DNA from: Thalassovita sp.
GTDB taxonomy: Bacteria; Bacteroidota; Bacteroidia; Cytophagales; Flammeovirgaceae
Reading direction: 5' to 3'
Length of the DNA: 35,561 bases
Assembly (NCBI GenBank): GCA_002729595.1
Contig: PBYL01000238.1
Span: forward strand, 1-35,561
Below the pieces are notes generated by a model that was given only the letters and a program-made list of their open reading frames with translations, made no database searches and was not told the DNA's origin. Position 1 is the first letter of the stretch. Each line of letters starts with the position of its first letter. Shown here piece after piece: positions 1-35,561 of this stretch. The position numbers and the translations under genes were made by a program.

Positions 1-585
1 AAAGAAATGCAAAAGCAGTTTGATGGTCTCATCTACATGATTGAGCGTGAGAAAAAATCAGGTTTAGGTACTGCTTACATTACCGGGTTTAAATATGCTT
101 TGGCAAATGGATATGATTATATCTTTGAGATGGATGCAGATTTTTCGCACAATCCGAGAGATTTAGTGAGATTATTTGAAGCTTGTAAAAATCAAGGTTT
201 TGATGTGGCTGTTGGCTCAAGATATATTACTGGTGTAAATGTGGTAAACTGGCCTATGAGTCGGGTAATGATGTCTTATTTCGCCAGTAAATATGTGAAA
301 TTTATTACTGGAATGCCGATTTCAGATGCTACTGCTGGTTTTAAATGCTACTCTAGAAAAGTATTAGAAAAGATTGATCTCGACCGAATTAGGTTTGTGG
401 GTTATGCTTTCCAAATAGAAATGAAGTTTAAAGCATGGAAATATAACTTTCAAATTAAGGAAGTTCCTATCATATTTACAGACAGAACAAAGGGTACATC
501 TAAAATGTCAACAAAAATTTTTGCCGAAGCCTTTTTCGGTGTTGTGCGCCTTAAAATCATGAGTTTCTTTCAAGATTTTGTTTAG
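1..585 (+). CDS. Polyprenol-phosphate mannosyltransferase (GT2), 5' end missing
   Basis: The reading frame is open from base 1, so the start lies upstream and the ATG at 7 is internal. 194 residues are visible of a family usually near 240-250. The metal-binding motif of GT2 enzymes is present (EMDADFSHNP), followed by VAVGSRY, the GFKCYSRK segment and RFVGYAFQIEMKF, all typical of DPM1-like enzymes that move mannose (or another hexose) from a nucleotide sugar onto a polyprenyl phosphate at the cytoplasmic membrane face. No C-terminal membrane segments are present, so this is the single-domain soluble type. The lipid-linked sugar would feed envelope glycan or protein O-glycosylation; the exact sugar cannot be told. 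No same-strand partner is close: the next gene starts 274 bases on. Confidence 0.9.
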   Translation, partial: KEMQKQFDGLIYMIEREKKSGLGTAYITGFKYALANGYDYIFEMDADFSHNPRDLVRLFEACKNQGFDVAVGSRYITGVNVVNWPMSRVMMSYFASKYVKFITGMPISDATAGFKCYSRKVLEKIDLDRIRFVGYAFQIEMKFKAWKYNFQIKEVPIIFTDRTKGTSKMSTKIFAEAFFGVVRLKIMSFFQDFV

Positions 586-610
586 ATAAGTTTAGTTAAT
601 ACAAGAATAA

Positions 611-630
611 TACAAATAACATTATTTGTA
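611..630. repeat. Perfect 9-bp inverted repeat
   Basis: TACAAATAA and TTATTTGTA are separated by two bases (CA). It begins 26 bases after the mannosyltransferase stop codon and is not followed by a T-run, so it is not a classic intrinsic terminator. It could be a weak terminator or a protein-binding site. Confidence 0.45.
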
Positions 631-764
631 CTTGATCTATATTTCTCTTAATTTAATGAAAGGATTTGATAGTTGATTCTCCTCAAGAAAGAGAAATTAA
701 ATTGATATTCAGTGGTTTGTGTGACATTCAGGTAAGAAAATATTCTACTTTATCAGTGGATGTG

Positions 765-820
765 AATTAAGATCAATACCACGATGTATCAGTAATCAGC
801 TTTCATCAATTAAGATCAAT
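765..820. repeat. 13-bp direct repeat pair upstream of the SulP gene
   Basis: AATTAAGATCAAT occurs exactly at 765-777 and again at 808-820. The copies are 43 bases apart start to start, close to four helical turns, and the second ends 39 bases before the SulP ATG. That spacing would suit two binding sites for one regulator on the same DNA face. This is inference: in AT-rich DNA such repeats can also arise by chance. Confidence 0.4.
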
Positions 821-859
821 TTAATATGTAAATGAAACTTACTCTAGATAAAATTGCAT

Positions 860-2455
860 ATGACAGATAATAATTCACCTTTTGGGAATGATATTTTCCG
901 AAATCTGAAATCTGATCTGCCAGCGGGACTGGTAGTATTTCTTGTTGCGTTACCTCTATGTCTTGGTATTGCATTAGCATCAGGTGCTCCCTTATTTTCG
1001 GGATTGATATCTGGAATTATCGGAGGTATTGTAGTCGGGATGATTAGTAGGTCACCTTTAGGAGTTAGTGGACCTGCAGCTGGTTTGGCCGTTATCGTTT
1101 TTGATGCGATTGGATATCTTGGTTTTCAACCTTTTCTTTTAGCAGTAGTCTTTGCTGGATTAATTCAAGTTATTTTAGGCTTTTTAAGAGCAGGAATTAT
1201 TGGCTATTATTTCCCTTCATCTGTAATCAAAGGTATGTTAGCAGGTATTGGCTTTATTCTGATACTCAAGCAAATACCACATGCATTTGGCTACGATAGA
1301 GATCCAGAAGGTGATTGGGGATTTTTACAAGCGGATGGACATAATACACTTTCAGAAATTTACTACTCGGTAATTTATAATAGTCCAGGAGCAGTTATTA
1401 TTTCGGTAGTATCAATTGCTATATTAATTTTTTGGGAATCTTCTTATATGAAGAAGAGCATCAAAAATATTTTCCCAGGGCCTCTTGTTGTAGTTTTTTT
1501 AGGAATTACAATTAACCAAGCTTATAATTATTTCTTCCCAAGTTTAGCTTTAGATAATGAAATTATAGATGATATCAATAATTTTCATTTAGTTGATATA
1601 CCAGTAGCAAACTCTTTCACAGAGTTTATTGGGTTGTTTTCATTGCCTGATTTCACACAAATAACTAATCCAGATGTTTATGTAACAGCCCTTACAATTG
1701 CTTTAATTGCTTCTATTGAAACCTTGCTTTGTGTTGAAGCGACTGATAAACTCGACCCATATAAAAGAGTAACCCCAACAAACCTTGAGTTAAAGGCACA
1801 AGGCATTGGTAATATGGTTTCTGGATTAATTGGAGGTTTGCCAATTACTCAGGTTATCGTAAGAAGTTCAGCAAACATCAATACAGGAGGTAAAACAAAA
1901 ATGTCTACTATTATTCATGGTTTTTTGCTAATAGTTTGTGTTGTTTCGATTCCAAAAATTTTAAATCTGATTCCTCTTTCTTCGTTAGCAGCCATTTTAC
2001 TTATGGTAGGTTATAAGTTAGCTAGAGTTTCTCTATTTAAGAGTATGTATAAATTAGGAAGCATGCAATTTATTCCTTTTGTAGTTACCATTTTGGGAAT
2101 TGTATTTACCGATCTTTTAAAAGGAATTTCAATTGGTATGGCTGTAGCTATTTTTTATATTTTGAGAAATAACTTCAAAACTCCATATTTTTATCATAAA
2201 GAAGAAAATAAAGCAGGAAGTGATGTGATCAAGATAGTACTTTCTGAAGCTGTTTCTTTTTTAAATAAAGGAAGTATAATGAAGCTTCTAGAAGAATTAC
2301 CAAAAGATTCTAAAGTGATAATTGACGGTAGTAGATCTACTCACATCGATCATGATGTAATTGAAATTATAGAAAATTATTTAGCCCACGCATCATTGAA
2401 TAATATATCTGTAGAAATAATTGGTATACCGCAAATAGAGCGTGAATTAGCTTAA
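860..2455 (+). CDS. SulP family inorganic anion transporter with short STAS domain
   Basis: A 531-residue SLC26/SulP membrane protein. The N-terminal signature of the family is present (LPAGLVVFLVALPLCLGIAL), followed by about ten hydrophobic segments and the conserved region around residues 325-350 (GGLPITQVIVRSSANINTGG). A short C-terminal cytoplasmic STAS domain fills about residues 440-531. SulP proteins move sulfate, bicarbonate or other anions, often with H+ or Na+. Bicarbonate carriers in this family often sit beside a carbonic anhydrase gene; none is visible here, so the substrate is open. The ATG at 860 is preferred over the in-frame TTG at 854. The next gene downstream is a broken peroxiredoxin on the opposite strand, separated by a terminator. 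Confidence 0.9.
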   Translation: MTDNNSPFGNDIFRNLKSDLPAGLVVFLVALPLCLGIALASGAPLFSGLISGIIGGIVVGMISRSPLGVSGPAAGLAVIVFDAIGYLGFQPFLLAVVFAGLIQVILGFLRAGIIGYYFPSSVIKGMLAGIGFILILKQIPHAFGYDRDPEGDWGFLQADGHNTLSEIYYSVIYNSPGAVIISVVSIAILIFWESSYMKKSIKNIFPGPLVVVFLGITINQAYNYFFPSLALDNEIIDDINNFHLVDIPVANSFTEFIGLFSLPDFTQITNPDVYVTALTIALIASIETLLCVEATDKLDPYKRVTPTNLELKAQGIGNMVSGLIGGLPITQVIVRSSANINTGGKTKMSTIIHGFLLIVCVVSIPKILNLIPLSSLAAILLMVGYKLARVSLFKSMYKLGSMQFIPFVVTILGIVFTDLLKGISIGMAVAIFYILRNNFKTPYFYHKEENKAGSDVIKIVLSEAVSFLNKGSIMKLLEELPKDSKVIIDGSRSTHIDHDVIEIIENYLAHASLNNISVEIIGIPQIERELA

Positions 2456-2471
2456 AAAATCTTCACTTTTT

Positions 2472-2510
2472 AAAAGTCTTTTTGATTAAACTTTCAAAAG
2501 GACTTTTTTT
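2472..2510 (+). terminator. Intrinsic terminator of the SulP gene
   Basis: A 14-bp stem (AAAAGTCTTTTTGA with TCAAAAGGACTTTT, one G-U pair) has an 8-base loop and runs into a T-tract. It starts 16 bases after the SulP stop codon. Confidence 0.8.
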
Positions 2511-2511
2511 A

Positions 2512-3064
2512 TTACTTCCATTTAATGTTGCAGCCAATACTTGGAAGTTGTTGAAATGAAACTTCTTTGCATGTTAAAATCTCATCTAAAGCATTTCTTT
2601 AATTTTACCTGTTACCGATATGTCTTTTTTTGGTCTAGCATCATCAAACTGTCCTCTATACTGACATTTTAATTCTTGGTCAAATATAAAGAAATCAGGG
2701 GTACAGGCTGTGTCATATACTTTCGCAACAGATTGGAATTCATCATATAAATAAGGGAATTTCATATTTACTTTTTGTGCAAATTCTTTCATTTTATCTG
2801 GTGCATCCTGAGGATAATTTTCTACATCATTTGAACTGATTGCGATAAAACTCACTTCTTTTTTTGAGTATTCTTCAGAAACATTTACTATTTCATCTAT
2901 TTAGATGTATAACATAAGGGCAATGATTACATATGAACATAATAACAGTGGCTTTTGCCGATGTAAGTTCAGACAGTGTAATGAAATTCCGAAGTTGTAT
3001 TAATTAATTTAAAGTCTGGGGCTAATGCCCCTATTGGAATCATATTAGATGCAGTTGTTGCCAT
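2512..3064 (-). pseudogene. Frameshifted thioredoxin-like peroxiredoxin (AhpC/TSA-like) gene
   Basis: Joining four consecutive segments on the minus strand gives a full-length protein of about 182 residues. Segment 1 (3064-2975) begins MATTASNMIPIGALAPDF. Segment 2 (2973-2899) has the redox motif in FICNHCPYVIHLN. Segment 3 (2897-2595) runs from DEIVNVSEEYS through SFIAISSNDVENYPQDAP and TPDFFIFD to SVTGKIKE. Segment 4 (2592-2512) ends LPSIGCNIKWK and a stop. The order and both ends match the small thioredoxin-family proteins annotated as AhpC/TSA-like or redoxin, which keep a CxxC and a conserved GCNIKWK tail. The frame changes near 2974, 2898 and 2593, each leaving one or two unpaired bases. 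Within each segment there is no stop and conservation is high, so inactivation looks recent, unless the assembly is wrong here. The third segment alone is open for 89 codons (2586-2855) but lacks the active-site cysteines, so it should not be taken as an intact gene. Confidence 0.85.
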
Positions 3065-3488
3065 TGTAATCAATCATTTACGATAGTTTGTTTAATGCAA
3101 ATGCAAAATTTAAGATTTTACTGATTTTTTATAGTTACAAATACTGATTGAAGAAAATAAACAATGTGCATTATATATCTTTTTAAAGATAATTGCATGT
3201 TAGAGATTAAGGCTTTATTAATAATAAATTCGAAAATATAATCTGTGGAAAACACGTTGAAGGATCAAAGATTTAGTATAACTAAATTACTTAGCTTTGG
3301 TAAAGTTAAATCTAATTTTATAAGCAGGTTATGTGTGAAAGATGAAAATATTATTGCAATAGATTATCAGATATAGGTATTTGATAGTTAAAAGGCATTA
3401 TATTTGTGATATTTATAAAAACTTTTTTCTATGATCTAAAGCTACTTTAAACTTAGTTTTTTGAATTTGTAACAACTTAAACGAGATC
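3065..3488. other. Intergenic region, no gene seen
   Basis: 424 very AT-rich bases lie between the divergent peroxiredoxin pseudogene and gldN. Frames on both strands close quickly and no RNA gene was recognised. It should hold the gldN promoter (candidate at 3380-3406) and the relic promoter of the pseudogene. Confidence 0.6.
3380..3406 (+). promoter_or_regulatory. Candidate Bacteroidota-type promoter for gldN
   Basis: TATATTTG at 3399-3406 matches the -7 box TAnnTTTG, and TTTG at 3380-3383 could be the -33 box. The 15-base spacer is shorter than the usual 19 or so, so this is a weak call. It lies about 80 bases upstream of the gldN start. Confidence 0.3.
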
Positions 3489-4325
3489 ATGTATAAAATT
3501 TCATTTGTTTTTTTATTGGCTTCTTTCTTTCAATTAACTGGAGGTTATGCTCAAATTGCTAAGAATGATGCTGCTAACAAAGAGCTTTATAATCCTCAAT
3601 CAACAAATCCAGTTCGCAAAGACGATATCATGTTCAAGAAAAGTCTTTGGTTTAGAATGGATTTAAGAACTAAAGTGAATGCACCTTTATTCGCGAATAA
3701 TAATGAAATTTCTAGGCTTCTTGTTGATGCTGTAAAAAAAGATATAATTAAACCATATAAAAATGACTCGCTTAGTACTGCAATGACTAAGGAAGAATTT
3801 TTATCTAGGTTGAGAATCCCAATGGCAGATAATGTAGATGATGATATCGAATGGGAAAACGAAAACCCTTGGGGAGATTCGTCAGATGAAGCTGTTGAAT
3901 TAGGACCTGATGAGTATTTACCAAGACAATTATATGTTTTGGAAATGAAAGAAGATATGATCTTCGATAAGAGAGAGTCTAGAATGAAACACGATATTTT
4001 AGCTCTAACAATCGTTATCCCAGCAGATCAAACACCAACTGGAATTGATAAAGTTCTAGCTTCGTTTTCATATAAAGAATTAGTTAACTCTTTATTTAAA
4101 AATAATCCGAATGCAATCTGGTTCAATCCTCAAAATGCGGGTGCTCACATGAATTTAGCTGATGCATTTACCTTAAGATTACCTGATGGTATGTTAGTGA
4201 AATATGAAAATCCGAGAGATAATAGAATTGTTGATTTATATGGTGATAGCAAAAGATCTCTAATAGAAGCCCAAAATGCAGTAATGCAATTGATGGAATA
4301 TGAAGCACTTCTTTGGGAGTATTAA
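3489..4325 (+). CDS. gldN: GldN-family gliding motility / type IX secretion protein
   Basis: A 278-residue protein with an N-terminal signal peptide (hydrophobic residues 4-20, probable cleavage after YA at 20-21). The body matches GldN/PorN: DDIMFKKSLWFRMDLR near residue 45, then the LYVLEMKEDMIFDKRESRM segment near 148-166, ILALTIVIPADQ, and an aromatic C-terminus (EALLWEY). GldN is a periplasmic partner of the lipoprotein GldK in the ring of the type IX secretion system, which supports gliding and export of proteins with a C-terminal sorting domain. Such a cargo protein is encoded at the far end of this window. gldN normally follows gldK, gldL and gldM; here it stands alone with a pseudogene behind it, so it may be a second copy or a separated one. 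It is followed by a strong terminator. Confidence 0.85.
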   Translation: MYKISFVFLLASFFQLTGGYAQIAKNDAANKELYNPQSTNPVRKDDIMFKKSLWFRMDLRTKVNAPLFANNNEISRLLVDAVKKDIIKPYKNDSLSTAMTKEEFLSRLRIPMADNVDDDIEWENENPWGDSSDEAVELGPDEYLPRQLYVLEMKEDMIFDKRESRMKHDILALTIVIPADQTPTGIDKVLASFSYKELVNSLFKNNPNAIWFNPQNAGAHMNLADAFTLRLPDGMLVKYENPRDNRIVDLYGDSKRSLIEAQNAVMQLMEYEALLWEY

Positions 4326-4343
4326 AATATCATAAAATTTAAA

Positions 4344-4379
4344 GAAAAAAATCCCACTTTATAAAGTGGGATTTTTTTT
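4344..4379. terminator. Bidirectional terminator between gldN and the carboxyltransferase gene
   Basis: A perfect 10-bp stem (ATCCCACTTT with AAAGTGGGAT) has a 2-base loop and is flanked by an A-run on the left and a T-run on the right, so it can work on both strands. Its right edge overlaps the stop codon of the minus-strand gene. Confidence 0.9.
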
Positions 4380-6012
4380 ATGTCTGAATATTTCCAACAT
4401 TAAATGTTTGATCGTAATTACCAAAATTTGCCATTTCTATTCCTGTAGAAATGACCTTTCTTGTTTCAGTAGGATTTATTATCCCATCAACCCATAACCT
4501 TGAGGCTGCATAGTAAGGAGAAAGTTGTTCATTGTATTTTTCTTGAATCTCTTCTAATAAACTATTTTCTTCCTCTTTACTCAGTTGCTGACCTTTTGCT
4601 TTTAATGAAGCAACTTTAATCTGAAGTAATGTTTTAGCTGCGGAAGAACCACTCATTACAGCCATTTGTGCAGTTGGCCAAGCATAAATTAATCTTGGAT
4701 CATATGCCTTTCCACACATGGCATAATTTCCAGCTCCATATGAATTACCTAGTAGAATAGTAAACTTAGGGACGACAGAATTCGACATGGCATTTACCAT
4801 TTTTGCACCGTCTTTTATTATTCCACCATGTTCTGCTCTGCTACCTACCATAAACCCAGAAACATCTTGTAGAAATACAAGTGGAATTTTTTTCTGATTA
4901 CAATTCATAATGAAGCGGGCCGCTTTATCTGCAGAATCTGAGTAGATAACACCACCCATTTGCATTTCACCTTTTTTAGATTTTACAATCTTTCTTTGGT
5001 TAGCAATTATCCCAATAGCCCAACCATCAATTCTTGCATAGCCACAGACTAACGATTGTCCATACAACTCTTTGTAAGCATCAAATGAATACTTATCCAC
5101 CAAGCAATTTATTATTTCAAGCATATCGTAAGGCTTGGCTCTGTCTAATGGAAACTTTTTGAAAATATCTTCAGGAGGGTTTATTGGTTCAATGGCATCT
5201 ATTCTATTGAAACCAGCTTTTGGCGCTTTACCTACTTTGCTTACTAAACTCCTTATTTTATCTAAACAACTTTTATCATCTGCACATTTGTAATCTGTAA
5301 CACCAGAAATTTCTGAGTGTGTTGCAGCTCCGCCAAGGGTCTCATTATCAATGTCTTCTCCAATAGCAGATTTTACCAAATAAGAACCTGCAAGAAAAAC
5401 TGAACCAGTACCTTCAACAATTAAAGCTTCGTCTGACATAATAGGTAAATAGGCGCCACCCGCAACACAACTACCCATAATTGCTGCAATTTGTAAGATT
5501 CCTTTAGATGACATTATCGCATTATTTCTGAAAATGCGACCAAAGTGTTCTTTATCAGGAAATATCTCATCTTGCATTGGAAGAAAAACACCTGCACTAT
5601 CTACCAAATAGATAATCGGTATGTTATTTTCCATAGAAATTTCTTGAGCTCTTAAATTTTTTTTAGCAGTTATTGGAAACCAAGCACCTGCTTTTACTGT
5701 AGCATCATTTGCTACAATCATTACCATTCTTCCTTCAACTTTGGTTAAGCCAGCAACTACACCACCAGATGGACAGCTTCCATATTCTTTATACATTCCT
5801 TCTCCTGCGAAAGCTCCAATTTCAAGAAAATCGGCTTCATCATCTTTAAGATAATCGATCCTTTCTCTGGCTGTCATCTTACCCTTACTGTGTTGTGCTG
5901 CTATCTTTTTTTCACCACCACCAAGTTTTACCTGATTATGCTTATGAGTTAATTTATAGCATAGTTGTTTAAATTGGTCAATGTTTTTATTGATTTCAAT
6001 GTCTTCTTTCAT
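4378..6012 (-). CDS. mccB: Biotin-dependent acyl-CoA carboxylase, carboxyltransferase (beta) subunit, methylcrotonoyl-CoA type
   Basis: At 544 residues it has the length usual for the family. The N-terminal GGGEKKIAAQHSKGKMTARERI and PSGGVVAGLTKVEGRMVMIVANDATVKAG segments mark an acyl-CoA carboxyltransferase. The stretch around residues 130-180 (YLVDSAGVFLPMQDEIFPD, HFGRIFRNNAIMSSKGI, IMGSCVAGGAYLPIMSDE) and the C-terminal SRLWVDGIINPTETRKV are those of 3-methylcrotonoyl-CoA carboxylase beta rather than propionyl- or acetyl-CoA enzymes. The usual reaction is transfer of CO2 from carboxybiotin to 3-methylcrotonyl-CoA in leucine breakdown. The biotin carboxylase/biotin carrier subunit and other leucine-pathway genes are not next to it, so the partner must lie elsewhere. 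It is divergent from the STAS-like gene at 6115, with 102 bases between. A geranyl-CoA or other acyl-CoA substrate cannot be excluded. Confidence 0.85.
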   Translation of the reverse strand: MKEDIEINKNIDQFKQLCYKLTHKHNQVKLGGGEKKIAAQHSKGKMTARERIDYLKDDEADFLEIGAFAGEGMYKEYGSCPSGGVVAGLTKVEGRMVMIVANDATVKAGAWFPITAKKNLRAQEISMENNIPIIYLVDSAGVFLPMQDEIFPDKEHFGRIFRNNAIMSSKGILQIAAIMGSCVAGGAYLPIMSDEALIVEGTGSVFLAGSYLVKSAIGEDIDNETLGGAATHSEISGVTDYKCADDKSCLDKIRSLVSKVGKAPKAGFNRIDAIEPINPPEDIFKKFPLDRAKPYDMLEIINCLVDKYSFDAYKELYGQSLVCGYARIDGWAIGIIANQRKIVKSKKGEMQMGGVIYSDSADKAARFIMNCNQKKIPLVFLQDVSGFMVGSRAEHGGIIKDGAKMVNAMSNSVVPKFTILLGNSYGAGNYAMCGKAYDPRLIYAWPTAQMAVMSGSSAAKTLLQIKVASLKAKGQQLSKEEENSLLEEIQEKYNEQLSPYYAASRLWVDGIINPTETRKVISTGIEMANFGNYDQTFNVGNIQT

Positions 6013-6114
6013 GTGTTGTTTTTTAATTCTCTTTTTAAGATAATCATTAAAAAATAAATCTCAATATTGAATTATTTCGTAACTTATTAAGTGTAATGAG
6101 TAGTCTAAAAAAAC

Positions 6115-6555
6115 ATGGAAACGATACTAGAAGAACCTAATATAAAAATTCAAAAATCAGAGTTATATAATTTCTTGTCAATCTGTCTTGAAGGCGATAT
6201 AGATTTTTCTGCATTCAAGTTTGCGTATGAACATATGCTTGATTTTGCAGTAAGAGAGAATGTTCATAGATTGATTTTAGATCATACCAAATTAGGAAAA
6301 AGCAGCTTGAGAACTAAAAGCTGGTTTGCAGCAGTTATGATACCTAAGATTTTTGCTAAGTTAGGTTTTAGGTTACAAGTGGCTATTATGGTCCCTCCTA
6401 CAAAGTACATAGATTCTAAAACTAAAATCTTAATAAGCCAATTCAAGAATATCAGTAAAAATGTAAAAATTGCTCCTTTTGAACATTTAGAAGAAGCATA
6501 TGATTGGTTTAGTAATATTAAAATTGCTGAGAAGACTGAGTCTTCAGAGCAGTAA
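6115..6555 (+). CDS. STAS/SpoIIAA-like small cytoplasmic protein
   Basis: A 146-residue soluble protein with no signal peptide or membrane segment. It alternates predicted strands and helices like the SpoIIAA/STAS fold: a strand pair (LYNFLSICLEGDIDF), a helix (FKFAYEHMLDFAVREN), the central strand LILDHTKLG, and a later helix and strand ending EEAYDWFSNI. Small STAS-like proteins with a terminal helix carrying a W are common in Bacteroidota and mostly uncharacterised. A second protein of the same general layout is encoded at 11157-11573. Its 3' end overlaps the convergent glycerate kinase gene by 38 bases (6518-6555), and both frames are needed for full-length products. The function is unknown; partner switching or lipid binding are only guesses from the fold. 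Confidence 0.65.
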   Translation: METILEEPNIKIQKSELYNFLSICLEGDIDFSAFKFAYEHMLDFAVRENVHRLILDHTKLGKSSLRTKSWFAAVMIPKIFAKLGFRLQVAIMVPPTKYIDSKTKILISQFKNISKNVKIAPFEHLEEAYDWFSNIKIAEKTESSEQ

Positions 6556-7669
6556 TTAATTTACCAATCTGAAATGAAAGATTCTCAAGTAGTCTTTCAC
6601 CTTCGCCCATTGCTTTTTCTAATTTCATTGGGCTGTCTGGTAAGGCAAAGAGAGCATCAAATGCTTCGAACTTGTATAAATCTTTTTCGGGAATACTTCC
6701 ACCTATGGCAATTACAATGTTGTTTGCGGCTTTAGCTTTAAGTGCAAGACCATAAGGTCCTTTTCCTTCTAATGTTTGGAAATCAAGTTTACCTTCTGCG
6801 GTAATTACAACATCACTTGTTTCAAGTTGCTCAATTACTCCAAGTTGATTTAATACTAAATCAGTTCCATTGATGAGTTTTGCATCTAAATAAGCAAAAA
6901 GCCCAGCCGAAATACCACCAGCTGCGCCGCCATGAGTTAAATTACTAATTTTTATGCCTGTTTGTTCTTCTGTCAGTTTAGCAAAATAGCTAAGGTTTTT
7001 TTCAAGCTCAATTACATCTGTTGCACTAGCACCTTTTTGTGGACCAAAAACATTTGCTGCACCTTGTTCGCCTAAAAAAGGATTTTCTACATCACAGGCA
7101 ATTTGGATTTCACAAGTGTCTAAACCTGAAATAGTAGTGGATTTATCAATCTTGACTACTTCTTTAATAGTACCACCAGCAGGAATAAAAGAATTATTAT
7201 CTTTATCTAAAAATTGAAATCCTAAAGCGGCTAGAATTCCTGTGCCAGCATCGGTTGTAGCACTTCCTCCAATTCCCAAAATAATTTTTGTGCATCCATT
7301 TTCAATAGCATGTTTCATTAATTGCCCAGTTCCGTATGATGTAGCATTTAATGCATCCAGCTTTTTATTCTCAATTAATGCCAAGCCAGACGCTTTTGCC
7401 ATTTCAATAATGGCTGTCTTGCCATCTTGTGTAACTCCATAAGTAGCTTCAATTTCTTCTTTTAATGGATTTAACACCTTTGTTTTAACCATTTTGCCAT
7501 TAAGAGCATGCACCATAATATCGGCGAAATGGTCGCCTCCATCTGCTATAGGTGCTTTTACAATTTCAAATTCTTGGTTGGCTTTTGATAGTCCTTTTTC
7601 TATAGCATTGGCTGCAACTAAAGCATTCATACTTCCTTTAAAAGAGTTTGGTGCTACTATAATTTTCAT
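6518..7669 (-). CDS. glxK: Glycerate kinase (GlxK/GarK type)
   Basis: 383 residues, standard for bacterial glycerate 2-kinase. The N-terminus MKIIVAPNSFKGSMNA is diagnostic; IADGGDHFADI, IIEMAKASGLALI, ILGIGGSATTDAGTGILAALG and LTHGGAAGGISAGLFAYL follow in the expected order. The enzyme phosphorylates D-glycerate with ATP, usually to 2-phosphoglycerate, feeding glycerate from glyoxylate, serine or sugar-acid breakdown into glycolysis. None of those pathway genes is next to it. It is transcribed away from the ABC-F gene and ends inside the 3' end of the STAS-like gene at 6115. No terminator is visible between the two converging genes. Confidence 0.95.
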   Translation of the reverse strand: MKIIVAPNSFKGSMNALVAANAIEKGLSKANQEFEIVKAPIADGGDHFADIMVHALNGKMVKTKVLNPLKEEIEATYGVTQDGKTAIIEMAKASGLALIENKKLDALNATSYGTGQLMKHAIENGCTKIILGIGGSATTDAGTGILAALGFQFLDKDNNSFIPAGGTIKEVVKIDKSTTISGLDTCEIQIACDVENPFLGEQGAANVFGPQKGASATDVIELEKNLSYFAKLTEEQTGIKISNLTHGGAAGGISAGLFAYLDAKLINGTDLVLNQLGVIEQLETSDVVITAEGKLDFQTLEGKGPYGLALKAKAANNIVIAIGGSIPEKDLYKFEAFDALFALPDSPMKLEKAMGEGERLLENLSFQIGKLITALKTQSSQQF

Positions 7670-7829
7670 ATTAAATCGCTGATTAAATTTTTTGGATGAG
7701 CTTTATTATAAAAGTAATGAGACATACTATTTGTTAATTATCTGAATAAATAAAGAAAAAAAGAAGCGAATCGCAGGGAAATACTATTTGAAATTTTACT
7801 TAGATAAAAAGCCGTTGTAATTTTGAAGT

Positions 7830-9740
7830 ATGAATTGTATGTCAGTTGAAAACATCACAAAGTCTTTTGGTGAAAAGGTTTTGTTTGAGAATATAAATTT
7901 TGGAATTGAGAAGGGGCAAAAAGTTGCGCTTGTAGCTGCCAATGGTACAGGTAAAACTACGCTGTTAAATATCATTTCAGGAAAAGATACGCCAGATACT
8001 GGAGAAGTAGCTTTTAATAAAGAAGTTAGTTTTGAGATTCTCGAACAAGATCCTGATTTTTTAGATAATGAAACTATCAGAGAATATCTTTTTAGAGGTG
8101 AGAATCCCATGTTAAAAGCTGTAGTAAATTACGAAACAGCTTTAGATGACTATGAAAAAGATACCTCAGATGAGAACTTGGAAGCATTAAATGATGCGAC
8201 CACTCAGATGGAAACACTTAAAGCTTGGGATTATGAATCTAAATTGAAAGAAGTAATCTCAAAACTGAGAGTTCCAGAGCTTGATCAAAAAGTAAATACA
8301 TTGTCTGGTGGGCAAAAGAAAAGAGTAGCATTAAGTAGGGTTTTAATTACAGAACCAGAGTTTTTGATTCTCGATGAGCCTACCAACCATTTAGATCTTG
8401 ATATGATTGAGTGGTTAGAGCAGTTTCTTGGTAGACAAAACCTCACACTGTTACTCGTAACACACGACCGCTATTTCTTAGATAGAATTTGTAACGAGAT
8501 TATTGAGATAGAAAACCAAAAGCTATTCAGGCATAAGGGAAATTATTCTGCATATTTACTTAATAAGGCAGAAAGGGAAGATCAACTTCAACGAGAAACA
8601 GACAAAGCTAAAAACCTGATGCGAAAAGAGCTTGACTGGATAAGACGAATGCCGAAAGCGAGAGGAACCAAAGCCAAGTATCGTGTGGATGCATTTGAGG
8701 GAATAAAGGAAAAAGCTTCAGCTAAAACAGATTCTAAATCTATGGAGGTTGAAGTGAATATGAGCAGAATGGGTAAGAAAGTGATGGAGATTGATGATTT
8801 ACAAAAGTCTTTTGGTGATTTCCCTATTGTAAAAGACTTCTCTTATGTATTCAAAAGAAGAGAAAGAATTGGTATAGTAGGACCAAATGGAGTAGGAAAG
8901 AGTACATTTCTTAATATGCTAACTGGTAAGATAAAACCAGATTCTGGTAAGATCGATCACGGAGAAACAATTGTATTTGGATATTATACTCAGGCAGGTA
9001 TTCAGCTAGAAGAAGAGAAAAAGGTAATTGATGTAGTAAGCGATATTGCAGAAGTGATTGAGCAAGCTGATGGATCAAAAATTACTGCCTCTCAAATGTT
9101 GCAAAAGTTTTTATTTCCACCAAAACAACAGTATGATTTTGTATCGAAATTGAGTGGAGGTGAAAGAAGGAGACTTTACTTACTAACTGTTTTGATGAAG
9201 AATCCGAACTTCTTAATTCTCGATGAACCAACCAACGATCTTGATTTGCTTACCCTAAATGTACTGGAAGATTTCCTTCTAAACTTCCCAGGTTGTTTAA
9301 TTATCGTATCTCACGATAGATACTTTATGGATAAGCTTACCGACCATTTATTTGTGTTTGAAGGTAATGGACTAATTACAGATTTTAATGGCAGGTACTT
9401 GGATTACAGAGCTTATATAGACGAAAAAGAGCGTGAGGAACAAAGAGCTTTAAAAGAGCAAAAAGAGAAAGAAAAAGTGCAAAAGCAAGAAGCTGAGAAA
9501 GCGGCAACACAAAAAGCAAATGCACCAAAACTTTCTTACAAAGAACAAAAGGAATATGAGCAGTTAGAAAAAGAAATCGAAAAGCTAGAAGGAGAAAAAG
9601 AAGCTGTTAATCAAAAAATGAATTCTGGCGAAGTTACAGATCATACAGAATTACAGGAGTTGTCTGAAAAAGTTGGCCAACTCATGGAGTTAATTGATGA
9701 AAAAACCATGCGTTGGCTCGAATTATCTGAAAAGTTTTAA
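7830..9740 (+). CDS. uup: ABC-F family ATPase, Uup-like
   Basis: A 636-residue soluble protein with two ATP-binding cassettes and no membrane segments. Cassette 1 has Walker A at 37-44 (ANGTGKTT), signature LSGGQ at 158-162 and Walker B LILDEPTNHLD at 179-189. Cassette 2 has Walker A at 351-359 (GPNGVGKST), LSGGE at 441-445 and Walker B at 462-472. Between them lies the charged helical linker typical of ABC-F factors. A lysine/glutamate-rich coiled-coil C-terminal domain (about 500-636, with LSYKEQKEYEQLEKEIEKLE) points to Uup rather than EttA or YbiT. ABC-F proteins act on the ribosome E site. The start at 7830 is kept because MNCMSVENITKSFG aligns with the usual N-terminus. A TAATTTTG box at 7818-7825 is too close to the start to be its promoter unless the mRNA is leaderless. 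It abuts the converging gene with no gap. Confidence 0.92.
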   Translation: MNCMSVENITKSFGEKVLFENINFGIEKGQKVALVAANGTGKTTLLNIISGKDTPDTGEVAFNKEVSFEILEQDPDFLDNETIREYLFRGENPMLKAVVNYETALDDYEKDTSDENLEALNDATTQMETLKAWDYESKLKEVISKLRVPELDQKVNTLSGGQKKRVALSRVLITEPEFLILDEPTNHLDLDMIEWLEQFLGRQNLTLLLVTHDRYFLDRICNEIIEIENQKLFRHKGNYSAYLLNKAEREDQLQRETDKAKNLMRKELDWIRRMPKARGTKAKYRVDAFEGIKEKASAKTDSKSMEVEVNMSRMGKKVMEIDDLQKSFGDFPIVKDFSYVFKRRERIGIVGPNGVGKSTFLNMLTGKIKPDSGKIDHGETIVFGYYTQAGIQLEEEKKVIDVVSDIAEVIEQADGSKITASQMLQKFLFPPKQQYDFVSKLSGGERRRLYLLTVLMKNPNFLILDEPTNDLDLLTLNVLEDFLLNFPGCLIIVSHDRYFMDKLTDHLFVFEGNGLITDFNGRYLDYRAYIDEKEREEQRALKEQKEKEKVQKQEAEKAATQKANAPKLSYKEQKEYEQLEKEIEKLEGEKEAVNQKMNSGEVTDHTELQELSEKVGQLMELIDEKTMRWLELSEKF

Positions 9741-10625
9741 TTATTTAAACTGGCTAGCTACAATTAGTTCTTTCGTGCCATGGCTCCAGTTATAGAAACC
9801 ATTGCCAGATTTAATACCCATTTGTCCGGCTGTTACCATATTGACTAAAAGAGGGCAGGGAGCGTATTTATCGTTTCCTAGCCCTTCATATAAAACTTTC
9901 ATAATAGAAAGGCACACATCCAAGCCAATAAAATCTGCTAATTGTAATGGTCCCATTGGATGAGCCATTCCCAATTTCATAATAGTATCAATCTCTTCTA
10001 CACCCGCAACGCCATTGTATAAACTATAGATAGCTTCATTAATCATCGGCATTAAAATTCTATTAGCTACAAAACCCGGATAGTCGTTAGCAGCAACAGG
10101 TACTTTTCCAATACTTTTTGAAATGTCAATGATTTTCTGAGTTGTTTTATCAGTAGTAAGGTAACCACTAATCACTTCAACCAGCTTCATTACTGGTACC
10201 GGATTCATAAAGTGCATACCTATTACCTGTTCAGGTCTTTTAGTAACTGATGCAATCTTTGTGATAGAGATTGAAGATGTGTTTGATGCTAAAATTGCTT
10301 CACTTGGTGCTTGAGCATCAATTTCTTCAAATATTTTTAATTTAATACTTTCATTCTCAGTAGCAGCTTCTACTACCAATTCTGCCTCTTTTACACCTTC
10401 TGCAATAGTAGTGTAAGTGCTAATGTTATCAAGCGCCTTTGTTTTATCTGCTTCAGTAATTAATTCTTTTTTAATTTGTCTGTCTAAGTTCTTAGCTATT
10501 TGAGCTAAGGCTTTTTCCAAAGCTTTCTCAGAAATATCTATCAAAGAAACCTGATTGCCGTTTTGTGCAAAAACATGTGCTATACCATTTCCCATTGTAC
10601 CGGCACCGATAACAGAAATTTTCAT
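9741..10625 (-). CDS. hbd: 3-hydroxybutyryl-CoA / 3-hydroxyacyl-CoA dehydrogenase
   Basis: At 294 residues it has the length of short-chain 3-hydroxyacyl-CoA dehydrogenases. The NAD-binding Rossmann motif GAGTMGNGIA is at residues 7-16. The catalytic pair is visible as His138 in GMHFMNPVPVMKLVE and Glu150 at its end, with the substrate-contacting ASNTSS just before. The C-terminal helical domain has DYPGFVANRILMPMINEA and the family ending GIKSGNGFYNW. It interconverts 3-hydroxybutyryl-CoA and acetoacetyl-CoA in fatty-acid or butyrate metabolism. It stands alone, with the stop codon adjoining that of the ABC-F gene, and is divergent from the fluoride channel gene. Confidence 0.94.
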   Translation of the reverse strand: MKISVIGAGTMGNGIAHVFAQNGNQVSLIDISEKALEKALAQIAKNLDRQIKKELITEADKTKALDNISTYTTIAEGVKEAELVVEAATENESIKLKIFEEIDAQAPSEAILASNTSSISITKIASVTKRPEQVIGMHFMNPVPVMKLVEVISGYLTTDKTTQKIIDISKSIGKVPVAANDYPGFVANRILMPMINEAIYSLYNGVAGVEEIDTIMKLGMAHPMGPLQLADFIGLDVCLSIMKVLYEGLGNDKYAPCPLLVNMVTAGQMGIKSGNGFYNWSHGTKELIVASQFK

Positions 10626-10658
10626 ATTTAAATCTTTAGTTTAATGGTCATAAATATC

Positions 10659-10666
10659 CAAATATA
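10659..10666 (-). promoter_or_regulatory. Candidate -7 box for the 3-hydroxybutyryl-CoA dehydrogenase gene
   Basis: Read on the minus strand it is TATATTTG, an exact TAnnTTTG match 33 bases before the start codon. No good -33 TTTG is seen at the expected distance. Confidence 0.35.
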
Positions 10667-10774
10667 CATAATAACTAAAGGATTGATAAATGTGAAATTT
10701 AAATTGAAAAGCTAATTTCTTTTCAGATTTAGACCTTACAGTTAACTTTAAGCCAATAATATTAAATACAAAAA

Positions 10775-11152
10775 ATGAAGAACCTGTTATTGATTTTTAT
10801 TGGCGGTGGGCTAGGTAGTTGTTGTAGATATTTACTTTCACTTTGGCTTAATACACCAGCTAGCAACTTTCCATTAGGTACATTCGCAGCAAATGTTTTG
10901 AGCTGTATGGTTTTAGGATTTGCTTCTGTATTAGTGATAGAAAAACTAGAATTATCAACCCATATCCGATTCATAATTATGACGGGTTTCTGTGGTGGGT
11001 TTAGTACATTCTCTACATTCGACAGTGAGATTTTCGCGATAATAGAAAGAGAAAACTATCTTTCAAGTTTAATCTACGCTGTAATTAGTATAATTGCAGG
11101 CCTTGGGGCTTTGTTTGTAGGTATGACACTAGGAAACAAGGTTATCTCTTAA
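10775..11152 (+). CDS. crcB: Fluoride ion channel CrcB/FluC
   Basis: 125 residues with four hydrophobic segments. The family motifs are in order: GGGLGSCCRY near the N-terminus, FPLGTFAANVLSC in helix 2 (the Asn of the pore) and TGFCGGFSTFSTF in helix 3, which carries the central Na+ site and the phenylalanine box. FluC forms an antiparallel dimer that exports fluoride passively. No CrcB-type fluoride riboswitch was recognised in the 149 bases upstream. The next gene converges on it with a 4-base gap. Confidence 0.95.
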   Translation: MKNLLLIFIGGGLGSCCRYLLSLWLNTPASNFPLGTFAANVLSCMVLGFASVLVIEKLELSTHIRFIIMTGFCGGFSTFSTFDSEIFAIIERENYLSSLIYAVISIIAGLGALFVGMTLGNKVIS

Positions 11153-11156
11153 AGTA

Positions 11157-11573
11157 TTAAAATTTTTTTGGCTTCTTTCCAGAAATTAGCCATGTAGTTG
11201 CCGTATCAACATCAGCAAAAAATTCAATGTGCAATTCTTTTGATTCAAACTCTCTAGTAATTTGCTCATAAGATAATTGCGCTATAAAATCGTCGCTTAT
11301 TACAATGGCAATCTTTTTTGTTTGATACTTCTTATAATAGGGTGAAATCGTTTGTTTGACCCACTCTTGCATATCTACTGCTATAGCAAATTTAGAATTG
11401 TTTACATCTATAAGAATATTTGCTGGTTGATATACATCTAAATAGTCGCAATACTTCCTTATCAAAGATTGATAATCAGCGTCAAGCATATCTTCACTGG
11501 TATTCCAGATAGCAGTAAGAAGATTCCTTTCATCTTCAAAATATACTTTCAGGTTTTGATTGTTAATATTCAT
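11157..11573 (-). CDS. STAS/SpoIIAA-like small cytoplasmic protein, second copy
   Basis: 138 residues, soluble, no signal peptide. The layout follows that of the protein at 6115-6555: a strand pair (LKVYFEDERNLLTAIW), a long helix (ADYQSLIRKYCDYLDVY), a central strand ILIDVNNSKFAIA followed by a helix with a W, another strand KKIAIVISDDF and a C-terminal strand-helix (IEFFADVDTATTWLISGK). The two share little sequence but the same order and a terminal W, so they appear to belong to one loose family. No function is established. It is divergent from the hairpin-rich region and the amidohydrolase gene. Confidence 0.6.
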   Translation of the reverse strand: MNINNQNLKVYFEDERNLLTAIWNTSEDMLDADYQSLIRKYCDYLDVYQPANILIDVNNSKFAIAVDMQEWVKQTISPYYKKYQTKKIAIVISDDFIAQLSYEQITREFESKELHIEFFADVDTATTWLISGKKPKKF

Positions 11574-11634
11574 AGACAGTGCTGGCTAGGGTTGTGCCTG
11601 TTCTGAAAGAACTTTTTAAATATTTCTGTTAATA

Positions 11635-11754
11635 AAACTTACATCGTAAATAGCTTACGAACTTCTTTAGTTATTTAGCCCAAGTCAGTGAAGGAATCAC
11701 TGATTGGTTTAATTGTAATGTAAAAGCCTGAAGGTTTTGCTTTCAGGTTTTTTT
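11635..11754 (+). ncRNA. Candidate small RNA or attenuator leader (three hairpins, last one a terminator)
   Basis: No open frame is present, but three well-formed stems follow one another: TCGTAA/TTACGA at 11644-11660 (5-base loop), TCAGTGA/TCACTGA at 11685-11703 (5-base loop), and an intrinsic terminator at 11722-11754. TATTTCTG at 11621-11628 is one mismatch from TAnnTTTG and would start an RNA of about 120 bases ending at the T-run. The nearest plus-strand gene upstream ends 570 bases away, behind an opposite-strand gene, so the terminator has no other obvious user. It could be a free small RNA, or a leader that attenuates the amidohydrolase gene whose ATG is 77 bases after the T-run. No known RNA family was recognised. 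Confidence 0.35.
11722..11754 (+). terminator. Intrinsic terminator upstream of the amidohydrolase gene
   Basis: AAAAGCCTGAA pairs with TTCAGGTTTTT (one G-U pair) around a 9-base loop, followed by a T-run ending at 11754. The core resembles the terminator after rplI at 29637. It ends the candidate RNA described for 11635-11754. Confidence 0.75.
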
Positions 11755-11830
11755 ATTTAAACTTTGGATATAAACTATATTATTGTTTTATATCTAAAAT
11801 TGATACTCGTTAGTATTTACCTGAATAATT

Positions 11831-13594
11831 ATGAAAGTAAAAAATACCTCAGATAATTCTCTTATAATCCTATCAATTTTTTTATTTAAGATTTCGCTTT
11901 TTATTACATCTTGTCAAGATGCTCCGAAGTATGATTTAATCATAGAAAATGGAAACATCTATACGATGAATGAAAAAAATAAAAAAGCAGAAGCGGTTGC
12001 AGTAAATGACGGTAAAATCGTATTTATTGGTAACACTGCTGATGTTGAAAAGTTCAAAGGCGAGAATACAAAAGTGATTGATCTTGAGGGTAAAACCATG
12101 ACTCCCGGTCTTATTGATTCCCATGCGCACTTTCTAGGTATCGGTTATAACATTATGAATCTTGATCTCAGTAATACTACAAGTTATAATGAAATTGTAG
12201 AAATGGTGGCTGAGGCCGCAAAAAATGCTAAACCGGGAGATTGGATACTTGGTAGAGGCTGGCACCAAAGCAAATGGACTAATCAGCCAGAGAAATTAGT
12301 AAAAGGTTTCCAAACTCATGAATTATTAAGTGAAGTATCTCCTGAGAATCCTGTTTATTTAAGACATGCCAGTGGACATGCTGCATTTGCAAATGCCAAA
12401 GCGATGGAGATTGCAGGCGTAAGTACTTTAGACCCTGAAAGAATGGATGTGCATGAAGTGGAAGGTGGCGAGATTATTAGAGACGAATTAGGGAATCCAA
12501 CAGGTATTTTTAATGAGACCGCAATGGGAATAATTGACGAATATGTTCCAAGTGCTGGTATCGAAAGCAATAGTAAAGCAATGGAATTAGCTTTTGAAGA
12601 ATGCTTGAGAAATGGACTAACAGGTATGCATGATGCTAGCTCAGATAGTCTTGATATTGCAACATACTTGAAGTTTGTCGATGAAGATAAAATGAAAATG
12701 AGATTGTATATCATGCTAAGCAGTAGCGATACAGCTTTGCTTAACGATTGGTATGCAAAAGGTCCTGCAATTGGTCTTGGTGATGACATGCTAACCATTA
12801 GATCAATTAAGCTATATGGAGACGGTGCTTTAGGTTCTAGAGGAGCTTGGTTGCTAGAAGAGTATAGTGATAGACCGGGACATTTCGGGCACGAGACTAC
12901 ACCAATGTCTTATGTGAAAAAAGTGACTGAAGAAGGTCTAGCGAATGGTTTTCAGGTTTGTACGCATGCTATCGGAGATAGAACAAACAGAGAAGTGTTA
13001 GATATTTACGAAGCTGCATTTAAAGCAAGCCCAGAAAAAGCGGAAAATAGTAGATTTAGAATTGAGCATGCACAACATATAAGCGCTCAAGATATACCGA
13101 GGTTTGGTGAGTTAGGTGTTATTCCGGCGATGCAGGCAATACATATGAGTTCAGACAGACCGTGGGCAATAGAAAGATTAGGTAAAGAAAGAATTGAAGA
13201 AGGCGCTTATGTTTGGAAAAAGCTTTTAGAAAGTGGTGCAAAAGTGATTAACGGAACAGATGCACCTGTAGAACCTGTTAATCCAATAGCTTCTTTTTAT
13301 GCTTCAGTTTCGCGTAAAACGCTGAAAGGTGAACCAGAAGGCGGTTATGAACCTTCTCAGAAAATGACAAGAGAAGAGGCTCTGAGGTCTTATACTTTAG
13401 ATGCAGCTTATGGTGCTTTTGAAGAAGATATTAAAGGTTCTATAGAATTAGGTAAACTAGCAGACTTTACTGTTTATTCTCAAGATATTATGGAAGTTCC
13501 GGAAGATCAACTATTAGATACTGAAATTGAATATACCATTGTTGGTGGCGAGGTTGCTTATAAAAAAGGAGAGAGTTTATCGCTAAAAGATTGA
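11831..13594 (+). CDS. YtcJ-like metal-dependent amidohydrolase, lipoprotein
   Basis: 587 residues. The N-terminus has a hydrophobic stretch and a lipobox (FITSC, Cys28), so the enzyme is probably anchored on the outer side of a membrane. The mature part starts with a small beta domain (YDLIIENGNIYTMNEKNKKAEAV). The metal-binding HxH is His98 and His100 in TPGLIDSHAHF. Later landmarks are SIKLYGDGALGSRGAWL, THAIGDR, FRIEHAQH and NGTDAPVEP, all in amidohydrolase_3/YtcJ order. Such enzymes hydrolyse amide or related bonds in small molecules; the substrate cannot be predicted. It is monocistronic, with 93 bases before the next gene, and may be controlled by the terminator 77 bases upstream. Confidence 0.87.
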   Translation: MKVKNTSDNSLIILSIFLFKISLFITSCQDAPKYDLIIENGNIYTMNEKNKKAEAVAVNDGKIVFIGNTADVEKFKGENTKVIDLEGKTMTPGLIDSHAHFLGIGYNIMNLDLSNTTSYNEIVEMVAEAAKNAKPGDWILGRGWHQSKWTNQPEKLVKGFQTHELLSEVSPENPVYLRHASGHAAFANAKAMEIAGVSTLDPERMDVHEVEGGEIIRDELGNPTGIFNETAMGIIDEYVPSAGIESNSKAMELAFEECLRNGLTGMHDASSDSLDIATYLKFVDEDKMKMRLYIMLSSSDTALLNDWYAKGPAIGLGDDMLTIRSIKLYGDGALGSRGAWLLEEYSDRPGHFGHETTPMSYVKKVTEEGLANGFQVCTHAIGDRTNREVLDIYEAAFKASPEKAENSRFRIEHAQHISAQDIPRFGELGVIPAMQAIHMSSDRPWAIERLGKERIEEGAYVWKKLLESGAKVINGTDAPVEPVNPIASFYASVSRKTLKGEPEGGYEPSQKMTREEALRSYTLDAAYGAFEEDIKGSIELGKLADFTVYSQDIMEVPEDQLLDTEIEYTIVGGEVAYKKGESLSLKD

Positions 13595-13687
13595 ACGAAT
13601 ATTTAATTTTGTTAAACAATTTAATAGTAGATTTTTTATAAATAAACAGTCTATTAGATAAAGAACTGAAATTTAAACTAGTGCGAA

Positions 13688-14434
13688 GTGAATAAGAATA
13701 AGATAAAATTTATAAAATCTCTAAATCAGAAAAAGTACAGAAAAAAAGAAGGACTTTTTATAGTAGAAGGAGAGAAGGATGTGTTGGAAGTTTTACGCTC
13801 TGATTTTGAGATACATTCACTTTGCTATACAGATAAATTTGCACCACATCTAGAAGAATTACCTGACTTTCCAAATAATGTACTAGACCATACAACGGCT
13901 AAAGAACTTGCTAAAGCTGGATCGTTTGTGACTAACGATTCGGCTTTAGCAATTGTAAAAGATAAGCCAGAGCAGGAAGCCCCATTACCTAAAAGTTTAA
14001 CATTGATATTAGAAGATGTTAGAGACCCCGGGAATTTAGGTACAATAATGCGCATTGCAGACTGGTATCAGGTAACAGATATTATTTGCTCGACAAAAAC
14101 GGCTGAATGGCAAAACCCTAAAGTAATTTCGGCTTCTAAAGGTTCTTTTACCAGAGTTAATTTGTACTACACAGATATTTGTGAGTATTTGAATAAACTG
14201 CCTAAAGAAACCATGATTATCGGGACATTTATGTATGGCAAAAGCATACATGAAATCCCCTTCCAACAACCTTCTGTGGTGGTAATGGGAAATGAGTCTG
14301 CGGGTATTAGCGATGAAGTTTCAGAATTGATAAAAACCAGAGTGACAATACCCCGTTACGGACATGCAGAGTCTTTAAACGTAGGTGTTGCCACTGCGAT
14401 AGTTTGTGATAACTTTAGAAGACAGGTTAAGTAA
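13688..14434 (+). CDS. TrmH/SpoU-family RNA 2'-O-methyltransferase
   Basis: 248 residues, opening with a GTG codon because NKNKIKFIKSLNQKKYRKK is the usual family N-terminus and no ATG fits. Residues 1-100 form the substrate-binding domain (KEGLFIVEGEKDVLEVL). The SPOUT catalytic domain has motif 1 LEDVRDPGNLGTIMRIADW near 110, motif 2 VVVMGNESAGISDEV near 198 and motif 3 TIPRYGHAESLNVGVATAI near 221. These are the knotted SAM-binding elements of enzymes that methylate ribose 2'-OH in rRNA or tRNA. The exact nucleotide target is unknown. It converges on the 59-codon membrane protein gene, leaving six bases between stops. Confidence 0.92.
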   Translation: MNKNKIKFIKSLNQKKYRKKEGLFIVEGEKDVLEVLRSDFEIHSLCYTDKFAPHLEELPDFPNNVLDHTTAKELAKAGSFVTNDSALAIVKDKPEQEAPLPKSLTLILEDVRDPGNLGTIMRIADWYQVTDIICSTKTAEWQNPKVISASKGSFTRVNLYYTDICEYLNKLPKETMIIGTFMYGKSIHEIPFQQPSVVVMGNESAGISDEVSELIKTRVTIPRYGHAESLNVGVATAIVCDNFRRQVK

Positions 14435-14440
14435 ATTAAA

Positions 14441-14620
14441 TTACTCAGCTGTATTTTTCTTTTTCATCAGAAAAGGTGCGCTGATGAACCAAAATACCAT
14501 TCCTGCAATCATTAAATTCTTTTGAATGTCTGCTGTAATTGTTCCATTAAAAAGTAAAATGGACGGCAGAATCGTAAGTATTAAGCCAATAATACTTGAG
14601 ATGATGATTAGTATTTTCAT
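14441..14620 (-). CDS. Small two-helix membrane protein, 59 residues
   Basis: A short frame from ATG at 14620 to TAA at 14441. It begins MKILIIISSIIGLILTILPS and ends APFLMKKKNTAE. Two hydrophobic segments (about residues 2-25 and 36-52) are separated by a polar loop (NGTITADIQKN), and the lysine-rich tail should be cytoplasmic. The start lies only eight bases after the stop of the NCS1-type permease gene on the same strand, so the two are almost certainly co-transcribed and possibly translationally coupled. Small membrane proteins beside a transporter gene can be accessory subunits, as known for some sodium:solute symporters; for NCS1 permeases this is inference. No family was recognised. 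Confidence 0.7.
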   Translation of the reverse strand: MKILIIISSIIGLILTILPSILLFNGTITADIQKNLMIAGMVFWFISAPFLMKKKNTAE

Positions 14621-14628
14621 ATTTATAT

Positions 14629-16089
14629 TTAGTTTATAACAAGCTGTTTTTTCTGTGCGATTTTGCTGCTAACTATGTAAAGAATGGCAGCTATGAACCA
14701 ACCAGGTAAGCCTAAGAAGAATATTTCAACTCCACCGAAAACATTTAATCCTACGCAGATGCATAGTGTAACAATCCAAGCAATTCCTGCCGGTGCATTA
14801 AATTTAATTCCGGCTAATTCTGCGTAGTTAGATTGCAAGTTGAATTTCTTCATAAAGTAATGATCGATAAAGATCACCGCACCCATTGGCATCAATACTA
14901 AACCGTAAAGAGCTACAAAATCTAACAGTTTCATTACAAGTGCAGGGAAGATCGCTCCAATAGTTGCCACTGCTCCGGCAATCATGGTAACCTGCATTCT
15001 ATTTTGTTTCGGGAAGATTGACTGAAAGGCGAGGCCGGCTCTGTAAATAGTAGGGTTGGCTGTTGTCCATCCTGCAATTACCACACAAATTGCACCTGCT
15101 AAACCTGCTGCATTAAATGCCAATGGTCCTGGAGCTACAGGTGGTAAATCTCCCGATGTTACTTGTGGTAGATATTCTGCCAATGTATAACCCTCTGGCA
15201 CTATTTGAATCAATACAACTGAATAAAGAATCCCTGCTGCGATCCAAGCCATGTAATGCCCGATATAAACACCAGTTGCAGATGAAAAGCCATATTGCCA
15301 TTTTTTTGCATATCTCAATACAGACATATCTGCCATACCGATGTGCATTGCCATATTAGCAAACCATGCAAAGAATGTAACATGCCAAAAATTAAACTTG
15401 CTTACATCACTAGCTGTAGCACCAACCCAAATTTTTTCTTTTGCAACTGTCCAAAAATCTCCAATACTAGAAACACCTAAATCTGGCAACACAGCAATTC
15501 CTGCAGATAAGAATACGAGAATCATCCAAGGAGCAGCGATATTGGCAACTTTAGCTACCATTTCATATCCTCTCATGGCTACCACTGTGATAATGGCACC
15601 AACAAAGAAGACTGCTAAAATCCATGAAATACTATTCGGATAAAAATCATTTAACCCGGGCATTTTCATGTTAAATGGAATACCAATGGCAGTTGCAGAA
15701 ACGGCTATCATGGAGCCTGCTAAAAAGCAGAACATTAGGCCATTTGCGATGTTGTAGAAGTTAACTAATCTACTACCACAAATTTTCTCTAGTTGATAAT
15801 AGAGTGTAATTCTATTTTTAACTGCTATGGGAGCACAGATTAATGCCCAACTTAGTACAGCCAGAAAATTACCGATAAGCAGACCTAAAATGAGTTCTAC
15901 TGCATTAACTCCGTGTGCAACGAACAATGGACCGATTACAAACTCAGTACCTGCGGCATGTTCGCCAGCATACATTCCAACAAAACTCCCAATTCCTTTT
16001 AATTTGCTATCTGGAACTCTTTCTCTTTCGTACTCATTTACACCCTGCGTTTTGTTAGCTGGTTTAGTTTTAGATGTTTCAATATTCAT
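14629..16089 (-). CDS. NCS1-type (purine-cytosine permease family) transporter
   Basis: 486 residues with about twelve hydrophobic segments. The N-terminal ERVPDSKLKGIGSFVGMYAGEHAAGTEF region and the later GWTTANPTIYRAGLAFQSI segment are typical of NCS1/cytosine-permease-like symporters, which take up nucleobases, hydantoins or vitamins with H+ or Na+. The helix 1 region is rich in small residues as in this fold. The gene sits 35 bases after a rhamnose-isomerase-like gene and eight bases before a mini membrane protein, which suggests the cargo is the isomerase substrate or a related polyhydroxy compound rather than a nucleobase. That substrate change is inference from context. No nucleobase-metabolism gene is nearby. 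Confidence 0.82.
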   Translation of the reverse strand: MNIETSKTKPANKTQGVNEYERERVPDSKLKGIGSFVGMYAGEHAAGTEFVIGPLFVAHGVNAVELILGLLIGNFLAVLSWALICAPIAVKNRITLYYQLEKICGSRLVNFYNIANGLMFCFLAGSMIAVSATAIGIPFNMKMPGLNDFYPNSISWILAVFFVGAIITVVAMRGYEMVAKVANIAAPWMILVFLSAGIAVLPDLGVSSIGDFWTVAKEKIWVGATASDVSKFNFWHVTFFAWFANMAMHIGMADMSVLRYAKKWQYGFSSATGVYIGHYMAWIAAGILYSVVLIQIVPEGYTLAEYLPQVTSGDLPPVAPGPLAFNAAGLAGAICVVIAGWTTANPTIYRAGLAFQSIFPKQNRMQVTMIAGAVATIGAIFPALVMKLLDFVALYGLVLMPMGAVIFIDHYFMKKFNLQSNYAELAGIKFNAPAGIAWIVTLCICVGLNVFGGVEIFFLGLPGWFIAAILYIVSSKIAQKKQLVIN

Positions 16090-16124
16090 ATTTACAGTTT
16101 ATGTTTTTAGGTAAAAGCGGAGAA

Positions 16125-17414
16125 TCAAAGACCAGTTGCGATGGTTTTTGAGCCTCTGGTCTGAATTAATTGCTCTCTTATTTGCAGTTTTCTGTAAGTA
16201 TCGAGCGGATTAATTGCAGCATTTGATCTTCTTCTAGCTTCGGCAAGTAAAGGTCTTACATCAGTTCTGTAAGCATTCTGTAAAACTTCTTGTGCCATAG
16301 ATACATCGTTAGATTCACGATATTTTTCTAAACTATCTCTATCGATAATGAGTGCCTGAGCATAGGCAAGCTTCATAGCTTCTACAGATTGTAGTAAGTC
16401 TTCGAGAGGGTCTTTTAGGTTATGGCTCGCATCAATCATCCAAGCAGGTACTGGATTTGCCGATTTTTCATCTTCCATACCTTCTACCAATTCATTAAAT
16501 ATTAAGAATAATTGGTAAGGCTTCATTGAGCCAACAGTAAGGTCATCATCAGCAAACTTAGAATCATTAAAATGGAAACCACCAAGTTTTGCCTCCATCA
16601 TTAATGTAGCTACAATTTGCTCGATATTGGTATTTGGCAAGTGGTGACCTAAATCGACAAGACAAAAAGCCTTTTCGCCAAGTTTATTGGCAAGTAGGTG
16701 AGAAGTTCCCCAGTCTGGAATTACCATAGAGTAGAAGTAAGGCTCAAATGGTTTGTACTCAACTAACACTTTCCAATCTTCTGGGAGTGTTTCATAAATT
16801 CTTTCTAAAGAATCTAAAGTATTGCCAAATGCTTTTCTAAAATTCATTTGACCCGGAAAACTAGAGCCATCTGCTAACCATACTGTTAAAGCTTTTGAGC
16901 CAAGTTCTTTTCCGTATTTAATTACTTCTATATTGTGTTCAACTGCTTTCATTCTTACCGCAGGATCGGAGTGGCAAAGAGAACCAAACTTGTAAGAATG
17001 ATCTTGACCGGGTTGATCTTGAAAAGTGTTTGAGTTAACTGCATCAAATTTAAGGTTGTAAGATGCGGCTAATTCTTTAATGGCATTTGTATCTTTTGGG
17101 ATGTCCCACGGAATGTGTAAAGAGATCGCATCGCTTGATGCATTTAATGCGTGTAGTGTTCCTACATCTTGTATTTTTTCTTCGAGGCTGCCAGGTTCAC
17201 CACCACCGGGAAATCTGCCAAATCTTGTTCCACCTGTGCCTAATGCCCAGCTTGGTATTGCTACCTGAAATGATGAAATTTTATCTAAAAGCTGCTCGAT
17301 GTTATGGCCATCTTTTTCTAGTGTTTCTGCTAGAATTTCAAACTGTCTTGTATGAGTTTGTGCTGCACTATTGTTTATTTCTGCTATTCTCGAACTTAAT
17401 CCTTCCATTTCCAA
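16125..17414 (-). CDS. rhaI: L-rhamnose isomerase-like sugar isomerase (TIM barrel)
   Basis: 429 residues, the length of the Pseudomonas stutzeri-type L-rhamnose isomerase. Metal and catalytic residues fall where expected for that enzyme: Glu219 in LVEYKPFEP, Asp254 and His257 in CLVDLGHHLP, His281 and Asp289-291 in GGFHFNDSKFADDD, and Asp328 in AWMIDASHN. The N-terminal lid region has WALGTGGTRFGRFPGGGEPG. The enzyme should interconvert an aldose and a ketose (L-rhamnose/L-rhamnulose, with broad specificity in this family). It heads an operon with the permease and the 59-residue protein. No rhamnulokinase, aldolase or lactaldehyde dehydrogenase is nearby, so the pathway is incomplete here and the sugar could differ. 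Confidence 0.88.
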   Translation of the reverse strand: MEMEGLSSRIAEINNSAAQTHTRQFEILAETLEKDGHNIEQLLDKISSFQVAIPSWALGTGGTRFGRFPGGGEPGSLEEKIQDVGTLHALNASSDAISLHIPWDIPKDTNAIKELAASYNLKFDAVNSNTFQDQPGQDHSYKFGSLCHSDPAVRMKAVEHNIEVIKYGKELGSKALTVWLADGSSFPGQMNFRKAFGNTLDSLERIYETLPEDWKVLVEYKPFEPYFYSMVIPDWGTSHLLANKLGEKAFCLVDLGHHLPNTNIEQIVATLMMEAKLGGFHFNDSKFADDDLTVGSMKPYQLFLIFNELVEGMEDEKSANPVPAWMIDASHNLKDPLEDLLQSVEAMKLAYAQALIIDRDSLEKYRESNDVSMAQEVLQNAYRTDVRPLLAEARRRSNAAINPLDTYRKLQIREQLIQTRGSKTIATGL

Positions 17415-17427
17415 TTTTTTTTAAAAC

Positions 17428-17435
17428 CAAATCTA
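17428..17435 (-). promoter_or_regulatory. Candidate -7 box for the rhaI operon
   Basis: On the minus strand it reads TAGATTTG, an exact TAnnTTTG match 13 bases before the rhaI ATG, implying a very short leader. No matching -33 box is clear at the usual distance. Confidence 0.35.
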
Positions 17436-17452
17436 TATTTTACCAAGAACAT

Positions 17453-17486
17453 AACTATGATGTACTGTACTGACAATTAACTATGA
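17453..17486. repeat. 8-bp direct repeat pair upstream of the rhaI operon
   Basis: AACTATGA occurs at 17453-17460 and 17479-17486. TGTACTGTACTGACA lies between them and has TGT/ACA ends. The pair sits just upstream of the candidate -7 box and could be an operator for a sugar-responsive regulator, but no regulator gene is adjacent. Confidence 0.3.
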
Positions 17487-17519
17487 AAAAACTCATCCTT
17501 CGAGTTGAAAAATGAGTTG
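17485..17519 (-). terminator. Intrinsic terminator of the HhH coiled-coil gene
   Basis: On the minus strand AACTCAT pairs with ATGAGTT across a loop of about 15 bases, followed by a run of T. It lies about 40 bases after the stop of the gene at 17560-18279 and separates it from the rhaI operon. Confidence 0.6.
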
Positions 17520-17559
17520 AAAAAAAGCGGTAAATATTCTATTATTCAGATTAAATAAT

Positions 17560-18279
17560 TTATTGTTCGGGCGTCTTGATTTTGTCTTTATATAGCTTGT
17601 GAGCTTGGCCAACCCAGTTATCTCTCTGAATTCTCCCCGGGAAAAATTCTATGGCATCAGTCACTCTTTCTATTAAATGATCATCAAAACTGCTAATCTG
17701 TCTATAAGTGTAAATTCCAATATCGTTTAATTTCTTTTCTATAAATGGTCCAATACCTTGAATCACTTTTAGATCATCTTTCTCACTAATATCGGCATCG
17801 TTAAAAAGCTTTTTTTGATTGGCAGAATTCGCTCTACACTCATTCAGCTCATTTTGGAGTTCTTCCATTTTAAGCAGTACTTGCTTATTATTCGTGTAGA
17901 GAGTTTTGTTTTCGTTTTTAAGCAGTATGTATTCGTCTTCTTGAGGCCTTATTTCTAGTTGAGTTTTAAGTTTGGCAACTTCTTCCATTAAAGCAGACTT
18001 CTCCATTTCAGATTTTGTACTCACAGAGCCTACTTCCACAGATTCTGCTTCGTTTTGGAATTGTAGCGTTTTTGCCTTTTTAAGTGAATTGATCTCTTTT
18101 TTCAACTGCTCATTCTCATTTTCGAGCTTAGTAATCTGAATTTTTTGCTGAAGCATTTCACCTTGTAATTCTTCTAATGGAAATTTCCATCTTCTACGAT
18201 AATATAGCCAGGCAGTAATGTAACCTATCGCAGCAGCCACAGAAAGGGCTATTATAAAAAAAATGGCTTTTTCAGTCAT
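17560..18279 (-). CDS. Membrane-anchored coiled-coil protein with C-terminal helix-hairpin-helix domain
   Basis: 239 residues in three parts. A single N-terminal membrane helix (about residues 5-26) is followed at once by YYRRRWK, so by the positive-inside rule the rest is cytoplasmic. A long heptad-rich region (about 33-150) is a probable coiled coil. The C-terminal domain (about 165-235) has DLKVIQGIGPFIEKKLNDIGI, a helix-hairpin-helix of the kind often annotated as flap-endonuclease-like, ending in FFPGRIQRDNWVGQAHKL. HhH domains usually bind DNA without sequence specificity; no nuclease active site is evident. It follows an OmpA-domain gene by 67 bases on the same strand and has its own terminator. 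A link between membrane and nucleoid is a speculation from the architecture. Confidence 0.75.
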   Translation of the reverse strand: MTEKAIFFIIALSVAAAIGYITAWLYYRRRWKFPLEELQGEMLQQKIQITKLENENEQLKKEINSLKKAKTLQFQNEAESVEVGSVSTKSEMEKSALMEEVAKLKTQLEIRPQEDEYILLKNENKTLYTNNKQVLLKMEELQNELNECRANSANQKKLFNDADISEKDDLKVIQGIGPFIEKKLNDIGIYTYRQISSFDDHLIERVTDAIEFFPGRIQRDNWVGQAHKLYKDKIKTPEQ

Positions 18280-18346
18280 GGTGATTTAGATTATCAGAAG
18301 TTTACTTAATTATATCATTGTAGATTTAATGTATTACAGAGTTGTA

Positions 18347-18961
18347 TTAATTCTTAATTAGTATTTCTACTCGCCTGTTGTTTTGCCTGCCCTCGTTGGT
18401 TTTATTGCTGCTTAGAGGCTCGTATTCCCCCATGCTTTTAGCATCTATTCGATTAGCATCTATCTCATATTTACTCAAAACAGCTTTTACTTTTTCGGCT
18501 CTTTCTTGGCCTAATTGTAGATTTTTAGCTTCGTCTCCAACATCGTCGGTGTGCCCGGTAATGGTAATTCTTTTACCAGAGTTATCTTTAAGGTATGAGA
18601 TCAAATTCAAAAAGGATTCATTTTTAGTTAAGTCCTCTTGAATATCAATAGTAGCAAAGTCAAAATGAAAGGTCATTTGTTGCGTAATGTCTTTTGCTTC
18701 ATCTAAAACTTTGGTTTTTGGATCTACCGAAATGCTGTCAATTATTATATCTGAGGTGTCATTACTATGTAAAATATCTAGTTCGGTACTATCTACCTCT
18801 TTTTCTACTGTACTATCTTCTGAATAAACCTTTAAATTTTCTGCAGTAACATTATTGCTGGTTTCGCCCAGACATAAATATTCAATCTTGCATAAATACC
18901 AATAAGTTGTTCCCGCAGCCCACAATCCGAAACACAACAGTCCAGTGAGTAAAATTTTCAT
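18347..18961 (-). CDS. OmpA-family peptidoglycan-binding protein
   Basis: 204 residues from the ATG at 18961; an in-frame TTG at 18967 would add two. A hydrophobic N-terminal segment (about residues 2-22) is an uncleaved anchor or a signal peptide; it continues into YLCKIEYLC, with two cysteines that could form a disulfide. A low-complexity acidic/serine stretch precedes the OmpA domain (about 95-204): FHFDFATIDI, then ITITGHTDDVGDEAKN, QLGQERAEKV and GRQNNRRVEILI, which hold the Asp and Arg used to bind meso-diaminopimelate in peptidoglycan. It should sit in the periplasm and grip the cell wall. It precedes the HhH coiled-coil gene and may form a unit with it. Confidence 0.85.
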   Translation of the reverse strand: MKILLTGLLCFGLWAAGTTYWYLCKIEYLCLGETSNNVTAENLKVYSEDSTVEKEVDSTELDILHSNDTSDIIIDSISVDPKTKVLDEAKDITQQMTFHFDFATIDIQEDLTKNESFLNLISYLKDNSGKRITITGHTDDVGDEAKNLQLGQERAEKVKAVLSKYEIDANRIDAKSMGEYEPLSSNKTNEGRQNNRRVEILIKN

Positions 18962-19096
18962 AAACAAGTATGGAATATTAGCCTAGAAAAAAATCAGATA
19001 GTAAGACACAAAAAGTTTGAGGACACCCGGTTGAAAGTGCTACTACAATTTAGTTTATTTTAATTAAGCTAACAATAATTAAGGGCTAAAAAAATG

Positions 19097-19837
19097 CTAA
19101 AATACTATGTAATAATCTTTCAGTAGAGAACTGTATTCTTTTGAGTAGGAGGTATCTTCGTTTCTTATACTAAACTCTTCTTCTTTTATCTTTTGGTTAA
19201 TAGGGGAGATCATCAAAATAATTCTGTGTACCTTCTTATAGGTAATCGGTTTGATGTTTAATTGATAGTTTACAAAGAGAGCGTATTTTGGGAGATGTTG
19301 TAAAAATCTATTTCCTTCGTCAACAGGCAAAATAATATAGAATTTACCATCTGAAGCCAGTAATTGTTTTACTGCTTTAATTAAAGCTTCGAAAGGGAGA
19401 GAGTCATTGTGTTTAGATAAGTTTTTGTGCGCATATGGAGACTTTGTTGCATTCTCAAAGAAAGGTGGGTTACACACAATTACATCGTATAGTTTTGAGC
19501 TATTATCAGCATAATCTATAATGCTGTTATGAAAGCAGCTAAGCCTTTCAGTCCATTTACTTTGTTCGAAGTTATAAATTGCTTGTTGCGCAGAATCAGC
19601 GTCAATTTCCACTGCATCAAAATTAGCCTCAAACTTTTGCGCAAGCATTAATGCAATTACACCAGTTCCAGTTCCAATGTCTAAAAATTGAGAATTAGAA
19701 TTGACCTTATCTTTTTGCAATTCTTTTACAGCGACTGCTCCTAGCAAACATCCATCTGTATTTACCTTAAGACTGCAATTTTCTTGATGAACAACAAACT
19801 CTTTAAATATAAAAGGCTTAGCTGGTTTTTTAGGCAT
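19097..19837 (-). CDS. trmN6: TrmN6-like tRNA1(Val) (adenine37-N6)-methyltransferase
   Basis: 246 residues. The SAM-binding motif FLDIGTGTGVIALML starts at residue 51. The N6-adenine catalytic motif NPPF is at 123-126, followed by the family-typical Phe and an ARK-like run (here PYAHKNLSKHND). The N-terminus KPFIFKEFVVHQENCSLKVNTDGCLLGA is the conserved opening of YfiC/TrmN6 proteins. The expected reaction is m6A formation at position 37 of tRNA1(Val). It begins five bases after the Gfo/Idh/MocA gene, so it is the last gene of that operon although the functions look unrelated. Confidence 0.9.
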   Translation of the reverse strand: MPKKPAKPFIFKEFVVHQENCSLKVNTDGCLLGAVAVKELQKDKVNSNSQFLDIGTGTGVIALMLAQKFEANFDAVEIDADSAQQAIYNFEQSKWTERLSCFHNSIIDYADNSSKLYDVIVCNPPFFENATKSPYAHKNLSKHNDSLPFEALIKAVKQLLASDGKFYIILPVDEGNRFLQHLPKYALFVNYQLNIKPITYKKVHRIILMISPINQKIKEEEFSIRNEDTSYSKEYSSLLKDYYIVF

Positions 19838-19842
19838 ACAAA

Positions 19843-20838
19843 TTAATCGTCGTGACCAGGATATTTTAAACCGATTTGCTTTCTAATGGTATCCATGCAC
19901 TCCATTAGTGTAAGGCTATCTTGATGACTCATTAACTCATTTTCGGTTTTTCCATTTAAAATATCTGTAGAGGCTGCTTCAATTTCATATTCGTAACCAT
20001 TCTGACCACTCACTTTATAATCTTCATATTGATAATTAAAGCGGTCTGAATAAATTTTAATCGCACTTGGTTGGTACCAAGGTCTGCAAATTTCAATTCT
20101 TGCCTTTTCTAAATTGATTTGAGTGATGATGGATGAATCTGAAATAATAGAAGTGGTAATAGCAGCTTGAACACCTTTATCATATTCAAAAATGAAAGTG
20201 CCTTGTGTATCTGCACCTGTTTCTGCAAAACTAGCAGAGGTTAGTATATTTACTGGTTTGCCGAGTAAGTAAGAAACCAAGAATACTGGATAAACACCAA
20301 CGTCTAGCAGTGCACCACCACCAAGCTCTATATTATAAAGTCTGTTATTTAAATCAACCGGAGCTTTAAAGCCAAAGTCTGACTGTATGCTTACAATTTT
20401 GCCGTACTCACCAGAATTTACAAGCTCTACTACTCTTTTAATAGAAGGTAAAAATCTAGACCACATGGCTTCCATTAAAAATACTTTTTCGGCCTTAGCA
20501 GTTTCAATCATTTCTTTTACCTCTTTGAGGTTTATGGCTAGCGCCTTTTCGCAAAGAACTGCTTTTTTGTGCTTTAAGCAGGCAATTGCATATTTATAGT
20601 GGTAACTGTGCGGAGTAGCAATGTAAATTGCATCTACTTCGCTACTTTCCATCAGTTCCTCATAAGAACCGTAGGCTATTGGAATACTATATTTATCTGC
20701 AAATTCTTGAGCTCTCTCTTTATTTCTTGATGCTGCAGCAACAACTTTTGCATTGTTAACTCTAGATGCTGCTTCAGTAAATTTTCTTGCTATTTTTCCG
20801 GGGCCTAAAACTCCCCATCTTACTTGTTTATCAGTCAT
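19843..20838 (-). CDS. Gfo/Idh/MocA-family NAD(P)-dependent oxidoreductase
   Basis: 331 residues. The N-terminal Rossmann domain starts VRWGVLGPGKIARKF and continues with VAAASRNKERAQEFA, YIATPHSYHYKYAI and the family's EKP-like site, here CEKALAIN. The C-terminal domain has GGGALLDVGVYPVFLVSYLLG, with the Asp and Tyr expected around the active site of the dihydrodiol-dehydrogenase-like branch. Members oxidise or reduce sugars, inositols or diols; the substrate is not predictable. The catalytic lysine is retained although the usual proline after it is Ala, as in several relatives. It lies 16 bases after the TPR lipoprotein gene and five bases before trmN6. Confidence 0.88.
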   Translation of the reverse strand: MTDKQVRWGVLGPGKIARKFTEAASRVNNAKVVAAASRNKERAQEFADKYSIPIAYGSYEELMESSEVDAIYIATPHSYHYKYAIACLKHKKAVLCEKALAINLKEVKEMIETAKAEKVFLMEAMWSRFLPSIKRVVELVNSGEYGKIVSIQSDFGFKAPVDLNNRLYNIELGGGALLDVGVYPVFLVSYLLGKPVNILTSASFAETGADTQGTFIFEYDKGVQAAITTSIISDSSIITQINLEKARIEICRPWYQPSAIKIYSDRFNYQYEDYKVSGQNGYEYEIEAASTDILNGKTENELMSHQDSLTLMECMDTIRKQIGLKYPGHDD

Positions 20839-20854
20839 TTATATAGTATGTTTT

Positions 20855-21862
20855 TTAGCTATCTTCATTAGTGGTATCTAATAATAATAAGTCAGCTTCT
20901 GCGGCTATGTGGCCAAATGCAGACCAATAGTTTTTGTTGATCATTGAATGGTAAATTTCTAAGGCTTTAGAAGTATCACCGTTTTGCAAATACCAGTTGC
21001 CAACTCCATAACCCTGCGTAACTAGAGATAGAGCTGAGTCTTCATTTTTAATTGCTTCATCATTCAGCAACTCTTCTGGGGCCATTTCGCCTTTGTACAT
21101 CAACAACCTTTTATAGTAAGACTCATTTTCTACAATTTCCATATCAGGATGAATGCTATCTAAAAGCGCAATTGCTTCGGCAGTCATTCCTAATCTATTA
21201 TAGGTCATGTATAACCAATCGGAAGTGGCTGTGAGTAAATCGTCGTTGTCAGAATATTTTAAACATTGCCTGTAGCTTTCTAGCGCTTTATAGAAATCTC
21301 CTTTAAGATAATAAGCTAAACCTAAGTGGTAAAAGATGTTGAATTTATTATTAGATAATGGAATGCCTTGTTTGTTTGGCAGCCCATCTGGTTCAATAAA
21401 GTTATCTTCTTCTTTGCTTAATTCTGCTGCAGTTTCTAAGTCTTCGATTGCCTGATCAAAATCTCTCACTGTGATGTAGCGATGACCGCGATGTCTGTAA
21501 AGCTGAGAGGAATCAGGATAAAGCCTGATTCCTTCAGTGAAAATCTTTATTGATTGCCAATAATAGCCTAAATATGCTTTTCTTCTTCCATACCATATTA
21601 TATGATCAATATCTGTTGGGTCTTTATGATAATCTGCCAAAGCATCGAGCATTTTCTTTTGGTAAAGTTTTCTGGTAGTTTCAGGTAGTTCTCTATGTTC
21701 TAGTGTAGTGCCATCTAATGCAGTAACTACATCTGGTTTACCTGAAGATTTAAGCGTTTCTTCTTCTGCTGTTTTTCTGTTTTGGTCTTCTGTTTGGCAG
21801 GCACAAAAGGCAAAAAACACAACAGGGAATAAGAATTTATTGATTATGGCAACAGTTTTCAT
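20855..21862 (-). CDS. TPR-repeat lipoprotein
   Basis: 335 residues. A signal peptide with lipobox FCAC gives a lipidated Cys at about residue 21, so the protein is membrane-anchored outside the cytoplasm. At least four tetratricopeptide-like units follow: around WQSIKIFTEGIRLYPDSSQLYRHRGHRY, FDQAIEDLETAAELS, YHLGLAYYLKGDFYKALESYRQCLKY and YNRLGMTAEAIALLDSI. TPR solenoids bind partner proteins; none is indicated here. It leads the group with the Gfo/Idh/MocA and trmN6 genes (16- and 5-base gaps). Confidence 0.85.
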   Translation of the reverse strand: MKTVAIINKFLFPVVFFAFCACQTEDQNRKTAEEETLKSSGKPDVVTALDGTTLEHRELPETTRKLYQKKMLDALADYHKDPTDIDHIIWYGRRKAYLGYYWQSIKIFTEGIRLYPDSSQLYRHRGHRYITVRDFDQAIEDLETAAELSKEEDNFIEPDGLPNKQGIPLSNNKFNIFYHLGLAYYLKGDFYKALESYRQCLKYSDNDDLLTATSDWLYMTYNRLGMTAEAIALLDSIHPDMEIVENESYYKRLLMYKGEMAPEELLNDEAIKNEDSALSLVTQGYGVGNWYLQNGDTSKALEIYHSMINKNYWSAFGHIAAEADLLLLDTTNEDS

Positions 21863-21962
21863 TAATTATTTCGATTGATTGTTGATGTATTGAATCTAAA
21901 AGGAAGTTCAAATAAAGAAATACCTATATTAATTTAATAAATTTTTTGATTCTTTACACCTA

Positions 21963-22502
21963 TTAATTTGATGGGTAAGCAGCAACAGCTTCAATTTCTA
22001 TAAACATTCCTTCTCTTACTAAAGAAGCAACTCCTAGTGTTGTTCTTGCTACTTTGTCTGGGTTTTCTTCATTGTTAAAATATTCTCCATAGGCTTTAAA
22101 AAAGCCATCAAAATCTAGTTTGTCTTCATTGTTTTTATCAGGAGCAACAAATACTCGCATAAACACAACATCTTTCATGGTTAAACCAGCTTCACCCAAA
22201 ACAGTTTCGATTTTTCCTAAAGCACCTTTAGCTTGTGTATAGGTATCTCCGTATCTAGCTGGGTCTCCATAAGCGGCAGTAGTGTCTAATACATTGCCTA
22301 CTTGACCACTTGTAAAAAAATAAGAATAACCAGCAGGCACACTAACTCCTTTTAAAATAGGTGAGTTGGCTCTGTCGTGTCTAATAATTTTTTCGGTTTT
22401 TGCAGGTTCATCAATAGTATCTTTTACTGGTGCAGAACAAGAATAGATGCTTATAGTTAATAAGCAAACCACAAAAAATTTAATAGCTTCAGTTCTAATC
22501 AT
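21963..22502 (-). CDS. RidA (YjgF/UK114)-domain lipoprotein
   Basis: 179 residues. The N-terminus has a hydrophobic helix and a lipobox (SIYSC, Cys22), then a linker and a RidA domain from about residue 50. Landmarks are YFFTSGQVG, TYTQAKGALGKIETVLGEAG, VVFMRVFVAP and the C-terminal VARTTLGVASLVREGMFIEIEAVA. The Arg in VARTTLG falls where cytosolic RidA enzymes bind the carboxylate of 2-aminoacrylate. RidA normally deaminates reactive imines in the cytoplasm, so an exported, lipid-anchored form must have another substrate or role. It is divergent from pgi with 192 bases between. Confidence 0.88.
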   Translation of the reverse strand: MIRTEAIKFFVVCLLTISIYSCSAPVKDTIDEPAKTEKIIRHDRANSPILKGVSVPAGYSYFFTSGQVGNVLDTTAAYGDPARYGDTYTQAKGALGKIETVLGEAGLTMKDVVFMRVFVAPDKNNEDKLDFDGFFKAYGEYFNNEENPDKVARTTLGVASLVREGMFIEIEAVAAYPSN

Positions 22503-22670
22503 TTTATTAGGGATAATTTAAAATTGTGATGAGAAAATTAAAATTTCGAATGAAGATAGTATTAAAAATTCAAGGTTGTGCTATATTCTTGATTAAGGAA
22601 TTTTGATATTAAAAAATGTAGCCACAATTTAGCCTAACATTTTTGAGATTACCAAACTCAATATATATAA

Positions 22671-24338
<1,668 letters not shown>

Positions 24339-24367
24339 GCATATTTGATCTTAAATGTCAGGATTTG

Positions 24368-25555
24368 TTAAGAGCTTGATACATTCAATTTTCTAATTGA
24401 TAATAAGCCTAATACAGGTCCTGGTAGTAAAGCCAAAAATAAATATGGCTGTAAAGTATCAATCGAGCTTAAATACCCTAAGAGTTGAATACTGATTATT
24501 GAAATTGTAAAGCCGGTACTGTTTACTATTGTTAGTGCAGTACCGGTTATTTCTTTTGGGGCCGATGCTGCTACTAAAGATGAAAACTGAGGTGAATCTG
24601 ATATTACAAAAAAAGACCAGATGAGAAGATAGAAAATCATCAGCCAAAAGGGAAGTAAAAGCACTATTGGTGATAATAAGCAGCAAATTCCCGAAATGCT
24701 TAGTGAATTTTTAGCGACGAAATAACTGCCTTTTTTAATAGAAATTAAACCTCCGAAAATACAGGAGAAAAAACCAATTGCTATTATAATAAATGACCAA
24801 AGAGAAATATTAATTTGCTCATTGTGCGTATCTCCGTAAAGCTTTAAGAGCCAAGGTAAAAATGCCCAGAAGGTATACAACTCCCACATATGCCCAAAAT
24901 AACCAAAAGCACTTTTTCTAAAGGCATTATACTCAAATACTTTAAAAATTACTTTAGGATTAAATTTGCTCCCTTTTTTTCTATAGGGTCCATCTTTTAA
25001 AACTAGCATTAAAATTCCTCCGCTCACTGCAAAAAGTGAAACTGAAATTAATACATGTTGCCAATTTAATACAGTGTGCATACTGTTAAGCAAGTGTGGA
25101 AATGCTGTTCCTAAAACCAATGCACCAACTAAAAAACCAAGAGCTTTACCTAAACCTTTTTCGTACCAGTCTGCAGCTATTTTCATTCCTACCGGATAGA
25201 TACCTGCTAAAAATATACCTGTTAAAAACCTAAAAGTAATTAGCAGCGGTAAGGTAATGTGAATGAGTAAAATGGCAACATTGCAAATAGCTCCAATTAA
25301 TGCTGAGACAAAGAATACTTTGCTTGGAGAAAACCTATCGGCAATGGAAAATATGGCATAAATGAGCGTGCCAATTATAAAGCCTAGTTGAACTGCAGTG
25401 GTTATATGACTTAAAGTGTTTGCAGGAAAATGATATGTTTTTTGAAGTTCTGGTAAAATAGCATTACCGGCAAACCATAGTGAGGTACCAGAGAATTGTG
25501 CAAAAACAATTGATGCAAGTACCCAAACATTGGCTTGCCGATTTTGATTTTCCAA
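24368..25555 (-). CDS. Major facilitator superfamily transporter
   Basis: 395 residues with about twelve hydrophobic segments and a short cytoplasmic N-terminus. SLWFAGNAILPELQKTY near residue 25 and the loop 2-3 region around residues 70-80 (IADRFSPSKV) match the MFS pattern; the FRFLTGIFLAGIYPVGMKI stretch resembles the helix 4 region of anion/nitrate-type MFS proteins. The cargo is unknown. It lies 17 bases downstream of the SDR-like gene on the same strand, so the two form a small operon. Confidence 0.85.
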   Translation of the reverse strand: MENQNRQANVWVLASIVFAQFSGTSLWFAGNAILPELQKTYHFPANTLSHITTAVQLGFIIGTLIYAIFSIADRFSPSKVFFVSALIGAICNVAILLIHITLPLLITFRFLTGIFLAGIYPVGMKIAADWYEKGLGKALGFLVGALVLGTAFPHLLNSMHTVLNWQHVLISVSLFAVSGGILMLVLKDGPYRKKGSKFNPKVIFKVFEYNAFRKSAFGYFGHMWELYTFWAFLPWLLKLYGDTHNEQINISLWSFIIIAIGFFSCIFGGLISIKKGSYFVAKNSLSISGICCLLSPIVLLLPFWLMIFYLLIWSFFVISDSPQFSSLVAASAPKEITGTALTIVNSTGFTISIISIQLLGYLSSIDTLQPYLFLALLPGPVLGLLSIRKLNVSSS

Positions 25556-25572
25556 GATTGAAGTAGTAGTAT

Positions 25573-26226
25573 TTATTGATAAATGTATTCTACTCCTTTA
25601 TTTTTACCTGTATGAATTTTCCAGAATTCTTCAGCAATTTTATCAGGAGAAAAATGTGTCCCTTCTTTAACATGGCCTGCTATTGTTACAGTTCCCACTT
25701 TAATACCACTGCCTTTAAGTTCTTGAGCTAAGCAGAATGCTAAGCTTCTAATACCTGCTTTTCCTATAGCCAAAGAAGTGTATTCAAAATAGGGTTTTAA
25801 AGCTAAACCTCCACCAGTTAAAAGAATAGTGCCTTTTTTCTTCTTTTTCATATCTGGTATTATCAATTGGGAAGATAGCACTGCGCCTGCAATATTTACT
25901 TTAAAGTCAGTTACAAGCGAATCATAATCTTGTTTTGTAGGAACTTCTTTTCTAATGACGGCTGCATTGTATAATAAAGTATCAGCAATGCCTACTTCCG
26001 TTTTAATTTTCTGGAAAGTACTTTCTAACTCTTCATTATTAGATACATCACATGAATAATATGTGTTCTCTACATTTTCTGAAGTTAATGTGTCACTAAG
26101 TTTTTGAAGCTTATCTGCATTTCTTGAAATAAGTACAACACGATAATTCTCTGAAGCAAATTTTTTAGCAACGTTTAAGCTAATTCCTGGCCCTGCTCCA
26201 ACAACAATAATTATTGGTTTTTCCAT
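25573..26226 (-). CDS. SDR-family protein without the usual catalytic Tyr
   Basis: 217 residues with a Rossmann fold. The nucleotide-binding loop reads VVGAGPGISLNVA instead of the common TGxxxGIG. DVSN (CDVSNNEEL) and the NNAG-like LYNAAV motif are present. In classical SDR enzymes the active site is a Ser, then YxxxK; here the Lys in LAIGKAGIRSLAF is kept, but the residue four before it is Leu, so the catalytic Tyr is missing. A Tyr occurs three residues earlier (FEYTSL). A subset of small SDR proteins has a similar SLAxGKA pattern. The protein may bind NAD(P)(H) without standard dehydrogenase activity, or use another acid. It shares an operon with the MFS transporter. Confidence 0.82.
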   Translation of the reverse strand: MEKPIIIVVGAGPGISLNVAKKFASENYRVVLISRNADKLQKLSDTLTSENVENTYYSCDVSNNEELESTFQKIKTEVGIADTLLYNAAVIRKEVPTKQDYDSLVTDFKVNIAGAVLSSQLIIPDMKKKKKGTILLTGGGLALKPYFEYTSLAIGKAGIRSLAFCLAQELKGSGIKVGTVTIAGHVKEGTHFSPDKIAEEFWKIHTGKNKGVEYIYQ

Positions 26227-26462
26227 GTATAGGTTAAAAAAATTGAGATTAAAAAAATACTCAATGATTTTAGCAAAAACCGATCAAAATTCAAACACTT
26301 AAGCCAATTAATATTTCGGAAATAAGGTGTACCTCAATTAAAACAACTATTATAATTGCTTAGCATGATATTCTATTTTAATTGAAAGTAGTTTTGTACT
26401 AGAAGTTTAAACTAGAGTTTGTCGAATTGATAATCTTTGGTATTAAGAATATGTGAAAAGTA
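26227..26462. other. Intergenic region between two minus-strand genes, no gene seen
   Basis: 236 AT-rich bases between the SDR start and the stop of the lipocalin-like gene. A TAGTTTTG box at 26389-26396 faces plus, toward no sense gene, and has no -33 box at a sensible distance. No terminator or small frame was recognised. Confidence 0.5.
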
Positions 26463-26870
26463 TTAAATGCTACAAGGATATTTTACAGCTTTCATATACA
26501 GTGTCATTTCATTTTTCCAGTCTTCTTCAACCTTTAAAACCAAATGAGTTTTGTCTACCGCTTTTACTGAAAAAAAATCGACTTTATCTATAAGTTGGTA
26601 GGTGAGTTTTATTTTTTGGTTAGATTCATCATATTCCCATTTCCCTTGAAAACAAGTGCCTCCATCAACTCTAATAAAAGTAAAGTCATCTCTTAAGTCC
26701 AAATAGTCTTGTTTCTCTATATCTGATGGACTCATTACTGTTCCTCTGATGCTAGATTTATCAAATTGCCATGTTCTGGCTAATGTTAAAAAATCATTCT
26801 GACCATATGTAATATTTGCTATCAGTAAGAGACTGCAAATTTGAGATATGTTTAAAAACAGCAATTTCAT
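26463..26870 (-). CDS. Small secreted protein, lipocalin-like layout
   Basis: 135 residues with a signal peptide (hydrophobic 3-20, probable cleavage before QNDF after TYG). The mature part has TWQFDKSSIRG, FTFIRVDGGTCFQGKWEYDESNQKIKLTY and later strands, an order seen in lipocalin-like proteins of Bacteroidota that measure a residue fall from W to a GxW repeat. Two cysteines (in GTCFQG and YPCSI) may form a disulfide. The ligand and role are unknown. It is divergent from the SpoIIE-type phosphatase gene. Confidence 0.7.
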   Translation of the reverse strand: MKLLFLNISQICSLLLIANITYGQNDFLTLARTWQFDKSSIRGTVMSPSDIEKQDYLDLRDDFTFIRVDGGTCFQGKWEYDESNQKIKLTYQLIDKVDFFSVKAVDKTHLVLKVEEDWKNEMTLYMKAVKYPCSI

Positions 26871-27105
26871 TTTGAGTTTTAGTTAGATTAAAACAAGAAT
26901 CTGGTCGTATGATGTTTGTCAATTTCCCTGGTCTTTATCTAATGATGTTTCAATTTAAATAATGGTTGCTTAATCGAATAAAAAAAAATTGCATTTAACA
27001 CATCTTTAACGTTTGTGGTGATTGGCAGATAAGATGCATGAGTGGTTGAAAATGGACAATATTAAGCCAAAAACTACATTTAATCTATAGTTAAACTTAT
27101 CTCAT

Positions 27106-28371
27106 ATGCATCATTCATCTAGTCAGGAAGAATACATTAAAGAACTGGAAGAAAAACTCAAATCTAAAGATAGAAAAATTGATGTTTTAAAAACACAATT
27201 AAAAGAGCGTAGGGTAGAAGGGAGCAAAATTCTGAATGAAATTAGGCGAATGAATCAGAATATTGTTTCGAAAAAAATCGAATTTGCAGAAATCGTTGAA
27301 AAAGTTAAAAACTTTAATAACGAGTTTGTAGTTCATCATGAAGATGCTTTAAAGACAATTGATTTAGTTTATATGCTAAATCAAGACCTACTACTCGAAA
27401 ATGCAGATCTCAAAGATCAGAAAGTAAAACTTCTAGAAGCGAATGATAAATTGAAGAAGATTGCTAAAATCTGGGAGGAAAACTTTGAGAAAAACAATGA
27501 AGCTACTAACACACTTTTTGAAACAGAACAAAAACTGAGAGAGAAAAGTCAGAGGTTAGAAGCTGCATATGCGAAAACCTACCAAAAAATTACAGAGAGT
27601 ATAAATTATGCAAAAAAGCTACAGGAAGCAATGATGCCTGATAGTTTACCTGTTCAGCATAATTTGAGTGATACATTTATTTTCTGGCAACCTAAAGATA
27701 TCGTAAGTGGCGATTTTTATTGGATGTGTGAGAAAAACTATAAGATTATAGTGGCAGCAGTAGATTGTACTGGTCATGGGGTACCTGGTGCGATTATGAG
27801 TGCGGTTGGAATTAGATTGCTAAATGAGATAGTATTTGTAAAAGGTATTTTAGAACCAGCAGATATTCTTTATGAATTAGACAAGAATGTAAATAATATG
27901 CTTGTTCACTCCAAAGAAAAAAGAAGAGAGGGGATGGACGCTGCAATCTGTGTGATTGATAATATTCCCGAGTATTACAGAGAATATGTAGATGAGAAGA
28001 AGATTAAATATGCAGGAGCAAGACAGCCTTTTGTTTATATTAAAGATGGAGAGCTTAATCGTGTTAGGGGAGATAAAAAGTCTATTGGAGAGAAATCTCA
28101 ATTAATAGATAACGAAGACTTTAAGTATACTCAGCATGAGGTTTTAGTTGATAGTCCTGTTAGTTTTTATTTATTTAGCGATGGCTTTCAAGATCAGTTT
28201 GGTGGATTAGGTAAAAAGTTTTCTTTAAGAAGAATGGAGGAGATCTTTTTAGCTAATTACAAGAAGACTATGGAAGAGCAGAAAGATATCATCACGAATG
28301 AATTTATTATCTGGAAAGGTGATGAACAACAAATAGACGATGTAACTGTGATGGGATTTAAGGTTGTTTAA
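27106..28371 (+). CDS. SpoIIE-type PP2C serine phosphatase with N-terminal coiled coil
   Basis: 421 residues and no membrane segment. Residues 7-165 are highly charged and heptad-like, a long coiled coil ending in a signalling-helix-like stretch (KITESINYAKKLQEAMMPD). The phosphatase domain fills about 185-421: DIVSGDFYWM (Asp203), VAAVDCTGHGVPGAIMS (Asp220), EGMDAAICV, SFYLFSDGFQDQFGG and the final DDVTVMGFKVV supply the acidic residues that bind Mn/Mg. Such enzymes usually dephosphorylate STAS-type anti-sigma-factor antagonists or relatives. Two STAS-like proteins are encoded elsewhere in this window, but not next to it, so no partner can be named. Confidence 0.9.
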   Translation: MHHSSSQEEYIKELEEKLKSKDRKIDVLKTQLKERRVEGSKILNEIRRMNQNIVSKKIEFAEIVEKVKNFNNEFVVHHEDALKTIDLVYMLNQDLLLENADLKDQKVKLLEANDKLKKIAKIWEENFEKNNEATNTLFETEQKLREKSQRLEAAYAKTYQKITESINYAKKLQEAMMPDSLPVQHNLSDTFIFWQPKDIVSGDFYWMCEKNYKIIVAAVDCTGHGVPGAIMSAVGIRLLNEIVFVKGILEPADILYELDKNVNNMLVHSKEKRREGMDAAICVIDNIPEYYREYVDEKKIKYAGARQPFVYIKDGELNRVRGDKKSIGEKSQLIDNEDFKYTQHEVLVDSPVSFYLFSDGFQDQFGGLGKKFSLRRMEEIFLANYKKTMEEQKDIITNEFIIWKGDEQQIDDVTVMGFKVV

Positions 28372-28444
28372 CCTATTTTTTAATCTTTTCTCAAATCTTC
28401 TAGGAATTTTTTAAGGTGAATAAGGATTTTTTAAGCTAAACTGC

Positions 28445-28452
28445 TATATTTG
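28445..28452 (+). promoter_or_regulatory. Candidate -7 box of the rpsF-rpsR-rplI operon
   Basis: TATATTTG followed by CA is an exact match to the Bacteroidota -7 box TAnnTTTG and lies 40 bases before the rpsF start. No -33 TTTG is seen, but a near-tandem copy of GGATTTTTTAAG-like sequence (28403-28415 and 28423-28435, 20 bases apart) lies directly upstream. Confidence 0.55.
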
Positions 28453-28492
28453 CACCCTGAAAATTTTTGTTCAATCATCAAACCTTAAATAA

Positions 28493-28867
28493 ATGAGTTT
28501 GAAGCATTATGAGACAGTTTTCATAATCACTCCCATTCTATCTGAACAAGAGATAGAGGAGACTGTCGCAAAGTTTAAAAGCTGGCTCGAAGAGCATAAA
28601 GCTGAAATTTACCATGAGGAGAAATGGGGTCTTAAGAAACTTGCTTACCCTATTGACAACAAAACTACTGGTGTTTACCAATTGTTCGAGTTTAAAGCTG
28701 ATCCTTCTGTAATCCAAACGCTTGAAATCGAGTACAAAAGGGATGAGAAAATCCTTAGATTCTTAACCGTAAGCTTAGACAAATACGGAGTAGAATTTAA
28801 CGAAAAGAGAAGAAGCGGTGCATTTAAGAAAAAATCAGAAACATCTAAAGAGGAGGTAGCATCATGA
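28493..28867 (+). CDS. rpsF: 30S ribosomal protein S6
   Basis: 124 residues. The opening [23 protein letters not shown] and the [25 protein letters not shown] segment are diagnostic of S6; the C-terminal lysine/arginine-rich tail is typical. S6 pairs with S18 on the platform of the small subunit. The gene overlaps rpsR by four bases (ATGA), so translation is probably coupled. No S6:S18 leader with its CCG element was recognised in the 40 bases after the promoter. Confidence 0.97.
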
Positions 28868-29115
28868 CACTAGTTAACGAATCAGTAAACCGCGGAGAAG
28901 TTAAGAAAAAATACTGCAGGTTTAAAAAGCACAGAATTAAATATATCGATTATAAAGATCCTGATTTCCTTTCTAAATTCTTAAATGAGCAAGGAAAAAT
29001 CCTTCCAAGAAGAATTACAGGAACTAGTTTAAAGTATCAGAAGAAAGTTGCTAAGGCAGTAAAAAGAGCTAGACAAATAGCGCTTCTTCCTTATGTAACT
29101 GATGGTTTCAAATAA
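28864..29115 (+). CDS. rpsR: 30S ribosomal protein S18
   Basis: 83 residues. [38 protein letters not shown] and [21 protein letters not shown] are the S18 core. It has one cysteine only, so it is the zinc-free form. It overlaps rpsF by four bases and precedes rplI by 58 bases, the conserved order rpsF-rpsR-rplI. Confidence 0.97.
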
Positions 29116-29173
29116 TCTTTATACCAGTTAGTGGATGATATTTTCATTTCACAATTTATTAAAAATATTAGTC

Positions 29174-29617
29174 ATGGAAATTATACTAAAAGATGATATA
29201 AAAGGGCTAGGTTATAAAGACGATGTTGTAACTGTAAAGCCTGGATACGGAAGAAATTATTTAATCCCTCAAGGATTAGCAATTTTAGCTACTGAATCTA
29301 ACAAGAAAATCCTTGCTGAGAACTTAAAACAAGCTTCTCACAAAGCAGAAAAAGTTAAAACAGAAGCTGAAGAGATTGCTAGTTCTATTGGAGATTTAGA
29401 ACTTTCTATTGGAGCTAAAGCTGGTGAGAGTGGTAAAATCTTTGGTGCTGTTACTGCACTTCAGATCGCTGATTCTCTTAAAGCTAAAGGTTTTGATATT
29501 GATAGAAGAAAAATTTCTTTTAACTCAGATATCAAAATGTTAGGAGAGTACACTGTAGTACTTGACCTTCATAAAGAGGTGAAAAAAGAAATTACTATTA
29601 AAGTTGTTGAAGAATAA
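29174..29617 (+). CDS. rplI: 50S ribosomal protein L9
   Basis: 147 residues from the ATG at 29174. An in-frame ATG at 29135 would add 13 residues, but MEIILKDDIKGLGYKDDVVTVK is the standard L9 start. The N-terminal RNA-binding domain has VKPGYGRNYLIPQGLA; a helical linker follows, then the C-terminal domain with KAGESGKIFGAVTALQIAD. L9 binds 23S rRNA near the L1 stalk. It is the last gene of the operon and is followed by a strong terminator. Confidence 0.97.
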   Translation: MEIILKDDIKGLGYKDDVVTVKPGYGRNYLIPQGLAILATESNKKILAENLKQASHKAEKVKTEAEEIASSIGDLELSIGAKAGESGKIFGAVTALQIADSLKAKGFDIDRRKISFNSDIKMLGEYTVVLDLHKEVKKEITIKVVEE

Positions 29618-29636
29618 TAGTAACTTTCAATAAAAG

Positions 29637-29677
29637 AAAAAGCCTGAATGTTAAATCATTCAGGCTTTTTCTTTTTT
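29637..29677. terminator. Terminator between rplI and the caspase gene
   Basis: A perfect 14-bp stem (AAAAAGCCTGAATG with CATTCAGGCTTTTT) has a 6-base loop and is followed by CTTTTTT. The A-rich left flank makes it suitable for the converging minus-strand gene too. Confidence 0.92.
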
Positions 29678-29686
29678 CTAACTATT

Positions 29687-32600
29687 CTATTCAACAATAA
29701 CTATCGGGAAATCTTGCCCGCGACTATAACCTGTTGGGTATTGAGGTTTGCCTCTAAACTTCTCACTTAGTTGTGGCACTCTATCTTCCAAATATCCTTT
29801 CAGCTCATTTACAGTAATTTTTTTGTCTTTTAATCCTCCATCTGCATTTCCTTTCATAGCTTCCAGAATCGAATAAGTGAATACTCCATGTCCTAATTCT
29901 TCAAATTCAGATGCAAACTCTTCTTGTCCACTAGCAGCTAATAATACTACACCGGCACTTCTTGCTAGCTGCATCATCGCTTTTTGTTCTTTAGGACCTC
30001 GGCTTACAAAAGAGCTTATTGCTCCACCAGATTGACAGGCATCGAGAACAATCAATTGTTTTTGGGCTTGAATTTTTCTTGAAAACTCCATTAACTCAGA
30101 AGAAGAAATAGCTTTTTCTGCTAACTGTTCTTCTGCTCCATAAACTTGGGTGACATCGTATGGGATTAAATAATATTCTGAATTTCTATTTGCATTTGCT
30201 TCAGCCAAAGCGCCATGCCCTGCATAGTAAAAAACAAAAACATCATTAGGTTGAGCATTTTCTACTACAGAATCTAGTACACTTCTGATATAAACTGCAC
30301 TTGCATTCTGATCGTAGATTTCATACTGGTTTATATTTTTGAAAATTTTATCGCTGCCATGTTTCAGTGTAGATATAAACTCAGATGCATCCGTTTTAGC
30401 TACATTTAATTTATAGTTTGGATTGAGATATTCATTAATTCCAATGCAAACTACATGTAAATTTGCCTGTGGTTTGTAGGGGCTATCATAAACAATATTC
30501 ATGATATCGTGCATAGATTCAGTCCTTTCGTTATTGAAAGCCATTGTACTAAATCTATTTTCTCCCTCAATTAATGTCGCATCAACTTCAATTTCAACGG
30601 TTTCACCATCTTCTGGTCTGTTTTTGTACTCAGTTCCTGTAGTGTATATTAATTTGCCATTTTGATATACTCTAATTTCATCTATTCCACCACCATTGTC
30701 TATAGTCTCAGATACAATTTTTACTTTTTCATTAGAGCTTGTATATGATCTAGTTTTTGTATCGAAACGAAGGTGTTTATTTACACTAACTGGATCTGCA
30801 AATTCAATATCATTTGGAATATTGACAAACTCAAAAATATTGAATTCCATATCATTAGGGTCTTCTCCATTTATAATTCTTGACCACAATTCTGGAGTGT
30901 AAAATTTCTCAAAATAAGATTCAAGAGGAATAACCTCGCTACCATTTACATAATGAAGCGCATTTTTAATACCTTCAATTGTTCCTTCAAAATATCCTCT
31001 TTGTGTTACTATCACATAATCTTCACCATTCTCCATAATGATAAGAGTTGCTAACTCTCTCATTTTAGCTAAATCCCATAAAGTGATTCTAGAATCATCT
31101 CCACCACTAACTAGATATTTACCATCTGGGCTAAATGAAATTTGATTTACATCTGCATCGTGGCTTTTAAGTTCATAAAGCTTTTTTCCTGTTTCTGTAT
31201 CCCATAGTATGATGCTTTTATCTCTGCTTCCAGAGGCTAAAATATTCTTTTTAGGATGCAATGCAAGGCATAGTACTTCGTCTTTATGTCCATTAAACTC
31301 ATTAATTATTGAGCCGTTTCCAGACCATTTTTTGATTGATTTATCGAATCCTGCAGTGAAAATAAACTGTCCATCATGACTAGTTTTTACTGCTCTAACA
31401 GCGCCTTCATTAGCTTTAGCTTTAGCTATTAAATTTCCGCTTGTTATATCCCAAACCTTGAGTAGGCTGTTGTGGCCTGCACTTAACAGAAATTTACCAT
31501 TTGGGCTGAAATCTAGATTCCAAGCAGGCTCATAGTATGCCTTTGTATTTCCAAATAGAGTATCAATTGATCTATAGGTATCTCTTTCCCAAAGAATAAC
31601 AGTTCCATCTGCACTGCCACTGGCAAATATTTTTCCGCTCGGGTGATAGGCTACTGAAAAAATACCTTTCCTATGTGCTTTAAAAATGTGCCTGTTATTG
31701 TTGCCATCTTTATCAGATTTCCAAACTACGGCTGTTTTATCAGCGCTGCCACTTAGAATTTCATTACCATTTGGAGCAAAAGCAATTGATCTAATATCTC
31801 CCTTATGACCTTGAAGCTTTTGGTAAATCTTACCAGATGGCATATCCCAAAGAATAATATCTTTTCCATCATTTACTATGGCTAATTTATCACCAGTAGA
31901 ATTGAAAGATAGACCCGTTATTTTTTTAGAATAACCTGTTAGCTTACAAATCATCTCACCCTTTTCTACATTAAGTACAACAGTTTGCTCTAGTTCATTT
32001 CCACAGGCAATTATATTTCCTTCTGGGTTATAGACAACTGATGAAATCCAGCTAAGTTTGGTAGGGAAGCTTTTTAAAAGTTTTCCATTTTGGCTTCTCC
32101 ACATATTAATTTGGTGATTTAAACCACCACTAATTATGTATCTACCATCAACACTATAACTAAAAGAATTAGAGTTGCCCAAGTTATCTGGTAGATTATA
32201 AAGCATTTCTCCGCTTACAATATCCCATGTTTTAATGGTTTTATCTTGGCTGCAACTGGCAAAAGACATTCCGTCTGGGTTGAATTTTACAGTGTTAATC
32301 TTTTCTGTATGTCCACAGTATTCTCTAAGCTTTTTATTATTGGATAGAGACCACAAAATTACTTTGTTATCCCAACCTCCACTCACTAAATATCTTCCAT
32401 TAGAATTAAATGTGAGTGTGCTTGTACTTTTCTCATGACCTTCGAAGCTATGTATCATTTTACCTGTAAGTACTTCCCAGATTTTGATACTTGTATCTGA
32501 ACTATCTTTAGAAAAATCACCAGAACCACTGGCCACTATTAAATCATCTGGGCTAAAAGCTACAGTTTGTATAGGGCTGGTATGTCCTTCTAATGTTTGT

Positions 32601-32926
32601 ATGTTCATACCTGTACTCACTTCCCAAACTTTTACTGTTTGGTCGTAGCTACCACTCACTAAAAGTTTTCCATCGCTACTAAAAGAAATCGCATTAACTT
32701 TAGAGCTATGTCCATCTAAGGTTCTTAAGATTCTACCTGAAGCAATATCCCAAAGCTTAATAACACCATCTGAAGCTGTAGTAGCAATGGTAGTATGTGA
32801 GGGATTAATAGTTACATATGTAGCTCTACCTTCATGACCGATTTGAGCAGTTAGTTTTGGACTTTGTGCATAAACAAGTGAGAAAGAAGAAAAAAATAGG
32901 AAAAATAATAAAAAGCATTTTCTCAT
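29687..32926 (-). CDS. Secreted WD40-repeat protein with C-terminal caspase-like protease domain
   Basis: 1079 residues from the ATG at 32926; a GTG at 32953 would add nine but puts extra polar residues before the signal peptide (MRKCFLLFFLFFSSFSLVYAQ). About residues 22-635 hold 14 WD40-like repeats, by eye two seven-bladed propellers, with recurring GH...LWD ends such as VKVWEVSTG and IILWDTETG. A linker domain (about 635-815) includes YVIVTQRGYFEGT. The caspase (C14) domain starts at about 820 (LHVVCIGINEY); the dyad is His904 in YYAGHG and Cys964 in LDACQSGG. The ending has NADGGLKDKKITVNELKGYL. The protease should be active outside the cytoplasm, with the propellers binding a partner or substrate. 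The architecture is known in Bacteroidota, but its target is not. Confidence 0.9.
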   Translation of the reverse strand: MRKCFLLFFLFFSSFSLVYAQSPKLTAQIGHEGRATYVTINPSHTTIATTASDGVIKLWDIASGRILRTLDGHSSKVNAISFSSDGKLLVSGSYDQTVKVWEVSTGMNIQTLEGHTSPIQTVAFSPDDLIVASGSGDFSKDSSDTSIKIWEVLTGKMIHSFEGHEKSTSTLTFNSNGRYLVSGGWDNKVILWSLSNNKKLREYCGHTEKINTVKFNPDGMSFASCSQDKTIKTWDIVSGEMLYNLPDNLGNSNSFSYSVDGRYIISGGLNHQINMWRSQNGKLLKSFPTKLSWISSVVYNPEGNIIACGNELEQTVVLNVEKGEMICKLTGYSKKITGLSFNSTGDKLAIVNDGKDIILWDMPSGKIYQKLQGHKGDIRSIAFAPNGNEILSGSADKTAVVWKSDKDGNNNRHIFKAHRKGIFSVAYHPSGKIFASGSADGTVILWERDTYRSIDTLFGNTKAYYEPAWNLDFSPNGKFLLSAGHNSLLKVWDITSGNLIAKAKANEGAVRAVKTSHDGQFIFTAGFDKSIKKWSGNGSIINEFNGHKDEVLCLALHPKKNILASGSRDKSIILWDTETGKKLYELKSHDADVNQISFSPDGKYLVSGGDDSRITLWDLAKMRELATLIIMENGEDYVIVTQRGYFEGTIEGIKNALHYVNGSEVIPLESYFEKFYTPELWSRIINGEDPNDMEFNIFEFVNIPNDIEFADPVSVNKHLRFDTKTRSYTSSNEKVKIVSETIDNGGGIDEIRVYQNGKLIYTTGTEYKNRPEDGETVEIEVDATLIEGENRFSTMAFNNERTESMHDIMNIVYDSPYKPQANLHVVCIGINEYLNPNYKLNVAKTDASEFISTLKHGSDKIFKNINQYEIYDQNASAVYIRSVLDSVVENAQPNDVFVFYYAGHGALAEANANRNSEYYLIPYDVTQVYGAEEQLAEKAISSSELMEFSRKIQAQKQLIVLDACQSGGAISSFVSRGPKEQKAMMQLARSAGVVLLAASGQEEFASEFEELGHGVFTYSILEAMKGNADGGLKDKKITVNELKGYLEDRVPQLSEKFRGKPQYPTGYSRGQDFPIVIVE

Positions 32927-32947
32927 GATATTGAGGAAATATGGTTT

Positions 32948-32959
32948 AATCACGTGATT
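32948..32959. repeat. 12-bp perfect palindrome upstream of the caspase gene
   Basis: AATCACGTGATT is fully self-complementary, lies 21 bases before the preferred ATG at 32926 and covers the alternative GTG start. It may be an operator, or chance. Confidence 0.35.
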
Positions 32960-33060
32960 TTATAATAGAATCTAATATTACAGCTGTTTGCTATAGCTTG
33001 TTTCTGGGAAAAACGGCTAGCAGAATTGAATATTTTGGATATAAATGTAGGAATGGATAT

Positions 33061-33130
33061 TAAAAGCAAAACCCATACGTCAAAGACATATGGGTTAAGG
33101 GTGTTTCTGAAATCGTCAGACTTTCTGACG
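33061..33130 (-). terminator. Tandem hairpins ending the type IX cargo gene
   Basis: On the minus strand, 38 bases after the stop codon, CGTCAG/CTGACG forms a hairpin (33130-33114). It is followed by a stronger 11-bp stem AACCCATATGT/ACGTATGGGTT (33096-33070) and a T-rich tail to 33061. The second is a good intrinsic terminator. Confidence 0.7.
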
Positions 33131-33167
33131 CTATATTATCATTGAAAATCATGCCAAGCCTTAAGAT

Positions 33168-35561
33168 TTATTCACTTTTATATAGTTTTTTTACGATTTG
33201 CTGATTTTTGTTTTTCAGTATAATAATATAAAAGCCATTTTTTAAATTACTCAATTCTAGGTCGTGATTTTGATCATAACTGCTTTTTTGAAAACTACTT
33301 TCTTTTAGATTTCTTCCATTTATATCAATAATAGAATATTGAATTTGACCTATAAATGCACCGGATAATGAAATAGCACATACATCTTTAGCCGGGTTAG
33401 GATATAAGGTGACATTTTGTTGAGTAAATGGATTTTCGGTTGCAGTTACTAGAAACATTGAAGAAAGAGTCGTACAATTGCCATTTTTAATCTGTACCTG
33501 ATAATTATCTTTCTTAATTGGTACATACTTACTCGAAGTAGCTCCTGAAATTGCAACACCACCTTTATACCATTGATAACTCGATCCACTTGTAGCGTAT
33601 AATGTATCTCCTTCTTGATATATAGAAGCCCCATTTACCTTTATACTTATTATGGTATCGTTAGAAGCATTTTGCAAGTCTTTTGCTTCTAATTTCAGTC
33701 TCACTATATCAGCATCTGGCGTGTTTGATTTGAAAATGAGGTATTTATCAGAGGAGATTTCATAACTGATATCATTCTCACTTAGAAATCCGTCTTCGGA
33801 TTCTGAGAATGATAGAGTGAATTGAATATCATCAAAAAAGCCATCTCCATCTTTTACTATACTTTGTAGATTAATTTCTAATTCAGTCTCTGGGCAAGTT
33901 GTATAGGTTTGTTTTACAGTAAATTTCGGCGCATCGTTTTCAGGCAATATTATTATATTAAATGTATCACTTGTGGTGAGCTCTCCATCACTTGCTGTAA
34001 CTATGGTTTTAACTTCTCCATCAAAGTCAGGGGTTAAGCTAATCCAAACAGAATCTTCTATTATTTCAATAGAAACAGCCGTATCAGCAGGAGTAAAGCT
34101 AAAATACATTTGCTGGCTGTCGGGCTCCGCGAAATAAGAACTTAATTCTGAAGTAAGTAGGTAAGGTTCACTATCTTCATAAAGCGTAACATCCGAAAAC
34201 TCTTTGAGTAAAATAGGCGCATCAGGTAATGGAAGTACCTCTACCATAAAACTGAACTCGCTTGTAGCCAAACTATCATCTGTAGCGAAAATGGTGATAG
34301 TGCCAGTTCCATGGAAGTGAGGTGCTAATTCTATCTGTAATGTGTCTTTGTAAAAAACTGGAATCAGCCCAGATGTATCAGATGCAAAAGTAAAATCAAG
34401 CTTATTATCTTCAACATCTTTAATTATGTTGCTGAGCTTTGTTGAAATAATTCTAGGCCCAGAGTCTTCATCCCATACTTGATCTTTAAACTCTGTTTTA
34501 GCTACAGGATAATCATTAACAGATAATACTGTAACTATTATTGTATCAAAAGCGGAAATTCCACCACCTTCAGCTTCTACGACCAATTGTATTTCACCAA
34601 AATAATCATTCGTACCTTCTATGCTTAACTCAACTCCATTAATAGTTGCGATTATGTCTTCCTCATCGGTATAGGCATAAAAAGTAAGCTCATCTCCATC
34701 TCCATCAGCAAATACAGTATTAAGGTCATCTCTAATAACGATAGAAGGGTTATCTTCTAAAATACTGAAATCTGGTATTGTGTCTGTGATTCTCGGAGTA
34801 GGAAAATCTATGGTTTTACATGTAATCGTGGTATCACAAAAACTATAAACTGTTTGGCATATCTGATAAGTACCACCTTGAGTATATGTGTATTCCGGTT
34901 CGGCAGCATAAAGGCTATCACCATTATCCATATCCCAAATGTAATCTACAGCATATTTACTTTGATCTGTAAAAGTGATGGTATTGTCAGTTTTATCGTA
35001 ATCGAAGCCTCCTAAAACACCTTCTGGCGAGCAATAATCATATTCTCCAATATTTGTCAAACTCCACTCATCGTCTTCGCTTTGAACTCTTGCAAGCACT
35101 GCATGTCTACCAAGATCGGCTGGATCATTGCTCATGAGTATTGTTTCTGAAACCTCTATCAGATAATCTGGAGTTATCGAAAGCGACTGGGCATTATCAA
35201 AACCAGGATCGGGTCCATCTATAAAGTATTCAACTTTCTTTATCTTTTTTGCTTCTAGAATATTCGGTGTATAATCTTCAATAAAAAATCTCGAATATCT
35301 ATTAAGACTCCAATTGCCATCTGTGTCTTTGGTTCTCATTACAAGTGAATGTTCACCTGCATCTAGTCCAATAGTTTGTAAAGTTTCTGCTAATGTAAAA
35401 CTAGTATTAGCATTAGGGAGCTGTATTTTAGTGCCATTGCCAACACCCGGATCATCATCTACAAAATATTCAATTTCTTCTAGATTGTTGGCTGTTGGAG
35501 TATCATAATCATCTTCTATAAAGAATCTAGAGTAATTACTTAGACTCCAGTTGCCATTTTC
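33168..35561 (-). CDS. Large secreted multidomain protein with type IX sorting domain, 5' end beyond the window
   Basis: The frame is open to the last base, so the N-terminus is missing; the ATG at 35339 is internal. 797 residues are visible. In order: repeats of about 80 residues built around GNWSLxxYSRFF and EYFxDxDPG (35561 to about 35040); a PKD domain with YIWDMDNGDSLYAAEPEYTY (about 35010-34800); three or four cadherin-like/Ig-like units joined by VNDYPVA, LPDAPIL and ENDAPKF (about 34780-33900); an Ig-like unit with YQWYKGGVAISGA (about 33640-33440); and the C-terminal sorting domain, VTLYPNPAKDVC to GFYIIILKNKNQQIVKKLY (33420-33171). Such tails direct export by the type IX system and are cleaved at the surface. 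It is probably an adhesin or cell-surface scaffold, in line with the gldN gene. Confidence 0.88.
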   Translation of the reverse strand, partial: ENGNWSLSNYSRFFIEDDYDTPTANNLEEIEYFVDDDPGVGNGTKIQLPNANTSFTLAETLQTIGLDAGEHSLVMRTKDTDGNWSLNRYSRFFIEDYTPNILEAKKIKKVEYFIDGPDPGFDNAQSLSITPDYLIEVSETILMSNDPADLGRHAVLARVQSEDDEWSLTNIGEYDYCSPEGVLGGFDYDKTDNTITFTDQSKYAVDYIWDMDNGDSLYAAEPEYTYTQGGTYQICQTVYSFCDTTITCKTIDFPTPRITDTIPDFSILEDNPSIVIRDDLNTVFADGDGDELTFYAYTDEEDIIATINGVELSIEGTNDYFGEIQLVVEAEGGGISAFDTIIVTVLSVNDYPVAKTEFKDQVWDEDSGPRIISTKLSNIIKDVEDNKLDFTFASDTSGLIPVFYKDTLQIELAPHFHGTGTITIFATDDSLATSEFSFMVEVLPLPDAPILLKEFSDVTLYEDSEPYLLTSELSSYFAEPDSQQMYFSFTPADTAVSIEIIEDSVWISLTPDFDGEVKTIVTASDGELTTSDTFNIIILPENDAPKFTVKQTYTTCPETELEINLQSIVKDGDGFFDDIQFTLSFSESEDGFLSENDISYEISSDKYLIFKSNTPDADIVRLKLEAKDLQNASNDTIISIKVNGASIYQEGDTLYATSGSSYQWYKGGVAISGATSSKYVPIKKDNYQVQIKNGNCTTLSSMFLVTATENPFTQQNVTLYPNPAKDVCAISLSGAFIGQIQYSIIDINGRNLKESSFQKSSYDQNHDLELSNLKNGFYIIILKNKNQQIVKKLYKSE

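Follow-up and report, generated by a model that had tools for sequence, protein, structure and literature searches.

A candidate L-rhamnose uptake operon pairing an NCS1-fold symporter with a probable two-helix partner protein

Three adjacent genes in the window (the whole stretch of 35,561 nt that was analysed) quite probably constitute an L-rhamnose uptake operon, in which an isomerase gene is followed by the genes for a Na+-coupled symporter of the NCS1 fold and for its dedicated partner, a hairpin of two membrane helices. Gene order, co-occurrence, fold and pathway context were established computationally. We infer that the permease, a secondary carrier, would import L-rhamnose, most likely with Na+ at a conserved Na2 site, that the isomerase would convert L-rhamnose to L-rhamnulose, and that a kinase and the bifunctional aldolase/dehydrogenase RhaEW, both encoded on other contigs, would complete the pathway. 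The 59-residue hairpin would join the permease as a stoichiometric stabilising, tuning or gating partner; in sister lineages a similar hairpin would lie inside the permease chain, and one permease clade would have lost the need for it. The features concerned are as follows.

14441..14620, minus strand: two-helix membrane protein of 59 amino acid residues, predicted permease partner (from conservation and co-occurrence)
14629..16089, minus strand: 12-TM NCS1-fold symporter of 486 amino acid residues, predicted Na+-coupled L-rhamnose permease (from AlphaFold fold, HH comparison and gene context)
16125..17414, minus strand: RhaI-type L-rhamnose isomerase-like TIM-barrel enzyme, likely start ATG at 17408
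17448..17518, minus strand: stretch between the trio and its upstream neighbor (17560-18279), with a terminator-like hairpin (17518-17490) and then a promoter-like stretch (17476-17448), both from a consensus scan

All three open reading frames were confirmed on the minus strand where the original prediction had placed them. They run head to tail, with 35 nt between the isomerase and permease genes and exactly 8 nt between the permease stop and the small gene. A SpoU methylase gene is convergent with the small gene and ends 6 nt away from it, and the isomerase gene is preceded by the terminator-like hairpin, an arrangement which suggests that the trio is probably a transcription unit of its own. 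The hairpin was found by a consensus scan for promoters and terminators, in which the number of sites was no higher than in shuffles. The full Bacteroidetes promoter motif (TTTG-N18-20-TAnnTTTG) occurs nowhere in the 35,561-nt window, and no Rfam match was found in it. The earlier view of the trio as an operon is also upheld by comparison, a homologue of the small gene being located directly 3′ of nearly every close homologue of the permease and on the same strand. The source genome assembly is 78% complete.

Searched alone and as a profile, the permease matched nothing in Pfam, NCBIfam or the PDB sequences, and none of 32 family members matched any Pfam family, whether PF02133 (NCS1), even at E<=1, PF00474 (SSS) or another. 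The direct sequence searches being empty, the family was placed by way of an intermediate NCS1 protein, L011, and of predicted folds. L011 is a PF02133 protein (71 bits) with a phmmer E of 5.5e-27 against CodB. The permease family HMM matches it at E 7e-12, and L011 and L013, both from same-family genomes, at ~1e-11; the corresponding profile-profile comparison (hhalign) with L011 gave 96.4% and E 1.4e-9. An AlphaFold model of the window's permease (pLDDT 86.6, pTM 0.85) has CodB as its closest solved fold (Z 36.4, rmsd 2.8 A over 394 residues), followed by Mhp1 (Z 30.3) and, as the next family, SSS proteins (25.4). Overall, the fold matches ranged over Z 36-40 for CodB and 30-32 for Mhp1, with the next family at about 25. 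As modelled, the permease is of the NCS1 fold (LeuT superfamily). The designation "NCS1-type permease" in the original prediction therefore stands as regards fold and profile homology, but not as regards membership of PF02133.

Alignment by way of L011 places W341-T342-T343 of the permease, on TM8 and invariant in the family, opposite CodB W277-T278-T279, and CodB T278 and T279 are Na2 sodium ligands (PMC9379551). By the same transitive route, Q105 and W108 on TM3 of CodB correspond to the invariant F122 and G125, and CodB N280 corresponds to A344. It seems from these residues that the Na2 site has been kept and the nucleobase-stacking Trp lost. Because the alignment passes through L011, we regard this as a strong hint, short of proof, of a Na+ symporter that has lost the ring-stacking pocket. 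The fold would suit an ordinary nucleobase or nucleoside carrier with a sugar gene as its accidental neighbor, and plasmid-borne homologues are indeed labelled "nucleoside transporter" in public records. Yet the substitutions at W108, Q105 and N280, the recurrence of the permease in rhamnose clusters with several isomerase types, and the polyol clusters of a sister clade make such a carrier very improbable.

The listed start of the isomerase is a TTG at 17414, and the in-frame ATG two codons on is likelier. Judged by its sequence, the enzyme is a relative of L-rhamnose isomerase, of the RhaI type. A phmmer comparison with the Pseudomonas stutzeri L-rhamnose isomerase (2hcv) gave E=1e-142, and residues E219, D254, H257, H281, D289, D291, and D327, which we take to be metal-binding or catalytic in P. 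stutzeri L-RhI, are identical in the alignment of the two proteins. Against TIGR02629 it scores 525 bits, under the curated equivalog cut-off of 646.75, and against TIGR02635 413 bits. The RhaI in the complete rhamnose cluster of Pontibacter harenae is likewise under the TIGR02629 cut-off (507 bits), so that the low score is no argument against rhamnose; for this lineage the threshold is set too high.

Gene neighborhoods were surveyed at 80 homologous loci, fetched by similarity to the window's permease. Within reach of the permease homologue, RhaI is found at 36 of the 80 loci, an FGGY kinase at 38, and RhaEW at 31, a few of the last being merely weak dehydrogenase matches. A GntR regulator is found at 28, LutA, LutB, and the mutarotase RhaM at 24 each, and a GH106 rhamnosidase at 22. 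In assemblies of Omnitrophota, a planctomycete and Calditrichota, the permease and small gene adjoin the E. coli-type isomerase RhaA (688 and 709 bits at L099 and L085, over the cut-off), rhamnulokinase-like kinases (L085 and L069, with scores just under the cut-off) and a GH78 rhamnosidase. Altogether, the L-rhamnose clusters in which the permease occurs include isomerases of two or three different types as well as a kinase, an aldolase, a mutarotase, and rhamnosidases. Since the pair accompanies both RhaI and the different isomerase RhaA, the common factor is L-rhamnose and not one enzyme family; by this gene company L-rhamnose is most likely the substrate. The earlier proposal of a carrier for a sugar or polyol can thus be narrowed to a sugar, whereas a polyol fits the sister clade instead. 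There are also loci in which no rhamnose gene lies near the permease (for example L026, L029, L030, L032, L057, and L072); part of the family may consequently carry other substrates, and the family may not be uniform in this respect.

In relatives, the full rhamnose pathway adjoins the permease. In the genome studied here the pathway is present, though scattered: RhaEW is encoded on contig C404 (984 bits, over the cut-off) beside a GntR regulator, and an FGGY kinase with 45% identity to the kinase of a Pontibacter rhamnose cluster is encoded on contig C90. The original prediction had remarked that no kinase or aldolase is present, which is correct for the window but not for the genome. The P. 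stutzeri L-rhamnose isomerase has a broad specificity, and with a window isomerase that falls under the TIGR02629 cut-off and lacks an adjoining kinase and aldolase, the carrier might instead move another sugar of RhaI isomerases, such as L-mannose, L-lyxose, or D-allose. We consider this distinctly unlikely, given that the genome encodes RhaEW and a rhamnose-cluster-type kinase, that rhamnosidases and RhaM occur at homologous loci, and that in a same-genus genome (G001) the same synteny block holds RhaI followed by a permease (L140) of the LPAW clade, a clade of rhamnose operons described below.

About 100 homologues of the 59-residue protein, 50-68 residues long, were found with a 53-position HMM grown from the window's protein. 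The family motif is L-K-[IL]-[IL]-S-x-x-G-L-x-L-T-[IV]-x-P-[SA] ... K-x-L-M-x-x-G-[TM]-x-x-W-F-x-[TS]-A-P-F-W-M, in which L13 and P19 are invariant and T16, M37, G40, W44, and F45 nearly so. A scan of 33 members against Pfam returned no family (best match DUF3917, E 0.0011), and none of them matched DUF485, DUF4212, DUF997, or DUF3311, the known small symporter subunits. Small size and the lack of a Pfam family are all that speaks for dismissing the 59-codon ORF as something other than a functional gene, a notion which is almost certainly wrong, as homologues from several phyla share 27-58% identity and keep the position and the start overlap. Basic residues follow the second helix, which suggests that both the N- and C-termini are probably cytoplasmic.

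The position of the small gene relative to the permease gene was recorded in 91 cases. In 40 it overlaps or abuts the permease stop, 36 of these as a 4-nt ATGA overlap; in a further 36 it lies <=40 nt away; and in 11, all of them Balneolota-type loci, it is found ~2.3 kb further down the same cluster. An apparent absence of the gene from Balneolota-type loci proved to be an artefact of short flanks, since the genomes do carry it, mostly ~2.3 kb away. Of 247 evenly drawn Bacteroidota genomes, 18 contained the small gene and 25 the permease, and all 18 were also permease-positive (hypergeometric p = 5e-22). Among 291 likewise evenly drawn genomes of Cytophagales, in which the original prediction had proposed looking for the genes together, 24 of the 26 with the small gene also possess the permease, itself present in 34 (p = 5e-25). 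The small gene is unlinked to the permease in one genus, and in genome G308 a family member comes after an SSS (PF00474) symporter gene. Because it accompanies the permease across many bacteria, the small protein is probably part of the carrier: a dedicated two-helix component, previously undescribed. Of the earlier phrase "dedicated small subunit," the co-occurrence data bear out a dedicated partner, and a physical subunit is what they best suggest. When the L023 permease and small protein were modeled as one chain (stop read through), the pTM was 0.84, a score that is uninformative as to whether or not the hairpin is docked.

Permeases lacking the small gene belong either to one derived clade, LPAW, or to the polyol clade, which has a two-helix C-terminal extension of its own; a paralogue pair from two same-family genomes (L018 and L019) has neither small gene nor extension. 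The LPAW clade is well supported and nested among the other permeases, and in it TLPAWL(L) replaces LGLPGWF near the C-terminus (TM11-12). Its members are found in complete operons of the order RhaEW-RhaI-kinase-FMN dehydrogenase-permease, and in the sampled genomes with an LPAW permease only, the small gene was found nowhere. As these complete rhamnose operons do without the small gene while RhaA-type clusters keep it, the small gene tracks the carrier and not the rhamnose enzymes. The LPAW clade also indicates that the small protein is dispensable for the fold. The permease positions at which clades possessing the small gene differ from clades lacking it are no more clustered than expected by chance (a group of five in eleven in TM11-12 has p = 0.29).

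In the polyol sister clade, the permease gene lies beside those for a mannitol dehydrogenase and a PfkB kinase, and the C-terminal extension of the permease contains two hydrophobic segments. A two-helix C-terminal extension is also present in the permeases of alteromonad rhamnose clusters on plasmids, those annotated as "nucleoside transporter," in Alteromonas sp. 76-1, Catenovulum adriaticum, and Pseudoalteromonas sp. KG3; the plasmid of the first is the ulvan plasmid (PMC6431674). In profile-profile comparison, the small protein aligns over its whole length with the fused extensions (score 20-23, P 4e-4 to 2e-3, HH probability 15-33%), and decoy windows placed on the 12 helices of the carrier score <= ~15, windows overlapping the extension having been set aside. 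The HMMER model of the small protein gave no significant score against the extensions. These alignments are suggestive of homology, but with an HH probability of 15-33% a common origin is likely, though short of proven.

The main rival to a stoichiometric partner is a separate regulator: the permease alone would import L-rhamnose, and the small protein would, for instance, shield it from a membrane protease or deliver it to one. There are precedents in MgtU, MgtR, FeoC, and AcrZ, small membrane proteins that modulate the turnover or activity of transporters (review PMC10710835), and the LPAW permeases, which work in rhamnose operons without the small protein, argue that it is not at the core of the transport path. 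Nevertheless, the near 1:1 coupling with overlapping start codons and the fusion of an equivalent to the C-terminal end of sister permeases both favor a stoichiometric partner, and we regard the regulatory role as unlikely. More broadly, it is possible, rather than probable, that the hairpin family serves LeuT-fold symporters of sugars and polyols as an interchangeable accessory module, encoded as a separate gene beside NCS1-type rhamnose carriers, fused C-terminally in polyol carriers and in the rhamnose carriers of alteromonads, and in at least one case the neighbor of an SSS symporter, with one clade having evolved independence. If so, the role of the hairpin could be dissected by swaps between natural variants, given that one carrier clade is independent of it.

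The literature search yielded no paper on an NCS1-type rhamnose carrier or on a small subunit of NCS1 carriers. The permease resembles CodB (cytosine) and Mhp1 (hydantoin) in its 12-TM LeuT fold and in the Na2 threonine pair on TM8; it differs from them in failing to match PF02133, in the replacement of the stacking Trp and of the Gln, in its sugar context, and in having a separate two-helix partner. The L-rhamnose carriers treated by Rodionova et al. 2013 are of three families only, RhaT, an ABC system, and the MFS protein RhaY (PMC3870299). In rha clusters, beside RhaI or RhaA, RhaB, RhaEW, and RhaM, the permease holds the same place as RhaT (DMT), RhaFGHJ/RhaSTPQ (ABC), and RhaY (MFS), but belongs to a fourth, unrelated carrier superfamily. 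Should our reading be true, sugars and polyols would be added to the substrates of the NCS1 fold, which in the literature searched have been nucleobases and related rings. Many Bacteroidota would then have a candidate for the rhamnose carrier of the inner membrane, and so would the plasmid-borne ulvan clusters of alteromonads, where the homologues would be misnamed.

The closest functional parallel is SGLT1/2 with MAP17, likewise a sugar symporter of the LeuT fold accompanied by a small membrane protein, and SGLT-MAP17 entries turn up among the fold matches. SGLT1/2, however, are animal proteins of the SSS family, and MAP17, a single-pass membrane protein, is unrelated to the 59-residue protein. 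If the partnership proposed here is true, it would be a bacterial counterpart to this pairing, with natural separate, fused, and absent versions of a tiny symporter partner. Small bacterial partners of SSS symporters are DUF485/YjcH with ActP, DUF4212, and YhdT with PanF; these too are tiny two-TM proteins whose genes adjoin that of a LeuT-fold symporter, but the 59-residue family matches none of the corresponding Pfam families in sequence. Lastly, Echvi_1617 of Echinicola vietnamensis, which presumably carries a fitness-based annotation as an L-rhamnose transporter, may belong to this permease family.

Comparison of the window with L140, a locus in a genome of the same genus, reveals a shared synteny block corresponding to window positions 16125-20838. 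The RhaI proteins of the two share 80% identity, and the permease at the corresponding spot in L140 belongs to the clade without the small gene, with approximately 53% identity to that of the window. The carrier has thus been swapped in place within a conserved synteny block. A further permease paralogue of 573 residues, bearing a C-terminal two-helix extension, is found elsewhere in the window's own genome (contig C318, L139:3427-5148); the genes nearby are SusD-like and molybdenum-hydroxylase-like, and not those of sugar metabolism.

One two-helix family member, in genome G308 (L222:9562-11122), begins 13 nt downstream of a PF00474 sodium:solute symporter (154.6 bits); the NCS1-like permease of this genome lies on the same contig approximately 30 kb away and is not its direct neighbor. 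This arrangement hints at a two-helix partner common to two LeuT-fold families. The two-helix model also matches the C-terminal half of 133-residue proteins at L219:740-1141 (G299; E 5e-11) and L220:953-1354 (G394; E 1e-10), neither of which adjoins a transporter gene; no NCS1-like permease was found in either genome.

Polyol permease operons at three loci are adjoined by divergent genes, the products of which are probably sugar-responsive regulators of these operons.

Regulator genes divergent to polyol permease operons
L138:10470-11195, Nudix/NrtR-type regulator, NrtR_WHD match
L135:5801-6538, Nudix/NrtR-type regulator
L225:6913-7638, Nudix/NrtR-type regulator

In public plasmid records (L249-L254) the permease homologues of rhamnose clusters are labeled "nucleoside transporter" and those of mannitol clusters "hypothetical protein," names which likely represent mis-annotation. 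Within the window, positions 10775-11152 encode, as judged from sequence, a putative CrcB/Fluc-like small membrane protein.
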